A program made the translations under genes and the position numbers. From NCBI RefSeq assembly GCF_014205165.1, contig NZ_JACHMZ010000001.1, positions 1,648,001-1,712,000 on the forward strand: DNA of 64,000 nucleotides, written 5' to 3'. Positions 1 to 64,000 of this stretch are shown here, piece after piece (position 1 is the first letter of the stretch; each line of letters opens with the position of its first letter). The DNA is from Micromonospora carbonacea (lineage in GTDB: Bacteria; Actinomycetota; Actinomycetes; Mycobacteriales; Micromonosporaceae). The notes under the pieces were generated by a model that was not told the origin of the DNA, made no database searches, and saw nothing but the letters and a program-made list of their open reading frames with translations.

Positions 1-1342
1 GTGCAGGTCGACGGCCAGCTCAAGACGGGCCGGGACGTGCTGGTCGCGGCGCTGCTCGGCGCGGAGGAGTTCGGCTTCGCCACCGCCCCGCTCATCGTCG
101 AGGGCTGCGTGATGATGCGCGTCTGCCACCTCGACACCTGCCCGGTCGGCATCGCCACCCAGAACCCGGTGCTGCGCGAGCGGTTCACCGGCCGGCCGGA
201 GTTCGTGGAGAACTTCTTCCTCTTCCTCGCCGAGGAGGTCCGGGGCTACCTCGCCGAGCTGGGCCTGCGCTCGATCGAGGAGGCGATCGGGCAGACCGAG
301 CTGCTCGACGTCGTGCCGGCCATCGACCACTGGAAGGCCCACGGCCTCGACCTCGGCCGGGTCCTGCACTCCCCGGAGCTGCCGGCCGGCGCCGCCCGGC
401 GCGGCGTGCGGGCCCAGGAGCACGGCCTGGAGCTGGCGCTGGACAACGAGCTGATCGCCCTCGCCCAGCCGGCGCTGACCGACGGCACGCCCGTGCGGGT
501 CGAGGTGGCGGTGCGCAACGAGCACCGCAGCGTCGGCGCGATGCTCGGCGGCGAGGTCACCCGCCGCCGCGGCGGGGCCGGCCTGCCCGCCGACACCATC
601 GAGTTCCTGCTGCGCGGCACCGCCGGGCAGTCCTTCGGCGCGTTCCTGCCCAGCGGGGTCACCCTGCGGCTGCACGGCGACGCCAACGACTACGTCGGCA
701 AGGGGCTCTCCGGCGGCCGGCTCGTCGTCCGCCCGGACGCCGCCGCGCCGTTCGTCGACGGCGAGGCCGCGCCGGGGGAGCGGGCCGAGGACCAGATCAT
801 CGCCGGCAACACCATCCTGTACGGGGCCACGGCCGGCGAGGTCTTCCTGCGCGGCCGGGTCGGCGAGCGGTTCGCCGTGCGCAACTCGGGCGCGGTGGCG
901 GTCGTCGAGGGCGTCGGCGACCACGGCTGCGAGTACATGACCGGCGGCACGGTGGTGGTGCTCGGCGAGACCGGGCGCAACTTCGCCGCCGGCATGTCCG
1001 GCGGCACCGCGTACGTGTGGCGGCTCGACGAGCAGCGGGTCAACACCGAGCTGGTCGACCTGTCCCCGCTCAGTGACGAGGAGTCCGACCGGCTGCACGA
1101 GCTGGTGCACCGGCACTTCGCCGAGACCGGCTCGGCGGTCGCCGAGGCGCTGCTGAAGCGCTGGCCGGAGGCGGTGGAGGAGTTCACCGCGGTGGTGCCC
1201 CGGGACTACCGCCGGGTGCTGGAGATCATGCGGGCCGCCGAAGCCGCCGGCCACGACGTCGACGACGCGGTGATGAGCGCGCTGAGCGCGCCGGCCGCGC
1301 CGGTGCCGCCCGCCACGCGGGTGGTCGCCCAGGAGGTGGCTC

Positions 1343-1350
<8 letters not shown>
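1..1350 (+). CDS. gltB: Glutamate synthase large subunit, C-terminal part (5' end outside window)
   Basis: This is the last 449 residues of the large subunit of NADPH-dependent glutamate synthase; the reading frame is open to the left edge, so the true start lies upstream. The subunit makes glutamate from 2-oxoglutarate and glutamine-derived ammonia in the cytoplasm. Visible are the [3Fe-4S] cysteines C36, C42 and C47 (spacing C-x5-C-x4-C, followed by PVGIATQ) at the end of the FMN-binding synthase domain. A Gly-rich right-handed beta-helix domain follows at about residues 170-400 ([25 protein letters not shown]). The stop overlaps the gltD start by 8 bases, so the two are translationally coupled. 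The call is secure; only the N-terminal glutaminase and most of the FMN domain cannot be checked. Confidence 0.97.
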
Positions 1351-2848
<1,498 letters not shown>

Positions 2849-2858
2849 CGGCCCCGCT

Positions 2859-2891
2859 CGGCGGGCCGGGACCTGGTGTCCCGGCCCGCCG
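2859..2891. terminator. Bidirectional terminator hairpin between gltD and the M1 peptidase gene
   Basis: A perfect 14-bp inverted repeat (CGGCGGGCCGGGAC paired with its complement) with a 5-nt loop lies exactly between the convergent stops at 2848 and 2897. There is no T-tract, which is common for actinobacterial terminators. Confidence 0.7.
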
Positions 2892-2896
2892 GCGTG

Positions 2897-4447
2897 TCAG
2901 TGCAGCAGTTCGTGGGCCTCGCGGACCTTCGCCCACGACTTCGGCTTGACCGGCGCGGCCGGGGCGGCGGCGCGGGCCGCCGAGCCGCCCGCCGTCAGCT
3001 CCGGGCGGCCCTTGGTGAACAGCCAGGTCGTGAACAGGGCGTCGAGGTCCTTGCCGGAGACCTGCTCGGCGAGGGCCTGGAACTGCGCGATCGTGCCGTT
3101 GCCGTGGCGGTGGGCGGCGGTCCACTCCGGCAGGATGCGGAAGAACGCCGCGTCGCCGACGGCCAGCCGGAGCTGGTGCAGGGCCATCGCGCCCCGGTCG
3201 TAGACCGCGCCGTCGAAGACGTTGTTCGCGCCCGGGTCGCCGGGCGGCACCTGCCAGAACGCGTCGTCGGCCGGGTAGCTGGCGTAGGTGAAGTCGAACC
3301 ACTCCTGCGCGGTGCCCTCGCCCTGCTCCTCCGACCAGAGCCACTCCGCGTAGCTGGCGAAGCCCTCGTTGAGCCAGATCTGGCTCCAGTCGGCGACCGA
3401 GACCGAGTCGCCGAACCACTGGTGGGCGTTCTCGTGCACGACCACGTAGGTGTTCGACCCGCGCCGCCAGAAGCCCGGCCCGTACACCGAGCGGGTCTGC
3501 GTCTCCAGGGCGAAGCCGATGCTGTTGGCCGGAGCGGCGACGCCGCCCTGCGCCTCGAACGGGTACGGCCCGAAGATCCCGCTCTCCCAGTCGACGATCT
3601 CGGCGGTGCGTTCGATGCTGGCCCGCGCGGCCGGCCCGAGCGAGCCCAGCGTGGTGCTGTACGCGTTGACGACCGGCAGCCCGTTCGGCGCGGTGTCGGT
3701 GACGATGTCGTAATCCCCGATCGCGAGGAACGCCAGGTACGTCGCGCCCGGCGTGGCGCTGCGCCAGCCCCAGCGCGTCCGGTTGCCGGGCTCGGCCAGC
3801 GGCGGCCGGGGCTGCACGCCGTTGCTGACGACCTCGACGCCGGTCGGCACGGACACGGAGACGTCCCAGGTGGCCTTGTCGCTGGGGTGGTCGTTGCTCG
3901 GGTACCACCACCAGGCCGACTCGGGCTCGTTGACGGCCAGCGCCCCGTCGGTCGTCTTCGTCCAGCCGGTCCAGCCGTCGACGCGGGTCTGCGAGGGCAC
4001 GCCCGCGTACTGCACCACGATGGTCAGGGACTGGCCCGAGACGATCGGGCGGGGTGCGGTGATCGCCAGCTCGTGGGCGCCCTCGCGGGCGAAGACGGCC
4101 GGGTAGTTGTTGACCTTGACCGACTGGACGCCGAGCACGAAGTCCAGGTTGAACCGGGTGAGGTCCTGGGTGGCCCGGGCGAGGATCGTGGTGGTGCCGG
4201 AGAGTTGGTCGGTGGCGGGCTCGTAGCGCAGCCGGATGTCGTAGTGGTCGACGTCGTACCCGCCGTTGCCGTAGTCGGGGAAGTAGCTGTCGCCCAGGCC
4301 GGGGCTGCCGGGCCCGGGCGCGGCCGGCGCGGCTGCCGGCCGGCCCCAGCCCGATCGGGCGGCGGCGTGGCCGGGTGCGCCGGCCGCGACCGCGCCGGCG
4401 GTGGAGACGGTCAGGGCGGCGATGGCCGCCGCGAGAACGCGTCGCAC
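2897..4447 (-). CDS. Secreted M1-family (gluzincin) metallopeptidase
   Basis: 516 residues from a GTG at 4447, chosen because GGAGGGAG sits 8 bases upstream and because the protein then opens with a clean signal peptide (RR, a hydrophobic Ala/Leu core and an AGAPGHAAA-type cleavage region). The zinc site HENAH is at residues 338-342, followed 18 residues later by the NEGFA glutamate, the M1 pattern HExxHx18E. The length fits the short secreted actinobacterial forms that lack the large C-terminal helical domain of aminopeptidase N. It probably cleaves peptides or N-terminal residues outside the cell; the substrate is unknown. It is divergent from the esterase gene at 4643 and convergent with gltD. 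Confidence 0.9.
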   Translation of the reverse strand: MRRVLAAAIAALTVSTAGAVAAGAPGHAAARSGWGRPAAAPAAPGPGSPGLGDSYFPDYGNGGYDVDHYDIRLRYEPATDQLSGTTTILARATQDLTRFNLDFVLGVQSVKVNNYPAVFAREGAHELAITAPRPIVSGQSLTIVVQYAGVPSQTRVDGWTGWTKTTDGALAVNEPESAWWWYPSNDHPSDKATWDVSVSVPTGVEVVSNGVQPRPPLAEPGNRTRWGWRSATPGATYLAFLAIGDYDIVTDTAPNGLPVVNAYSTTLGSLGPAARASIERTAEIVDWESGIFGPYPFEAQGGVAAPANSIGFALETQTRSVYGPGFWRRGSNTYVVVHENAHQWFGDSVSVADWSQIWLNEGFASYAEWLWSEEQGEGTAQEWFDFTYASYPADDAFWQVPPGDPGANNVFDGAVYDRGAMALHQLRLAVGDAAFFRILPEWTAAHRHGNGTIAQFQALAEQVSGKDLDALFTTWLFTKGRPELTAGGSAARAAAPAAPVKPKSWAKVREAHELLH

Positions 4448-4544
4448 GGAATGGACTCCCTCCGTTGGGTGTACGCCGGCCAACCTAATCGACAGATGTA
4501 AACGGGTGTGTCCCGGCGGGCGGTCCACGCCCTATTCCCTCGAT

Positions 4545-4556
4545 GGAAATGTTTCG
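4545..4556. promoter_or_regulatory. Short inverted repeat in the divergent M1 peptidase/esterase promoter region
   Basis: GGAAATGTTTCG contains GAAA-N2-TTTC, a small dyad in an AT-richer patch of the 195-bp divergent spacer. It resembles LacI-type operator half-sites of secreted hydrolase genes, but it is short and could be chance. Confidence 0.22.
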
Positions 4557-4642
4557 ATAGCATTACCGACCAGTAACCACCACCCCTGGGCCACGCGCGC
4601 GGTTCCGAGGATCCACCACCCCTGCCCCCGCGGAGGTTCCCC

Positions 4643-5470
4643 ATGCCCCACCGCCCGCTGGTCCGCGCCCTGACCGCGTTGACCGCACTGCTCGCCGCGA
4701 CCCTCGGCGCGGCGGCCGCCCCCGGCGTCGCCCAGGCCGCCCAGGCCGCGAAACCCGCCCGAGCCGCCGCCGCGGTCAACTACGTGGCGCTGGGCGACTC
4801 CTACTCCTCCGGCGTCGGCGCCGGGCCGTACGACCTGTCCACCTGCCTGCGCAGCGACAAGTCGTACGCCCCGCTCTGGGCCGCCGCCCACCAGGTCGCC
4901 AGCTTCGCGTTCCCCGCCTGCGGCGGCGCGGTCACCGCCGACGTGATCAACAAGCAGGTGAACGCGCTGAGCGCCAGCACCACCCTGGTCACCATCACCA
5001 TCGGCGGCAACGACGCCGGCTTCGTCGACGTCATCACGAGCTGCCGGTTCGGCAGCACCAGCACCTGCGAGGGCGCGGTGAACGAGGCCAGGGCGTTCGC
5101 CACCACCGAGCTGCCCGGCCGCCTCGACCGCACCTACGCGGCGATCCGCGCCAAGGCCCCCGACGCCCGGCTCGTGGTGCTCGGCTACCCGCGCCTGTTC
5201 GAGACGACCTCCTGCGGCGCGCTGGCGATGAGCGCCTACAAGCGCACCATCATCAACGAGGCCGCCGACCTGCTCGCCTCGATCACCGCCGGCCGGGCCG
5301 CCGCGGCCGGGGCCACCTTCGCCGACGCCCGCCCCTACTTCGCCGGGCACGGCGTCTGCGCCGCCGTGCCGTGGATCCACGACGTCACCGGCGTCATCGA
5401 GGCGTACCACCCGAAGGCCGACGGCTACCGGCTGGGCTACCTGCCGGCGCTCACCGCCGTCACCGGCTGA
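4643..5470 (+). CDS. Secreted SGNH/GDSL esterase or lipase
   Basis: 275 residues with a signal peptide of about 35 residues ending in Ala-rich sequence. The nucleophile block GDSYSSG (Ser53) follows almost directly after the mature N-terminus. The Gly/Asn block is GGNDAGF, and the C-terminal block contains D..VIEAYHPK, giving the His of the catalytic site. Six cysteines in the mature part fit the three disulfides seen in extracellular Streptomyces esterases of this fold. The ATG at 4643 has GGAGG 6-7 bases upstream. It likely hydrolyses lipid or short acyl esters outside the cell; the substrate is not predictable. It is divergent from the M1 peptidase. Confidence 0.92.
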   Translation: MPHRPLVRALTALTALLAATLGAAAAPGVAQAAQAAKPARAAAAVNYVALGDSYSSGVGAGPYDLSTCLRSDKSYAPLWAAAHQVASFAFPACGGAVTADVINKQVNALSASTTLVTITIGGNDAGFVDVITSCRFGSTSTCEGAVNEARAFATTELPGRLDRTYAAIRAKAPDARLVVLGYPRLFETTSCGALAMSAYKRTIINEAADLLASITAGRAAAAGATFADARPYFAGHGVCAAVPWIHDVTGVIEAYHPKADGYRLGYLPALTAVTG

Positions 5471-5535
5471 CCCCGCGCCCTGCGGAGACGGCCGGCGGCC
5501 GGCGGGCCCCGCCTCAGGCCCCGCCGCCGGCCCAC

Positions 5536-5570
5536 CACCGGCCCCGCCGGCCGCCCCGGCGGGGCCGGTG
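5536..5570 (+). terminator. Terminator after the SGNH esterase
   Basis: A perfect 15-bp stem (CACCGGCCCCGCCGG and its complement) with a 5-nt loop lies 65 bases after the stop. Other GC-rich dyads lie just before it. Confidence 0.6.
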
Positions 5571-5662
5571 CGCGCGCCGTCGCGGCGGACTGTCCCACGC
5601 CGCCGCGCGTCCGTTAGGGTTCGCTGGACCAGACGGCCATCGCGCGTGGGGGGCAACAGAGG

Positions 5663-8284
5663 GTGGGCAGGCTCGCGTCGGCGTACGGTCAGGCGGTCGC
5701 CGCCCATCGGCAGGCCCGCGAGCGGCTCGACCGGGCCCGCCGGTCGCTCGGCGCGCCCGGCCCGGCCGCCCCCACCGCCGCCGACGTCGTCGCCCGGCTG
5801 GCCGCCGTGGGCGGGCGGCTCGCCGCCCCCGCCCCCGGGGTCACCGCGCTGACCGGCGCGCCCGCCCCGATCCGCGTCGGCGAGGCGACCACCCTGGACG
5901 GTGGCTTCCCCGTGCTCGTCCCGCTCGGCGGCGGCTGCCACCTCACCGTCGACGCCGACGCCCGCGACCCGCGCGTCGGCGAGTTGCTGCGCGCGGTGGT
6001 GCTGCGGCTGCTCGCCACCGCCCCGCCCGGCACGGTCCGGGTCGCCGGGATCGACACGGTGGCCTTCGGGGCCACCTTCCTGCCGCTGCGCCCGCTGCTC
6101 GACGCCGGGGTGCTCGCCCCGACCGCCACCACCGCCGCCGAGGTCGCCGCGCTGCTCGACTCCGCCGAGCGGCACGCCCGGGCCGCCCAGGCAGCCGACC
6201 CGGCCGCCCGCGAGCTGCTGGTGCTGGTCGTCGCCGCCGCGCCCGGCCCCCGCGAGCTGGCCCGGCTCGCCGCGCTCACCCACGCCGGGGCGTCCGCCGC
6301 GGTCTGCGTGCTGCTCGCCGGCCACCGCGCCGCCGCCGGCCAGCAGGGTCCCGCCGGCTCCGACGCGCCGCCGCCGGGCGCGGCCACCGCGCTGCGCCTG
6401 ATGCAGCGGTACGCCCACGTCGGCGACCCGCCCGGGCACCCGTTCAGCGCCGACGGCTCCGGGCTGGCCGCCCCCGTCGTGCTCGACGGCGACCTGCCGC
6501 CGGCCACCGTGGCCGCCCTCGCCGCGCACCTCGCCCCCGCCGCCCGCCGCGACGTCCCGCCCGCCTTCGCCGACCTGCTGCCGGCCCGCCGCTGGGCGGC
6601 GACCAGCGCCGCCGGGTTGTCCACCGTGGTCGGCCGGGCCGGGCGGCAGCCGGTCACCGTCGCCTTCGACGACGCCACCCCGCACTGGCTGATCGCCGGC
6701 CGCACCGGCGCCGGCAAGACGGTGTTCCTGCTCGACGCCCTCTACGGGCTGGCCGCCCGCTACGCCCCCGACCAGCTCCAGCTCTGGCTGCTCGACTTCA
6801 AGGAGGGCGTCAGCTTCACCGAGTTCGTGCCCACCGAGCGGGACCCGTCCTGGTTGCCGCACGCCCGTGTCGTCGGCATCGAGAGCGACCGGGAATACGG
6901 CCTGGCCGTGCTGCGGGAGCTGCGCCGGGAGCTGAACCGGCGGGCGACCGTCCTCAAGCGGCACGGCGTCACGAAGCTCGCCGACCTGCCCCGCGACGCG
7001 GCGGTGCCCCGGATCGTGGCGGTCGTCGACGAGTTCCAGGTGCTGCTCGCCGGCACCGACGCCGTCGCCCGCCAGGCCGTCGACCTGCTGGAGGAGCTGG
7101 CCCGCAAGGGCCGCTCGTACGGGGTGCACCTGGTCCTGGCCAGCCAGTCCACCGCCGGCATCGAGTCGCTGTACGGCCGCGCCGAGGCGATCTTCGGGCA
7201 GTTCCCGCTGCGGGTGGCCCTGCCCGGCGGCGGGGGAGTGCTCGACGCGCTCAACACCGCCGCCGACGCGCTGCCGATCGGCGCGGCCGTGCTCAACACC
7301 GCCGCCGGGGCGGCCGGGGCCGACACCGTGGCCCGCTTCCCCGACGCGTACGCGGCCCGCGCCGAGCTGGCCCGGCTGCGCCACGAGCTGTGGCGCGAGC
7401 GGCCGGCCGGCTCCGCCGCGCCCACCGTCTTCCGGGGCTACGATCCGGCGCGGGCCGACGACGATCCGGCCCTCGCCGCCCTGCGCCCCGGCGGCGGGCC
7501 CCCGGTCGCCCTGGTGGGCCGCGTCGTCGACGTGGCGAACAGCCCCGCCTCGTTCACCCTCGACGCCACCCCGGGCCGGCACCTGGCCGTGGTCGGCACC
7601 TCGACCGTCGGCGCGGAGGTGCTGCGCGCCGCCGCGCTGGGCCTCGGCCGGCAGCACGCCCCCGGCGGGGCCCGGTTCCTGCTCGCCGGGCTGGTCGCCG
7701 CCGTCGACCCGGTGGTCGACGCGACCGCCGTCGCGCTCGCCGCGGCGGGCCACCCGGTGCAGCGGCTCGACCCGGCCGCCCTGCGCGACCGGATCGCCGC
7801 CCTCGCCGCCGCCGGCCCGCCGAGCCCCGCCGACCAGGCCAGCCCCGCCGACCAGGCCAGCCCCGCCGACTCGGCCGACCCCGCCCGTCCGCCGATCGCC
7901 GGCCGCACCTACCTGGTGGTCTTCGGCGCGGACGCGGCTTCGGCCGCCCTCGCCGGCACCGACCCGACCACGTTCCGCTCCGGCCTGGACGACCTGCGCG
8001 CCCTGCTGCGCGAGGGCCCCGGCCACGGGGTGCACCTGCTGGGCTGGTGGCGGGGGCTGCGCCGGCTCGCCGACGACCTCGGCGGGACGCACCACCGCGA
8101 CGACGTCGCCTGCCTGGTCGCGTTGAACGTCCCCGGCGCGGAGCTGGGGCTGCACCTGGGCGAGCACGACCTCGCCTACACCCCGCGTCCCGACCGGGCG
8201 CTGCTGGTGGACCGGCACGACCAGCGCACCCGGCTGATCGTGCCGTTCACCGGGCCGGGACACGAGATCGACGAGGAGCGCTGA
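5663..8284 (+). CDS. FtsK/SpoIIIE-type ATPase with one active and one degenerate P-loop
   Basis: 873 residues, no membrane segment. The N-terminal ~80 residues are helical and charged. The first RecA-like domain has Walker A GRTGAGKT at 346-353 and Walker B VAVVDEF with D456/E457, then ASQSTAGIESL, all typical of FtsK/SpoIIIE/EccC motor domains. A second domain begins near residue 620 but its P-loop reads GTSTVGAE (645-652): the Lys-Thr pair is gone, as in the regulatory ATPase domains of type VII secretion EccC proteins. A three-copy Ser-Pro-Ala-Asp-Gln repeat forms a linker near 720. No FtsK gamma (KOPS-reading) domain is present. The GTG at 5663 is the best start seen, but its ribosome site is weak. 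The next gene starts 4 bases after the stop and encodes a membrane protein, so the motor may be anchored in trans. The substrate (DNA or protein) is unknown. Confidence 0.85.
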   Translation: MGRLASAYGQAVAAHRQARERLDRARRSLGAPGPAAPTAADVVARLAAVGGRLAAPAPGVTALTGAPAPIRVGEATTLDGGFPVLVPLGGGCHLTVDADARDPRVGELLRAVVLRLLATAPPGTVRVAGIDTVAFGATFLPLRPLLDAGVLAPTATTAAEVAALLDSAERHARAAQAADPAARELLVLVVAAAPGPRELARLAALTHAGASAAVCVLLAGHRAAAGQQGPAGSDAPPPGAATALRLMQRYAHVGDPPGHPFSADGSGLAAPVVLDGDLPPATVAALAAHLAPAARRDVPPAFADLLPARRWAATSAAGLSTVVGRAGRQPVTVAFDDATPHWLIAGRTGAGKTVFLLDALYGLAARYAPDQLQLWLLDFKEGVSFTEFVPTERDPSWLPHARVVGIESDREYGLAVLRELRRELNRRATVLKRHGVTKLADLPRDAAVPRIVAVVDEFQVLLAGTDAVARQAVDLLEELARKGRSYGVHLVLASQSTAGIESLYGRAEAIFGQFPLRVALPGGGGVLDALNTAADALPIGAAVLNTAAGAAGADTVARFPDAYAARAELARLRHELWRERPAGSAAPTVFRGYDPARADDDPALAALRPGGGPPVALVGRVVDVANSPASFTLDATPGRHLAVVGTSTVGAEVLRAAALGLGRQHAPGGARFLLAGLVAAVDPVVDATAVALAAAGHPVQRLDPAALRDRIAALAAAGPPSPADQASPADQASPADSADPARPPIAGRTYLVVFGADAASAALAGTDPTTFRSGLDDLRALLREGPGHGVHLLGWWRGLRRLADDLGGTHHRDDVACLVALNVPGAELGLHLGEHDLAYTPRPDRALLVDRHDQRTRLIVPFTGPGHEIDEER
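7823..7876 (+). repeat. Three tandem 18-bp in-frame repeats in the FtsK-like gene
   Basis: Unit AGCCCCGCCGACCAGGCC occurs at 7823-7840 and 7841-7858 exactly, and at 7859-7876 with two changes. It encodes a Ser-Pro-Ala-Asp-Gln-Ala linker between domains. Confidence 0.9.
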
Positions 8285-8287
8285 GCC

Positions 8288-9151
8288 GTGGCCACCTTCG
8301 CCGAGTACGCCGCCCTGGCCCGGCAGCTCGCCGACCAGCGCCGCGAGACCGACCGGGACGCCGTCGCCGCCGACCGCCACCGTTCGGCCCTGCGCGCGAC
8401 GCTCGACCAGCTCACCCGACGCCTCGACGCCCAGTCCCACCGCCTCGACCAGCTCGGCCGGGCCGCCGGCGTCACCGCCGACCCGCCGGCCGCCCCGGGC
8501 GCGCGCCCCGCCTCGCCGACGGTGTCGCCGGCACCGGCCGGGGCGGGGGCGTCCGGGGCGGGGGCGTCCGGCGGGCGGGCCGGTGGGTCGCCGGAGCCGG
8601 GGACGGCGGGGGCCGGCGGCGCAGCCGACGCGCCGGGGCGGCCGGGTGTCGGGGCGTACCCCCAGGGTGGGACGACCGGCGCGGTGGTGGCGGTGCCGAC
8701 GTCGGCCGGGGTGCCCGCGCCCCGCGCCGGGGGTGTCGACCCGGGCGCGGAGCTGGCCGAGGCCCGGCGGCTCGCCGACGAGACCGACCGGCTGATCGGC
8801 CTCACGGAGGCCGTCGGCCGCCGGCCGCCGCTGCTGCCGGCGTGGTCGCCGCTGGCGCGGGCCCTGGCCGTGTACGCGGCGTGCGCGGCTGCCGGCGTCG
8901 TGCTGGCGATGGTGCTGCTCGGCGTCGCGGGGGTGGTGGCCAGCCCGGGGGCCGTCTACGTGGCCACCTGCGGCGCGCTGCCCGTGCTCTGCTTCGTCGC
9001 CGGCTACCTCGTGCTCGGCCGATGGGGGCGGCCGGCGCTGGGCGCGGACGGGCCGCCGCCCCGGTTCGTGCCGCTCGGTTTCGTGACCTGCGTGCTGCTC
9101 ATGCCGCTGGCCTACTGCGGCTACCTGGTGCTGTTCCGCCTGCTGCGCTGA
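8288..9151 (+). CDS. Coiled-coil membrane protein coupled to the FtsK-like ATPase
   Basis: 287 residues from a GTG three bases after the ATPase stop, so the two are co-translated. Residues 1-65 form a charged, heptad-like helix (repeats such as LDQLTRRLDAQSHRLDQLG). Residues 66-145 are a Gly/Ala/Pro-rich linker with a duplicated GAGASG unit. A short helix follows, then three hydrophobic segments at about 195-220, 225-245 and 260-285. I recognise no named family. The layout suggests a membrane anchor or pore partner for the soluble motor encoded just upstream; that role is an inference from position only. Confidence 0.8.
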   Translation: MATFAEYAALARQLADQRRETDRDAVAADRHRSALRATLDQLTRRLDAQSHRLDQLGRAAGVTADPPAAPGARPASPTVSPAPAGAGASGAGASGGRAGGSPEPGTAGAGGAADAPGRPGVGAYPQGGTTGAVVAVPTSAGVPAPRAGGVDPGAELAEARRLADETDRLIGLTEAVGRRPPLLPAWSPLARALAVYAACAAAGVVLAMVLLGVAGVVASPGAVYVATCGALPVLCFVAGYLVLGRWGRPALGADGPPPRFVPLGFVTCVLLMPLAYCGYLVLFRLLR

Positions 9152-9199
9152 GGCCCGGCTGCCCCGGCCCCGGGCCGCCGGTCGTCGCCGGCCGGCCGG

Positions 9200-10156
9200 T
9201 CAGCCGGCCAGGGCGAGGCGGGCCACCTCGGCCGCGCACCCCCAGGACAGGGTGACCCCCGCGCCGCCGTGCCCGTACGCGTGCACCAGCCGGCCCCCGG
9301 CGGGGCCCGCCGCCTCGACCGCGACCCGGGGTCCGCCGTGCCGGGCGGGGCGCAACCCGATCCGCTCGCCGAGCACCGGCGCGTCGGCCAGCTCCGGCAC
9401 GAGCGCCACGCACCGCCGCCGGATCGCCGCCGCCGTCTCCGGGTCGGGCCCGGTGTCCCACACCCCCGGCTGGTACGTGCCGCCGAGCACCACGTCGTGC
9501 CGGCGTGGGTGCACGTAGGTGATCCCGGCCGGGTCGTCCTCGTCGCGCACCGACGTGGTCAGCCCCGGGTTCGCCACCAGCACCAGGTGCCCGCGCACCG
9601 GGTGCACGGCCGGGTCGGCGGCGAGCCGGCCGGCGGCCAGCCCGGTCGCGTTGACCACGGTGGGGGCGACGTCGAACGCCTCGGCGAGGCGGCCCACCCG
9701 GCGGCGCAGCACCCGCCCCCCGCCGGCGGTGACCCGCCCGGCCAGCCACCCCAGGTACGGCGTCATCTCCACCGCCGGCGCGGTGAACCGCAGCACCGCC
9801 GTGTACGGCGGCTCGGCCGGCCCGGCCACCAGGTCCCCGGTGGCCGCCGCCCACCACGGCGGGCCGTCGTAGCGGTGGCGCAGCAGCATCCGCGTCGGCC
9901 GGGCCACCACCCCCGGCACGCCCGCCCCCGCCTGGCGGGTCAGCTCCGCGTGGGTCTCGCGCGCCCAGCGCAGCACCCGGGGATCCGCGTCGGTGTGCGT
10001 CGGGTACCACACGGCGGCGGCCACCGTCGACACCGTGTCCGCCGGGTCGTCCGCCGCCAGCACGGTCACCCGCGCGCCCCGCTCCTGGAGGGTCACGGCG
10101 GCGGTCAACCCGATGATCCCGCCGCCGACCACCACCACGTCCGCCGTCTCCGTCAT
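9200..10156 (-). CDS. FAD-dependent D-amino-acid oxidase-like oxidoreductase
   Basis: 318 residues, close to the usual DAO length. The N-terminal FAD motif is VVVVGGGIIGL (glycines 11, 12, 13, 16). NATGLAAGRLA in the middle and the C-terminal YGHGGAGVTLSWG are hallmark DAO/DASPO strands binding FAD. These enzymes oxidise D-amino acids to 2-oxo acids, ammonia and hydrogen peroxide. The ATG start has AAGGAG 8 bases upstream. The LysR gene at 10282 is divergent with a 125-bp spacer, the classic arrangement for local control. Glycine oxidase is a possible alternative function. Confidence 0.88.
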   Translation of the reverse strand: MTETADVVVVGGGIIGLTAAVTLQERGARVTVLAADDPADTVSTVAAAVWYPTHTDADPRVLRWARETHAELTRQAGAGVPGVVARPTRMLLRHRYDGPPWWAAATGDLVAGPAEPPYTAVLRFTAPAVEMTPYLGWLAGRVTAGGGRVLRRRVGRLAEAFDVAPTVVNATGLAAGRLAADPAVHPVRGHLVLVANPGLTTSVRDEDDPAGITYVHPRRHDVVLGGTYQPGVWDTGPDPETAAAIRRRCVALVPELADAPVLGERIGLRPARHGGPRVAVEAAGPAGGRLVHAYGHGGAGVTLSWGCAAEVARLALAG

Positions 10157-10257
10157 CGCCGGCTCCTTCCCTCGTGGCCCGCCCGGTGTCGTGCCGTGGC
10201 CTCGGATCGTGCCGCGCCGGCCGGGACCACGTCCAAGACGGAACCGGGCGGGCGGCG

Positions 10258-10275
10258 ATAGGCGGCGCTTATGAT
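10258..10275. promoter_or_regulatory. LysR-type box overlapping the -10 (TATGAT) of the lysR gene
   Basis: ATAGGCGGCGCTTAT (10258-10272) is an imperfect palindrome (12 of 15 positions symmetric) with T-N11-A, the LysR core pattern. It overlaps TATGAT at 10270-10275, which lies 6 bases before the lysR ATG at 10282. This predicts a leaderless lysR transcript under autorepression. Confidence 0.5.
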
Positions 10276-10281
10276 CCGGGG

Positions 10282-11166
10282 ATGGACGCCTGGTCGGACC
10301 TGCGCCGGCTGCGCTACTTCGCCGTGCTCGCCGAGGAACTGCACTTCACCCGGGCCGCCGCCCGCCTGCACATCGCCCAACCGGCGCTCAGCCAGCAGAT
10401 CCGCGCCCTGGAACGCCAGCTCGGCGTGCCGCTGGTGCACCGCACCAGCCGGGGCTGCACGCTGACCGAGGTGGGGCAGCGGGTGGCCGCCGAGGCCGCG
10501 CGGCTGCTCGCCGACGTCGACGCCGGCGCCGCCCGCATCAGGGATCTGGTGCAGGGCCGGGGCGGGCGGCTGCGGCTCGCGTACACCCGGTCGGCGCGCG
10601 GCGGCCCGGTGGACGCCCTGGTGGCCCGGTTCCGCACCGCCCACCCCGACGCGGAGGTCGCCGCCGAGACCGCCTGGACCGCGCCGAACGTCGCCGGGCT
10701 GCTCGCCGGCCGGCTCGACGCGGCGTTCGTCCGCCCGCCGGTCGACGAGCCGGCGCTCGCCTGCCGCACCGTCGACACCGAGGAACTGCTGCTGGCCCTG
10801 CCGGCGGGGCACCCGCTGGCCACCGGCCGCCGCCGGATCACCCGGGCCGAGGTGGTGGACCTGCCGGCCGTCATGTGGTCCCGCGCCAACGGCCCCGGCA
10901 TGTTCGACCGGACCATCGCCCAGGTCTGGCCGCACGGCGGCTTCCGGCTGGTCCGGCAGGAGCCCGACGACGAGCAGTTGCTGCGCGCGGTGGCGCAGGG
11001 CGACGTGGTCGCGGCCGTGCCCGCCGGTCGCGCGCGGGCGTTGAAGGTGCCGGGGGTACGCCTGCGCCGGTTCACCGCGCCGACCCCCACGGTGGACGTC
11101 GCCCTCGCCTGGCACCGCGACACCACCAACCCGGCCGTCCACGCCCTCGTGGCGCTCCTGGACTGA
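10282..11166 (+). CDS. LysR-family transcriptional regulator
   Basis: 294 residues. A winged HTH at residues 5-64 reads LRRLRYFAVLAEELHFTRAAARLHIAQPALSQQI in overview (positions 6 onward), followed by the effector-binding domain (about 90-294). I start at ATG 10282, not at upstream in-frame codons, because LysR proteins begin a few residues before this helix and because a TATGAT box sits 6 bases upstream. It lies divergent to the D-amino-acid-oxidase-like gene and is likely its regulator. Confidence 0.93.
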   Translation: MDAWSDLRRLRYFAVLAEELHFTRAAARLHIAQPALSQQIRALERQLGVPLVHRTSRGCTLTEVGQRVAAEAARLLADVDAGAARIRDLVQGRGGRLRLAYTRSARGGPVDALVARFRTAHPDAEVAAETAWTAPNVAGLLAGRLDAAFVRPPVDEPALACRTVDTEELLLALPAGHPLATGRRRITRAEVVDLPAVMWSRANGPGMFDRTIAQVWPHGGFRLVRQEPDDEQLLRAVAQGDVVAAVPAGRARALKVPGVRLRRFTAPTPTVDVALAWHRDTTNPAVHALVALLD

Positions 11167-11281
11167 CGGCGCCGCCCCTTGTCGCCCGTGGCCGCCGGGA
11201 TCGTGGACAGTTGTCGTCCGTTGTGGACGATAGGTGTCCGGGATCCCGGCGCGGGTCGGGTCGGGCGAGGGGGAGGCGTCG

Positions 11282-11710
11282 ATGGGCGGGGAGCTGGGCG
11301 GGTTCCTGATCGGGTACGTTCCGGCGGGGGTCGACGGAGAGGTGTCCGACTTCGCCAGCGAGTGGGAGGGGGTGCGCTTCCGGACCCGGGTGTGGGAGCG
11401 GCAGGTGGCGGAGGGCTGGCGCGTCGACCTGCGGGTGCACGTCCTGCGCGGGGGCCGGCTGGGCACGCTCGGCGAGCTGCGGGACTTCCTCGCCGACTAC
11501 CACGAACGGGACGCGGCGACGTGGCCACTCACCGAGTTCACCGAGGGCGGCGTGACCGGCCTCGTCGGCGACGGCGAGGCGTTCCGGCTGGTCGAGCCCG
11601 GGGTGGCCGTCGACGTGCGCGCCGACCCGGAACAGGTGCCCGAGCCGGAGCTGCGGGCCGTGGCGGCGGGGGTCCGACCCGCGGCCACCCCGGAGCGCAC
11701 CGCAGACTGA
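11282..11710 (+). CDS. Small hypothetical protein, family not recognised
   Basis: 142 residues from an ATG at 11282 preceded by GGGGGAGG at 6-base spacing; an in-frame GTG 48 bases earlier lacks such a site. The sequence is acidic and soluble with no signal peptide or membrane helix. Blocks such as WEGVRFRTRVWERQV and LRDFLADYHERDAATWPLTEF alternate strands and helices. I cannot assign a family. It ends convergently to the gene at 11775. Confidence 0.7.
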   Translation: MGGELGGFLIGYVPAGVDGEVSDFASEWEGVRFRTRVWERQVAEGWRVDLRVHVLRGGRLGTLGELRDFLADYHERDAATWPLTEFTEGGVTGLVGDGEAFRLVEPGVAVDVRADPEQVPEPELRAVAAGVRPAATPERTAD

Positions 11711-11774
11711 TCATTTCGTGGTGGTGGACAGCGGGCGGTGGGTCGTGGGTCGGGCTGGGCGGGGGCCGGCGGGG

Positions 11775-12392
11775 TCAGCCGGGCAGGTCGGCCAGGCAGG
11801 TCAGCCAGAGCTGGTAGCCCGCAGGTGCGCTCCCGGCGGCCTCCCGCGTCAGCCGCAACTCCTCCAGCGCCCGGTCGGCGTCACCGCGTTCCGCCGCCGC
11901 GCGGGCCAGGTCGAACCGGTCGGTGACGAAGGCCGACAAGCGCCGGAGGTGGTCCGCTGCCGCCGCGACCCGGGTCCGCAACTCGTCGGCCGGGCGCTGG
12001 CCCGCGTCGCCCTGCCCGGCGGCGGGGAGGCCCACGGCGGTCGGCGTGGGGATCGCGTGGACGCTGTCGTCCTCCCGTTGTGGGGGATGGCCGTGGCGGA
12101 TCGCGCCGAGCCCGGCCAGGGCCGTCAGGTCGCTGAGCACCTGGTCGCACAGGAGCGCGGCGACCCGGTCGAGGGTGTGCCCGACCTGGTCGGGAGCGCC
12201 CTCGGCGAGCTGGCCGTCGAGCTCGGCGGTCAGGCAGGTGAGCTGTTCGGACACCCCGGCCAGGCCCTCCGCCAGGAAGGCGATCTCGTCTTCGAGCCGC
12301 TCCAACACCTCGTCGGCGGTGCTGAGAAGGCTGTCCCGCATGGCTCTCCCGGTCGTGTCGGTCCACAGTGATCGCGAAGAATCCTGACTCAT
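11775..12392 (-). CDS. Hypothetical helical protein
   Basis: 205 residues from ATG 12392; a second candidate, ATG 12341 (188 residues), has GGGAG four bases upstream, so the start is uncertain. The N-terminal half is a long amphipathic helix region (LSTADEVLERLEDEIAFLAE, then LTAELDGQLAEG) with coiled-coil character. The C-terminal half (ELRTRVAAAADHLRRL, then LEELRLTREAAG) is again helical. There is no signal or membrane segment. I do not recognise the family. It is divergent from the decayed gene pair at 12488-13060. Confidence 0.6.
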   Translation of the reverse strand: MSQDSSRSLWTDTTGRAMRDSLLSTADEVLERLEDEIAFLAEGLAGVSEQLTCLTAELDGQLAEGAPDQVGHTLDRVAALLCDQVLSDLTALAGLGAIRHGHPPQREDDSVHAIPTPTAVGLPAAGQGDAGQRPADELRTRVAAAADHLRRLSAFVTDRFDLARAAAERGDADRALEELRLTREAAGSAPAGYQLWLTCLADLPG

Positions 12393-12487
12393 CAACGGAT
12401 GAAGATCGTCGATAGTTCTCGTGAGTTTCTGTCGGATACCCGATACGTCGGCGGTGGGCGAATATGGGCATCTCCTCATATCCTGTC

Positions 12488-12850
12488 GTGTTCACCGTGG
12501 CGGACCACCGCTGCTGGTCTGGTGGGGCGCCGACGCGGAATCACCCGGCTACGTCGACGCCCAGGCCGCCATGGTCAAGACGCGCGGCTTCGGCGAGGCG
12601 CGGGCCCGCGACCCGGTGCGGCGCACCGGAGCCCGGGCCCAGGGCGCCACGTTCGTGCACCAGGTGCAGGCGCTCGATGCCGGCGGCACCCTCACGTGGT
12701 TGAAGGACCTTGCTGGAGGATGCCGCCGCGCCGCTGCCGCCCGAGGTGATCACCCCGGGGATCGTCGGGGACCTCCAGGCTGCGTTGCGCGAGTTCGCCG
12801 CCACCGCCGAAGAACTCGGAGCCCGCGCATCAGGAGTTGACGATGAGTAA
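12488..12850 (+). pseudogene. Frameshifted remnant of a ~120-residue protein (first gene of a decayed pair)
   Basis: Three stretches in different frames join into one plausible protein: MFTVADH from GTG 12488, then PLLVWWGADAESPGY onward after a missing base near 12505, then LLEDAAAPLPPEVITPG onward after an extra T near 12711, ending at TAA 12848-12850. Each junction restores a smooth protein sequence with strong codon bias. The stop overlaps the next start (ATGAGTAA), as in coupled genes. The family is not recognised. Sequencing error could produce the same picture, but a third and fourth shift in the neighbour make true decay more likely. Confidence 0.6.
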
Positions 12851-13060
12851 CGAGGTTCAACTAATCGGTGACGGCGATGGGCTGGCGTCATCGGGGACCC
12901 GGGAGCTGTCGAACTCGTCCTCGTCTCTGGGGCCTGCCGGCGAATTACCTCAAACTGCAACGGCTCGGGCGTGCTCTTCGCGCGGAGAAGGTCCGACCGC
13001 GAGCGGCGGCTGCCGCAATAATGTCCGCACAGTCGAATCGATGGCGGACACAGCATCGCA
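12843..13060 (+). pseudogene. Twice-frameshifted, truncated remnant (second gene of the decayed pair)
   Basis: From ATG 12843 the protein reads MSNEVQLIGDGDGLA. A frame change near 12889 gives VIGDPGAVELVLVSG, and another near 12935 gives LPANYLKLQRLGRALRA, after which similarity to a coding pattern fades. The pieces fit end to end as one N-terminal domain, and the start overlaps the preceding stop. I recall actinobacterial hypothetical proteins opening in this way, but I cannot name a function. The 3' limit is approximate. Confidence 0.55.
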
Positions 13061-13138
13061 ATATCCGCGGTTGTCGGATTATCATGTGGCGGGCCGGCGA
13101 GCCGGTCCTGCGCCGTAGCAACCTCCGAAGGGGCTCGA

Positions 13139-13972
13139 ATGACGGCAAGCGCCAACCGCCTGGATGGGGCGGTAGCTGACGTGGAAAACGCCAATATCGC
13201 ACGCATTTACGATTACTACCTGGGGGGCCTCTACAACTTCGCCATCGACCGGCAGAAGGCGGAGCGCATCAAGCTGACGCTGCCCAGCGTCGACCTGCTG
13301 GCTCGCGGTAACCGGGACTGGCTGCGCCGATCCGTGCGATATCTGGTGGCGCAGGGGGTGGAGCAGTTCATCGATATCGCGGCGGGTCTGCCGACTGCCA
13401 ACAATACGCACGAGGTCGCGCACGCCCTCAACCCCCGCGCGCGGGTGATTTATGTGGACAACGACCCGTCGGCCGTCATCCACGGCGAGGAAATTCTTGC
13501 GAAGGAGCCGCTCGCCGCCATGGCGGAAGCCGACGGGAGGCACCCTGAGCAGGTGTGGGCACACCCGGCAATCCGCGATTTGATCGATTTGTCGCAGCCG
13601 GTGGGGATCATCCTGGGTGGGCTGCTCGTGTTCGTTCCCGACGAGGATGATCCGAAGGGGCTCGTCGCGGCATACCGGGAGGCCCTGGCGCCTGGCAGTT
13701 ACCTCGCGATCTCCCACCTCACCGCCGACACGGTGGACGCGGAAACAAGAGCACAGGTCGACCGAATGGTCGCCGCCTACCAGGCCGGGGTCGGCGCGAC
13801 CCTCCACGTGCGGGACAAGGCGACGTTCGCGTCCTGGTTCGAAGGTATGGAGCTGATCGATCCGGGGGTGACCCTGATGGCGGACTGGCGTCCGGACCCG
13901 GGCCTGGACGTGGATGTCCAGACGCCGTCGCGGCAGCTCGGCTACGGCGCGATGGGCCGGATCGCCAGCTGA
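13139..13972 (+). CDS. SAM-dependent methyltransferase, DUF574 type (Methyltransf_19)
   Basis: 277 residues, normal for this actinobacterial family. The opening ANIARIYDYYLGG, the SAM-binding stretch FIDIAAGLPTANNTHEVA (about residue 78), and VIYVDNDPSAV (acidic SAM ribose residues) are diagnostic. The LVFVPDED block follows the catalytic core. Substrates are unknown; the family is expanded in Streptomyces and relatives. The ATG has GAAGGGG 5 bases upstream. Codons use more A/T in third position (aat, gat, att) than the neighbours, suggesting transfer or weak expression. A strong terminator follows. Confidence 0.9.
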   Translation: MTASANRLDGAVADVENANIARIYDYYLGGLYNFAIDRQKAERIKLTLPSVDLLARGNRDWLRRSVRYLVAQGVEQFIDIAAGLPTANNTHEVAHALNPRARVIYVDNDPSAVIHGEEILAKEPLAAMAEADGRHPEQVWAHPAIRDLIDLSQPVGIILGGLLVFVPDEDDPKGLVAAYREALAPGSYLAISHLTADTVDAETRAQVDRMVAAYQAGVGATLHVRDKATFASWFEGMELIDPGVTLMADWRPDPGLDVDVQTPSRQLGYGAMGRIAS

Positions 13973-13978
13973 TCCGTG

Positions 13979-14016
13979 ACCGCTGCCTTGGCCGCCCCGG
14001 CGGCCAAGGCAGCGGT
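13979..14016 (+). terminator. Terminator after the DUF574 methyltransferase
   Basis: An 18-bp perfect stem (ACCGCTGCCTTGGCCGCC and its complement) with only 2 unpaired bases starts 7 bases after the stop. Confidence 0.75.
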
Positions 14017-14187
14017 GGATGGAGTGGTTCGGGCCGGGTCAGGGGCATGGTGGTCGACCTCGCCGACAGGGCGCACTTCGCTGATCCTGACAGGAGGTCG
14101 CAGCTGGCCTGCCGGACGCTCACCGCCGGCGGTCCGGACCGGACGGCCGGCAACTGTGGCGGCCGTGTTGGCCGGTGCTGCTTGCCG

Positions 14188-14712
14188 CTAGCCCGTCAGA
14201 AGGTTGACCAGGACACCTGTGGGGATGGAAGCAGCTACGCCGGCCAGGAACCACCACAGCTGACCCCGTCTGTTCGTTCGCTGCAATCTGGCTGCCAGAT
14301 CCACCAAGCTCTCACTCCCACTCGTCGCGCCATCCTCCGCGCTGACAATCCTGTTGAGTCGAAGTCGCAGCTGTCGTCCTAAACGGCTGGTACGTGATGG
14401 CGTGTCCTTGATGGTAGAGCCGCGCCAGCGCCTGCGCCGAGCTGATAAAGGCGCTGCACGCGCGCTTTCGTTCTCTGGGTCGTAGGGGAAGGGAAAGTAC
14501 GCTCCCGGTTGCGGGATCGGCCGGTCTTCGGACCTGCCGGGCGCGTGCTGGAGGGATTCCCGCTCGTGTGCCCTCCGCCAAAGCCCACCGGCGAGGCCGA
14601 TCAAGAACAGGTCGGCTAGGGCCGCCACAAGTGACCATGGCTGCGGAAGGCTGTAGGCCACGGTTCCCGTCACTGCCGCTGCTGCAATCAGCAGCTTGGG
14701 CGCATTCCTCAT
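14188..14712 (-). CDS. Hypothetical membrane protein
   Basis: 174 residues. Two hydrophobic segments at the N-terminus (about 6-24 and 28-46) and one at the C-terminus (WWFLAGVAASIPTGVLVNLL) flank a basic, Arg-rich cytoplasmic-like middle (SARRRRWRGSTIK, LGRQLRLRLNRI). No ribosome-binding site is visible before ATG 14712; TAGCAT lies too close to be its -10. The family is unknown. It lies in the lower-GC accessory stretch. Confidence 0.6.
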   Translation of the reverse strand: MRNAPKLLIAAAAVTGTVAYSLPQPWSLVAALADLFLIGLAGGLWRRAHERESLQHAPGRSEDRPIPQPGAYFPFPYDPENESARAAPLSARRRRWRGSTIKDTPSRTSRLGRQLRLRLNRIVSAEDGATSGSESLVDLAARLQRTNRRGQLWWFLAGVAASIPTGVLVNLLTG

Positions 14713-14917
14713 GGATGCTATTCAAGCGCCCTATGCGAGTGGGGTGTGACGGCTGGCGGACAGCAGCATTGAGCACCTGGAGCACGGAAGGCCAGGGGCT
14801 GGCCCTGCGGGGTGCCGGACCTGCAGCAACAGGGGCCAGGCACTGCGACCGACGCGGCTCGCGGCCGTGGGTAAGGCCACCTTGCAGGGGAGCAAGCCAA
14901 CCGTCCGGCCGCACGGA

Positions 14918-15133
14918 TCATTCCGGGGTGTCGTCCTCGGTGGGGCGCGGCTGGCGGTACTTCCTGATCCACTCTTCGACGTCCTCGGCCAGCCACACCT
15001 TCATGCCGCGTAGCTCCTGGTAGGGCTTCGGGAAGGTGGGATACCTGGCGAGCTGCTGGAACCGCTGCCGCGACACGCCCAGGCGCTCTGCGATCTCGTA
15101 GGGCCCCATCAGGAGCACCGAGCCACGACCCAT
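14918..15133 (-). CDS. AlpA/MerR-like small DNA-binding protein
   Basis: 71 residues. Residues 9-30 (MGPYEIAERLGVSRQRFQQL) form a helix-turn-helix and WLAEDVEEWIRKY is the typical trailing helix of AlpA/excisionase-like winged HTH proteins, with FPKP between them. I chose ATG 15133 because TACCGT, a -10-like box, lies exactly 6 bases upstream and no ribosome site is present; longer in-frame forms add only low-complexity sequence. Such proteins act as small regulators or recombination directionality factors, but no integrase is seen nearby. Confidence 0.75.
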   Translation of the reverse strand: MGRGSVLLMGPYEIAERLGVSRQRFQQLARYPTFPKPYQELRGMKVWLAEDVEEWIRKYRQPRPTEDDTPE

Positions 15134-15139
15134 GCGCCG

Positions 15140-15145
15140 ACGGTA
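15140..15145 (-). promoter_or_regulatory. -10 box for a leaderless transcript of the AlpA-like gene
   Basis: TACCGT on the minus strand, 6 bases before ATG 15133. Confidence 0.4.
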
Positions 15146-15211
15146 GGGCGATCGTCGCTGTCCGATCGGCAATAGCCAATTGACCGGTTGGCCTGCCGCA
15201 ATGGTGGCCCT

Positions 15212-15487
15212 ATGCGACGACGAGTGTCCTACCAGGAATACCTGCTCGCCACCGCCCTGACCCTGGTCTGTCGGCACAAGCCCGTGTGGTCGTGGGTCCG
15301 GTGGCGATACGTCTGCGCGTGCGGCAACGAATTGCCCTGCCGGCACCGCCACCGCCTGCCGATCAACCACCGGCACTGGCCGCACGGCCCGGAGCCCGAG
15401 GCCGGGGGCGCGGCCGACGCCGTGGGCGGGGCTGGAGGTGGGGCGGGGGACGGCGGCGACGGTGACAGCGAGGGCGGGAGACTGTGA
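15212..15487 (+). CDS. Small Cys/His-rich hypothetical protein
   Basis: 91 residues from ATG 15212. The centre holds C-x13-C-x-C-x5-C with several His (VCRHKPVW, YVCACGNELPCRHRHR, NHRHW), which suggests a zinc-binding knuckle. The C-terminus is Gly/Asp-rich and disordered. TTGACC at 15180-15185 could be a -35 element but no matching -10 is clear. The stop overlaps the next GTG (GTGA), so the two genes are coupled. It is divergent from the AlpA-like gene. The function is unknown. Confidence 0.6.
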   Translation: MRRRVSYQEYLLATALTLVCRHKPVWSWVRWRYVCACGNELPCRHRHRLPINHRHWPHGPEPEAGGAADAVGGAGGGAGDGGDGDSEGGRL

Positions 15488-15828
15488 GCGCGGTGCGTGA
15501 TGTCGCCGTTGACTCAGCTCCCTATGCGTCGAGAGAAGCCCCGCTGCGGGCCGGGACGCTGCTGCACGTGACCCGGGCGGCGAGCCCGCAGTTCGTCCAG
15601 CCGATCTTCTTCCGGCTGATCCGCGTGCACGCCGACTGGGTCACCTACCACGGCTGGACCTGGCTCGACGGCTACCAGATCGACGCGCGGGGCGACGCGG
15701 TCGCGCGCCGCTCGATCTTCGTGCAGCCGGCCGGGCTGCGGGTGCTGGCTAGTCTGCCGGCTCCGGCGGGCGGCGGGCGAGCAGGGAGAACGCGTTCGGC
15801 AGTCGCCCGGACCAGGCCGCCGCCGTGA
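15484..15828 (+). CDS. Hypothetical protein coupled to the Cys/His-rich gene
   Basis: 114 residues from GTG 15484, overlapping the upstream stop by 4 bases. The core (LLHVTRAASPQFVQPIFFRL, then WVTYHGWTWLDGYQID) looks like a small beta-rich fold; the last 25 residues are Arg/Pro/Gly-rich and may not be structured. The 3' end overlaps the convergent methyltransferase by 80 bases. I do not recognise the family. Confidence 0.6.
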   Translation: MSAVRDVAVDSAPYASREAPLRAGTLLHVTRAASPQFVQPIFFRLIRVHADWVTYHGWTWLDGYQIDARGDAVARRSIFVQPAGLRVLASLPAPAGGGRAGRTRSAVARTRPPP

Positions 15829-16513
15829 TTCCGCCCGGCCGCCAGAACGGTTCGGGGTGTTCGGCCAGGTGGAGCAGCTCCAGGTCGGCGGCGAGCACCA
15901 CGTTGACGATTTCCCCCAGGGTCCACTGGAATTCCACCGCCCCGTTCCCCGGGAACGTGTCGTTGACGAAGCAATCACCGAAGTAACTCCGGTCGGCCCG
16001 GATCCGGGGCTCGTCGGCGTCCCAGCTCCACAGGGCGGCCGCCGGGTGCGCCTCGTACACGAACAGGTGACCCGCCGGCCGCAGCAGCCGGGCGACGTCG
16101 CGCGCCCAGGCGGCCAGGTCCCGCATCCAGATCAGCGCGCCCTTGCCCGTGTAGACCAGCTCCGCGCAGCCGTCGGACAACGGGGCGCCGGGAAGTTCGG
16201 CGACCACGTACCGGCAGGCCAGCCCCAGCGCGGCGGCGCGCCGGTGCGCCGCGCCGGTCGTCACCGCGCTGTAGTCGACCCCGATCACCGTACGCGCGCC
16301 GGCCGCGACCAGGGCCACGTCGTCGAGGCCGTGGCCGCTCTGCAGGTGCACCACCACCGGCGCGGCGCGCAGCAACGGGCGCAGCAGCTCGATCTCGGAC
16401 GGGTTCAGCGACGTGCCCTCCCGCGCCTCGCGCAGCAGGTCGTCGTGCTCCCGGACGTACTTCCCGGCGGCGGTTTCCCAGGCGGCCCGGTTGCGTCGCA
16501 CGGCGTCGTCCAC
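15749..16513 (-). CDS. Class I SAM-dependent methyltransferase
   Basis: 254 residues from GTG 16513, preferred because members begin near DDAVRRNRAAWETAAGKYV; an in-frame GTG at 16603 would add 30 unconvincing residues and run across two direct repeats. The SAM-binding strand VVHLQSGHGLDDVALVAAG leads into VIGVDYS (acidic D). The post-motif region ELVYTGKGALIWMRDLAAW and LLRPAGHLFVYE fit small-molecule methyltransferases. The substrate is unknown. It is divergent from the M48 peptidase gene and convergent, with overlap, to the gene at 15484. Confidence 0.85.
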   Translation of the reverse strand: MDDAVRRNRAAWETAAGKYVREHDDLLREAREGTSLNPSEIELLRPLLRAAPVVVHLQSGHGLDDVALVAAGARTVIGVDYSAVTTGAAHRRAAALGLACRYVVAELPGAPLSDGCAELVYTGKGALIWMRDLAAWARDVARLLRPAGHLFVYEAHPAAALWSWDADEPRIRADRSYFGDCFVNDTFPGNGAVEFQWTLGEIVNVVLAADLELLHLAEHPEPFWRPGGITAAAWSGRLPNAFSLLARRPPEPAD

Positions 16514-16573
16514 GGCGAACAGTGTCGATGTCTCCGCCCAATATGGCGAGCGGTTTTCACCTTCTGCGGAACT

Positions 16574-16617
16574 CCATTGTCGGTCGCCCCTGACTCCGGT
16601 CACGAACCATTGTCGGT
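16574..16617. repeat. 11-bp direct repeats 33 bp apart upstream of the methyltransferase
   Basis: CCATTGTCGGT occurs at 16574-16584 and 16607-16617. The period of 33 bp is three helical turns, which would place two protein molecules on one DNA face. It could be an operator for the methyltransferase gene. Confidence 0.4.
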
Positions 16618-16812
16618 AATCTGCTGGCGAGATCCACTATGGACGGGTAACGTGCTGCGTCGTCGTCGGCTCCCGTTCATGGGATCGGCGGCTCTCATCG
16701 CACCTGCGCAATTCCTCCGACGGTCGGCCGAGCCGCCCGTCCGATACGCCGTGCCCTTATCCGTTCCCCTTCGCCACCCGTTCCGCGGTGGCGGTCGAGC
16801 CGAGGAGCCGCC

Positions 16813-19044
16813 GTGCGCGACCCGGACGCTGACCCGCACGTCAGACCTGCCGCAGCCGACACACCGGCTGCACCCGTGACACCCACCGACCCCGCGTCCG
16901 CCACCGGGGGCGGGGGCCCCTCCGGCCTCGCGCAGCGCTTCGCCGCCCGGCCCCCGGGATACCCGAGCGTGCTGGTCTGGCTGCGCGCCGGGGTGCTGCG
17001 CGACTGGCGCGGCGTGCTGGGCGCGTTCCTGGCCACCTGGTTCTACGTGCCCGCCGCGCTGCTCCTCGGGGTGTTGTGCGCGATCGTGGCCGGCGTGGCC
17101 GGCATCGTCAACGGGGGCGGCAACCTCGGCGAGGTGCTGCCGGAGCCGGTGCGGGACGCGCCGCTGGTCGGCGCGCTGCTCGACGCGTTCCTCGCCCGCT
17201 CCGGCGGAGTGCTCGGCAGCTTCGTGGGCGTCGCGTTCGGCTTCCTTGCCGGCTTCCTGGTCGTGCTGGTGCTGCCCTGGCTCGACGCCCTCGACGAGCC
17301 GGCGAACCTGTTCACCGGCCTGGCCGGGATGGTGGGCGCCGCCGTGCTGATCGGCGTGCTCTACACCCTGTACCGGATCATGTGGGAGCCCCGCCTGCTG
17401 GCCATCTCGGGCGCGCGCCGGCTCAGCCGCCGCGAGGCCGAACGGCTCCAACCCGTCCTGCACGACTGCGCGCGTGCCCTCGGCCTGCCCACCGTGCCCC
17501 GGCTGCTCATCGAGGACGACCCGGTGCTCACCAACGCCCGCGCGTACGCCCGGCACGTGGTCGTCACCACCGGCCTGCTCGACGAACCGGACGAGAACGT
17601 CGCGGCGCTGCTCAGCCACGAGCTGGTGCACTGGCGCACCGGCGACGAGGTGACCAGCGCGTTCGTCCGGGGCGTGGCGCTGCCCCTGGTGCTGGTGCAC
17701 GCCGTGCCGACGTGGCTGATGCGCACCTTCCCGCACCCGGCGACCAACTTCGTGGTGTTCGTCTTCTTCTGGCCCGTGCTGCTCACCATGAAGTACGTGG
17801 TGCTGCCGCTGCACTCGCGCGACGTGCGGGCCGCCGAGTACCGCGCCGACGCGGGCGCGGTGCTCGCCGGCCACGCCCAGGGCCTGCGGGACATGCTGGA
17901 GCGGCGCAAGTCGTTCGAGAGCGGGCGCAGCGGCTGGGACGAGGCGGTCTGCGCCACGCATCCGGCCTCCGAGCTGCGGCTGGACCGGCTGGAGGCGCTC
18001 ACCCCGGCGGCTGCCGACGGCGTCGCCGCCGCCCCGGTGACGGCCGAGGGCCTGTTCGGGCGGCCGGGGGCGGTCGCGTCCCCGCGGGCGATGCTGGTGG
18101 CCGGCGCGCTGGCCCTGGCCTGCGCCTTCGGCGGCACCCTGCTCGGGGTGACGCAGTGGGCCCTGTTCCGCCCGGCACAGGCCGTCGACGGCTACTTCTC
18201 GGCGTTGGCCGACCACGACGCCCGGGCGGCCCTGGCGCTGGTGACCCCCGACGCGCGGTCGGCAGCCGGCGACGTCGACCGGCTCGCCGCGCTGGTCGAG
18301 GCGGAGGGCTACCAGCCGCCCGACGACGTCGACGTGCTCTCGGTCGACCGGGACGGCGACGAGGCGACGGCGAAGGTCGAGTTCACCCTCGCCGGCCAGC
18401 GGGTGCCGGCCGAGCTGTCGCTGCGCCGGGAGGAGTCGGCGACGCTGGGCCTGTTCCACGAGTGGCGGCTCACCGGCGGGCCGGTCGCGCTGGGCGTCCC
18501 CGGTGGGCAGGCGGGCCTGACGGTCAACGGGGTGCCGGTCGAGACGCCCCCGGAGGGGGACACCCTCGCGCTGCTGCCCGGCGTCTACACGGTCGGCGGG
18601 CAGAGCACGGTGCTCGCGGAGACCCCGGCGCAGGCCGTCGCCATCGTCCCCGGGATGGACAGCGCGGGCCAGGTGCGGCTGGAGCCGGTGCTGGCCTCGG
18701 GCGCGCGGGAGGCGGCCGAGGCGGAGGTGCGCAGGCACCTGGACGACTGCGCGGCGCAGAAGGTGGCGGCCCCGGAGGGCTGCCCCTTCCGCTACTACAA
18801 CGGCAGCACGGTGAAGAAGATCGCCTGGAAGATCACCGAGTACCCGCGGATCGCGGTGGAGCTGACCGGTCCCGCCACGGCCCGGGTGTCGACCCCGTAC
18901 GACGCGCAGGGGTCGGTGCTGGCGACCGGCACCACCGACGGCTACTTCGGGGCCAGCCCGTTCAGCGACGACGACTCGTTCGGCGTCGAGGGCGTCCTGT
19001 CGGTGGTCGACGGCAAGATCACGTTCGTGCCCAACGGCGAGTGA
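16813..19044 (+). CDS. Membrane M48-family metallopeptidase with large C-terminal extension
   Basis: 743 residues. An N-terminal Pro/Ala-rich tail is followed by three membrane segments (about 70-190). The catalytic zinc motif SHELVHW has HELVH at 269-273 and the third ligand region AAEYRAD has E342, as in HtpX/Ste24-type enzymes. A further helix near 420-445 leads into an outer domain of about 290 residues (VDGYFSALADHDARAALALV, then a PEGA-like loop LTVNGVPVETPPEGDT) that I read as a lipoprotein-like sensor or substrate domain. The GTG has GAGGAG 6 bases upstream. It forms an operon with the small gene at 19059. Confidence 0.9.
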   Translation: MRDPDADPHVRPAAADTPAAPVTPTDPASATGGGGPSGLAQRFAARPPGYPSVLVWLRAGVLRDWRGVLGAFLATWFYVPAALLLGVLCAIVAGVAGIVNGGGNLGEVLPEPVRDAPLVGALLDAFLARSGGVLGSFVGVAFGFLAGFLVVLVLPWLDALDEPANLFTGLAGMVGAAVLIGVLYTLYRIMWEPRLLAISGARRLSRREAERLQPVLHDCARALGLPTVPRLLIEDDPVLTNARAYARHVVVTTGLLDEPDENVAALLSHELVHWRTGDEVTSAFVRGVALPLVLVHAVPTWLMRTFPHPATNFVVFVFFWPVLLTMKYVVLPLHSRDVRAAEYRADAGAVLAGHAQGLRDMLERRKSFESGRSGWDEAVCATHPASELRLDRLEALTPAAADGVAAAPVTAEGLFGRPGAVASPRAMLVAGALALACAFGGTLLGVTQWALFRPAQAVDGYFSALADHDARAALALVTPDARSAAGDVDRLAALVEAEGYQPPDDVDVLSVDRDGDEATAKVEFTLAGQRVPAELSLRREESATLGLFHEWRLTGGPVALGVPGGQAGLTVNGVPVETPPEGDTLALLPGVYTVGGQSTVLAETPAQAVAIVPGMDSAGQVRLEPVLASGAREAAEAEVRRHLDDCAAQKVAAPEGCPFRYYNGSTVKKIAWKITEYPRIAVELTGPATARVSTPYDAQGSVLATGTTDGYFGASPFSDDDSFGVEGVLSVVDGKITFVPNGE

Positions 19045-19058
19045 AGGAGAGCGACCAC

Positions 19059-19484
19059 GTGACGGAGACCTCGACTGGGGCGTCGGCCGGGGCGCGGCAG
19101 CCGGTGCGGCTGGTGCTGACGCCGCGCGCCGCCCGGCCGCCCCGGGTGCCGCTGCTGAGCTGGATCCACCAGCGCCCCGAGTTCCGCGCCGCCGTGCGCG
19201 ACGCCGGGGGCGGGCGCTCCGGCGGGCGGCCCGGGTTCAGTGACGCCGTGATCATCGCGGTGGTGGCGCAGGCGCTGCTGCCGGGGCTGTTCAACCTGTT
19301 GCAGAGCTGGGTGGACCAGCAGCGCACCGAGGTGAGCGTCCGGGTGCAGGCGGGGGAGTCCGAGGTGGAGATCCAGGTCAACGGCCGCACGGACGCCACG
19401 AAGCTGATCGACCAGGCGACCCGGGCGCTCCGCCAAGCGGCCCAGTCCGGCGAGGCGGCCGGCGAGGTGGGCGCTGGCGAGTAG
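19059..19484 (+). CDS. Small membrane-anchored protein, EACC1-like
   Basis: 141 residues from GTG 19059, with AAGGAGA 9 bases upstream and 14 bases after the M48 stop. Order: basic N-terminus with VRLVLTP, then LLSWIHQRPEFRAAV, one hydrophobic segment (SDAVIIAVVAQALLPGLFNLL), then a small strand-rich domain (EVSVRVQAGESEVEIQVNG) and a helix (ATKLIDQATRALRQA). This layout resembles EACC1 (effector-associated constant component 1), known beside effectors in NTP-dependent conflict systems; the match is by pattern only. Confidence 0.6.
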   Translation: MTETSTGASAGARQPVRLVLTPRAARPPRVPLLSWIHQRPEFRAAVRDAGGGRSGGRPGFSDAVIIAVVAQALLPGLFNLLQSWVDQQRTEVSVRVQAGESEVEIQVNGRTDATKLIDQATRALRQAAQSGEAAGEVGAGE

Positions 19485-19491
19485 CCAAGAT

Positions 19492-19547
19492 CATGTCGGG
19501 GAGGTGGCGGCATCCGGACGCGTGGATACCGCCACCTCCCCGACATG
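19492..19547 (+). terminator. Long perfect hairpin after the M48 operon
   Basis: CATGTCGGGGAGGTGGCGG (19492-19510) pairs perfectly with 19529-19547, extended inward by four more pairs across one mismatch, leaving an 8-nt loop. There is no T-tract. It begins 7 bases after the stop and is flanked by two GATCATG copies, so it may belong to a dispersed palindromic repeat family rather than being a simple terminator. Confidence 0.65.
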
Positions 19548-19598
19548 AAGTCGATCATGAATCCGGTTGGCCGGAATTCGCCCTGGGTGCGACATTCT

Positions 19599-19650
19599 GT
19601 TACTCGCGCGTAACTTTCCATTGACGTATCTGGATCGACTGCCCCATCAT
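19599..19650 (+). promoter_or_regulatory. Operator-like dyad and promoter of the secreted lipase gene
   Basis: GTTAC-N6-GTAAC (19599-19614) lies just before TTGACG (19621-19626), followed after 18 bases by CATCAT (19645-19650). The -35 is good and the -10 is moderate. The dyad is well placed for a regulator of lipid-related genes, but I cannot name it. Confidence 0.45.
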
Positions 19651-19723
19651 CTTTCCACGATCGATCGGACCGCCCCTCGCCTCCGCCCGGCCCCGCCGGG
19701 ACACCCCACCGGGAGGTGCAGCC

Positions 19724-20578
19724 ATGCTGCTCCGAAAGATCCTCGTCGCCCTCGCCGCGTCCACCGCCACCGCCGCCGCGCTGGCCGCCCCGTCCCCGGC
19801 CGCCGCCCGGGCCGCCACCGAGGCCGGGCCCGCCGCCGCCCAGGCTGCCGGGCCCGCCGCCGCCCCGGCCGGGGCCCGGGCAGCCACGCCGACCAGCGCC
19901 ACCGCCCGGGCCGCCGCTGCCGGCAACCCCGTCATCGTCGTCGCCGGGCTCAGCACCCCCGCCCTCGGCTACGAGCCGCTCGCCGCCCGCCTGCGCGCCG
20001 ACGGCTTCCGGGTGTCGATCTTCCAGCTGCCCGGCCTCGGCCTCGGCGACATCGCCGACTCCGCCCGCGCCTTCTCCACGTACGTCGACCAGGTGCGCGC
20101 CGCCACCGGAGCGGCCCGCGTCGACCTCGTCGCCCACTCCGAGGGCGGCCTGGTGTCCCGCTATCTCATCCGCAACCTCGGCGGCGGCACGAAGGTGGGC
20201 CGGTACGTCAGCCTCGGCACCCCGCACTACGGCACCTACGTCGCCGACATCGCGAAGTTCCTCGGTCTCGGCAGCTGCCTCGGCATCGTCGCCTGCCAGC
20301 AGATGGCGATCGGGTCGAGCTTCCTCACCGCGCTCAACGACGGCGACGACACCCCGGGCGACGTGCGGTGGACGGCCGTGCGCACCCTCCAGGACGAGCT
20401 GGTCCGGCCCGTCGACAACGCGACCCTCGCCGACGGGGCCACCAACGTGCTCATCCAGTCGTGGTGCCCGCTGCGGCTCGTCGGGCACCTCGGCCTCGTC
20501 CTCGACGGCACCACCTACACCGTCATCCGGGGCGCGCTCACCGACTCCCCGGTGCGCCCCGACTGCTACGCGCTCTGA
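19724..20578 (+). CDS. Secreted triacylglycerol lipase (alpha/beta hydrolase)
   Basis: 284 residues: signal peptide (1-30), a disordered Ala/Pro stretch to about 66, then the hydrolase core opening with NPVIVVAGLS. The nucleophile elbow is AHSEGG with Ser139, and the sequence after it (VSRYLIRNLGG, SLGTPHYGT) is that of the lipase class 2 family. Paired cysteines (SCLGIVACQQ, SWCPL, PDCYAL) suggest disulfides in the extracellular enzyme. The ATG has GGGAGG 6-7 bases upstream. It is convergent with the aldo/keto reductase. Confidence 0.9.
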   Translation: MLLRKILVALAASTATAAALAAPSPAAARAATEAGPAAAQAAGPAAAPAGARAATPTSATARAAAAGNPVIVVAGLSTPALGYEPLAARLRADGFRVSIFQLPGLGLGDIADSARAFSTYVDQVRAATGAARVDLVAHSEGGLVSRYLIRNLGGGTKVGRYVSLGTPHYGTYVADIAKFLGLGSCLGIVACQQMAIGSSFLTALNDGDDTPGDVRWTAVRTLQDELVRPVDNATLADGATNVLIQSWCPLRLVGHLGLVLDGTTYTVIRGALTDSPVRPDCYAL

Positions 20579-20616
20579 CTCTGGTCCACGGGTGCCCTCG
20601 GGCCGCGCCGGCGGGT

Positions 20617-21489
20617 TCAGGCCGCCTTCGCGAGGGCCGCGTACTCGTCGTCGGTGAGCTGCACCTGGGCGGCGGCCACGTTCTCCTCCAGGTGCGCCAC
20701 CGACGACGTACCCGGGATGGGGAGCACGACCGGCGAGCGCCGCAACAGCCAGGCGAGCGCGAGCTGCGCGGGCGTCGCGCCGTGGTCGGTGGAGATCGCG
20801 TCCAGCGGGCCGCCCGGCTTCGCCAGGTTGCCGGTGGCGATCGGGAACCACGGGATGAACGCCAGGTCGTTGCGCTCGCAGTGGTCGAGCACGTCCTCGG
20901 CGCTGCGGTCGGCCAGGTTGTAGAGGTTCTGCACCGACACGATCGGCGTGATCCGGCGGGCCTGCTCGATCTGCGCGACGGTCACCTCGGACAGCCCGAT
21001 GTGCCGGATCTTGCCCTCCTGCTTCAGCAGCGCCAGCTCGCCGAGCTGGTCGGCCAGCGGCACCTTCGCGTCGATGCGGTGCAGCTGGTAGAGCCCGATG
21101 GCCTCCAGGCCCAGGTGGCGCAGGCTCAGCTCGCACTGCTGGCGCAGGTACTCCGGCCGGCCCACCGGCCGCCAGTCGCCGGGCCCGGAGCGGGTCAGCC
21201 CGGCCTTGGTCGCGACGACCAGGTCGTCGGCGTACGGGTGCAACGCCCGTCGGATCAGCAGCTCGGAGACGAACGGCCCGTACGAGTCGGCGGTGTCGAT
21301 GAACGTCACCCCCAGCTCGTACGCCCGGCGCAGCACCCGCACCGCCTCCTCCGGGTCCCGCGGGTCGCCCCACACGCCCGGCCCGGTGAGCTGCATCGCC
21401 CCGTAGCCGAGCCGGTCCACCTGGAGGTCGCCGCCGATCCGGTAGGTGCCGGAGGCCTTCGCGGGCTGCCTGCCAGCGTCGTCACCCAT
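20617..21489 (-). CDS. Aldo/keto reductase
   Basis: 290 residues of a TIM-barrel NADPH oxidoreductase. The catalytic tetrad is visible: D65 and Y70 in FIDTADSYG, K95 in VVATKAGL, and H137 in LYQLHRID. The C-terminal PIPGTSSVAHLEENVAA binds the cofactor phosphate. It reduces aldehydes or ketones in the cytoplasm; the substrate is unknown. No strong ribosome site precedes ATG 21489. It stands upstream of, and in the same direction as, no obvious operon partner. Confidence 0.93.
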   Translation of the reverse strand: MGDDAGRQPAKASGTYRIGGDLQVDRLGYGAMQLTGPGVWGDPRDPEEAVRVLRRAYELGVTFIDTADSYGPFVSELLIRRALHPYADDLVVATKAGLTRSGPGDWRPVGRPEYLRQQCELSLRHLGLEAIGLYQLHRIDAKVPLADQLGELALLKQEGKIRHIGLSEVTVAQIEQARRITPIVSVQNLYNLADRSAEDVLDHCERNDLAFIPWFPIATGNLAKPGGPLDAISTDHGATPAQLALAWLLRRSPVVLPIPGTSSVAHLEENVAAAQVQLTDDEYAALAKAA

Positions 21490-21555
21490 GAGTCGAACCC
21501 CAATCCTGTGCGTGTCGTCCGGTCGATTGTGCTCCCGTACCCGGCCCGCCCGGAG

Positions 21556-23160
21556 TCAGTCGGCCAGGATCAGGTCGGCCGCCCGCCAGGCCAGCGCCAT
21601 CACCGGCGCGTTGAGGTACCCGGACACCAGAACCGGCAGCACCGAGGCGTCCACCACCCGCAGCGCGTCAACGCCGCGTACCCGCAGCCGGGCGTCGACG
21701 ACGTGCTCGTCGGAGGGGCCCATGCCGCAGGTGCCGACGGCGTGGTAGCCGCAGTAGCCCAGCGCCAGCGCCGCCTCGACGATCTCCCGGTCGCCGCGCA
21801 CGGCCGGGCCGGGCACCGTCTCGGCGGCGATCCGCCCGGCGACCGGCGCGGTGGCGAACAGCTCCCGCATCCGGCGGAACGCGTCCACCAGGACCCGCCG
21901 GTCGTGCCCGGTGGCGAAGTAGTTGGCCGCGATCCGCGGCGGCGTGCCCGGGTCGGCCGAGGAGATGGCCAGGCTGCCCTCGCTGTCGGGCCGGGTGACC
22001 GTGCACAGCCCCATCATCCCCGCCTCGGTCTCCAGCTCCAGCGCGTGACCCGGCCGGGGCGGGGCCGCCGAGAACGGCGCGATCAGCAACTGGGCGTCCG
22101 GGTGGTCGACGTCCGGGGCGGACCGGATGTGCGCCCCCACGTCGTGCACCGGCAGGCTCAGCGGGCCCCGCCGGGTCAGCGCGTAGCGCAGCGTGGCCAG
22201 GCCCTGCCCGAGCAGGCTGCCCAGCATGTGGTTGTAGCCGCCGTCGCCGACCAGCCGGAACTGCACCGGCGTCGACCGGTGCTCGCGCAGGCCGAGGCCC
22301 ACCCGGGGGCGGTCGAGCAGCACGTCGACGCCGGCCCGGCGCAGCGTGTCGGCGGGCCCGATGCCCGACACCTGCAACAGCTGCGGGCTGGCGATCGCCC
22401 CGGCGGCGAGGATCACCTCCGCGGAGGCCGCGTAGTCGACGGTGCGGCCGCCGCTGCCGGCCCGTACGCCGATCGCCCGGCCGCCGTGCACCAGGATCCG
22501 CCGCACGGCCGTGCCCACCGCGACGGTCAGGTTCGGCCGGTCCCGCACCGGGTGCAGGAACGCGTCGGCGGCGCTGACCCGGCGGCCGTCGCGGATGGTC
22601 GCCGTGACATACCCGATCCGCTCGTCCTCGGTGGCGTTGAGGTCGTCGGACCGACGCCAGCCGAGCGCCTGACCGGCGGCGATCACGTCCTCGCAGAGCC
22701 CGTCGGTGCCGGTCGCCGTCGACAGCCGCAGCGGCCCGCCGGCCCCGCGCGCGGGCGACGCGCCCAGCGGATGGTCCTCCAGCCGGGTGAAGACCGGCAG
22801 CATGGTGTCCCACCCCCAGCCCGGGTTGCCGAGGCGTTCCAGGCCGTCCCAGTCGAGGCGGTCGCCCCGGCCGTAGACCATGCCGTTGAGGGAGCTGGAC
22901 CCGCCGACCAGCCGGCCGCGCTGCCACACCTCCCGCCGCCCCGGCGCCGCCTCGGCCGGGTAGTGCCAGGCGGTGCGCCGGTCGTCCATCAGCCGGCTGA
23001 ACGCCTTCGGGATGCGCACGAACGGGCTGCGGTCCCACCCGCCGGCCTCGACCAGCAGCACCCGGGTCGCCGGGTCCGCGCTGAGCCGGTTGGCCAGCAC
23101 GCACCCGGCCGCGCCCGCGCCCACCACGACGTAGTCGAACTCCTCCACGCGATCCCTCAC
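21556..23160 (-). CDS. GMC-family FAD oxidoreductase
   Basis: 534 residues. The N-terminal FAD motif is DYVVVGAGAAGCVLANRLS (glycines 14, 16, 19). The GMC signature GGSSSLNGMVYGRG follows near residue 90, and AAGAIASPQLLQVSGIGP is the second signature. The C-terminal active site has GYHAVGTCGMG (His473) and the SGYLNAPVMALAWRAADLI Asn. Relatives include choline dehydrogenase and alcohol oxidases; the substrate is open. A GTG at 23148 with GAGGGA four bases upstream may be the real start; I kept 23160 as the longer form. Confidence 0.92.
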   Translation of the reverse strand: MRDRVEEFDYVVVGAGAAGCVLANRLSADPATRVLLVEAGGWDRSPFVRIPKAFSRLMDDRRTAWHYPAEAAPGRREVWQRGRLVGGSSSLNGMVYGRGDRLDWDGLERLGNPGWGWDTMLPVFTRLEDHPLGASPARGAGGPLRLSTATGTDGLCEDVIAAGQALGWRRSDDLNATEDERIGYVTATIRDGRRVSAADAFLHPVRDRPNLTVAVGTAVRRILVHGGRAIGVRAGSGGRTVDYAASAEVILAAGAIASPQLLQVSGIGPADTLRRAGVDVLLDRPRVGLGLREHRSTPVQFRLVGDGGYNHMLGSLLGQGLATLRYALTRRGPLSLPVHDVGAHIRSAPDVDHPDAQLLIAPFSAAPPRPGHALELETEAGMMGLCTVTRPDSEGSLAISSADPGTPPRIAANYFATGHDRRVLVDAFRRMRELFATAPVAGRIAAETVPGPAVRGDREIVEAALALGYCGYHAVGTCGMGPSDEHVVDARLRVRGVDALRVVDASVLPVLVSGYLNAPVMALAWRAADLILAD

Positions 23161-23202
23161 TCACCACCGGTTACGAGAATCCCTCAGAAGGTAGTGGCTT
23201 GA

Positions 23203-25659
23203 TCACTGTGGGGGAAAGGGCGTGGGGGAACGGGCGGCCGGGTCGACGTGCCGCAGCACCACCAGCGCCTGGTCGTCCTCGGCTCCGGCCAGCCTGCCCA
23301 GCAGCGCGTCGGCGACCGCCTCCACCGGGGCGTCGCGGACCGCGTCGACCACGCCGCACAGCTCCGCGAGCCCCGCGTCGTACGTCCGCCCGCGCCGCTC
23401 CACCAGCCCGTCGGTGTACGCCACCAGCAGGTCACCGGGCCGGAACGGCACCGTCGTCACGGCCACCGGCTCCCGCACCATGCCCAGCGGCAGCGAGGCG
23501 GCCGTCTCGATCGGCGTCGGCGCCCCGCCGGGGCGCGCGAGCACCGGGTGCGGATGGCCGACCCGGGCCACCGCCGCCTCGCCCGCGGCCGGGTCGACGA
23601 CCATCGCCACGCAGGTGCCGAGGAACCCCGCGCCGATCAGGTCGGTCAGCCGGGGGAAGACCTCGCCCAGCGGCACCCCGAGCCGGATCAGCGTGTTCAC
23701 GATGGTGCGCAGCTGCGCCATGTCGGCGGCGGCCTCGACCTGGTGGCCGACCACGTCGCCGACGACCACGGCCAGCCGGTCGCCGTCGAGCCGGATCAGG
23801 TCGAACCAGTCGCCGCCGAGGTGCATGCCGCTGACCGCCGGCCGGTAGCGGGTGGCGACGTCCAGGGTGGGCGGCGCGGTCCGCGCCGAGGTGCGCAGCC
23901 GCCCGGCCAGCCGGGTGACCAGGTCGTGCTCGGCGGCGGCCAGCCGGGTCCGCTCCAGGGTCTGTTCGCACAGGTCGGCGACGGTGTCCAGCAGGGCCAG
24001 GTCGCTCTCGCGCAGCGGGCGTCGCCGGGGCCAGCCGAACCCGAGCGCGGCGATCGGCCGGCGCTGGGCGTCGAACAGCGGCAGCGCGACCGTGGTCACC
24101 ATGCCGTGTGCCCCCGCCGTGTCGGTCCCCTCCGGGAACCGGTCGGCGAACTCGGCCCGGTCGTGGATCACCACCCGCTCCCCGGTGCGCAGCGCGGTGG
24201 CCAGCGGACGGGGGTCGTCGACCGTCATCTCGTCGTACGCGGCGAGCAGCCCCGCCGGCACGTCCCCGCCCGCCCACAGCCGCAGCCGCCGCCCCTGGCC
24301 GGGCACCGCCAGCCCCGGCAGCCGCGCCCCGAGCACGGCCGGCGCGCCGGCGAGGACGACCCCGATCGCCTCCGTGGTGGAACGGGTGGCGCTGAGCCGC
24401 GCGGCGAAGTCCGCCATCAACTGCGCCGAGCCGGTCAGCTCGGCCCGCTGCAACGCCTGGCTGACCAGCCCGGCGACCGCGTCCAGCAGGGTGCGCGGCT
24501 CCTCGTCGGCGGCCACCGGGTGCGCCCAGCGCACGTCCACCGCGCCGAGCGCGCCGCCGTCGGCGTAGCGCAGCGGGAGGGCGGTGCCGCCGTCCCCGTC
24601 CCTCGTGGCGGCGACGACGACCGGCACGTTGTGGCGTACCGCGCGGGCCAGCGGGTCGTCGGCGGCCAGGTCCAGCCGGCCGGGCCCGCCGTCGCCGGCC
24701 ACCTCCAGCACGACCGCGCCCGGGTCGGCCGTCGCCACGCGCAGCGCGCCGGCCCCGAGCAGCGCCGGGGCGGTGCGGCACACCACGTCCACGATCCCCG
24801 CCCGGCCCCGGGCGAAGCTCAGCGCGCCCGCGAGCCGGGCGAACGCCTCCGCCTGACGCAGCGCGCGCCTGCGGTCGTCGACCTCCCGGGCCGCCGGGGC
24901 GTCGGCCCGCGGCGCGGAGCCGGCGGGCCGGGGCGACGGCACCGGCCGGCCGCCGACGCCGGACACGCCCCCGCCGGCCGGCGGCTCCGCGGTGGCCGGC
25001 GCGTCGGCGGCGCGGGAGGGGCCCGCCGTGTCCGGCGCGGTCGGGGCGCGCGGGCTCACGGTGACCGCCGTGAGGACCCCGCCGGGCGTGCCCGACTCGT
25101 CGATGACCGGGCTGTGGGCGAAGGTGGGCCGCCGCCCGCCGGCGGGGCCGTCGCCGCCCGGCGGCGACCACCGCGCCGAGCGGGTGACGGTCGCCCCCGC
25201 CAGGACGTCGCGCAGCACGGGGCCGAGCACGTCCCAGCAGCCCGGCCAGACCTCGGCGCCCGGTCGGCCGAGCGCCGTGGGCCCGGCGTCGCCCAGCAGG
25301 GGCAGGCACGCGTCGTTGTGCAGCACCACCAGGTCCCCGCCCCAGCACAGCAGGACGGGAACGGGGGAGCGCAGGCAACTGGCCACGGCGGTGCGCAGGC
25401 TCTGTGGCCAGGCGTGCACGGGGCCCAGCGGGGTGGCCGCCCAGTCGTGGCGGGCGACGCGGACGCCCGTCTCGCCGGCGGCGGCGAAGACGGCCCGCCA
25501 GTGCGCGTCGTCCGCCCGCCGCTGGGCCGGCTGCCGGCGGCGACGCACGGGCGGGCCCGGGGCGTCGTCCGCCCGCTGCGCGTCGTCCGGCGGCGGTCCG
25601 GCGGGCGGGGACGTCGTCCCCCCGCGGCCTCCGCTCGCTGCCCCCGGCGCCTTTGCCAT
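23203..25659 (-). CDS. PAS-GAF-GAF-SpoIIE (PP2C) phosphatase
   Basis: 818 residues from ATG 25659. A Pro/Arg-rich leader (1-55) precedes a PAS domain (about 55-190: PLGPVHAWPQSLRTAV, WGGDLVVLHNDACLPLLG), two GAF domains (about 270-420 and 420-590), and a SpoIIE-type PP2C domain (590-818). Metal residues are in place: GGDWFD (D617), GDVVGH, YTDGLVE and DDQALVVLR. Such proteins dephosphorylate anti-sigma antagonists in response to redox, light or small molecules sensed by PAS/GAF. No anti-sigma gene is adjacent. A TACGGT box 8 bases before the ATG suggests a leaderless mRNA; upstream in-frame codons overlap the divergent YCII gene. Confidence 0.9.
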   Translation of the reverse strand: MAKAPGAASGGRGGTTSPPAGPPPDDAQRADDAPGPPVRRRRQPAQRRADDAHWRAVFAAAGETGVRVARHDWAATPLGPVHAWPQSLRTAVASCLRSPVPVLLCWGGDLVVLHNDACLPLLGDAGPTALGRPGAEVWPGCWDVLGPVLRDVLAGATVTRSARWSPPGGDGPAGGRRPTFAHSPVIDESGTPGGVLTAVTVSPRAPTAPDTAGPSRAADAPATAEPPAGGGVSGVGGRPVPSPRPAGSAPRADAPAAREVDDRRRALRQAEAFARLAGALSFARGRAGIVDVVCRTAPALLGAGALRVATADPGAVVLEVAGDGGPGRLDLAADDPLARAVRHNVPVVVAATRDGDGGTALPLRYADGGALGAVDVRWAHPVAADEEPRTLLDAVAGLVSQALQRAELTGSAQLMADFAARLSATRSTTEAIGVVLAGAPAVLGARLPGLAVPGQGRRLRLWAGGDVPAGLLAAYDEMTVDDPRPLATALRTGERVVIHDRAEFADRFPEGTDTAGAHGMVTTVALPLFDAQRRPIAALGFGWPRRRPLRESDLALLDTVADLCEQTLERTRLAAAEHDLVTRLAGRLRTSARTAPPTLDVATRYRPAVSGMHLGGDWFDLIRLDGDRLAVVVGDVVGHQVEAAADMAQLRTIVNTLIRLGVPLGEVFPRLTDLIGAGFLGTCVAMVVDPAAGEAAVARVGHPHPVLARPGGAPTPIETAASLPLGMVREPVAVTTVPFRPGDLLVAYTDGLVERRGRTYDAGLAELCGVVDAVRDAPVEAVADALLGRLAGAEDDQALVVLRHVDPAARSPTPFPPQ

Positions 25660-25667
25660 CCCCTCGG

Positions 25668-25673
25668 ACCGTA
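25668..25673 (-). promoter_or_regulatory. -10 box for a leaderless transcript of the SpoIIE-type phosphatase
   Basis: TACGGT on the minus strand, 8 bases before ATG 25659. The intervening GAGGGG touches the ATG and is too close to act as a ribosome site. Confidence 0.4.
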
Positions 25674-25825
25674 CCAGCGGGCCCGGCCCGTCACCCCGGG
25701 GCGATCCGGCGGCTGCCGCCCGGCAGTTGCGCCGAGCGGCCCCGGCGGCGGGGCGGCGCGTGCGAGGCTGGGTCGGGGCGGGTCCGCGGGCGGGGCGCGG
25801 GCCGGCAGCGGGGCAGGGGGACGCC

Positions 25826-26191
25826 GTGACCGGGATGCCACAGGTCGACTTCGCGCTCGACACCTACGAGTGCATCGTGCTCTACCCGGGCCCGTCCGGG
25901 CGGGCCCTGCCCGACGAGACGGTCCAGCGGTTGCAGGCCGAGCACACCGAGCACATGCGCGCGTTGCAGCGGCGGGGGATCGTCCTGGTCGCCGGCTCGA
26001 TCGACGGCCCCGGGCGCGAGCCCGACCCGCCGATCGGCTTCGGCCTGGCCCGCACCGGCTCGGTGGACGACGTGCGCAGCGTGATGGAGGCCGACCCGGC
26101 GGTGCAGGCGGGGCTCTACGCGGTCGACGTGATGACGTTCCTCTGCCCGGCCGGCTCGGTGGAGTTCCCGCTCGCCCGCATGCAGAGCTGA
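25826..26191 (+). CDS. YCII-related family protein
   Basis: 121 residues from GTG 25826 with CAGGGGGA about 5 bases upstream (a second in-frame ATG is at 25835). It is a small ferredoxin-like fold protein: CIVLYPGPSG, EHTEHMRALQRRGIVLVAG with the conserved His pair, and a C-terminal dimer strand. YCII proteins are linked to small-molecule chemistry but mostly uncharacterised. It is divergent from the SpoIIE-type phosphatase. Confidence 0.8.
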   Translation: MTGMPQVDFALDTYECIVLYPGPSGRALPDETVQRLQAEHTEHMRALQRRGIVLVAGSIDGPGREPDPPIGFGLARTGSVDDVRSVMEADPAVQAGLYAVDVMTFLCPAGSVEFPLARMQS

Positions 26192-26475
26192 CCCGCCCGG
26201 CCCGCCGGTGCCGGCCGCTGTCGTGATCGTGACGGCGGTCACCGGCCGCGCGCTGCTAGCGTCGGCCCCGGCGGCGGGGAGCGCGCCCATGGGAGGTGAC
26301 ACCGGGCGGTAGGATTCCCGGCGCGCGGTCGCCGATGCCCGCCGACACACGACGACTCCGGACGATGCCTCCGGTGCGGTTTCGCCCGATTTCCCTACCC
26401 GGGGCGAGACGCGTCGTCGGATCCTGTTCCGAAGTCCGAAAGGGGTCGGCCCGCAGACCGACCCGGAGGAGAGAC

Positions 26476-26481
26476 TAGCCT
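26476..26481 (+). promoter_or_regulatory. -10 box of pyruvate kinase
   Basis: TAGCCT lies 7 bases before GTG 26489. The 297-base gap upstream holds no other gene that I can support. Confidence 0.45.
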
Positions 26482-26488
26482 GATGGGC

Positions 26489-27931
26489 GTGACACGCCGC
26501 GCGAAGATCGTCTGCACCCTTGGCCCCGCCACCTCGTCACCGGAGCGCATCCGGGGGCTCGTCGACGCGGGCATGAACGTGGCGAGACTCAACTTCAGCC
26601 ACGGCAGCCACGCGGACCACGAGGCGGTCTACCGACTCGTCCGCGAGGCCGCCGACGCCGCCGGCCGGCCGGTGGCCGTGCTCGCCGACCTCCAGGGCCC
26701 GAAGATCCGGCTCGGCCGGTTCGCCGACGGCCCGCACGAGTGGCGCACCGGCGACTCGGTCGTGATCACCGGGGACGACGTCCTCGGCACGAAGGAGCGG
26801 GTCTCCTGCACCTACCGCAAGCTGCCGCAGGAGGTGAAGGCCGGCGACCGGCTGCTCATCGACGACGGCCGGGTGGCCGTCGAGGTCAGCGAGGTCGTCG
26901 GCAACGACATCCGCTGCCTGGTCACCGAGGGCGGCCCGGTCTCCAACAACAAGGGCGTCTCGCTGCCGAACGTGGCGGTCAGCGTCCCGGCCCTGTCGGA
27001 CAAGGACGCCGAGGACCTGCGCTTCGCCCTCGGCCTGGGCGTCGACATGATCGCCCTGTCCTTCGTCCGCTCGGCGGAGGACATCAAGCTCGTCCACAAC
27101 ATCATGGACGAGGAGGGCGTCCGCCGCCCGGTGCTGGCCAAGGTCGAGAAGCCGGAGGCGGTCGACCACCTGGAGGCGATCGTCCTGGCCTTCGACGGCG
27201 TCATGGTCGCCCGCGGCGACCTCGGCGTCGAGCTGCCGCTGGACCAGGTCCCCCTGGTGCAGAAGCGCGCCGTGCAGCTGTGCCGGGAGAACGCCAAGCC
27301 GGTCATCGTGGCCACCCAGATGCTCGACTCCATGATCGAGAATTCGCGGCCGACCCGCGCCGAGGCGTCCGACGTGGCCAACGCGGTGCTCGACGGCGCG
27401 GACGCGGTCATGCTCTCCGGCGAGACCAGCGTCGGTAAGTACCCGGTGCTCACGGTCAGCACGATGGCCAAGATCATCACGACGACCGAGGCCGGCTCGA
27501 TCGGGGTGCCCCGCCTCCAGCACGACCCGCGCACCCACGGCGGGGCGCTCACCGTCGCCGCGTCCTCGATCGCCCGGGCCATCGGCGCGAAGGCCCTCGT
27601 CGCCTTCTCGCAGACCGGCGACACCGTCAAGCGGCTCAGCCGGCTGCACTGCGACCTGCCGCTGTGGGCGTTCACCCCGGTGCCCGAGGTGCGCAGCCAG
27701 CTCGCCCTCTGCTGGGGCGTCGAGACGTTCCTGATGCCGTTCGTCGAGCACACCGACGACATGTTCCGCCAGGTCGACCAGGCGCTGCTCGGCCTCGACC
27801 GGGCCAACCCCGGTGACTACGTGGTCATCGTCGCCGGCAGCCCGCCCGGCACCCCCGGCTCCACCAACACCCTGCGGGTGCACCAGCTCGGCTCGCTGGT
27901 CGACGCGGCGTCCGCGCGGGCGTTGCAGTGA
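26489..27931 (+). CDS. pyk: Pyruvate kinase
   Basis: 480 residues. It converts phosphoenolpyruvate and ADP to pyruvate and ATP. Visible are TRRAKIVCTLGPAT at the N-terminus, NFSHGSH, LADLQGPKIRLG, the active-site block ILAKVEKPEAV-like stretch (LAKVEKPEAVDHL), MVARGDLGVELPLDQV, and the ATQMLDSMIENSRPTRAE signature. I start at GTG 26489, since the family usually begins with this Thr-Arg-Arg and TAGCCT is 7 bases upstream, giving a leaderless mRNA. ATG 26483 (two residues longer) has GGAGGAG 12 bases upstream, too far to be convincing. The stop overlaps the thioesterase GTG (GTGA). Confidence 0.97.
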   Translation: MTRRAKIVCTLGPATSSPERIRGLVDAGMNVARLNFSHGSHADHEAVYRLVREAADAAGRPVAVLADLQGPKIRLGRFADGPHEWRTGDSVVITGDDVLGTKERVSCTYRKLPQEVKAGDRLLIDDGRVAVEVSEVVGNDIRCLVTEGGPVSNNKGVSLPNVAVSVPALSDKDAEDLRFALGLGVDMIALSFVRSAEDIKLVHNIMDEEGVRRPVLAKVEKPEAVDHLEAIVLAFDGVMVARGDLGVELPLDQVPLVQKRAVQLCRENAKPVIVATQMLDSMIENSRPTRAEASDVANAVLDGADAVMLSGETSVGKYPVLTVSTMAKIITTTEAGSIGVPRLQHDPRTHGGALTVAASSIARAIGAKALVAFSQTGDTVKRLSRLHCDLPLWAFTPVPEVRSQLALCWGVETFLMPFVEHTDDMFRQVDQALLGLDRANPGDYVVIVAGSPPGTPGSTNTLRVHQLGSLVDAASARALQ

Positions 27932-28812
27932 CCGACGGGGCGACCGTCGGCCAGGCGGCCGTCGACCAGCTGCTGGAGGTCCTCGACCTCGAACACACCG
28001 GCGCGATGGCCTTCCGGGGGATGAGTCCCCCGGTCGGCCCGCAACGGGTGTACGGCGGTCAGGTCGCCGGTCAGGCCCTGGTCGCCGCCGGCCGCACGGT
28101 CGCCCCCGAACGGTTCGTCCACTCCCTGCACGGCTACTTCGTCCGCCCCGGCGACCCGGCCGAACCGATCACCTACCAGGTGGAGAACGTCCGCGACGGC
28201 CGGTCGTTCTCCGTGCGCCGGTCGGTGGCGCTCCAGCACGACAAGCCGATCTTCTTCATGTCGGCGTCGTTCCAGCGGCACGAGGAGGAGGGGCTCGACC
28301 ACCACGCCCCCACCCCGCCCGACGTGCCGGCCCCCGACGACGTGCCCACCATGAGCGACCGTCTCGCCCGCTACCCCGAGCGGCTCGGCATCTGGGGGCA
28401 GATCCCCCGCCCGATCGACGTGCGCTACGTCGGCGAGCCCGGCTGGGTCCGCCCCGGCGACCGCCCCGCCGACCCCCACCAGCGGGTGTGGATGCGCATC
28501 GACGGCAAGCTCCCCGACGACCCGCTGCTGCACGCCTGCGCCCTGACGTACGCCTCCGACCTGACCCTGCTGGACTCGGTGCTGTCGGTGCACGGCGAGG
28601 TCTGGGGCCCCGGCGGCGTGGTCGGCGCGAGCCTCGACCACGCCCTGTGGTTCCACCGGCCGTTCCGGGCCGACGAGTGGTTCCTCTACGACTGCTGGAG
28701 CCCGTCGGCCTCCGGCGCCCGGGGGCTGGCCACCGGCCGGATGTTCACCACCGGGGGCCGGCACATCGCCAGCGCCGTGCAGGAGGGCCTGCTGCGCCGC
28801 GTCGGCGGCTGA
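27928..28812 (+). CDS. tesB: Acyl-CoA thioesterase II
   Basis: 294 residues with two hotdog domains. It hydrolyses medium- and long-chain acyl-CoA to free acid and CoA. Conserved blocks include YGGQVAGQALVAA, the SLHGYFVRPGDP central strand, ACALTYASDLTLLD (active-site Asp), SLDHALWFHRPF, and the C-terminal GRHIASAVQEGLLR with the catalytic Gln. GTG 27928 overlaps the pyk stop by 4 bases, so it is translated with pyruvate kinase, linking glycolytic output and acyl-CoA turnover by position at least. Confidence 0.95.
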   Translation: MTDGATVGQAAVDQLLEVLDLEHTGAMAFRGMSPPVGPQRVYGGQVAGQALVAAGRTVAPERFVHSLHGYFVRPGDPAEPITYQVENVRDGRSFSVRRSVALQHDKPIFFMSASFQRHEEEGLDHHAPTPPDVPAPDDVPTMSDRLARYPERLGIWGQIPRPIDVRYVGEPGWVRPGDRPADPHQRVWMRIDGKLPDDPLLHACALTYASDLTLLDSVLSVHGEVWGPGGVVGASLDHALWFHRPFRADEWFLYDCWSPSASGARGLATGRMFTTGGRHIASAVQEGLLRRVGG

Positions 28813-28844
28813 GGCGGCCCCCGCCCGCGGCCCCGGCCGCCGGC

Positions 28845-30632
28845 TCAGAAGCTGCTGACCAGCTTCACGAACGCCTCGTCGATCGTCGCCGGGTCGGTGG
28901 CGTCGAACGCCTTGCCGGCGCTGGCCCCGGCGATCCGGTCCAGCGCGGCCAGGTCCGACTCCCGGTCGAACGCCACGCAGAAGACCTTCACCGGCCGGTC
29001 CGGGTCCAGCTCGATGTCGGCGAGCAGCCGGTCGAGGTCGTTGTCCTTCGGGTACTCGTTCTTGCCGTCGGTGAGCACCACCACCGCGTTGATCCGGTCC
29101 GGATCGTAGTCGGCGAGCAGCCGGCGGTGCGCGGCGCGGACCGTCGCGTACAACGCGGTGTTGCCGCCCACCCGCAGCCCGGTGAGCCGGCGCGCGAACG
29201 CGGCCCGGTCGTACGGGCCCAGCCGGACCTCCTCGCTGTACGGCTTCCCCGGCCGCTGCGGCGTCTCCGACGAGAACGACCACAGCGCCACCCGGTCGGC
29301 GGAGTTGAGCAGGCCGACGCCCCGGTCGACGGCGGTGGTGGCCACCTGGAACCGGGTGCGGCTGCCCACCTTGGCGTTCATCGAGCCGGAGGTGTCCACG
29401 GCGAGCAGGATGTTCGCCTTCTTGCGCAGCGTGCCCCAGCCGCGCAGGATCGCGTCGACCACCTCGGGCGCCGGCGGGTCGAAGTAGGTCAGCTGCCCGT
29501 CCGCGCCGCCCCGGACGGCGGCGGTCAGCGCGTCCGACGCCCGCCGCTCGTGGTCGCGGAAGCCGAGGTCGGCGAAGCTGCGCTGCTGCGGGTCGTCCTG
29601 GAGGAAGGCCAGGAAGTCCTGGGCCGCCGCCTGCTGCGCCGCGTCCGCCGAGGGCAGCACGACGTACGGGTGGTCGAGGTTGAACGTGCCCTCGCTGGGG
29701 TGCACCGCCACCAGCGGCACCCGCGGCTTCTGCCCCGGGGTGGGGCTGAGCTGCCCCTCGTTGTACTGGTAGACCAGCTCCTCCTGCACCACGACCGCGC
29801 TCATGTCCCGGGCCCGCGCGTCGCCGGCCGCGCCCAGAGCCGCCCCGCCCAGGTCCGCCTCGGCGAGGTCGCGCAGCAGGTCCACCGAGTCGTCGCTGTA
29901 GTGCGACACGTTCGCCTCGATCCGGCGCACGAACTGGGTCACCGCGGGCTTCGCCAGGTCGGCCTTCGTCAGGTCGCTGGAGCGCCGCACCGCCGCGTAG
30001 TAGGTGGCGATGGTGGCCGCCAGCCCCGACGTGGACAGGTTCGGGTTGTCCTTGCCGAAGGTGAACCGGCCCCACTCGGGCCGCCCGAAGGCCGACCAGC
30101 CGGTGTCGCCGGAGAGCCCGAGGACGTCCGCCCAGCCGAGCTTGCCGCGCTGGCGCACCAGCTCGCCCTTCTCCAGCGGCATCGCGATGACCAGCGGGCT
30201 GTTGGCGATCGACGGGTACCGGCCGGGGGTCTGCGCCGCCCGGCCCGCCTGCTCGTCGAGCAGCCGCAGCCGGCCCGTCCACAGCGACGACGTCGGCAGC
30301 CACACCTGCGGGGCCGGGACGCCCGGCTGCCGGCCGGACCAGTTCCCGGCCGCCAGGGCCTCCATCGCCTTGCCCGAGTTGAGCCCGTGCACGGTCACCT
30401 CGGCGCAGCGCCCGGCGAAGCGCCGGTCGGCGGCGTTGTACCGGGCGGCGAGCTGGGCGACCAGGTCGGCCTTCTCCGTCGAGGAGTTGACCTCCAGCGC
30501 CACGCACCCGGAACGGTCCGGGCCGGTTGCGGGCCGCACGATCACGTACGCCGCGGCGATGACCGCGAGGCCGGCGACGACGGCCACCGAGTACGGCAGC
30601 CACGGCCGGGCGGAACGCTGGCCGGCGGTCAA
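28845..30632 (-). CDS. Substrate-binding and VWA domain protein
   Basis: 595 residues from a TTG at 30632. The start is fixed by GGAGGAG just upstream and by TTGA overlap with the kinase stop. One N-terminal membrane helix (10-32) anchors the protein with the rest outside. A periplasmic-binding-like domain follows (about 45-370: SGKAMEALAAGNWSGRQPG, then VWLPTSSLW), and after it a VWA domain with the MIDAS motif DTSGS at 413-417. This domain pairing recurs in actinobacteria. The upstream kinase gene is co-translated, so the VWA protein may report an extracellular ligand or be a kinase partner; that is an inference. Confidence 0.88.
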   Translation of the reverse strand: MTAGQRSARPWLPYSVAVVAGLAVIAAAYVIVRPATGPDRSGCVALEVNSSTEKADLVAQLAARYNAADRRFAGRCAEVTVHGLNSGKAMEALAAGNWSGRQPGVPAPQVWLPTSSLWTGRLRLLDEQAGRAAQTPGRYPSIANSPLVIAMPLEKGELVRQRGKLGWADVLGLSGDTGWSAFGRPEWGRFTFGKDNPNLSTSGLAATIATYYAAVRRSSDLTKADLAKPAVTQFVRRIEANVSHYSDDSVDLLRDLAEADLGGAALGAAGDARARDMSAVVVQEELVYQYNEGQLSPTPGQKPRVPLVAVHPSEGTFNLDHPYVVLPSADAAQQAAAQDFLAFLQDDPQQRSFADLGFRDHERRASDALTAAVRGGADGQLTYFDPPAPEVVDAILRGWGTLRKKANILLAVDTSGSMNAKVGSRTRFQVATTAVDRGVGLLNSADRVALWSFSSETPQRPGKPYSEEVRLGPYDRAAFARRLTGLRVGGNTALYATVRAAHRRLLADYDPDRINAVVVLTDGKNEYPKDNDLDRLLADIELDPDRPVKVFCVAFDRESDLAALDRIAGASAGKAFDATDPATIDEAFVKLVSSF

Positions 30633-31948
30633 GGGCTCCTCCAGGGGTACGGGTCGGACGGGGGTTGCGACGTCGCGCCGACGCCCTCCCCGGGCGGGGC
30701 GGCGGCCGGCGGCAGCGCCGCGGCGACGAGCAGGCGCACGCCGTAGACCACGACGAAGGTCACCGCCCCGACGGCGGCGGCGGTGCCCACGGCGGTGGAC
30801 GCGACGTATGCCACGGCGCCGCCGACGGCGCCGAGGAAGATCGCCGTGGAGACGCCCCACGCGTCGGTGGACTCCCGGCGCAGCCGCCGCGCCCAGCGCT
30901 CGGGCCGCGCCCCGTACGCCACCGCCGTCGGCTCGTGTGTCGTCTGCCCATATGCCGTCGGCTCGTACGTCACCGGCCCGTACGCCGCCGGGCCGTCCGG
31001 CTGCTGGGCCGGCTGCCACGCCGCCGTCGGCGGCGGTTGCCAGGCCGCCGGGGCGGGCGGCGTCGGCTGGCGGGGGACCGGCTGGGTGGCCGCCGTGTCG
31101 GTGCCCTGTTGCAGGGCCGCCCGGAGCGGCACCGGCGCGCCACCGTGCCCCAGCAGCCGCAGCAGGACCTGGTCGGCCGGCGGCCGGGCCCGGTGGTCCT
31201 TGGCCAGGCACTCGGCGACCAGCACCGCCAGCGGGCCGGAGAAGCCGGTCAGGTCCGGCGGATCGTGCAGCACCCGGTGCAGCACCGCCGCGACCGCCCC
31301 GGTGCCGAACGGCGGGCGGCCCGTCGCGGCGTACGCGATGGTGGCCGCCCAGGCGAACACGTCGCTGGCGGGGCCCACCTCGTCGTCGCGGAACCGCTCC
31401 GGCGCCAGGTACGCGGCGGTGCCCATGATCCGGCCGGTCACCGTGGCGGTGACGTCGAGCGCCCGGGCGATGCCGAAGTCGATCACCCGGGGGCCGTCCG
31501 CGCCGAGGACCACGTTGTCCGGCTTGAGGTCGCAGTGCACCACGCCGGCCTGGTGGATCGCGGCGAGCGCGGTGGCGGTGCCCACGGCCAGCCGGTGCAG
31601 GACGTTGCCGGCGAGCGGGCCCCGCTCCTGGACGTGCCGGTGCAGGGTCGGGCCCTCGATGTACTCGCTCACCACGTAGGGCGGGTCGTCGTCGACGTCG
31701 GCGAAGAGGATCTGCGCGGTGCAGAACGGCGCGACCCGGCGGGCGGCGTCGATCTCCTTGGCGAACCGGGCCCGGGCGCGCGGGTCGGGCGGCGCGGAGA
31801 GGTCGAGCATCTTGACGGCGACCAGCCGGCCCTGCCGGTCGCGGCCCAGGTAGACCACGCCCTGCCCGCCCGAGCCCAGCCTGCCGAGCAGCTCGTAGGG
31901 CCCGGCCCGGCCCGGATCCCGTGGACCGAGCGGAGTGGTCTCCGGCAT
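30629..31948 (-). CDS. Membrane Ser/Thr protein kinase
   Basis: 439 residues from ATG 31948 (ATG 31966 is possible; neither has a good ribosome site). The Hanks-type kinase domain spans about 17-265: glycine loop LGSGGQGVVYLG, VAVKML (Lys), the catalytic loop HCDLKPDN at 138-145 (HCD in place of HRD), VIDFGIA, and AYLAPERF. A Pro-rich linker with Tyr/Gly/Pro-Thr repeats precedes two hydrophobic segments near the C-terminus (AIFLGAVGGAVAYVAST and AVTFVVVYGVRLLVAAAL). No PASTA repeats. It is coupled to the solute-binding/VWA gene and divergent from the Rrf2 gene. Confidence 0.93.
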   Translation of the reverse strand: MPETTPLGPRDPGRAGPYELLGRLGSGGQGVVYLGRDRQGRLVAVKMLDLSAPPDPRARARFAKEIDAARRVAPFCTAQILFADVDDDPPYVVSEYIEGPTLHRHVQERGPLAGNVLHRLAVGTATALAAIHQAGVVHCDLKPDNVVLGADGPRVIDFGIARALDVTATVTGRIMGTAAYLAPERFRDDEVGPASDVFAWAATIAYAATGRPPFGTGAVAAVLHRVLHDPPDLTGFSGPLAVLVAECLAKDHRARPPADQVLLRLLGHGGAPVPLRAALQQGTDTAATQPVPRQPTPPAPAAWQPPPTAAWQPAQQPDGPAAYGPVTYEPTAYGQTTHEPTAVAYGARPERWARRLRRESTDAWGVSTAIFLGAVGGAVAYVASTAVGTAAAVGAVTFVVVYGVRLLVAAALPPAAAPPGEGVGATSQPPSDPYPWRSP

Positions 31949-32168
31949 CGCTGTGGCTGCCCCCATCGCCGCTGGCGGTCCCGAGCGCGTGGCGTCCGGG
32001 CGGTCGGCGTCGATCCGTCGACACGGGTATGGTGCCACGCCCGCGCCACCGTCGGAGCGGGCCGGTGGGCCGGCGGTCCGCCCCGTGGGACGGCGCGTGG
32101 GACGCCCTGGCGGCCCCGGTTCCCCCGTTCGGATGAGGGGCGGCAGCCCGGCCGGGCGGGCGGGCGGC

Positions 32169-32174
32169 TAACCT
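32169..32174 (+). promoter_or_regulatory. -10 box of the Rrf2 gene
   Basis: TAACCT lies 7 bases before ATG 32182, with no ribosome site between, as expected for a leaderless mRNA. Confidence 0.45.
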
Positions 32175-32181
32175 GACCGGC

Positions 32182-32652
32182 ATGCGTCTCTCCGCCCGGG
32201 TCGACTACGCCCTCCGCGCGGCCGCCGAGCTGGCGGCGGTCGCCGACGGCGGGGGCGCCGTGCGGTCCCGCCCGGTGACCGCCGAGCAGATCGCCAAGTC
32301 CCAGGAGATCCCGCCGAAGTTCCTGGAGAGCATCCTGTTGCAGCTGCGCCGGGGCGGCGTCGTGCACGCCCAGCGCGGCCCCGAGGGCGGCTACTGGCTG
32401 GCCCGGCCCGCCGCCGAGATCTCGCTCGCCGAGGTGATCCGGGTGATCGACGGGCCGCTGGCGCACGTGCGCGGGCAGCGCCCGGAGCAGCTCGGCTACC
32501 GGGGGGCGGCCCGCGCGTTGCAGGACGTGTGGATCGCCCTGCGGGCCAGCGAGCGGCAGATCCTCGAGCTGGTCACCGTCGCCGACGTGGCCAACGGCAC
32601 CCTGCCCGAGCGGGTCAGCGAGCTGGCGGCCGACCCGGGCGCCTGGAGCTGA
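32182..32652 (+). CDS. Rrf2-family transcriptional regulator without cysteines
   Basis: 156 residues. The N-terminal MRLSARVDYALRAAAELA and the helix-wing GVVHAQRGPEGGYWLARP are Rrf2 hallmarks. There is no cysteine in the whole protein, so unlike IscR or NsrR it cannot hold an Fe-S cluster; CymR-like cysteine-metabolism regulators share this feature. It sits directly upstream of a TauE/SafE exporter gene, which supports control of sulfur compounds. Confidence 0.92.
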   Translation: MRLSARVDYALRAAAELAAVADGGGAVRSRPVTAEQIAKSQEIPPKFLESILLQLRRGGVVHAQRGPEGGYWLARPAAEISLAEVIRVIDGPLAHVRGQRPEQLGYRGAARALQDVWIALRASERQILELVTVADVANGTLPERVSELAADPGAWS

Positions 32653-32691
32653 CCCGCGACCCCACCCGTCGCAAGCGTCCCGACATTTAAC

Positions 32692-32747
32692 CGATAGGGA
32701 CTTGACCCGAGGCCGTCTCGTGCCGCATTGTCGACCAAGTCGATAGG
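32692..32747 (+). promoter_or_regulatory. Candidate operator region of the TauE/SafE exporter
   Basis: CGATAGG occurs at 32692-32698 and 32741-32747, and TCGAC-CAA-GTCGA (32731-32743) is a perfect 13-bp dyad. TTGACC at 32702-32707 may be the -35, with a weak CATTGT 18 bases on. The dyad would overlap the start of transcription, fitting repression by the Rrf2 protein. Confidence 0.4.
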
Positions 32748-32773
32748 AGATGCCGAAAAGTCAGGGGGCGCTC

Positions 32774-33868
32774 GTGCGCAAGCTGTTGGTCCTCGCCCTC
32801 GTCGGGCTCGTCGCGCAGCTGGTCGACGGTTCGCTCGGCATGGCGTACGGGTTGACCTCGTCGACCCTGCTGCTGGTGGCCGGGGTCGCCCCGGCCGCGG
32901 CGTCGGCGTCGGTGCACCTGGCCGAGATCGGCACCACGCTCGCCGCCGGGGTGGCCCACTGGCGGTTCGGCAACGTCGACTGGCGGGTGGTCGCCCGCAT
33001 CGCGCTGCCCGGCGCGGTGGGCGCGTTCGCCGGCGCCACCTTCCTCAGCTCGATCTCCACCGAGGCCGCCGCGCCCTGGATGGCCGCCATTTTGTTCACC
33101 CTCGGCGCGTACCTGCTGGTGCGCTTCTCCCGGCCGCTGCGCGCCAGCCGCGCCGCCGGGCCGCTGCGCGCCCGCTTCCTCGGCCCGCTCGGCCTGGTCG
33201 CCGGCTTCGTCGACGCCACCGGCGGCGGCGGGTGGGGCCCGGTCGCCACCCCGGCGCTGCTGGTCTCCGGCCGGATGGAGCCCCGCAAGGTCATCGGCTC
33301 GGTCGACACCTCCGAGTTCGTCGTCGCGGGCGCGGCCAGCGCCGGCTTCCTGATCGGCCTCGGCACCGAGGGCTTCCTGCTGCCGACCGTCGCCGCCCTG
33401 CTCATCGGCGGCCTCATCGCCGCCCCGATCGCCGCCTGGCTGGTGCGGATCGTCCCCGCCCAGCTCCTCGGCGCGGTCATCGGCGGCGTCATCGTGCTGA
33501 CCAACGCCCGCACCCTGGTGCGGGCCGGCGAGCTGCCCGGCGGCGTCCAGTGGACGGTATACGCGTTGCTGGCCGCCGGCTGGGTCGCCGCCGTCGTGCT
33601 GGCCGTCCGTGCGCTGCGCCGCACCCGCCGGGCCCGCGCCACGGTCGCGGCGGCCCTCGCCGACCAGTCCGTCGCCGACCAGCACCCCCTGGAGCAGACC
33701 GTGGCCGACCAGCCCGTCGCCGAGCAGCCCGTCGCCGACCAGTCGACCCCGGCCCCGCTGGCCCCGGCTCCGGCCCAGTCGATCCCGACCCAGCCGGTCC
33801 CGTCGGCACCGGCCCAGCCGACTCAGCCGACCACCGACCAGCCCGCCGCCGCCCCGGTGGCCGGCTGA
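32774..33868 (+). CDS. TauE/SafE-family sulfite/organosulfonate exporter-like permease
   Basis: 364 residues from GTG 32774, chosen for AGGGGG 5-6 bases upstream; ATG 32750 has AGGAG touching it. About eight hydrophobic segments cover residues 5-285, with GMAYGLTSSTLLL and the duplicated half containing DATGGGGWGPVATPALL, the two pore-lining repeats of the family. The last ~70 residues are a soluble, low-complexity tail of Val-Ala-Asp-Gln and Pro-Ala repeats. It probably moves sulfite or sulfonates. The stop lies 4 bases from that of the convergent decarboxylase. Confidence 0.9.
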   Translation: MRKLLVLALVGLVAQLVDGSLGMAYGLTSSTLLLVAGVAPAAASASVHLAEIGTTLAAGVAHWRFGNVDWRVVARIALPGAVGAFAGATFLSSISTEAAAPWMAAILFTLGAYLLVRFSRPLRASRAAGPLRARFLGPLGLVAGFVDATGGGGWGPVATPALLVSGRMEPRKVIGSVDTSEFVVAGAASAGFLIGLGTEGFLLPTVAALLIGGLIAAPIAAWLVRIVPAQLLGAVIGGVIVLTNARTLVRAGELPGGVQWTVYALLAAGWVAAVVLAVRALRRTRRARATVAAALADQSVADQHPLEQTVADQPVAEQPVADQSTPAPLAPAPAQSIPTQPVPSAPAQPTQPTTDQPAAAPVAG

Positions 33869-33872
33869 CGGC

Positions 33873-35291
33873 TCACCCCGCCGCCGAGGCGATCAGCTCC
33901 CAGGCGTCGTCCACGTGGGCCTGCGTGGTCAGCGGCGAGCCGATCGCCAGGCGCAGGGTGAACCGGCCGGCGACCCGGGTGTGGGTGAGGAACACCCGGC
34001 CGGTGGCGTTGACCTTCTCCAGCAGCCCGGCGCTCGCCTCGTCGCCGGCGGCGAGCCGGAAGCAGACCAGCGAGAACGGGTGCGGCGCGGCGAGGACGAA
34101 CCGGTCGTCGGCGCGGACCCGGGCGGCGAACCGGTCGGCGAGCGCCACGTGCGAGCGCACGTGCGCCCGTAGCCCTTCCACCCCGTACCAGCGCAGCACG
34201 AACCACAGTTTCAGGGCGCGGAACCGCCGGCCCAGCGGCACCTGCCAGTCGCGGTAGTCGACGACCGCCCCGGAGTCGCTCGCCGCGTTGCGCAGGAACT
34301 CCGGCAGCACCGTCAGCGCCGCCACCAGCTCCGCCGAGTCGGCCACCCAGAACGCGTCGCAGTCGAAGCCGGTGAGCAGCCACTTGTGCGGGTCGAAGCA
34401 GTACGAGTCGGCGTGCTCCAGGCCGGCGTGCGACCAGCGCAGCTCCGGGCAGACCGCCGCCGCGCCCGCGTACGCGGCGTCGACGTGCAGCCAGACGCCG
34501 TACTCCGCGCAGATCGCGCCGATCTGCGGCACGGGGTCGACGGCGGTGGTGGAGGTGGTGCCGATCGTGGCCACCACGATCGCGGGCACGTCGCCGGCCG
34601 CGAGGTCGGCCCGGATCGCCGTCCGCAGCGCGTCGGGGTCCATGGCGAGGGTCCCGGGGTCGACGGCGACCATCCGCACCCCGTCGCGGCCCAGCCCGGC
34701 GATGCGGGCCGCCTTCTCGATCGACGAGTGCCCCTCGGTGGACGTGTACGCCCGGTAGCGGCGGTCGACCCCCACCTCCCGCCAGCGGCCCCCGCTGGCC
34801 CGGTGCAGCGCGGCGAGGGTGGCCACCAGCGTCGCCGAGGACGCCGAGTCCTGGATCACCCCGCCGCCGGGGCCGGTGGAGCGGAACCGCTCGGGCAGGC
34901 CGAGCAGCCCCGCCAGCCAGTCCAGCATCACCGTCTCCAGCTCGGTGCAGGCCGGCGCGGAGGCCCAGAGCATGCCCTGCACGCCGAGCCCCGAGCTGAC
35001 CAGGTCGCCCAGGACGCTGGGGCCGGAGGTGTTGGCGGGGAAGTAGCCGAAGAAGCCGGGATGCTGCCAGTGGGTCAGCCGGGGCGCGACAAGCGCGTCC
35101 AGGTCGGCCAGCAGCGCGGCGACCGGCTCGCCGTGCGCGGTCGGGCCGGCCGGCAGCGCGGCGGCCACCGCGCCGGGCGGGTCCTGCGAGGTCACCGGGC
35201 GCTGCCCGAGGGTGGCCCAGTAGTCCGCGATCCAGTCGACCACGGCGTGCCCGGCGCGGCGGAACTCCTCGGGGTCCATGTGCTCAGCCAT
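33873..35291 (-). CDS. Group II PLP-dependent decarboxylase (aromatic L-amino-acid type)
   Basis: 472 residues. The PLP lysine is K303 in CFDPHKWLL, preceded by LHVDAAYAGAAA (Asp pairs with the PLP ring) and STEGHSSIEKAARIAG (stacking His). Early blocks THWQHPGFFGYFPANTS and GLGVQGMLWASAPACTELE are typical of the DDC/TDC family. It likely decarboxylates tyrosine, tryptophan, dopa or a related amino acid; the preference cannot be read from sequence. ATG 35279 is an alternative start. No biosynthetic cluster surrounds it. Confidence 0.92.
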   Translation of the reverse strand: MAEHMDPEEFRRAGHAVVDWIADYWATLGQRPVTSQDPPGAVAAALPAGPTAHGEPVAALLADLDALVAPRLTHWQHPGFFGYFPANTSGPSVLGDLVSSGLGVQGMLWASAPACTELETVMLDWLAGLLGLPERFRSTGPGGGVIQDSASSATLVATLAALHRASGGRWREVGVDRRYRAYTSTEGHSSIEKAARIAGLGRDGVRMVAVDPGTLAMDPDALRTAIRADLAAGDVPAIVVATIGTTSTTAVDPVPQIGAICAEYGVWLHVDAAYAGAAAVCPELRWSHAGLEHADSYCFDPHKWLLTGFDCDAFWVADSAELVAALTVLPEFLRNAASDSGAVVDYRDWQVPLGRRFRALKLWFVLRWYGVEGLRAHVRSHVALADRFAARVRADDRFVLAAPHPFSLVCFRLAAGDEASAGLLEKVNATGRVFLTHTRVAGRFTLRLAIGSPLTTQAHVDDAWELIASAAG

Positions 35292-35341
35292 CCGACGAGT
35301 CGACCAACTCGCCCGGGCGGACGCAAGGGACCGGGACGTTG

Positions 35342-35370
35342 TTGCGGCGGGGAAAGCGGTGTCCTAGCAT
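35342..35370 (+). promoter_or_regulatory. Promoter of the rhamnogalacturonan lyase gene
   Basis: TTGCGG (35342-35347), 17-base spacer, TAGCAT (35365-35370). This predicts a leader of about 140 bases before GTG 35515. Confidence 0.5.
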
Positions 35371-35514
35371 CCCAGAGGCGCGAGCCGAACCATGGACGTC
35401 GATGCGATGTCCGATCACCGCCGCCAGCGCGGCGGACGCGACCCGGCGGCCAAGGGCAGGCTGCCGGGGCCGACGCGTCGCCGCGCCCGCCCGACCTCCC
35501 CCGGAGGCATCCCC

Positions 35515-37797
35515 GTGCACCTGACCGCATCCCGCCGCACCCTCCTGGCCGCCGCCGTCGCGGCCACCACCCTCGCCGCCGGCGCACTCGGCACCGTGGC
35601 CGCCTCGGCCGCCGCCGCCGGCTGCCGCGTCGACTACAAGATCAGCAGCCAGTGGGGCGGCGGCTTCGGCGCCGACGTCACCGTCACCAACCTCGGCGAC
35701 CCGATCAACGGCTGGGCCCTCACCTGGTCCTACACCGCCGGCCAGCAGGTCACCCAGGCGTGGAACGCCACCGTCACCCAGTCCGGCGCGCAGGTCACCG
35801 CCCGCGACGCCGGCTACAACGCCGCGCTCGGCACCAACGGCGCCGCGAACTTCGGCTTCAACGCCTCCTGGAACGACAGCAGCAACCCCGTGCCGGCGAG
35901 CTTCGCCCTCAACGGCACCACCTGCACGGGCGGCACCGCCCCCACCACCACGCCCCCGACGAGCGCCCCGCCGACGACCCCGCCGCCGACGACGCCGCCC
36001 CCCACCACCCCGCCGCCGACGACCCCGCCCCCCACCGACCCGCCCGCCGGGGCCAAGCAGCTGGAGGACCTCGACCGGGGGCTGATCAGCGTCCGCTCCG
36101 GCAGCGGCAACCTCGTCTCCTGGCGGCTGCTGGGCACCGAGACCTCCGGGGTGTCGTTCAACCTCTACCGCGGCTCCACCAAGGTCAACGCCAGCCCGAT
36201 CACCGGCGCCACCAACTACCTCGACGCCGGGGCGGCGGCCGGCTCCGCGTACACCGTGCGGGCCGTCGTCGGCGGTGCCGAGCAGGCGGCGTCCGCGCCG
36301 GCGCTCCAGTTCGCCAACGGCTACCTCGACGTGCCGTTGCAGGTCCCGCCGGGCGGCACCACCCCCACCGGGGAGGCCTACACCTACTCGGCCAACGACG
36401 CCAGCGTCGGCGACCTCGACGGCGACGGCGACTACGAGATCGTCCTCAAGTGGGACCCGTCCAACAGCAAGGACAACTCGCAGTCCGGCTACACCGGCAA
36501 CGTCTACGTCGACGCGTACACCCTCACCGGCACCCGGCTGTGGCGCGTCGACCTCGGCCGCAACATCCGTGCCGGCGCCCACTACACCCAGTTCCAGGTG
36601 TACGACTACGACGGCGACGGCGACGCCGAGGTGGCCATGAAGACCGCCGACGGCACCCGGTCCGGCACCGGCCAGGTGATCGGCTCGTCGTCGGCCGACT
36701 ACCGCAACTCCAGCGGCTACGTCCTGTCCGGCCCCGAGTTCCTCACCATGTTCGACGGCCGCACCGGCGCCGCGGTGTCCACCGTCAACTACGACCCGCC
36801 GCGCGGCACCGTCTCCTCCTGGGGCGACAGCTACGGCAACCGCGTCGACCGGTTCCTCGCCGCCACCGCGTACCTCGACGGCCAGCGTCCCTCGCTGGTC
36901 ATGGCCCGGGGCTACTACACCCGCGCCGTCATCGCCGCCTGGGACTTCCGCAACGGCGCCCTCACCAAGCGGTGGACGTTCGACTCCAACTCCTCCGGCA
37001 ACTCCGCCGCCGCCGGCCAGGGCAACCACAACCTGTCCGTCGCCGACGTCGACGCCGACGGCCGGCAGGAGATCGTCTACGGGGCCGCCACCATCGACGA
37101 CAACGGCCGCCTGCTGTACTCCACCAACAACGGCCACGGCGACGCCCTGCACGTCGGCGACCTCGACCCGAGCCGCTCCGGCCTGGAGGTCTTCAAGGTC
37201 GACGAGGACGGCAGCAAGCCCAGCTCCTACTTCGCCGACGCCCGCACCGGCCAGGTCATCTGGTCCACCCCCGCGTCCGGCGACAACGGCCGCGGCGTCT
37301 CCGGCGACATCTGGGCCGGCAGCCCCGGCGCCGAGTCCTGGTCGGCGGCGGTGAGCTACCTGGCCAACACCCGGGGCCAGAACGTCGGCCGCAAGCCGTC
37401 GTCGACGAACTTCCTCGCCTGGTGGGACGGCGACCCGGTCCGCGAGCTCCTCGACGCCACGAAGATCGACAAGTACGGCACCTCCGGCGAGACCCGGCTG
37501 CTCACCGGCAGCGACGTCGCCGCCAACAACGGCACCAAGGCCACCCCGGCGCTCTCCGGCGACATCCTCGGCGACTGGCGGGAAGAGGTGATCTGGCGCA
37601 CCGGCGACAGCCGCGCCCTGCGCATCTACAGCACCCCGACCCAGACCAGCACCCGGATCTACACCCTCATGCACGACCCGCAGTACCGCGCCGCGATCGC
37701 CTGGCAGAACACGGCCTACAACCAGCCGCCGCATCCGGGGTTCTTCATCGGAGACGGCATGGGCAACCCGCCCACGCCCAACATCTACCTGCGCTGA
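35515..37797 (+). CDS. Secreted rhamnogalacturonan lyase (PL11) with CBM2
   Basis: 760 residues from GTG 35515 with GGAGG 7-8 bases upstream. Domains in order: signal peptide (1-33); CBM2 cellulose-binding module (about 35-135, with CRVDYKISSQWGGGF, W-rich strands and a closing Cys); a Pro-Thr linker; a fibronectin-like strand region (SWRLLGTETSGVSFNLYRG); and a PL11 beta-propeller with Ca-binding loops DLDGDGDYE, DYDGDGDAE and DVDADGRQE. PL11 enzymes cut rhamnogalacturonan I by beta-elimination. The CBM2 would hold the enzyme on plant cell walls. A terminator follows. Confidence 0.94.
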   Translation: MHLTASRRTLLAAAVAATTLAAGALGTVAASAAAAGCRVDYKISSQWGGGFGADVTVTNLGDPINGWALTWSYTAGQQVTQAWNATVTQSGAQVTARDAGYNAALGTNGAANFGFNASWNDSSNPVPASFALNGTTCTGGTAPTTTPPTSAPPTTPPPTTPPPTTPPPTTPPPTDPPAGAKQLEDLDRGLISVRSGSGNLVSWRLLGTETSGVSFNLYRGSTKVNASPITGATNYLDAGAAAGSAYTVRAVVGGAEQAASAPALQFANGYLDVPLQVPPGGTTPTGEAYTYSANDASVGDLDGDGDYEIVLKWDPSNSKDNSQSGYTGNVYVDAYTLTGTRLWRVDLGRNIRAGAHYTQFQVYDYDGDGDAEVAMKTADGTRSGTGQVIGSSSADYRNSSGYVLSGPEFLTMFDGRTGAAVSTVNYDPPRGTVSSWGDSYGNRVDRFLAATAYLDGQRPSLVMARGYYTRAVIAAWDFRNGALTKRWTFDSNSSGNSAAAGQGNHNLSVADVDADGRQEIVYGAATIDDNGRLLYSTNNGHGDALHVGDLDPSRSGLEVFKVDEDGSKPSSYFADARTGQVIWSTPASGDNGRGVSGDIWAGSPGAESWSAAVSYLANTRGQNVGRKPSSTNFLAWWDGDPVRELLDATKIDKYGTSGETRLLTGSDVAANNGTKATPALSGDILGDWREEVIWRTGDSRALRIYSTPTQTSTRIYTLMHDPQYRAAIAWQNTAYNQPPHPGFFIGDGMGNPPTPNIYLR

Positions 37798-37819
37798 CCG
37801 CGCTTAGGTAAGGTGGCAG

Positions 37820-37864
37820 GCACCGGGCCGCAGCCGCGGAATCCGCACAGCTCCGGCCCGGTGC
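37820..37864 (+). terminator. Terminator after the lyase gene
   Basis: An 11-bp perfect stem (GCACCGGGCCG and complement) with a 23-nt loop, 22 bases after the stop. Confidence 0.5.
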
Positions 37865-38020
37865 ACCACACCGCAGCACCCCCGACCCGTCCCGACCGGG
37901 GAGTGCCGTACCACCACCGGAACCAAAGTTACGCGGCGACCGCAACGCACCGGTGACGCCGGTATGAAGATCGTGTTTCGGGCGTTTCCAACCGGGTCCA
38001 CCCCTACCGGCCCACCGGGT

Positions 38021-39031
38021 TCACCCCTGCCGGCGCAACCCGCCCGCCACCTTCTCGGCGACCAGTTCGAACGAGCGCACCCGGTCCGCCCCGTCGTACA
38101 CCATCGACGTCAGCATCAACTCGTCCGCGCCGGTCCGCGCCAGCAACTCCGTCAACTGCCGGCCCACCGTCTCCGGTGAGCCCATCGCCTGCCCCTCCCG
38201 CCGCTGCACGACGAACTCCCGCTCCGCCGCCGTGTACGGGTACGCCGCCGCCTCCTCCGGCGACGCCAACGGCTGCGGCCGCCCCGAACGCAGCTTCAGG
38301 AACGCCAGCGCCGACGGCCCCGCCAGCCACTGCGCCCGCTCGTCGGTCTCCGCGCAGATCGTGTTCACCGCCACCATCGCGTACGGCTGCGACAGCCACC
38401 GCGACGGCCGGAAGTGCTGCCGGTACAGCGCCAACGCCGGCAGCGTGTGCTGCGCGCTGAAGTGGTGCGCGAACGAGAACGGCAGCCCCAGCAGCCCCGC
38501 GAGCTGCGCGCTGAACCCGCTGGAGCCCAGCAGCCACACCTGCGGCTGCTCGCCCCGCCCCGGCGTCGCCACGATCGGGCCCGCGTGCTCGCCGGTGAAG
38601 TAGCCCATCAGGTCGGCCAGCTCCCGGGGGAACCCCTCGGCCGACAGCCCCTCCATCGTCCGGCGCAACGCCAGCGCCGTCACCTGGTCGGTCCCCGGCG
38701 CCCGGCCGATGCCCAGGTCGATCCGGCCCGGGTGCAGCGCCTCCAACGTGCCGAACTGCTCGGCCACCACCAGCGGCGCGTGGTTGGGCAGCATCACCCC
38801 GCCCGAGCCCAGCCGGATCGTGCTCGTGTGGGCGGCCAGGTGCGCGATCAGCACCGCCGGCGCCGAACTCGCGATCGCCGGCATGTTGTGGTGCTCGGCC
38901 ACCCAGAACCGCCGGTAGCCCAGCTCCTCGGCCCGCCGCGCCAGCTCGGTGGTGTGCCGCAGGGCCTCGCCGGCCGTGGAGCCGGCGGCGACCGGGGCGA
39001 CGTCAAGGACTGACAGAGGTACGTTGATCAC
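38021..39031 (-). CDS. Luciferase-like (LLM class) flavin oxidoreductase
   Basis: 336 residues from GTG 39031, preceded only by a weak GGGG. The opening [12 protein letters not shown] and [21 protein letters not shown] are typical of FMN/F420-dependent LLM proteins of the MsnO8-like group. [12 protein letters not shown] and [16 protein letters not shown] line the flavin pocket. The substrate is unknown. The first 29 bases overlap the end of the MFS gene upstream, so the two are likely one transcript. Confidence 0.93.
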
Positions 39032-40586
39032 GGCTGGAACCAACCCCGGCGGCACCCGGATTGTTCCCGCCCGCCCCGCCCCCGCCCGCCCCGGCGTCCG
39101 GGAGCCGCCCGCCCGCCCCGCCCCGCAGCAGCCCGAGCACGAGCAGGCCCGCCCCGATGCCCACCCCGGCCGCCACCGCGAAGCTCGCCCGTACCCCGCC
39201 CACCGCCGCCGCCCGCGTCGCCCCCGCCAGCAGCTCCCGCCCCTCCGGCGGCACCGCCCCCAGCAGGCCCGGGGCCCGCCCACCGGCGACGGCGTGGGCG
39301 ACCCCCGCCGCGTCGGCGACCCCCCGCGCGTGCAGGACGCCCCGCGCCCCCGCCGCGAAGACGCTGCCCAGCGCGGCGATGCCGAAGGCGAACCCGAGCT
39401 GCCGGCAGGTGTTCACCGCGCCGGCCGCCATCCCGCCCCGCGCCGCCGGCACCAGCGACATCGCCACCGCGCCCAGCGCCGGCGTCGCCAGCCCCACCCC
39501 CACGCCGATCACCGCCCCACCCGGCACCAGCACCGGCCAGCCCGCCGCCCCCCGCGCCAGCACCGCCGTCACCGCGCTGCCCACCCCCACGCACAGCAGC
39601 CCCCCACCGATCACCAGGCCCGGCCGCCGGCCGTGCAGCGCCCGCCCGGACACCGCCGACACCACGAACGCCACCACCGACATGGGCAGCCCGGTCAGCC
39701 CCGCGCCGACCGGCCCCAACCCCAGCACCGACTGCAACCAGATCATCGAGTACGCCAGCGGCGCGAACGCCGCGAACGTCAACAGCAGCCCCGCCAGCAG
39801 CACCGCCACGAACGCCCCGTCCCGCAGCAGCGCCAGGTCGAACAGGGGCTGCCGGACCCGCCGCTCCACCACGGCGAACCCCGCCAGCAGCACCGCCGCC
39901 GCGCCCGCCGACACCCACACCACGGCGTCCGACCAGCCCGCCCCGGCCGCGCGGATCAGCGCGTACGTCGCGCAGCCCGCCGCCACGGCGAACACGACCA
40001 CCCCGCCGACGTCCACCCGCCCACCCGCCGCCGGGCGGCCCGCCGGCAGCGTCCGCGCGCCCAGCCCGAGCGCGACCGCGCTGACCGGCAGGTTCACGAA
40101 GAAGATCCAGTGCCACGACACGCCCTCGGTGAGCAGCCCACCCAGCACCGGGCCCACCGCCGCCGACGCCCCCGACACCGCGCCCCACACCCCGTAGGCG
40201 GTGCCCCGGTCCCGACCCGCGTACGCCCCGTCGAGCAGCGCGAACGTCGTCGCGAACATCGCCGCCGCGCCGAGGCCCTGCGCCGCCCGCGCCGCGACCA
40301 GCGCCCCCGCGCCGGGCGCGAGCCCGCACGCCAGCGACGACGACGCGAACACCACCACCCCCGCCAGGTACGTCACCCGGTGTCCGACCCGGTCGGCCAC
40401 CGCGCCCGCCCCCAGCACCAGCGCGGCGAGGGCCAGCGCGTACGCGTCGACGACCCACTGCACCGCGCCGAACGACGCGTCCAGGTCCCGCACCATGTCC
40501 GGCAGCGCGACCGTCACCACCGTCACGTCGACCAGCAGCATGAACGTGCCCAGGCAGACCGCCGTCAGGGGAAACCATCTGCGCAT
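39003..40586 (-). CDS. MFS drug:H+ exporter, DHA2 (14-helix) type
   Basis: 527 residues with 14 predicted hydrophobic segments. The first helix ends in [15 protein letters not shown], the DHA2 motif; [11 protein letters not shown] is motif A, and [23 protein letters not shown] is the antiporter motif C region. It likely exports an antibiotic or toxic metabolite. The 3' end is Gly-rich and overlaps the LLM oxidoreductase start. No TetR regulator is adjacent; a degenerate 24-bp repeat array lies in its upstream region. Confidence 0.93.
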
Positions 40587-40677
40587 GCCGACACCCGTGT
40601 CTCTCCCGGCCCCGCGCGACGGCCGGTGGGCCGGTGCGCCTCACCCCGTACAACGCGGCCGGCCCGGTCACGTCACC

Positions 40678-40773
40678 GGCCCGCCGGCCCATTGGCGTAC
40701 GGGCCCGCCGGTCTGTTGCCGAACCGACCTGCCAACCTGTTGCCGCGCCGGCCCGCCGGCCCCCGCCCGGTTC
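40678..40773. repeat. Four degenerate 24-bp tandem repeats upstream of the MFS gene
   Basis: Units at 40678-40701, 40702-40725, 40726-40749 and 40750-40773 share GGCCCGCCGG at the front and TTGCCG-like sequence in the middle; units 2 and 3 match best in their second halves. They lie in the 192-base gap between the Lrp-type gene end and the MFS start. No gene is seen there. Confidence 0.6.
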
Positions 40774-40778
40774 GGCCC

Positions 40779-41258
40779 TCAGCCCGCGCCGCGCACCTGC
40801 TCGAAGATGAGGCTCGTCTGGGTGTGCTGCACCGCCGGATCCACCGCCAGATGGTCGAGCACGAAGTCCCGCAACGCGTCCCCGGACGCGGCCCGCACGT
40901 GCAGCACGTAGTCCTCCGCGCCCGCCACGTGGAACACCGACACCACCCCCGGCAGCCGCACCGAGCGGGCCCGGAACGCGTCCACCGCCGCCCGCTCGTG
41001 CGCCGTCAACCGCACCGACACCAACGCCTGCAACGGCAGGCCCACCGCCGCCGGGTCCACCTCCGCGTGGAACCCCCGGATCGCCCCGCACTCCCGCAGC
41101 GCCCTCGTGCGCGTCAGACAGGTCGACGCGGCCACCCCCACCCGCTCGGCGAGGGCGTTGTTCGGCAGCCGGCCGTCCGCCGCCAGCTCGGTCAGGATCG
41201 CGCGGTCGACGTCGTCCAGGGCGGCGAAGGGCCGCACATCATTCGGTGCAACGGGCAT
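40779..41258 (-). CDS. Lrp/AsnC-family transcriptional regulator
   Basis: 159 residues. The HTH (ALDDVDRAILTELAADGRL to STCLTRTRAL, about 12-58) is followed by the RAM ligand-binding domain (VSVRLTAHERAAVDAF, VVSVFHVAGAEDYVLHV). It senses an amino acid and is divergent from the Cys/Met PLP enzyme gene at 41361, its likely target. Both starts share a 102-bp spacer with a dyad. Confidence 0.93.
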   Translation of the reverse strand: MPVAPNDVRPFAALDDVDRAILTELAADGRLPNNALAERVGVAASTCLTRTRALRECGAIRGFHAEVDPAAVGLPLQALVSVRLTAHERAAVDAFRARSVRLPGVVSVFHVAGAEDYVLHVRAASGDALRDFVLDHLAVDPAVQHTQTSLIFEQVRGAG

Positions 41259-41314
41259 CCACCCATCCTGCTCCGAATCACCGCGTAACTGAAGGCCGAC
41301 TCACAGAATCTTCT

Positions 41315-41346
41315 GCGGATCTGTTGCCCGGATCCGCCACTATGTT
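41315..41346 (+). promoter_or_regulatory. Dyad and -10 box between the Lrp-type and Cys/Met PLP genes
   Basis: GCGGATC-N9-GATCCGC (41315-41337) is a perfect 7+7 dyad, directly before TATGTT (41341-41346), a -10 box for the PLP gene whose ATG is 14 bases on. A bound regulator would cover the promoter. Confidence 0.5.
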
Positions 41347-41360
41347 CGACGCTTCCGGTC

Positions 41361-42539
41361 ATGCCCAGCGCCGTGGACCCCCGCAACGTCGACACCGCAG
41401 CCGTGCACGCCGGCCGCGCCGACCTCGCCGCCCTCGGCGTCCACGCCCCGCCCATCGACCTGTCCACCACCAACCCGCTGCCCTCGGTCGCCACCGGCGG
41501 CGAAGCCTACGAGCTCCTCGCCACCGGCAACGCCCTCCCGCCCGGCGACAGCGCCGTCTACCAGCGGCTCTGGAACCCCACCGTCGCCCGCTTCGAGACC
41601 GCCCTCGCCGAGCTCGAAGACACCCCCGCCGCCGTCGCCTTCGCCAGCGGCATGGCCGCCCTCACCGCCACCCTGCTCGCCGCCACCCGCGACGGCAACC
41701 GCCACGTCGTCGCCGTCCGCCCCCTCTACGGCGGCACCGACCACGTCCTCGCCACCGGCCTGCTCCACACCGACGTCACCTGGGCCCGCCCCGACCAGGT
41801 CGCCGCCGCGATCCGCCCCGACACCGCCCTCGTCGTCGTCGAGACGCCCGCCAACCCCACCCTCGACCTCGTCGACATCGCCGCCCTCGCCGCCGCAGCC
41901 GGCGACACCCCGCTGCTGGTCGACAACACCGTCGCCACCCCCGTGCTCCAGCGGCCCGCCCGGCACGGCGCCGCCCTCGTCCTGCACAGCGCCACCAAGA
42001 GCATCGGCGGCCACGGCGACGTCCTCGCCGGCGTCGTCGCCTGCGGCGAGGACTGGGCCGCCCGGCTGCGCCAGGTCCGCGCCCTCACCGGCGCGATCCT
42101 GCACCCCCTCGGCGCGTACCTGCTGCACCGCGGCCTGCAGACCCTGCCCCTGCGGGTGCGCGCCCAGTCCGCCGGGGCCGAGAAACTCGCCGCCTGGCTC
42201 GCCCGGCACCCCGCCGTCGCCCGCGTGCACCACCCCGGCCTCGACGACCCCACCGGGCTCGTCGGCCGGCAGATGACCGGCACCGGCAGCCTGCTCGCCT
42301 TCGAGGTACGCGGCGGCGCGCCCGCCGCCGCCACCGTCGCCGCCGCCTGCCGGCTGATCACCCACGCCGTCTCCCTCGGCGGCGTCGACACCCTCGTCCA
42401 GCACCCCGCCTCGCTCACCCACCGGCCCGTCGCCGGCGACGCCCGGCCCGCCGGCGGGCTGCTGCGCCTCTCCGTCGGCCTGGAGGACCCGGAGGACCTG
42501 CGGGCGGACCTGGCGCAGGCGCTCGCCGCGCTCGGCTGA
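41361..42539 (+). CDS. Cys/Met metabolism PLP-dependent enzyme (gamma-lyase/gamma-synthase type)
   Basis: 392 residues. The PLP lysine is K213 in HSATKSIGGHGDVLAG. VYQRLWNPTVARFE, FASGMAALTATLLA, YGGTDHVL and ETPANPTLDLVDI match the cystathionine gamma-synthase/methionine gamma-lyase family, as does the C-terminal SLGGVDTLVQHPASLTH and RLSVGLEDPEDL. Whether it degrades methionine or makes cystathionine cannot be told. The divergent Lrp-type regulator suggests amino-acid-induced catabolism, which favours methionine gamma-lyase. Confidence 0.93.
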   Translation: MPSAVDPRNVDTAAVHAGRADLAALGVHAPPIDLSTTNPLPSVATGGEAYELLATGNALPPGDSAVYQRLWNPTVARFETALAELEDTPAAVAFASGMAALTATLLAATRDGNRHVVAVRPLYGGTDHVLATGLLHTDVTWARPDQVAAAIRPDTALVVVETPANPTLDLVDIAALAAAAGDTPLLVDNTVATPVLQRPARHGAALVLHSATKSIGGHGDVLAGVVACGEDWAARLRQVRALTGAILHPLGAYLLHRGLQTLPLRVRAQSAGAEKLAAWLARHPAVARVHHPGLDDPTGLVGRQMTGTGSLLAFEVRGGAPAAATVAAACRLITHAVSLGGVDTLVQHPASLTHRPVAGDARPAGGLLRLSVGLEDPEDLRADLAQALAALG

Positions 42540-42603
42540 CGCCGCCGCTGACCGCTGCCGCTGACTGCTGCCGCTGCCGGACCCCGCCGCCCCGCCCGGC
42601 CGG

Positions 42604-43353
42604 TCAGGACTTCGGGCCGACGTGCCGGTCCAGCACCGCGACCGCCTCGCGCCGGGCCACTGACAGCGAGTTGGGGCGGTTCATCCGCCAGGCGACGCCG
42701 AGCAGGCCCAGCGTCCACTGGCAGAGCCCCATGATGTCGGCGGACTCGTTGCTGAACAGGTAGCGCGGGTAGACGTAGCCCCTGCAGCGCACGGTCACCC
42801 GGTTGGTCACCCGGCAGCCGTCGGAGTGGAACAGGCCGCGCGCGAAGTCCCCGGGGCGGGCGGCGACCAGCGCGCGCTGCCAGTCGGCGAGGACGATCGG
42901 CCGCTCGTGCTTCTTGCCCGGCCCGTGCTGCGGCAACAGGCACGGCCAGTGCAGGCCGTAGCTCTGGACCGCCACGCAGCCCTGCTTCCGGACCCGCTGC
43001 ACGCTGTTGGCCAGGACCGCCCTCATGGCGGTCTCGCAGGCGTCGATCAGCCCCGGCCAGGACGTCGTGCAGTAGACGCGCAGCACCGGGATCCGCGCAG
43101 TGGTGACGAGGTGGCCGTCGCCGAGATAGAGGCCGAGGAGGTAGGCGTAGGCACCCGGATCTGTCGGATTGTCGACGCCCGGGCGGCAGCGGAAACACCG
43201 CAGGGCGCTGGCCTGCTGCCTGCTCTCGGGCCGGTCCCTGCACCAGTGGCGGACCGTCGTGTAAGGCAACCCGACGCTGCGGGCGGCCTCGGCGATGCTC
43301 CAGCCGGACAGGTGGAGCGCGCGGACGCGGGCGCGGATCTCAGGCGGGTGCAC
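42604..43353 (-). CDS. HTH plus LAGLIDADG-like protein beside a tRNA gene
   Basis: 249 residues from GTG 43353; longer forms would run back through the tRNA. Residues 2-40 (PPEIRARVRALHLSGWSIAE, then TTVRHW) form an HTH of the Hin/resolvase-tail kind. A CFRC pair (53-56) follows. Two LAGLIDADG-like motifs are visible, YAYLLGLYLGDGHL (72-80 core, acidic D79) and FARGLFHSDGC (170-179, D178), spaced as in single-chain homing endonucleases. It lies 35 bases downstream of the tRNA in the same direction. It could be a domesticated regulator rather than an active nuclease. No intron or intein host gene is visible. Confidence 0.75.
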   Translation of the reverse strand: MHPPEIRARVRALHLSGWSIAEAARSVGLPYTTVRHWCRDRPESRQQASALRCFRCRPGVDNPTDPGAYAYLLGLYLGDGHLVTTARIPVLRVYCTTSWPGLIDACETAMRAVLANSVQRVRKQGCVAVQSYGLHWPCLLPQHGPGKKHERPIVLADWQRALVAARPGDFARGLFHSDGCRVTNRVTVRCRGYVYPRYLFSNESADIMGLCQWTLGLLGVAWRMNRPNSLSVARREAVAVLDRHVGPKS

Positions 43354-43388
43354 CCGCTTATCTTCGAACGCCTGTATGACAGTTTTTG

Positions 43389-43463
43389 TGCCCTCGGTGG
43401 GATTCGAACCCACACTGTATGCAGTTTGAGTGCATTGCCTACTGCCGGTTGGGCTACGAGGGC
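43389..43463 (-). tRNA. tRNA with CAA anticodon (Leu by anticodon), short variable loop
   Basis: 75 nt reading from 43463 to 43389. Acceptor GCCCTCG/CGAGGGC (7 bp), D arm with a 3-bp stem GCC/GGC and a 12-nt loop containing GG, anticodon stem ATGCA/TGCAT with loop CTCAAAC (anticodon CAA), variable loop ACAGT of only 5 nt, T arm GTGGG-TTCGAAT-CCCAC, discriminator A. CCA is not encoded. The 3-bp D stem with extra loop bases and A73 are leucine-like, yet the long variable arm expected of tRNA-Leu is absent. What it is charged with is therefore open. Confidence 0.9.
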
Positions 43464-43557
43464 CTTCCATGATTCGGCCCTGACAGACTACCCACTACGC
43501 TAGGGACGGCGACACCCGGCACGGCGGGTGTCGGGCGCAGACTGGTGGGAGTGGCTC

Positions 43558-44178
43558 GTGGCCGAGACGCAGACGGATGCCGAGCGCAGGCGGGTGTTGA
43601 TCGCCGAGGACGAGGCGCTCATCCGGCTCGACCTGGCCGAGATGCTCGTCGAGGAGGGCTACGAGGTCGTCGGGGAGGCCGGCGACGGCGAGACCGCCGT
43701 CCGGCTCGCCGAGGAGCTGAAGCCCGATCTGGTCATCCTCGACATCAAGATGCCGATCATGGACGGGCTGGCCGCCGCCGAGCGGATCGCCGGCGCCCGG
43801 ATCGCCCCGGTGATCATCCTGACCGCCTTCAGCCAGCGGGACCTGGTGGAGCGGGCCCGGGCGGCCGGCGCGATGGCGTACCTCGTGAAGCCCTTCCAGA
43901 AGAGCGACCTGGTGCCGGCCGTGGAGATCGCCCTGTCGCGCTACTCGGAGATCGCCGCGTTGGAGGCCGAGGTCGCGGGCCTGACCGACCGGCTGGAGAT
44001 CCGCAAGACGGTGGAGCGCGCCAAGGGCGCGCTGATGACGACGTACGGCATGACCGAGCCGCAGGCGTTCAAGTGGATCCAGCGCACGGCGATGGACCAC
44101 CGGATGACCATGAAGGAGGTCGCCGAGCGGATCCTCGCCGAGACGGCCGGCGGCGAGGTCACCCAGCCGGCGTCCTGA
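43558..44178 (+). CDS. pdtaR: ANTAR-domain response regulator
   Basis: 206 residues from GTG 43558 with GGGAG 7 bases upstream. The receiver domain (about 12-125) has VLIAEDEALIRLDLAEML, the phospho-acceptor Asp62 in VILDIKMPIMDG, TAF, and the YLVKPF lysine. The ANTAR RNA-binding domain (about 140-195: LTDRLEIRKTVERAKGALMT, then AFKWIQRTAMDHRMTM) acts by antitermination on two-hexaloop RNA. It matches PdtaR of mycobacteria, whose kinase partner PdtaS is encoded elsewhere. No partner kinase is in this window. Confidence 0.93.
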   Translation: MAETQTDAERRRVLIAEDEALIRLDLAEMLVEEGYEVVGEAGDGETAVRLAEELKPDLVILDIKMPIMDGLAAAERIAGARIAPVIILTAFSQRDLVERARAAGAMAYLVKPFQKSDLVPAVEIALSRYSEIAALEAEVAGLTDRLEIRKTVERAKGALMTTYGMTEPQAFKWIQRTAMDHRMTMKEVAERILAETAGGEVTQPAS

Positions 44179-44285
44179 CGGGCCCGGTCCGGGTGCCCTC
44201 GGGCGCGCCGCGTGGGTGGTGCCCGTCCGGGGCCGCGGTCGTCGGGGGACGGGCGCGCGGGGTCCCCGGCGTCCCGGTTGATCGA

Positions 44286-44291
44286 TACGAT
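44286..44291 (+). promoter_or_regulatory. -10 box of the lipoprotein gene
   Basis: TACGAT lies 7 bases before ATG 44299; no ribosome site is present, which predicts a leaderless mRNA. Confidence 0.45.
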
Positions 44292-44298
44292 CGGATGC

Positions 44299-45648
44299 AT
44301 GCCTCGTCACCGTCCGCGCCTGGCGTCGGGACCGTCGCGGGCGTTGCGTGTCCTGCTCGGCGTGGCGGCCGGCCTGGCGGTGCTGCTGGCGGGCTGCCGG
44401 TCGCCCGAGCGCGTCGCGCCCGCGCCGGGGGGCGGCACGCCCGCCCCGGGGAGTTCCGCGCCCGTCCCTGAGCCGCCGCGCCCCGACTGGCGGGCGCTGA
44501 CCCTGCCGACGCCGCCGGGGGCACCGGGCCGGCTGCTGCTGCGGGACGCGGCGGCGTGCGGCGGGCGCTGGTTCGTGGTGGGCGCGGTCGTCGACGCGGC
44601 GGGCGTGACGCGGCCGGCGGCGTGGTCCAGCCCGGTCTCGGCGGGGTCGTCCCCGGCGGCGTCGGCCGCTCCGGGCGGCGTCGGGTTCGCGTGGTCGCCG
44701 CTGAGGTTGGCGTCGCGCACCGCGTACGGCGCGGAGAACGTGCTCACGGCGGCCGGCTGCCGCGGGGGCCGGCTGGCGGCGGTGGGCGCGAAGAGCGGCG
44801 GGGTGCACGGCAATCCCCGGGTCAGCACGTGGCGGCAGCTCGCCGATGGCTCGGTGGTGGAGGTGCCGGCCGAGTTCGAGGTGTTCGGCGGCCCCGACGC
44901 GGTGAACGTGGGGCGGATCGCGGGCGGCCCGGCGGGGTGGGTGGTCGCCGGCAACCGGGGCACCGGGGCGGCGGCCTGGTCGTCGGCCGACGGGCGGGAG
45001 TTCCGGCTGGTCAGCGGCGTTCCCGAGTTGGCGTCGGACGCGGCGGGGCGCACGTGGGCGGCGGACGTGACGGCGGCGGCGTCGGGGTGGGTGCTGGTGG
45101 GGTCGGTGCGTGCCCCGGGGCGACCGGGCGGTGACCCGGCGGTGTGGGTGTCGCCGGACGGTGTGGACTGGCGGCGGCTGGTCCTGACGGCCGGGGGCGC
45201 GGCGGGTGACCTCCAGCGGGTGGTCCGGGCGGGGGAGCGGCTGGTGGCGGTGGGTCGGCGCGGCGATGCCCTGGCGGCGTGGGTGCGGGATGCGGCGGCC
45301 GGCGGGCAGTCGGGCGGCGTGGGGAGCGCCCCGGCGGGGCCGGGCGTGGCGCAGTGGCGGCCGGGCGGGGCGTTGGGGCCGGCGACGGGTGGGTCGGGGC
45401 AGGTGGCGGGCCTGGCGGCGGTCGACGGCGGGGTGGTGGCGGTGGTGGTGGCCGCCGCGGGCTCCTCGGCGTGGTTCTCGGCGGACGGCGGGGGGTGGGC
45501 GTCGGTGCCGCTGCCGGTGGCGTTGGCGTCGGCGCCGGACCGGTCGGTCGCGGTGGCCGGGGCGGGTGACCGGCTGTTGTTGCTGGTGGACGGCGGTGCC
45601 GAGGAGGCCCGGTTGTGGTCGGCGCGGCTGCCGGGCGGGCCCGGCTGA
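44299..45648 (+). CDS. Predicted lipoprotein with beta-propeller-like repeats
   Basis: 449 residues. A basic N-terminus and hydrophobic helix end in LLAGC, giving lipidation at Cys33. A Pro/Gly-rich spacer follows, then repeated strand blocks such as GWVVAGNRGTGAAAWSSADG, GWVLVGSVRAPG, VAVGRRGDALAAWVRDA and AWFSADGGGWASV, spaced about 50-60 residues. These look like blades of a propeller. It is anchored on the outer face of the membrane. I do not know a function; ligand binding or scaffolding is possible. Confidence 0.8.
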   Translation: MPRHRPRLASGPSRALRVLLGVAAGLAVLLAGCRSPERVAPAPGGGTPAPGSSAPVPEPPRPDWRALTLPTPPGAPGRLLLRDAAACGGRWFVVGAVVDAAGVTRPAAWSSPVSAGSSPAASAAPGGVGFAWSPLRLASRTAYGAENVLTAAGCRGGRLAAVGAKSGGVHGNPRVSTWRQLADGSVVEVPAEFEVFGGPDAVNVGRIAGGPAGWVVAGNRGTGAAAWSSADGREFRLVSGVPELASDAAGRTWAADVTAAASGWVLVGSVRAPGRPGGDPAVWVSPDGVDWRRLVLTAGGAAGDLQRVVRAGERLVAVGRRGDALAAWVRDAAAGGQSGGVGSAPAGPGVAQWRPGGALGPATGGSGQVAGLAAVDGGVVAVVVAAAGSSAWFSADGGGWASVPLPVALASAPDRSVAVAGAGDRLLLLVDGGAEEARLWSARLPGGPG

Positions 45649-45754
45649 GCGTGCCACCGGTCTGTTTCCGGTCGGTGTCGGATGTCCGATTTCGTCCTTG
45701 CGCCGGGGTGTGTGTTACAGCACTTCGGCGGATCTGGCCACTCAACGTAACGGT

Positions 45755-45778
45755 TAGGTCAACCCCGCTTTCTAGGTC
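45755..45778 (+). repeat. Two TAGGTC direct repeats before livJ
   Basis: TAGGTC at 45755-45760 and 45773-45778 (18-bp period) in the 265-base gap before livJ. One may be a -10 box. Nothing else is recognisable in the gap. Confidence 0.3.
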
Positions 45779-45913
45779 TTACGGCGTGCCCTACCTGTGG
45801 GATAACGTCCCGGCCCAGACCGGGTACGCGGTCGGTTCGTCCACCCCCTGCAAGGTCCAATTCGCAAGTCGCGGCGGGTGGTTCGGGCCTTCGGACTGAG
45901 GAGGGTACGAGCC

Positions 45914-47083
45914 GTGAGGCAGAAGCTCGCACGGGTGCTGGGTGGCGTGGCCATCAGCGCGCTCGTTATCAGTGGCGCGGCCGCGTGTAAGGCCGACAGT
46001 GGCACGGAGGGTGGCAGCGGCGACAAGGCGGCCTGCGACCTCAAGATCGGCTTCTTCGGCCCGCTGACCGGCGACGCCGCGGGTCTCGGTATCCACATGC
46101 GCAACGGCACGAAGCTGGCGATCGACCAGTACAACAAGGACAACGCGGACTGTAAGGTCAACCTCGCGGAGTACGACTCGCAGGGTGACCCGGCCAAGGC
46201 CCCGGCGCTGGCCCAGCAGGCGGTGGGCGACACCAAGGTCGTCGGCATCATCGGCCCGGCGTTCTCCGGCGAGTCCGAGGTGGCCGACCCGATCTTCGAC
46301 GAGGCCGGCCTGCCGATCATCACCCCGTCGGCGACCCGCCCGAGCCTGAGCACCAAGAGCTGGAAGATCTTCCACCGGGGCGTCGGCAACGACACCTCGC
46401 AGGGCCCGGCGGCCGGCCGGTACATCAAGAACGTGCTGAAGGCCGAGAAGGTCTACGTCGTCGACGACCAGTCGGCGTACGGCGCGGGCCTGGTGGACGA
46501 GGTCAAGAAGGTCCTCGGCACGGTGGCGGGCGAGGACAAGGTCCAGGTCAAGCAGACCAACTTCTCCGCGGTCGTCACCAAGATCGTCGGCAGCGGCGCG
46601 ACGGTGCTGTTCTTCGGTGGCTACTACACCGAGGCGGGCCTGCTGCTCAAGCAGCTCAAGGGCGCCGGCTGGAAGGGCACGATGGTCGCCGGCGACGGCG
46701 TCAACGACGCCAACTTCATCAAGGTCGCCGGCCAGCAGGTCGCCGAGGGCACCGTGCTGACCTGCCCCTGCGCCCCGGCCACCGCGGCCAAGGGCTCCTT
46801 CGTGACCGACTACAAGGCGGCCTTCGAGAACGCCGAGCCGGGCACCTACGCCGACGTGTCGTTCGACATCACGAAGATCTTCCTCGAGGGCATCAAGGCC
46901 GGCAAGTCCACCCGCGCCGACCTGCTCGCCTTCGTGAAGGCCTACAACAAGGCGGGCACCGCCACCGGTGTGACGTACAAGTTCGAGTCCAACGGCGAGT
47001 TGGACCCGGCCCAGGTGCTGGTCTGGGCGTTCAAGGTCAACGCGGGCCAGGTCGTCCCCGACATCGAGATCCCGAAGGCCTGA
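45914..47083 (+). CDS. livJ: Branched-chain amino acid ABC transporter, substrate-binding lipoprotein
   Basis: 389 residues from GTG 45914, with AGGAGGG 9 bases upstream. The lipobox (SGAAAC) gives Cys25. The Leu/Ile/Val-binding fold begins LKIGFFGPLTGDAAGLG and contains VVGIIGPAFSGESEVADPI and ITPSATRPSL, lining the ligand cleft. It captures amino acids outside and hands them to LivH/LivM. It is first in a five-gene operon, but a strong hairpin separates it from livH, so it may be made in excess. Confidence 0.95.
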   Translation: MRQKLARVLGGVAISALVISGAAACKADSGTEGGSGDKAACDLKIGFFGPLTGDAAGLGIHMRNGTKLAIDQYNKDNADCKVNLAEYDSQGDPAKAPALAQQAVGDTKVVGIIGPAFSGESEVADPIFDEAGLPIITPSATRPSLSTKSWKIFHRGVGNDTSQGPAAGRYIKNVLKAEKVYVVDDQSAYGAGLVDEVKKVLGTVAGEDKVQVKQTNFSAVVTKIVGSGATVLFFGGYYTEAGLLLKQLKGAGWKGTMVAGDGVNDANFIKVAGQQVAEGTVLTCPCAPATAAKGSFVTDYKAAFENAEPGTYADVSFDITKIFLEGIKAGKSTRADLLAFVKAYNKAGTATGVTYKFESNGELDPAQVLVWAFKVNAGQVVPDIEIPKA

Positions 47084-47110
47084 CCGGTTCGCCGGTCCCG
47101 CCAGGGACAC

Positions 47111-47154
47111 AGACGATGCGGCCGGGAGAGTGGTTCCTCCCGGCCGCGTCGTTT
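47111..47154 (+). terminator. Hairpin between livJ and livH (partial terminator)
   Basis: GCGGCCGGGAG pairs perfectly with 47137-47147, and outer bases extend the stem to about 18 pairs including GU wobbles, ending in GTTT. It lies 28 bases after livJ and 23 bases before the livH start. Confidence 0.7.
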
Positions 47155-47177
47155 GACCGCACAGTTGGAGCCCCCAC

Positions 47178-48124
47178 TTGAACTTCGATGAGCTGTTCGG
47201 GAACTTCCCGGCCCTGACCATCACCGGGCTGGAACAGGGCGCGATCTACGCGCTCGTCGCCCTCGGGTACACCCTCGTCTACGGCGTCCTGCGCCTGATC
47301 AACTTTGCCCACTCCGAGGTCTTCATGGTCGGTACGTTCACCGCCCTGTGGACCTGGGAGGCCCTCGGCTACGACCAGAACTCCCCCTCGCCCGCCATCG
47401 GCCCGCTGATCCTCGCGCTGGTGGCCGGCCTGGTCGTGGCGGCGGTCGCCTCGGCGGCGACCGCGGTGACCGTGGAACTGGTCGCCTACCGGCCGCTGCG
47501 CCGCCGCAACGCGCCGCCGCTGGCCTTCCTCATCACCGCGATCGGCGCGTCGTTCGTGCTCGCCGAGTCCTTCGGCATCGGCACCGCCCGGGCGCCGTTC
47601 GGCATGCCCGTGCTGATCCCCTCGGAGACGGCCTTCACCGTGTTCGGCGCGGCCGTGACCAACATCCAGCTGCTCATCCTCGGCGTCACGCTGGTGATGA
47701 TGGTCGGCCTGGACCAGTTCGTGAACCGCAGCCGGCTGGGCCGCGGCATCCGGGCCGTGGCCCAGGACGCGGACACGGCGGCCCTGATGGGCGTGAACAA
47801 GAACCGGGTGATCCTGCTGGTCTTCGTGCTCGGCGGCCTGATGGCCGGCGTCGCGGCGCTGCTGTGGAACGTCCGCTACGGCTACACGAAGTTCAACGTG
47901 GGCTTCCTGATCGGGCTCAAGGCGTTCGCGGCGGCGGTGCTCGGCGGCATCGGCAATCTGCGCGGCGCCCTGCTCGGCGGCCTGTTGCTCGGGGTGGCGG
48001 AGAACTACGCCGCCGGCCTGTTCGGTGGAGACTGGAAGGACTTCACCGGCTTCGTGCTGCTGATCGTGCTGCTGATGTTCCGGCCCACCGGCCTGCTCGG
48101 CGAATCTCTCGGGAGGGCGCGCGC

Positions 48125-48128
<4 letters not shown>
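47178..48128 (+). CDS. livH: Branched-chain amino acid ABC transporter permease
   Basis: 316 residues from a TTG at 47178 with GGAG about 8 bases upstream. About eight membrane segments. GLEQGAIYALVALGYTLVYGVLRLINFAHSE and the loop GRGIRAVAQDADTAALMGVN (contact with the ATPases) are diagnostic of LivH. It overlaps livM by 4 bases (ATGA). Confidence 0.95.
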
Positions 48129-49271
<1,143 letters not shown>

Positions 49272-49279
<8 letters not shown>

Positions 49280-50192
49280 TCCGCAGATGAAGAGCGAACG
49301 CGACGCCAGCAGCGACCGCGACATCACCGCCGACGGCCGCAGCACGGTCGGCGTGCCGCCGGAGCCCGGCTCCGGCGCGCCGACGGCGGCCGGCCCGGCC
49401 GGGCCCGACGCCGCGGGGCGGGAACCGCTGCTGGAGGTCGACGACGTCACGCTGCGCTTCGGCGGCGTCGTCGCCCTCGACAAGGTCAACTTCACCCTCT
49501 ACAAGGGGGAGATCCTCGGCCTGATCGGCCCGAACGGCGCCGGCAAGACCACCTGCTTCAACGCGATGACGGGCGTCTACCGGCCCACCGAGGGCGAGAT
49601 CCGGTTCAAGGGGCAGCGCACCAACGGCAAGCGGCGGTCGTGGATCACCAAGGCCGGCATCGCCCGGACGTTCCAGAACATCCGGCTCTTCCCCGAGATG
49701 ACGGCGCTGGAAAACGTGATGGTGGGCGCGGACGTCCACCACAAGACCAGCGTCATCTCGGCCATGCTGCGGCTGCCGCGGCACTTCCGCGAGGAGCGGG
49801 AGGGCCGGGAGAAGGCGCGCGAGCTGCTGCGGTTCGTCGGCATCGAGCGGCGCGCGAACGACCTGGCCCGCAACCTGTCGTACGGCGAGCAGCGCCGCCT
49901 GGAGATCGCCCGCGCGCTGGCCACCGACCCCGCCCTGCTCTGCCTGGACGAGCCGGCCGCCGGCTTCACCCCGGCGGAGAAGGAGGAGCTGCTCGGCCTG
50001 ATCCGCGAGATCCGGGACAAGGGCACGACCGTGCTGCTGATCGAGCACGACATGCGGCTGGTGATGGGCGTGACCGACCGGATCGTCGTGCTGGAGTTCG
50101 GCAAGAAGATCGCCGAGGGGCTGCCGGCCGAGGTCCGGGACGACCCGAAGGTGATCGCCGCGTACCTGGGGGTGCCGACCGATGCTGCTTGA
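49272..50192 (+). CDS. livG: Branched-chain amino acid ABC transporter ATPase
   Basis: 306 residues from GTG 49272. The first ~50 residues are a Gly/Pro/Ala-rich extension not usual in enterobacterial LivG. Walker A GPNGAGKT is at 86-93; LSYGEQRR is the signature; LLCLDEPAAG is Walker B; IEHDM holds the switch His. It supplies ATP energy with LivF. Confidence 0.95.
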
Positions 50193-50892
50193 GATCAAGG
50201 ACCTGACCCTGCTCTACGGGCGCATCCAGGCCCTGCACGGGATCAGCCTGGTGGTCAACGAGGGCGAGGTGGTCGCGCTCATCGGCGCCAACGGCGCGGG
50301 CAAGACCACCACGATGCGGGCGATCTCCGGGCTGCGCCCGGTGGCCCGGGGCTCGATCGTCTTCGACGGCACCGACGTCACCCGGATGCGGGCCGACCTG
50401 CGGGTGACCCGGGGCATCGGGCAGGCGCCGGAGGGCCGGGGCGTGTTCCCGGGGATGACGGTGCTGGAGAACCTGGAGATGGGGGCGTACACCCGCCGGG
50501 ACCGGGCGGAGATCGCCAAGGACATGGCGATGGTGCTGGACCTGTTCCCCCGGCTGGCAGAGCGGCGCAAGCAGGCCGGCGGCACCCTCTCCGGCGGCGA
50601 GCAGCAGATGCTGGCCGTGGGGCGGGCGCTGATGGCCCGGCCCCGGCTGCTGCTGCTCGACGAGCCGTCGATGGGTCTCGCGCCGAAGCTGATCCAGCAG
50701 ATCTTCGAGATCATCACCCGGATCAACGAGCAGGGCACCACGATCCTGCTGGTGGAGCAGAACGCCCAGCAGGCGCTGTCCCGCGCCCACCGGGGCTACG
50801 TGCTGGAGACCGGCCGGATCGTCAAGGAGGGCACCGGCCAGGAGCTGCTGCACGACCCGGCGGTCAAGGAGGCGTACCTCGGCGTGGCCTGA
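50182..50892 (+). CDS. livF: Branched-chain amino acid ABC transporter ATPase
   Basis: 236 residues, normal for LivF. Walker A GANGAGKTT starts at residue 35; APEGRGVFPGMTVLENLEMGAY is typical of LivF; LSGGEQQML is the signature; LLLLDEPSMGLAP is Walker B. ATG 50182 overlaps livG by 11 bases. It is the last gene of the operon. Confidence 0.95.
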   Translation: MLLEIKDLTLLYGRIQALHGISLVVNEGEVVALIGANGAGKTTTMRAISGLRPVARGSIVFDGTDVTRMRADLRVTRGIGQAPEGRGVFPGMTVLENLEMGAYTRRDRAEIAKDMAMVLDLFPRLAERRKQAGGTLSGGEQQMLAVGRALMARPRLLLLDEPSMGLAPKLIQQIFEIITRINEQGTTILLVEQNAQQALSRAHRGYVLETGRIVKEGTGQELLHDPAVKEAYLGVA

Positions 50893-51000
50893 CGCGCGCC
50901 CCGGTGGCCGGTCGTCCCTCGCGGGCGGCCGGCCGCCGGCGTTCGTGGCCGTGCCGGGGCCGTCGCCGTGCCGTGCGGCGGGGATGTCAGCCGTACGGGC

Positions 51001-51006
51001 TAGAGT
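51001..51006 (+). promoter_or_regulatory. -10 box of polA
   Basis: TAGAGT lies 7 bases before GTG 51014, with no ribosome site in between. Confidence 0.5.
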
Positions 51007-51013
51007 CGCTGCC

Positions 51014-53722
51014 GTGACAGCTACGACGCCGCGCCTGCTCCTCGTCGACGGACACTCCATGGCATACCGGGCGTTCTTCGCCCTGCCGGTGGAGAACTTC
51101 TCCACCACGACGGGGCAGCCGACAAACGCCGTCTACGGCTTCACCTCGATGCTGATCAACGTGCTGCGCGACGAGCAGCCCACCCACATCGTCGTGGCCT
51201 TCGACGTCTCCCGGCAGTCCTTCCGCACGGAGAAGTACGCGGAGTACAAGGCGGGCCGCAGCGAGACCCCGGCCGACTTCAAGGGCCAGGTCAGCCTCGT
51301 CAAGGAGGTCCTCGCGGCGCTGCGCGTGCCGGTGGTGGAGAAGGAGGGCTACGAGGCCGACGACGTCATCGCCACCCTCGCCTGCCAGGCCCGCGACCAG
51401 GGCATGTCGGTGCTGATCTCCAGCGGCGACCGGGACGCCTTCCAGCTCGTCGACGACCACGTCACCGTGCTCTACCCCCGCAAGGGCGTCTCCGACCTGG
51501 CCCGGATGGACGCCGCCGCCATCGAGGCGAAATACGGCGTGGGCCCGCAGCGCTACCGCGACCTGGCGGCGCTGGTCGGCGAGACCAGCGACAACCTGCC
51601 CGGCGTGCCGGGCGTCGGCCCGAAGACCGCCGCCAAGTGGATCAACCTCTACGGCGGCCTCGACGGCGTGGTGGCCCGCGCCGACGAGATCAAGGGCAAG
51701 GCCGGCGACAGCCTGCGCGAGCGGCTCGCCGACGTGATCCGCAACTACGAGATCAACCGCTTGGTCTCCGACCTGGAGCTGCCGGTCCGTCCCGAGGACG
51801 CCCGCTGGACCGGCTGGGACCGCGAGGCCGTGCACCAGGTCTTCGACACCCTGGAGTTCCGCATCCTGCGCGACCGCCTCTACCAGTATCTGGAGGCCGT
51901 CGAGCCGGAGGCCGAGGCGGGGTTCGACCTGACCGCCGAGCGGCTCACCGAGCCGGGGGCGGTCGTCGCCTGGCTCGACCGGCACGCCCCCGCCGGCGCC
52001 CAGGTCGGCGTGGCGGTGAAGACCCCGGCCAAGCCGACCGCCCCCCGCGAGCGCTACGAGCCGCAGCTCGACGCCCTGGCCCTCGCGCTGTCCACCGGCC
52101 CGGCGGCGTGGCTCGACCCGGCGGCGCTGGCCGAGGCCGACGAGCGGGCCCTCGCGGCCTGGCTGGCCGACCCGGCCCGCCCGAAGGTGCTGCACGACAG
52201 CAAGCACGCCCGGCTGGCGTTCGCCGCCCGGGGCTGGTCGCTGGCCGGCGTCGCCCGGGACACCGAGCTGGCCGCCTACCTGGCCCGCCCCGACCAGCGC
52301 TCCTACGACCTGACCGACCTGGCGCTGCGCTACCTGCACCGCGAGCTGCGGGTCGACGCCCCCGAGACCGGGCAGCTCACCTTCGAGGGGCTCGGCGACG
52401 AGGGCGAGGCCGAGCAGAACCTGATGCTCCAGGCGCGGGCCACCCTCGACCTGGCCGACGCGATCGACGCCGAGCTGTCCCGCGACGGCGAGCAGTCCGC
52501 CCGGCTGATGGCGGAGGTGGAGCTGCCGCTGTCGGACGTGCTCGCCGCCCTGCAGCGGGTCGGCATCGCCGCCGACCTGGACTACCTGCACGAGCTGGAG
52601 GCCCACTTCGCGGGCGAGGTGAAGTCCGCCGCGCAGGGCGCGTACGCCGCAGTCGGGCGGGAGTTCAACCTGGGCTCGCCCAAGCAGCTCCAGGAGCTCC
52701 TCTTCGGCGAGCTGGGGCTGCCCAAGACCAAGAAGATCAAGACCGGCTACACCACCGACGCCGACGCCCTCCAGTGGCTCTACGCGCAGAACCCGCTGCC
52801 CGTGCTGGAGCACCTGCTGCGCCACCGGGACGTGGCGAAGCTGAAGACGACCGTCGACGGCCTGCTCAAGTCGGTCTCCGAGGACGGCCGCATCCACACC
52901 ACGTTCAAGCAGACCGTCGCGGCCACCGGCCGGCTCTCCTCCACCGACCCCAACCTCCAGAACATCCCGATCCGCACCGAGGAGGGCCGCCGGATCCGCC
53001 GCGCCTTCGTCGTGGGGGAGGGGTTCGAGTGCCTGCTCACCGCCGACTACAGCCAGATCGAGATGCGGATCATGGCGCACCTGTCGTCGGACGCCAAGCT
53101 GATCGAGGCGTTCAACTCCGGCCACGACTTCCACGCCGCCACCGCCTCGTCGGTGTTCGGGGTGCCGGTCACCGAGGTCACCGCCGACCAGCGTCGCAAG
53201 ATCAAGGCGATGAACTACGGCCTGGCGTACGGGCTGAGCGCGTTCGGCCTGTCCCAGCAGCTCGGCATCACCGCCGAGGAGGCGCGCGGCCTGATGGACA
53301 ACTACTTCGCGGGGTTCGGCGGGGTCCGCGACTACCTCCAGGAGGTGGTGGCCCGGGCCCGGCACGACGGCTACACCTCCACCATCCTGGGCCGCCGCCG
53401 CTACCTGCCCGACCTGGTCAGCGACAACCGGCAGCGGCGGGACATGGCCGAGCGGATGGCGCTCAACGCCCCCATCCAGGGCTCGGCGGCCGACATCATC
53501 AAGGTCGCCATGCTGCGCGTCGACGCCGGGCTGCGCGAGGCGGGGCTGCGCTCGCGGATGCTGCTCCAGGTGCACGACGAGCTGGTCTTCGAGGTCGCCC
53601 CCGGCGAGCGCGACGCCCTGGAGGCGCTGGTGCGCGGCCAGATGGGCGGGGCGTACCCGCTGTCGGTGCCGCTGGAGGTCTCCGTCGGCGAGGGCCGGGA
53701 CTGGAACAGCGCCGACCACTGA
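51014..53722 (+). CDS. polA: DNA polymerase I
   Basis: 902 residues from GTG 51014; the -10 box 7 bases upstream rules out longer forms. The 5' nuclease domain (1-300) has LLLVDGHSMAYRAFFALP and GYEADDVIATLA. The 3'-5' exonuclease-like domain (310-490) lacks the metal-binding Asp-x-Glu (the site reads AQVGVAVKT), so proofreading is predicted to be absent. The polymerase domain has motif A TADYSQIEMR (Asp678), the O-helix RRKIKAMNYGLAYG, and motif C QVHDELVFE (His854-Asp855-Glu856). It works in repair and Okazaki fragment processing. Confidence 0.97.
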   Translation: MTATTPRLLLVDGHSMAYRAFFALPVENFSTTTGQPTNAVYGFTSMLINVLRDEQPTHIVVAFDVSRQSFRTEKYAEYKAGRSETPADFKGQVSLVKEVLAALRVPVVEKEGYEADDVIATLACQARDQGMSVLISSGDRDAFQLVDDHVTVLYPRKGVSDLARMDAAAIEAKYGVGPQRYRDLAALVGETSDNLPGVPGVGPKTAAKWINLYGGLDGVVARADEIKGKAGDSLRERLADVIRNYEINRLVSDLELPVRPEDARWTGWDREAVHQVFDTLEFRILRDRLYQYLEAVEPEAEAGFDLTAERLTEPGAVVAWLDRHAPAGAQVGVAVKTPAKPTAPRERYEPQLDALALALSTGPAAWLDPAALAEADERALAAWLADPARPKVLHDSKHARLAFAARGWSLAGVARDTELAAYLARPDQRSYDLTDLALRYLHRELRVDAPETGQLTFEGLGDEGEAEQNLMLQARATLDLADAIDAELSRDGEQSARLMAEVELPLSDVLAALQRVGIAADLDYLHELEAHFAGEVKSAAQGAYAAVGREFNLGSPKQLQELLFGELGLPKTKKIKTGYTTDADALQWLYAQNPLPVLEHLLRHRDVAKLKTTVDGLLKSVSEDGRIHTTFKQTVAATGRLSSTDPNLQNIPIRTEEGRRIRRAFVVGEGFECLLTADYSQIEMRIMAHLSSDAKLIEAFNSGHDFHAATASSVFGVPVTEVTADQRRKIKAMNYGLAYGLSAFGLSQQLGITAEEARGLMDNYFAGFGGVRDYLQEVVARARHDGYTSTILGRRRYLPDLVSDNRQRRDMAERMALNAPIQGSAADIIKVAMLRVDAGLREAGLRSRMLLQVHDELVFEVAPGERDALEALVRGQMGGAYPLSVPLEVSVGEGRDWNSADH

Positions 53723-53821
53723 CCGGCGCGCCCGGCCGCCATGCCCCGCGTGCCGGGCTGTGCCGGCGGCGTGTCCCGAGGTGGTGTCGGCGGCCGGGTG
53801 GCGGCCGGGGCCGTGGCCCGC

Positions 53822-54172
53822 TCACCGGAGCGGGTCGTGGCCCCAGTTCATCAGCGACCAGCGCCACCTGGTGTCCCGCACGTCGCCCGAGGGGCGCTGC
53901 GCCAGGTGCCGGTGCACGTAGCCGATCACCTTGCGCATGTGCCGGTAGTCGGCCTCGGTCAGCTCGGCGCGTCTGCGGCGCAGCAGGTCGATGATCCGCC
54001 GGCCGGACGAGTGCCCCACCGACTCGCCGCCCGCGGTGCCCTTCTTCCGCCAGCCGACGTGCTTCGACTCGTCGGTCTCCAGCCACGTCGACAGCTCGCC
54101 GGGCCGCATGTTCACCGCCTCGGTGAACTCCCGGTACGTCTCGCCGCGCCGGTCGTCGTCAGTCCCGCTCAC
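53822..54172 (-). CDS. DUF3140 family protein
   Basis: 116 residues from GTG 54172. The pattern EFTEAVNMRPGELSTWLETD, ESVGHSSGRRIIDLLRRRRAEL and YRHMRKVIGYVHRHLAQRP is characteristic of DUF3140. It is a soluble, very charged protein of unknown role. Its first 14 bases overlap the DUF2945 gene upstream, so the two are co-translated. Confidence 0.88.
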   Translation of the reverse strand: MSGTDDDRRGETYREFTEAVNMRPGELSTWLETDESKHVGWRKKGTAGGESVGHSSGRRIIDLLRRRRAELTEADYRHMRKVIGYVHRHLAQRPSGDVRDTRWRWSLMNWGHDPLR

Positions 54173-54380
54173 GGCGCAGCACCTCCGGCCGGTGCGCGAC
54201 GTCGCGCACCGAGTCGTCGTTGCGGATGCGGTACTGCGGCTGCTCGGGGGACGCGTTCACGGTGTGCCCCCGCACGTGGGTGCGCTCGGTGAGCTTCTCC
54301 TCGACCACGCCGTGCGCCCGGCCGCTGTGGCTGGCCCAGGACACGTGGTCGCCCGCGCGGAACTCCCTCTGCTCGGCCAT
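54159..54380 (-). CDS. DUF2945 family protein (Tudor-like, HVA1)
   Basis: 73 residues from ATG 54380. FRAGDHVSWASHSGRAHGVVEEKLTE and the later QYRIRNDDSVRDVAHRPEVLRR match the DUF2945/hypervirulence-associated Tudor-like fold. The function is unknown. It is coupled to the DUF3140 gene, a pairing that recurs in actinobacteria and proteobacteria. Confidence 0.88.
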   Translation of the reverse strand: MAEQREFRAGDHVSWASHSGRAHGVVEEKLTERTHVRGHTVNASPEQPQYRIRNDDSVRDVAHRPEVLRRERD

Positions 54381-54421
54381 GCGCCTGGCTACCCGGGGCG
54401 GGTGCGGCGAAACGGGCCGGG

Positions 54422-55060
54422 TCAGCCGGCGAGCTCGGCGACCGGCAGCTTGATCTCGAACGGCTCGGCCAGCGCGATCAGCTCCGCGCTGTCGGCGACC
54501 AGCTCGTACTGCCGCTCGCCGCCGAGGCTGAGCCGGTCGCTGAGCCGGTACGCGTACACGTGCACCGGGTCCTGCTCGACGCGCCAGTAGAACTCGACGC
54601 GCCAGTAGAACTCGACGCGCCAGTAGAACGGGATGCCGGCGGCGGCGTACTCGGCGGGCTTGGCGAACCGGTCGATCCGCCGGGTGCCGGGGGAGACCAC
54701 CTCCACCGCGAGGACCACGTCCTCTGGCTGGAGCAGGGACCGGTCGGCGCGCACGTCCGCGCGGCGCAGCAGCACGTCCGGCTGCCGGGTGTTCTTCGCG
54801 TCCAGCGCGACCCCGACGGCCTGTGTGACCCGCAGGTGATCGGGGGCGTGCGCGCGCAGCCACAGCGTGAGCAGGCTTCAGATGTCCTGGTGGCCCAGAG
54901 TGGGGAAGGGGATGAGTCGGAGGACTCCGTCGACGAGTTCGACGCGGGGGGCGTCGTCCGGCAGGTGGGGCAGGTCCTCCAGCGTGTAGTCGGCACGCTG
55001 TTGCCGGATCGGGTCCGGGCACCAGGGGTCAGGTGGTGTCGGGATCGGCTCGGCGCTCAC
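54422..55060 (-). pseudogene. Uma2-family nuclease gene interrupted by an in-frame TGA
   Basis: One continuous frame from GTG 55060 to 54422 with TGA at 54878-54880. Before it: YTLEDLPHLPDDAPRVELVDG and LGHQDI. After it, without any frame change: SLLTLWLRAHAPDHLRVTQ, DAKNTRQPDVLLRR, VLAVEVVSPGTRRIDRFAKP and AAAGIPFYW, the Uma2 (PD-(D/E)xK-like) core with its Glu-x-Val and Lys. The stop splits the domain before the catalytic part, so an active protein needs readthrough or reinitiation. The gene also carries a tripled FYWRVE unit. Confidence 0.8.
54575..54628 (-). repeat. Three perfect 18-bp tandem repeats in the Uma2 pseudogene
   Basis: CTCGACGCGCCAGTAGAA is repeated exactly three times (plus-strand reading), encoding FYWRVE three times where Uma2 proteins have one. 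In-frame slippage is the simplest cause. Confidence 0.95.
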
Positions 55061-55178
55061 CCGGTCAGCTAACGCCACCCGCCGGCCGGGGCGTCGCACC
55101 GGCGGTGCGACGTGCCGACCGACCAGTGTCCCGGCCACCCGGCCGGTTCGCGGCCCGGTGCGTCGGTGGTCCCCGGGT

Positions 55179-56024
55179 TCAGCCCGCCGGCTTCTCGGCG
55201 ACGAAGATGGCCGTGCCGGGGAAGAGCCGGCCGCGCAGCGGGCTCCACTGGCCCCAGATCCCCTCGTGTCCCTCGGGCCACTCCGGCTCCACCAGGTCCA
55301 CCAGCCGGAACCCCGCGCCGACCAGCTCCCGGATCCGGTCGCCGAGGGTGCGGTGCTGCTCGACGTACGTCGCCGCGCCCGTGCGGTCCTGCTCCACGTA
55401 GGGGGAGCGGTCGAAGTACGAGTGCACCGCCGTGAGCCCGCCCTGCCCGGGGTCGTCGAGGAAGATCCACCGCATCGGGTGGGTCACCGAGAACACCCAC
55501 CGGCCGCCGGGGCGCAGCACCCGGAACACCTCGCGCATCACCGCCGCCGAGTCGGCCACGAACGGGATCGCCCCGAAGGCCGTGCACGCGGTGTCGAAGG
55601 CCGCGTCGGCGAAGGGCAACGCGAGCGCGTCGGCCTGCACCAGCGGCACCCGTACGCCGCTGCGCCCGGCCGCGTCCGCCGCGTGCCGCAGCATGCCGGC
55701 GGAGAGGTCCAGGGCCACCGGGCGGGCCCCCTGGGTGGCCAGCCACCGGGCGGCGGCGGCCGCCCCCGCGCCCACCTCCAGCACCCGGCGTCCGGCGAGG
55801 TCGCCGAGCAGCCGGGCGTCGGCCTCGCGCAGCCCCTCGGGGCACCAGACGAAGTCCACGTCGCCGAGGAACGCGCCGTGTTCGGCCTGGTAGTCGTCGG
55901 CGTCGGAGTCCCACCAGCCGCGGCTGGCCCGCCGGGCGTCGGCGTCGGTCACCGGGCGTCGCAGCACCCCCGGCGCCGCGTCCGGCTCGGCGCTCACGGT
56001 GAGGTTGGCCAGGTCGTCGGTCAC
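55179..56024 (-). CDS. Class I SAM-dependent methyltransferase
   Basis: 281 residues from GTG 56024, with TAGACT 6 bases upstream (leaderless). Motif I is [16 protein letters not shown] (about 81-96), followed by PVALDLSAGMLRHA, VQADALALPFADAAFD and VLRPGGRWVFSVTHPM, a Methyltransf_11 core. An extra N-terminal segment (RGWWDSDADDYQAEHGAFL) is typical of actinobacterial members. The substrate is unknown. It is divergent from rpsA. Confidence 0.9.
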   Translation of the reverse strand: MTDDLANLTVSAEPDAAPGVLRRPVTDADARRASRGWWDSDADDYQAEHGAFLGDVDFVWCPEGLREADARLLGDLAGRRVLEVGAGAAAAARWLATQGARPVALDLSAGMLRHAADAAGRSGVRVPLVQADALALPFADAAFDTACTAFGAIPFVADSAAVMREVFRVLRPGGRWVFSVTHPMRWIFLDDPGQGGLTAVHSYFDRSPYVEQDRTGAATYVEQHRTLGDRIRELVGAGFRLVDLVEPEWPEGHEGIWGQWSPLRGRLFPGTAIFVAEKPAG

Positions 56025-56030
56025 CGCGGC

Positions 56031-56036
56031 AGTCTA
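56031..56036 (-). promoter_or_regulatory. -10 box of the methyltransferase gene
   Basis: TAGACT on the minus strand, 6 bases before GTG 56024. Confidence 0.45.
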
Positions 56037-56179
56037 GTGGTGGCCCCGGCTGCCGGCCCGCTGCGGCGCGACTGCCGGTGGGGGCGGGGTGGCCGCCGGG
56101 TCCCCGCCCGTAAACCCCCGGTTCGGGCACGAAAGGTGCAGTCCGTCGCGAAAGCGGGCTGGATCACTTCTCCCGGGGC

Positions 56180-56397
56180 TTGCACGCTGTGGTAATGCGC
56201 ACGGTAGGCTAGACGATGCGCTCGCGGGTCGCGTGCCTCGGCAGGGAGAAGGCGCGCGGTCGCGGAGTTCCAGACGGAGCCACATCAGGACCTCACTAGT
56301 GATCTTCTGTGTGCCCGGCGACGGATCCGCTGGCGCGAACAGGTCACCGCGACACCAGCCTGCTGTGACAACCCATCCGACCGGAGCAACCGCCCAC
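56180..56397 (+). promoter_or_regulatory. rpsA promoter and long 5' leader
   Basis: TTGCAC (56180-56185) and TAGGCT (56205-56210) with a 19-base spacer give a leader of about 180 bases before ATG 56398. Ribosomal protein S1 is autoregulated through its leader in other bacteria; no known structure is recognised here. The rest of the 373-base gap holds no gene. Confidence 0.45.
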
Positions 56398-57891
56398 ATG
56401 ACGAGCAGCATCGAGGCCCCCTCGAGCGCCACCCGGGTCACCCACGACGATCTCGGTTCCGAGGAGGCTTTCCTCGCCGCGATCGACGAGACCATCAAGT
56501 ACTTCAACGACGGCGACATTGTCGAAGGCACCGTCGTCAAGGTCGATCGGGACGAGGTCCTGCTCGACATCGGCTACAAGACCGAGGGTGTCATCCCCTC
56601 TCGGGAGTTGTCGATCAAGCACGACGTGGACCCCGCCGAGGTCGTCTCGGTCGGTGACCACATCGAGGCCCTGGTCCTCCAGAAGGAGGACAAGGAGGGT
56701 CGTCTGATCCTCTCCAAGAAGCGGGCGCAGTACGAGCGGGCCTGGGGCACGATCGAGAAGATCAAGGACGAGGACGGCGTCGTCCGCGGCTCGGTCATCG
56801 AGGTGGTCAAGGGTGGTCTCATCCTCGACATCGGGCTGCGCGGCTTCCTGCCCGCGTCCCTGGTCGAGATGCGGCGGGTGCGTGACCTGCAGCCGTACGT
56901 CGGCCGCGAGCTCGAAGCCAAGATCATCGAGCTGGACAAGAACCGCAACAACGTGGTCCTGTCCCGCCGGGCCTGGCTGGAGCAGACGCAGTCCGAGGTG
57001 CGCACCGAGTTCCTCAACAAGCTGCAGAAGGGCCAGGTCCGCAAGGGCGTCGTGTCCTCGATCGTCAACTTCGGCGCGTTCGTCGACCTGGGCGGCGTGG
57101 ACGGCCTGGTGCACGTCTCCGAGCTGTCCTGGAAGCACATCGACCACCCGTCCGAGGTCGTCGAGGTCGGCCAGGAGGTCGAGGTCGAGGTCCTGGACGT
57201 CGACCTGGACCGCGAGCGGGTCTCGCTGTCGCTGAAGGCGACCCAGGAGGACCCGTGGCGGCAGTTCGCCCGCACCCACGCGATCCAGCAGATCGTGCCG
57301 GGTAAGGTCACCAAGCTGGTGCCGTTCGGCGCCTTCGTCCGGGTGGACGACGGCATCGAGGGCCTGGTCCACATCTCCGAGCTGGCCGAGCGCCACGTGG
57401 AGATCCCGGAGCAGGTCGTCCAGGTCGGCTCCGAGGTCATGGTCAAGGTCATCGACATCGACCTGGAGCGCCGCCGGATCTCCCTGTCGCTCAAGCAGGC
57501 CAACGAGGGCTTCGTCGAGGGCGAGGAGCACTTCGACCCGACCCTCTACGGCATGGCCGCGACGTACGACGCCGAGGGCAACTACATCTACCCGGAGGGC
57601 TTCGACCCGGAGACGGGCGAGTGGCTCGAGGGGTACGACAAGCAGCGCGAGACCTGGGAGAACCAGTACGCCGAGGCCCGTCAGCGCTGGGAGGCCCACA
57701 CCAAGCAGGTGCAGACCTCCCGGGCCGCCGACGCCGAGGCCGCTGCCAACCCGGCTCCGGCCGTGTCGACCAGCGGCACCACCACCTCGACCAGCACGGC
57801 CCCGAGCCGGCAGGCCGAGGAGCCGGCCGGCACCCTGGCCACCGACGAGGCGCTCGCCGCGCTGCGGGAGAAGCTCGCCGGCGGCAAGTGA
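56398..57891 (+). CDS. rpsA: 30S ribosomal protein S1
   Basis: 497 residues with four S1 RNA-binding repeats (about 45-115, 130-195, 215-285, 300-372), each ending in a KLS/SLS-type strand such as LSLKATQEDPW and LSLKQANEG. The count of four and the acidic C-terminal tail (TYDAEGNYIYPEGFDPETGE, then Ala/Thr-rich) match actinobacterial S1 rather than the six-repeat enterobacterial form. GGAG lies 12 bases before the ATG. It binds mRNA at the small subunit. Confidence 0.97.
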   Translation: MTSSIEAPSSATRVTHDDLGSEEAFLAAIDETIKYFNDGDIVEGTVVKVDRDEVLLDIGYKTEGVIPSRELSIKHDVDPAEVVSVGDHIEALVLQKEDKEGRLILSKKRAQYERAWGTIEKIKDEDGVVRGSVIEVVKGGLILDIGLRGFLPASLVEMRRVRDLQPYVGRELEAKIIELDKNRNNVVLSRRAWLEQTQSEVRTEFLNKLQKGQVRKGVVSSIVNFGAFVDLGGVDGLVHVSELSWKHIDHPSEVVEVGQEVEVEVLDVDLDRERVSLSLKATQEDPWRQFARTHAIQQIVPGKVTKLVPFGAFVRVDDGIEGLVHISELAERHVEIPEQVVQVGSEVMVKVIDIDLERRRISLSLKQANEGFVEGEEHFDPTLYGMAATYDAEGNYIYPEGFDPETGEWLEGYDKQRETWENQYAEARQRWEAHTKQVQTSRAADAEAAANPAPAVSTSGTTTSTSTAPSRQAEEPAGTLATDEALAALREKLAGGK

Positions 57892-57950
57892 CCCCGTGAC
57901 GACTCCCCGCCGGGCGCGTTCGACGACGCCCCCGGTCCGGAGCCGCCGCT

Positions 57951-58016
57951 GACGACGACGGGCCCTGTCCCCGCGATCCGGTTCCACCGGGCCGCCGGGC
58001 GGGGCCCGTCGTCGTT
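57951..58016 (+). terminator. Terminator after rpsA
   Basis: ACGACGACGGGCCC (57952-57965) pairs perfectly with 58002-58015, loop 36 nt. It lies in the 304-base gap between rpsA and coaE; nothing else is seen there. Confidence 0.55.
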
Positions 58017-58195
58017 GCCGCCCGCCCGGTCCCGCCCGGTCCCTCCTTCGCGCACCGCCCGGCGGGACCCGCCCCGCACCGCATGCCGCACCGCACCGCG
58101 TGCCTCGCCCGGCGGCCCCGCCTGCCCCGCCCCGACGGGCGTCGACGGCCGGTTTGGCGGTGCGGGCGTCGATCCGGTTGACTGTTGCGGTGCTG

Positions 58196-59374
58196 ATGGT
58201 GGGACTGACCGGCGGGATCGGCTCCGGCAAGAGCGCCGTCGCGGCCCGGCTGGCCGCGCTCGGCGCGGTGGTGATCGACGCCGACCGGATCGCCCGCGAG
58301 GTGGTCGCCCCGGGCAGCGAAGGGCTCAGAGAGGTCGTGGCCGCCTTCGGCGACCGGGTCGTCGGCCCCGACGGGGCCCTGGACCGGGCCGCGCTGGGCG
58401 GGCTGGTCTTCGCCGACGAGGCGGCCCGCCGCCGGCTGGAGGCGATCACCCACCCCCGGGTCCGCGCGCGGACCGCCGAGCTGGCCGCCGCGGCGGCGCC
58501 CGACGCCGTGGTGGTCAACGACGTGCCGCTCCTGGTCGAGGTCGGGCTCGCGCCGACGTACCACCTGGTGGTCGTGGTGCAGACGGAGGTGGCCGTGCGG
58601 CTGGCCCGGCTGGCGCGTGACCGGGGGATGAGCCGGGCGGAGGCCGAGCGGCGGATCGCCGCGCAGGCCGACGACGCCCGCCGGGACGCGGCCGCGGACG
58701 TGGTCCTGCGCAACGACGCCACCCTCGACGAGCTGCACGTCCAGGTGGACGGGCTGTGGCGGGACCGGCTGCTGCCGTACGAGGAGAACGTCCGGCTCCG
58801 CCGGGCGGCCGAACCCGACGGGGCCGCCCTGACCGGCCCCGACCCGACCTGGCCGCAGCAGTACGCCCGGCTGGCCGCCCGGCTCCGGCACGCGCTCGCC
58901 CCGGCCGATCCGCGGATCGACCACGTCGGCTCGACGGCCGTCGCCGGCCTCGCCGCCCGGGACGTCGTCGACATCCAGGTGACCGTGCCGAGTCTCGCGG
59001 AGGCGGACGGCGCGCTCGCCGAGCGGCTCGCCGCGGCCGGCTTCCCGCGCGTGCCCGGTCAGTGGTGGGACAGCCCCCGCCCGGCGGGCAGCGGCCGCTG
59101 GGAGAAGCGGCTGCACGGCAACGCCGACCCGGGCCGCCCGGTGCGCCTGCACCTGCGGCCGGAGGGCTCGCCCGGCTGGCGGTACGCGCTGCTGATGCGC
59201 GACCACCTGCGCGCCGACCCCGCCCGGCGGGCGGCGTACCTGACGCTCAAGGGTGACCTGGCGGCCAGCGCGCCGGACGGGGGGTCACCCAACGCCACGG
59301 CGCGCGACCCGTGGTTCGACGAGGAACACCACCGGGCCGAGGAGTGGGCCGCGCGCACCGGCTGGCGGCCCTGA
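58196..59374 (+). CDS. coaE: Dephospho-CoA kinase fused to a GrpB (UPF0157) domain
   Basis: 392 residues from ATG 58196 (GTG 58190 adds two). Residues 1-200 are CoaE, which phosphorylates dephospho-CoA in the last step of CoA synthesis: P-loop GGIGSGKS at 6-13, VIDADRIAREVV, ITHPRVRAR and NDVPLLVEVGL. Residues 205-385 are a GrpB-like nucleotidyltransferase-fold domain (WPQQYARLAARLRHAL, IDHVGSTAVAGLAARDVVDI). The same fusion occurs in mycobacteria, where the extra domain is thought to help folding. No close upstream ribosome site. Confidence 0.95.
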   Translation: MVGLTGGIGSGKSAVAARLAALGAVVIDADRIAREVVAPGSEGLREVVAAFGDRVVGPDGALDRAALGGLVFADEAARRRLEAITHPRVRARTAELAAAAAPDAVVVNDVPLLVEVGLAPTYHLVVVVQTEVAVRLARLARDRGMSRAEAERRIAAQADDARRDAAADVVLRNDATLDELHVQVDGLWRDRLLPYEENVRLRRAAEPDGAALTGPDPTWPQQYARLAARLRHALAPADPRIDHVGSTAVAGLAARDVVDIQVTVPSLAEADGALAERLAAAGFPRVPGQWWDSPRPAGSGRWEKRLHGNADPGRPVRLHLRPEGSPGWRYALLMRDHLRADPARRAAYLTLKGDLAASAPDGGSPNATARDPWFDEEHHRAEEWAARTGWRP

Positions 59375-59408
59375 GCCCGCTGCCGGCCACGGACCGGTCC
59401 CGCCAAGG

Positions 59409-61208
59409 TCAGCGCGGGGCGCGCGCCGGGGCCACCGGCGGCAGCGCCGGCACGGCCTCCGGCGACAGGTCGAGCTGGGCGTACGTGCCGAGCCGGGTGC
59501 GCAGCTCCAGCCGGCGCAGCAGCCCGGACCGGTCGATCCAGTAGCGCAGCGGGCCGCGCCCCGCGTCCACCTCGATCACGTCGACGGCCCGGTCGGCGAG
59601 GCGGTCCCCGCGGATCCGGCTCGCCGGGCGGGCCGTCCGTTTCGTCGCCGCGCCGGCGCGCAGCGCGGCGGCCAGCAGCAGGTCGATGTCGTCCGCGCCG
59701 TCGGCCCCGGGCGGGCGGTGGTGCCAGGCGTACCCGGTGCGCGGCGGCGGCAGCGGCGGAGGGGCGGTCGGGTCGCCGGTGGCGGCGGCGGACCAGACCC
59801 CGGCGGCGTCGTAGCGGCGCAGCGTCCGGCCGGGCCACGCGCCGGTGCCGCCGACCGACAGGTACGCCGCCCGGGCCGTCCAGTCGAGCCAGCCGGTGCC
59901 GCGCACGGCCCGGCCCGGGGCCACGGGCGCGGTGAGCGTGGCGGCGGCACCGCCCTGGGCCCGCAGCCGGGTGGCCACCCGGGCCAGCCGGTCCTCCTCG
60001 GCGCCGGTGAGCGCCCGGGGCAGCCCCGCGCGGCCGCCGAGCGCGGCCACCGGCCACAGCACCGGCCGGTTGGCCCGCTGCAACTCCAGCGTCACCGGCA
60101 CGCCGCCCCGCAGGCGTCCCTCCAGCCGGTGCAGCCGGGCGTCCCGGTCGACCCACCAGCGGGCGGCCCCGTCGAGCGCCGGCCCGGCCGGCGGGCGGAC
60201 CGCGGCCGGCAGGCTGATCGCGGGCCCGGGCCAGGACCCGGCCGGACCCGACGCGCCCGGGGTCGACGCCGCCGGCCCCGACCCGGCCGGCGTGCTCCGT
60301 CCCGGTTTCCCCGGCGCGCCCTGCCGCGCCGTCGTCGGGGCGCTCCGTCCCGCCGCCGTCGACGCGCTCCGCCGCCCTGTCGTCGGTGTCACGCTTCCCG
60401 GCACCGGCCCGGGGGTCGGACCGGGCAGGCGGGACTGGAAGACGTCCACCGGCAGCCCGCCTGCCTCGGCCGGGGCCAGCCACCGGGCGTCGTCGGCCGG
60501 GAAGTCCCCGGCCGGCTCGGGCCGGGGCGCGGCGAGCGCGAGGAGCAGGTCGACCGCGGGGCGTAGGGGCCGGGCGGCGGCCACGTCGCCCACCCGCCAG
60601 CCGTCGGCCGGCGGCACCAGGGGCGGATACGCCGGGGCGGGCACCGCCGTCGGGTCGGGCCGGGTCAGCAGCAGCCCCGGGACCGCCTGGACCAGCCCGC
60701 GGTCCGGGCCGGCCCCGGGCCCGCCCACGTCCAGGTAGGCCAGCGGCCGGGACCAGTCGACCCAGCCCACGACGTCGGTGCGCGCGCCGGCCTCGCCGAC
60801 GGTCAGGCGCACGCCGGAGCGGACGTCCCGGTGGTTGGTGACCCGCACCGCGGCGAGGCGCTCCGCCTCCGCCGGGGTCAGCGGCCGGGACGGCTCCGGT
60901 GCCGCAGGCACCCAGGTCAGCAGCCCGACGACCAGGGCCGCTGCCGCGGCGGCGGCGACCACCCCCAGCACGACCACGGCGGTGCGTCGCCGCCCGGCGG
61001 GCCCGTCCCCGTCCCCGCCGCCGCGGCCGCCCCTGCCCCGGCTCCCGCGGCCCGGCCGGGCGCGGTGCGCGGCGGGACCCCGGTCGCCGCGCCGGCCCCG
61101 GACGGGCGCGACGACGAGGGGGAGCGTCGCCGTGGACCGGGCCGGACCCTCGGCGCGCGGGTGCGTCGGCCGGGCGGGCCGGGGCGTCGGCCCGGGGGAG
61201 TTCTCCAC
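59409..61208 (-). CDS. Single-pass membrane protein with duplicated outer domain
   Basis: 599 residues from GTG 61208. A long Arg/Gly/Pro-rich cytoplasmic tail (1-74), one membrane helix (about 75-98: [24 protein letters not shown] read in part), then two related outer domains. Domain 1 (about 108-255) starts [18 protein letters not shown] and contains [17 protein letters not shown]. Domain 2 (about 400-590) starts [18 protein letters not shown] and contains [18 protein letters not shown] Ser/Thr/Pro/Gly linker joins them. The fold and function are not known to me. Confidence 0.8.
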
Positions 61209-61520
61209 GCGAGGATGAACGTGCGGCGTGCGGGACAGGTGACGCCCGCCGGTTGCGTGGGGCGCTCGCGGCGGCCGGTCTGCGCCTGCGCGCGACCACG
61301 TCGGGTGCGCACGCCGGGTGATGTCCCAGGTGCTGCGACCCCTGTGCCGGGGGCGTGTCGGCCGTCGAGGGCCGAGCCGCCGGCCCGGACGGCCGCCGCG
61401 AGCGGCCTACGGCCATACCCTAGCGCGGTGAAATCCGCCACACAATGCGAATATCGAAGCCGATCACGGACCGACGGTAGTCGTGCCGCGCTGTCGGACC
61501 CCGGGCGTACGGTGGGTGTC
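61209..61520 (+). promoter_or_regulatory. Gap before uvrB with -10 box
   Basis: TACGGT (61508-61513) lies 7 bases before ATG 61521 with no ribosome site. I see no LexA-type TCGAAC-N4-GTTCGA box and no gene in this 312-base stretch. Confidence 0.45.
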
Positions 61521-63629
61521 ATGGCGCTCGACATTCCCCGGCTCGACGGCCGTTTCCAGGTCGTCAGCGAGTTCCAGCCGGCCGGCGACCAGCCGGCCGC
61601 CATCGACGACCTGGAGCGTCGGGTGCGGCGCGGCGACCGCAACACCGTGCTGCTCGGCGCGACCGGCACGGGCAAGAGCGCCACGACGGCCTGGCTCGTC
61701 GAGCGGCTGCAGCGGCCCACCCTGGTGCTGGCCCCCAACAAGACGCTCTGCGCGCAGCTGGCGAAGGAGTTCGGCGAGCTGCTGCCGCACAACGCGGTGG
61801 AATACTTCGTCTCCTACTACGACTACTACCAGCCCGAGGCCTACATCCCGCAGACCGACACCTACATCGAGAAGGACTCCTCGATCAACGAGGAGGTCGA
61901 GCGGCTGCGGCACTCGGCGACGATGTCGCTGCTGACCCGCCGAGACGTGGTGGTGGTGGCCACCGTCTCGGCGATCTACGGCCTGGGCACCCCGGAGGAA
62001 TACCTCGACCGCGCCGTCCGGGTCGCCGTCGGGCAGGAGCTCGACCGCGACCAGTTGCTGCGCCGGCTCGTCGACATCCAGTACACCCGCAACGACATGG
62101 CGTTCCAGCGGGGCACGTTCCGGGTCCGCGGCGACACGTTGGAGATCATCCCGGCGTACGAGGAGCTCGCCGTCCGGGTCGAGCTGTTCGGCGACGAGGT
62201 GGAGAAGCTCTACTACCTCAACCCGCTGACCGGCGACGTGGTCCGCGAGGTCGACAGCCTGATGATCTTCCCGGCCACCCACTACGCCGCCGGCCCGGAG
62301 CGGATGGAGCGGGCCACCCGCGACATCGAGGCGGAGCTGGCCGAGCGCCTCGCCGAGCTGGAGCGGCAGGGCAAGCTGCTGGAGGCCCAGCGGCTGCGGA
62401 TGCGCACCACCTACGACCTGGAGATGATGCGGCAGGTCGGCTTCTGCTCCGGCATCGAGAACTACTCGATGCACATCGACGGCCGGCTGCCGGGCAGCCC
62501 GCCGCACTGTCTGCTCGACTACTTCCCCGACGACTTCCTCACCGTCATCGACGAGTCGCACGTGACGATCCCGCAGATCGGCGGCATGTACGAGGGCGAC
62601 GCCTCCCGCAAGCGGATGCTCATCGACCACGGCTTCCGGCTGCCCAGCGCCGCCGACAACCGGCCGCTGCGCTTCGACGAGTTCCTGGAGCGGGTGGGGC
62701 AGCTGGTCTTCCTCTCCGCCACCCCGGGCTCCTGGGAGCTGGAGCAGGCCCAGGGCGAGTTCGTCGAGCAGGTGATCCGCCCGACGGGCCTGATCGACCC
62801 CGAGGTGGTGGTGAAGCCCACCAAGGGGCAGATCGACGACCTGATGCACGAGATCAAGCTGCGCACCGAGCGCGACGAGCGGGTCCTGGTCACCACGCTG
62901 ACCAAGAAGATGGCCGAGGACCTCTCCGACTACCTGCTGGAGAACGGCATCCGGGTGCGCTATCTGCACTCCGAGGTCGACACGCTGCGCCGGGTGGAGC
63001 TGCTGCGCGAGCTGCGCAAGGGCGAATACGACGTGCTGGTCGGCATCAACCTGCTCCGCGAGGGCCTGGACCTGCCCGAGGTGTCCCTCGTGGCGATCCT
63101 CGACGCGGACAAGGAGGGCTTCCTGCGCAGCGGCCGGTCGCTGATCCAGACCATCGGCCGGGCGGCGCGAAACGTCTCCGGCCAGGTGCACATGTACGCC
63201 GACAAGATCACCCCGTCGATGGCGGAGGCGATCGGGGAGACCAACCGACGCCGGGCCAAGCAGGTGGCCCACAACGAGGCGCACGGGATCAGCCCCGAGC
63301 CGCTGCGCAAGAAGATCCACGACATTCTCGACGACATCTACCGGGAGGCGGAGGACACCGAGAGCTCCCGGGTCGGCGGTGCGGCGCGGCAACTGTCGCG
63401 GGGCAAGGCGCCGGTCAAGGAGACCCGCAGCCGCAGCCGGGCCGGCGCGGCCGGTCCGTCGCGGGAGGGGATGGCCCGGGCCGATCTCGCCCAGCTCATC
63501 CAGGAGCTCAACGACCAGATGCTGGCCGCCGCCCGGGAGTTGCAGTTCGAGCTGGCCGCCCGCATCCGCGACGAGGTCGCCGACCTGAAGAAGGAGCTGC
63601 GGGGGATGGACGCGGCGGGCGTGAAGTGA
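61521..63629 (+). CDS. uvrB: Excinuclease ABC subunit B
   Basis: 702 residues. UvrB verifies and holds DNA damage for UvrC. Walker A GATGTGKS is at 46-53; the beta-hairpin [16 protein letters not shown] follows near 92; helicase motifs [16 protein letters not shown] and QTIGRAARN are present; the C-terminal UVR helix pair ([20 protein letters not shown]) binds UvrC. The start is set by the -10 box 7 bases upstream. Confidence 0.98.
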
Positions 63630-63681
63630 CCGTCGTGCCTCTCCGCGGCGTCGGATGTCGTCGCCGTAAGCAAGCAAGGTA

Positions 63682-63710
63682 TTGCAGCGAGTGATCGATC
63701 TGCGTACTCT
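63682..63710 (+). promoter_or_regulatory. Promoter of the XRE-family regulator gene
   Basis: TTGCAG (63682-63687), 17-base spacer, TACTCT (63705-63710). Transcription would start just before the GGGGAGG ribosome site. Confidence 0.55.
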
Positions 63711-63729
63711 CCGTCCTGGGGAGGCGGGG

Positions 63730-64000
63730 ATGCCGTTGCCAACGAGTCCGGTGATTCGACGGGCGCGACTCGGAGCCGAGTTGCGCCAACTGCGCAGGCG
63801 GGAGGAGCTGACGCTGGAGCAGGTCTGTGACCGGCTGGGTTGGGCGTCCACCTCGAAGCTGTCCCGCATCGAGCTGGGGCAGAGCCGGCCGGATCTCGCC
63901 GACGTGCTCGACCTGCTGGACGTCTACCGGGTCGGGCCCGACGAGCGCGACGCGCTGATCGTCATCGCCCGGGACGCGGCGACGGGCCGCGGCTGGTGGA
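63730..64000 (+). CDS. XRE-family HTH regulator, 5' part (runs off the window)
   Basis: The first 90 residues from ATG 63730, with GGGGAGG about 5 bases upstream. RRARLGAELRQLRRREELTL and KLSRIELGQSRPDLADVLDL form a Cro/C1-type HTH, followed by YRVGPDERDALIVIARDA. This is the N-terminus of the actinobacterial HTH-DUF5753 group that controls development or neighbouring small genes. The rest lies outside the window. Confidence 0.85.
   Translation, partial: MPLPTSPVIRRARLGAELRQLRRREELTLEQVCDRLGWASTSKLSRIELGQSRPDLADVLDLLDVYRVGPDERDALIVIARDAATGRGWW

Follow-up and report, generated by a model that had tools for sequence, protein, structure and literature searches.

A class I tRNA-Leu(CAA) without the long variable arm, and its apparent exchange with class II forms at one Micromonospora locus

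Results

The window, by which we mean the whole 64-kb stretch of DNA analyzed, contains a single tRNA gene, a class I tRNA-Leu(CAA), which is flanked downstream by a gene for a LAGLIDADG protein and upstream by a divergently oriented response regulator gene that we take to be pdtaR-like (Table 1). The LAGLIDADG open reading frame starts 35 nt downstream of the tRNA in the same orientation and comprises 249 codons from a GTG start, the start being our choice. Membership of a phage-like tRNA array was considered and rejected, since the tRNA stands alone in the window.

Table 1. Features of the tRNA-Leu(CAA) locus (positions in the window)
Feature	Position	Strand	Basis and remarks
HTH plus double LAGLIDADG protein, putative free-standing homing endonuclease	42607..43353	-	Motifs, fold model, annotation of relatives
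Class I tRNA-Leu(CAA)	43389..43463	-	5-nt variable loop, A73, CCA not encoded
5' flank of the tRNA, matching the 50-100 nt exchanged in sister genomes	43464..43563	-	Inferred extent here; overlaps the start of the listed regulator ORF
Response regulator with ANTAR domain, divergent neighbor marking the locus	43528..44178	+	Domain search; neighbor in relatives

ARAGORN called tRNA-Leu(CAA) at 43388-43463 on the minus strand, and the Rfam model RF00005 matched 43389-43463 on that strand with 58.5 bits, against a gathering score of 29. With position numbers that we assigned onto the sequence, the gene reads as a 7-bp acceptor stem (GCCCTCG/CGAGGGC) followed by U8 and A9, a D stem of 3 bp with C13 and A22 unpaired, a D loop carrying A14, A15, G18, G19, and A20a, the anticodon arm ATGCA-CTCAAAC-TGCAT, the variable loop ACAGT, a U at position 48, a 5-bp T arm (GTGGG/CCCAC), and A73. 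These stem lengths set it apart from the allo-tRNAs of the 8/4 or 9/3 type, a candidate that we rejected, in which an acceptor stem of 8 or 9 bp is combined with a T stem of 4 or 3 bp. The tRNA has a leucine anticodon and the complete leucine core (A73, A14, A15-U48, G18G19, and A20a) listed for E. coli in PMC9976931, and it has a loop of 5 nt where class II tRNA-Leu has its long variable arm. The minimum-free-energy fold of the bare strand contains the acceptor, D, and T arms and lacks the anticodon arm. In an alignment with 20 relatives (n = 21), the stems are paired in 98.6% of 419 cells, and changes on both sides are seen at 14 of the 20 stem pairs, compared with a mean of 7.7 after shuffling and with none of 500 shuffles as high. 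Based on this pairing and covariation across the 21 sequences, the tRNA is not a chance fold, and the covariation shows functional constraint. The class I fold with CAA, an ACAGT loop, A73, and a 3-bp D stem, which the first-pass annotation had read from the letters, is therefore confirmed by ARAGORN, RF00005, our parse, and covariation.

The genome (7.53 Mb, one contig) yielded 50 matches to RF00005, all of which were submitted to ARAGORN. The tRNA at 43389-43463 is the sole CAA gene among them, and the other four tRNA-Leu of the genome (CAG, GAG, UAA, and UAG) are all class II. It had been proposed that a second, class II tRNA-Leu(CAA) would make this one redundant; since no other CAA tRNA was found among the 50 matches, the gene does not seem to be an extra copy. 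A class II CAA gene hidden by an intron was likewise rejected, given that no group I intron match occurs anywhere in the genome and that relatives have their CAA gene at this very locus. The codon UUG, claimed earlier to be rare, turned out to be uncommon but used, with 11 of the 261 Leu codons in seven window ORFs chosen by eye, which contain no UUA. One weak RF00005 match of 30 bits at genome positions 6833818-6833889, with no ARAGORN call, may be a tRNA relic.

In other families and in Micromonospora, class II tRNA-Leu(CAA) genes are found near the same ANTAR regulator gene, the distance between tRNA and regulator reaching 1.6 kb in a few loci, such as L184. Across 37 genomes, 36 from the genus and one (G385) from a sister genus, this locus carries a class I tRNA in 24 cases and a class II tRNA in 13; four further genus genomes with a blastn match (G001, G011, G013, and G036) stood outside this survey of 37. 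Since the tRNA occupies the site of the class II CAA gene of relatives, the short form replaces the long form rather than accompanying it. In another family of the order (L170 and L175 versus L040), the two classes agree in the letters of the acceptor, anticodon arm, and T arm and differ in the D arm and variable region, which has the appearance of an in-place conversion. The Micromonospora tRNAs of the two classes, by contrast, differ over the whole molecule. Compared with the canonical bacterial class II tRNA-Leu(CAA), the tRNA shares the anticodon, A73, A14, A15-U48, G18G19, the 3-bp D stem, and the locus in relatives, but it lacks the long variable arm and has C12-G23 for G12-C23 and C13/A22 for G13/A22 in the sequences compared.

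Work on E. coli LeuRS weakens the first-pass annotation's premise that the long arm is necessary in bacterial tRNA-Leu. According to PMC9976931, A73, the A15-U48 pair, G18G19, and A20a are essential for this enzyme, leucylation is uncorrelated with the sequence or folding of the long arm, and variants devoid of both the anticodon arm and the long arm are still active. Among 46 class I sequences that we chose and parsed, A14, A15, G18G19, U48, and A73 are present in all and A20a in 44, with the proviso that U48 was partly preselected by the patterns of the phylum CAA, order UUR, named-genome, and viral class I scans described below. Furthermore, A73 is found in 61 of the 62 distinct class I CAA/UAA sequences of loci L001-L261, the exception being an array copy with U73 (L049), and a bacterial LeuRS scored above cut-off in 21 of 21 genomes searched. 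An ordinary LeuRS would then charge the short form by recognizing A73 and the tRNA core (A14, A15-U48, G18G19, and A20a), as reported for the E. coli enzyme, for which the long arm is dispensable.

The first-pass annotation had also considered that the tRNA is charged with something else and could recode UUG. The class I shape is indeed unusual for leucine, and the class II UAA tRNA of the genome could read UUG by wobble, which would free the CAA tRNA for wholly or partly recoding this codon. However, in five flanking genes of Micromonospora, Leu makes up 90.4% of the residues that other genomes align to UUG of class I genomes (236 codons) and 92.1% of those aligned to UUG of class II genomes (178 codons), compared with 94-95% for CUG and CUC, and it is the commonest residue at the UUG columns for 197 of the 236 and 154 of the 178 codons, respectively. 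Since UUG aligns with Leu about equally in the short-form and long-form genomes, recoding is unlikely; together with the leucine identity elements retained in class I tRNAs and the class II tRNA-Leu(CAA) that relatives carry at this locus, this makes charging with another amino acid extremely improbable in our view. At the level of aligned sequences, these data show that UUG stands for leucine in class I genomes. Thus, the half of the earlier interpretation that saw a leucine tRNA without its arm gains support from the identity elements, the class II CAA gene at the relatives' locus, and the leucine columns, whereas the half that proposed other charging is not supported, and the role outside translation that it also raised is unnecessary as an explanation. 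We consider it highly probable that tRNA-Leu(CAA) works as a leucine tRNA, decoding UUG and being charged by LeuRS despite the missing arm, the charging being what we infer from identity rules that are those of E. coli and not of an actinobacterium.

The protein encoded downstream of the tRNA has helix-turn-helix matches below the Pfam cut-off and two copies of the LAGLIDADG motif, whose acidic residues are both invariant in 18 of 18 sequences. Among the 120 listed of 7955 matches, the nearest named relatives are from Micromonospora, and PF14528 or the name "DOD-type homing endonuclease" is attached to some of the relatives. The structure model has a mean pLDDT of 84.7, and its best fold match is the LAGLIDADG endonuclease I-Tsp061I (E value, 1.1e-7), so that the two motifs and the predicted fold together are those of a homing endonuclease. 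WhiA, a transcription factor with the same fold, is also among the fold matches, and a non-nuclease role is therefore possible. Matches to the gene occur in 32 of the 37 genus genomes, seven of these being split or partial, and the loci of G012, G014, and G428 gave none; the gene is thus polymorphic for presence at one site, as homing endonuclease genes are expected to be. In the 30 loci examined, it always lies downstream of tRNA-Leu(CAA), 19 of class I and 11 of class II. Since the class I tRNA is retained in some genomes in which the LAGLIDADG gene is broken or was not found, the tRNA does not depend on this gene. Outside the genus, the LAGLIDADG gene gave a match in 10 genomes, and in 9 of these the match lies close to a tRNA-Leu gene (with anticodon UAG in four cases and CAA in five), in a search that scored at most 18 candidates per genome among those listed and in which some matches are weak fragments. 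Homologs adjoin class II tRNA-Leu(UAG) in another family (L514, L515, L516, and L517), and the LAGLIDADG family may for this reason be tied to tRNA-Leu genes generally.

The distribution of the two tRNA classes was compared with gene trees. By itself, the regulator gene gives a tree of low resolution (15 of 34 inner branches open), which requires 9 class changes for the 37 genomes (mean with shuffled labels, 11.0; fraction as low, 0.12) and likewise 9 for the 29 genomes with one full-length endonuclease match (mean, 9.0; fraction, 0.62). A tree of five flanking genes, four of them new beyond the regulator and including those that we labeled "luc" and "g35," was built for 35 genomes, G014 and G015 of the 37 being set aside for low coverage. 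It requires 11 changes, against a shuffled mean of 10.7 (fraction as low, 0.71), in a tree with 8 of 32 inner branches open and with label shuffles that ignore branch support. Endonuclease trees could include the 29 of 37 genomes with a single unbroken match, eight being excluded, and 28 of these have the flanking genes. For these 28, the flanking-gene tree requires 10 changes (mean, 8.9; fraction, 0.93), whereas the endonuclease-gene tree requires 5 (mean, 8.9; fraction, 0.006). Removal of a distant outgroup gave 9 changes (0.84) and 4 changes (0.001), respectively. When the endonuclease gene of 27 genomes was divided into thirds leading away from the tRNA, cut from an aligned stretch that starts a few codons before the chosen start, the numbers of changes were 4, 5, and 7, with fractions of 0.0005, 0.0125, and 0.21. 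As judged from these trees, the results show that the class I and class II forms have been swapped repeatedly within Micromonospora, and that tRNA class carries no signal on the flanking-gene tree and follows the LAGLIDADG gene, most strongly its tRNA-proximal third.

Identity along the locus was compared for 14 genome pairs, six of which unite a class I and a class II genome. All six are 95-99% identical on the regulator side and 38-50% identical in the 50 nt before the tRNA. The sister genomes G028 (class I) and G033 (class II) are 98% identical until about 100 nt before the tRNA and 38-48% identical from there to the tRNA; the tRNAs are 42% identical. With the endonuclease gene divided into sixths, identity is 52-72% in the first four and 91-97% in the last two, and it is 90-97% in the DNA beyond. 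In another of these pairs, G448 and G019, the DNA directly downstream of the endonuclease gene could not be aligned, and G027 also shows a divergent stretch there. By these profiles, a tract that begins up to about 100 nt upstream of the tRNA and extends into the endonuclease gene has been replaced in sister genomes. The tRNA and the endonuclease gene were not always moved as one block, since the same-class pair G028 and G002 has near-identical class I tRNAs and clearly different endonuclease genes.

We propose that a short tract, made up of the 5' flank, the tRNA, and the start of the downstream gene, would be exchanged among Micromonospora species by recombination, and that double-strand breaks introduced by the adjacent LAGLIDADG protein would probably help this exchange. 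The chances that the endonuclease drives the exchange of tRNA forms are, in our estimation, about even. Homologous recombination of the ordinary kind, or selection acting on the tRNA, with the LAGLIDADG gene a mere neighbor, is a serious contender at somewhat under an even chance: an identity of 95-99% on the regulator side is sufficient for recombination in the six pairs, and the linkage to the endonuclease gene decays with distance, as it would for any tract centered on the tRNA. On the other hand, the association of the LAGLIDADG family with tRNA-Leu genes in 9 of 10 further genomes (weak fragments included) and the invariance of both acidic residues speak against a mere neighbor, as do the free-standing endonucleases of phage T4, which cause local co-conversion according to PMC2988022. 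T4 SegB resembles the present protein in being encoded by a free-standing gene beside tRNA genes, but SegB is a GIY-YIG enzyme of a phage, whereas ours is a putative endonuclease of the LAGLIDADG type in a bacterial chromosome. Going one step beyond endonuclease-driven exchange, the tRNA-Leu and the LAGLIDADG gene might constitute a free-standing homing unit, in which the endonuclease recognizes tRNA-Leu alleles and the replacement of a class II by a class I tRNA, or the opposite replacement, both spreads the unit and confers resistance to cutting on the new allele. We regard this extension as doubtful; if true, it would explain the frequent class change of tRNA-Leu(CAA).

Searches beyond the genus indicated a wide distribution of the short form. 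The tRNA gave blastn matches in 40 of 61 genomes, its own included, and ARAGORN called a short tRNA-Leu (CAA or UAA) at the match in the loci of 29 relatives. In a sample of 150 genomes of the order, a class I UUR pattern was found in 111 (98 with CAA and 13 with UAA only, from a list read by eye), a class II CAA pattern in 15, and a class II UAA pattern in 25; class I and class II CAA occurred together in 3 of the 98, the class I copies of which lie in tRNA arrays. In a sample of 296 genomes of the phylum, 16 matched the class I CAA pattern and 160 the class II CAA pattern, some of the latter looking like chance by their letters, and none of the 16 had both. This apparent exclusivity is supporting evidence only, because the class II patterns miss some genes: the first required GGYAGACNC, while the class II CAA genes of the genus read GGCATAC or GGCAGACATG, and a later one required GTG, while many of these genes read CTTG. 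Indeed, an initial finding that the genus has no class II CAA gene (37 genomes, in which the pattern detected UAA only) was a false negative, and the genus does carry such genes.

Named genomes gave at least 119 loci in the class I pattern scan, and a class I tRNA-Leu was called at 113 of the 119 listed (79 CAA and 34 UAA). Of these 113, 108 belong to Actinomycetota, with Streptomyces, Mycobacterium, Corynebacterium, Bifidobacterium, Rhodococcus, and Nocardioides represented among the loci listed. The first-pass annotation had suggested a search for the same tRNA in other actinobacteria, and class I CAA/UAA tRNA-Leu indeed proved to be present in many Actinomycetota. Within the flanking DNA examined for the loci listed, a pdtaR-like gene lies within 500 nt of 55 of the 79 CAA genes versus none of the 34 UAA genes. 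Viral contigs gave at least 120 pattern-selected loci, and 118 of the 120 listed hold a class I tRNA-Leu; neither these nor the named-genome counts are rates, because both patterns select class I. The tRNA also has matches in 21 records of a phage collection, the hosts being Corynebacterium, Streptomyces, Pseudomonas, Rhodococcus, and Prochlorococcus, and the three records that were opened are annotated as tRNA-Leu of 74-77 nt.

Chromosomal tRNA arrays with 8-22 tRNAs per few kilobases were observed in actinobacteria (L172, L180, L054, L049, and L148), where they contain class I tRNA-Leu(CAA) and in some cases also GAG or CAG. The presence of class I tRNA-Leu in these arrays of relatives and in the many viral contigs would suit a phage-derived or decaying passenger with little decoding role. 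We nevertheless judge a passenger to be very improbable, as the gene is the sole CAA tRNA found, the sole tRNA of the window, and part of a conserved locus, its stems covary, and one viral scan with the exact pattern of its own sub-type returned no match. A recent gift from a phage was rejected on account of that empty scan and of the nearest viral tRNA compared, which shares 66 of 75 positions with it. The class I lineage as a whole may still derive from phages in the distant past.

Discussion

A 2023 review limits short-arm tRNA-Leu to animal mitochondria, and the occurrence of class I CAA/UAA tRNA-Leu in many Actinomycetota and viral contigs runs against this limit. Animal mitochondrial tRNA-Leu is similar in its class I variable loop and in a leucine identity that depends mainly on A73 and A14 (PMC9976931), but the tRNAs described here have regular stems and belong to bacterial chromosomes and phages. 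A closer likeness is the short-loop tRNALeu(TAG) of an actinobacterium, which belongs to a cluster of tRNA genes in Mycobacterium mucogenicum and M. phocaicum and is thought to be horizontally acquired; according to PMC6582537, it has a normal chromosomal counterpart elsewhere, whereas the present tRNA is the sole CAA tRNA found and sits at a conserved locus. Another described CAA tRNA without a long arm is close in sequence to tRNA-Met and possibly a silenced pseudogene, unlike the present one with its leucine core features.

In M. tuberculosis, tRNALeu-2, 3, and 5 are said to have long loops in PMC11541572, and the naming of only these three suggests that the other tRNALeu of this species lack them. 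A Streptomyces tRNA table lists a CAA gene in PMC4932002, the main text of which does not contain the word "variable." The open-licence PMC literature yielded neither a chromosomal class I tRNA-Leu that is the sole tRNA of its anticodon in bacteria nor tRNA-Leu class switching at one locus; either may be described elsewhere, as in subscription papers.

Many actinobacterial lineages and viral contigs thus carry class I tRNA-Leu for UUA/UUG, and one genus is polymorphic at a single locus. This provides natural matched pairs for testing the purpose of the class II arm, the way in which LeuRS and SerRS discriminate between their respective tRNAs, and the ability of homing endonucleases to reshape the tRNA set of an organism.

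Class I tRNA-Leu(UAA), which reads the bldA codon, was observed in several families of the order (L041, L048, L051, L052, L055, L139, L140, L153, and L154) and, among the loci listed, in records titled Corynebacterium, Nocardia, Microbacterium, and others. It also occurs in records titled Synechococcus, Neomegalonema, alphaproteobacterium, deltaproteobacterium, and an unnamed bacterium (L297, L331, L333, L369, and L378). Finally, a 472-kb plasmid of Mycobacterium riyadhense (L191), the gene table of which has no RNA genes, contains a match 79% identical to the tRNA at positions 2501-2575.
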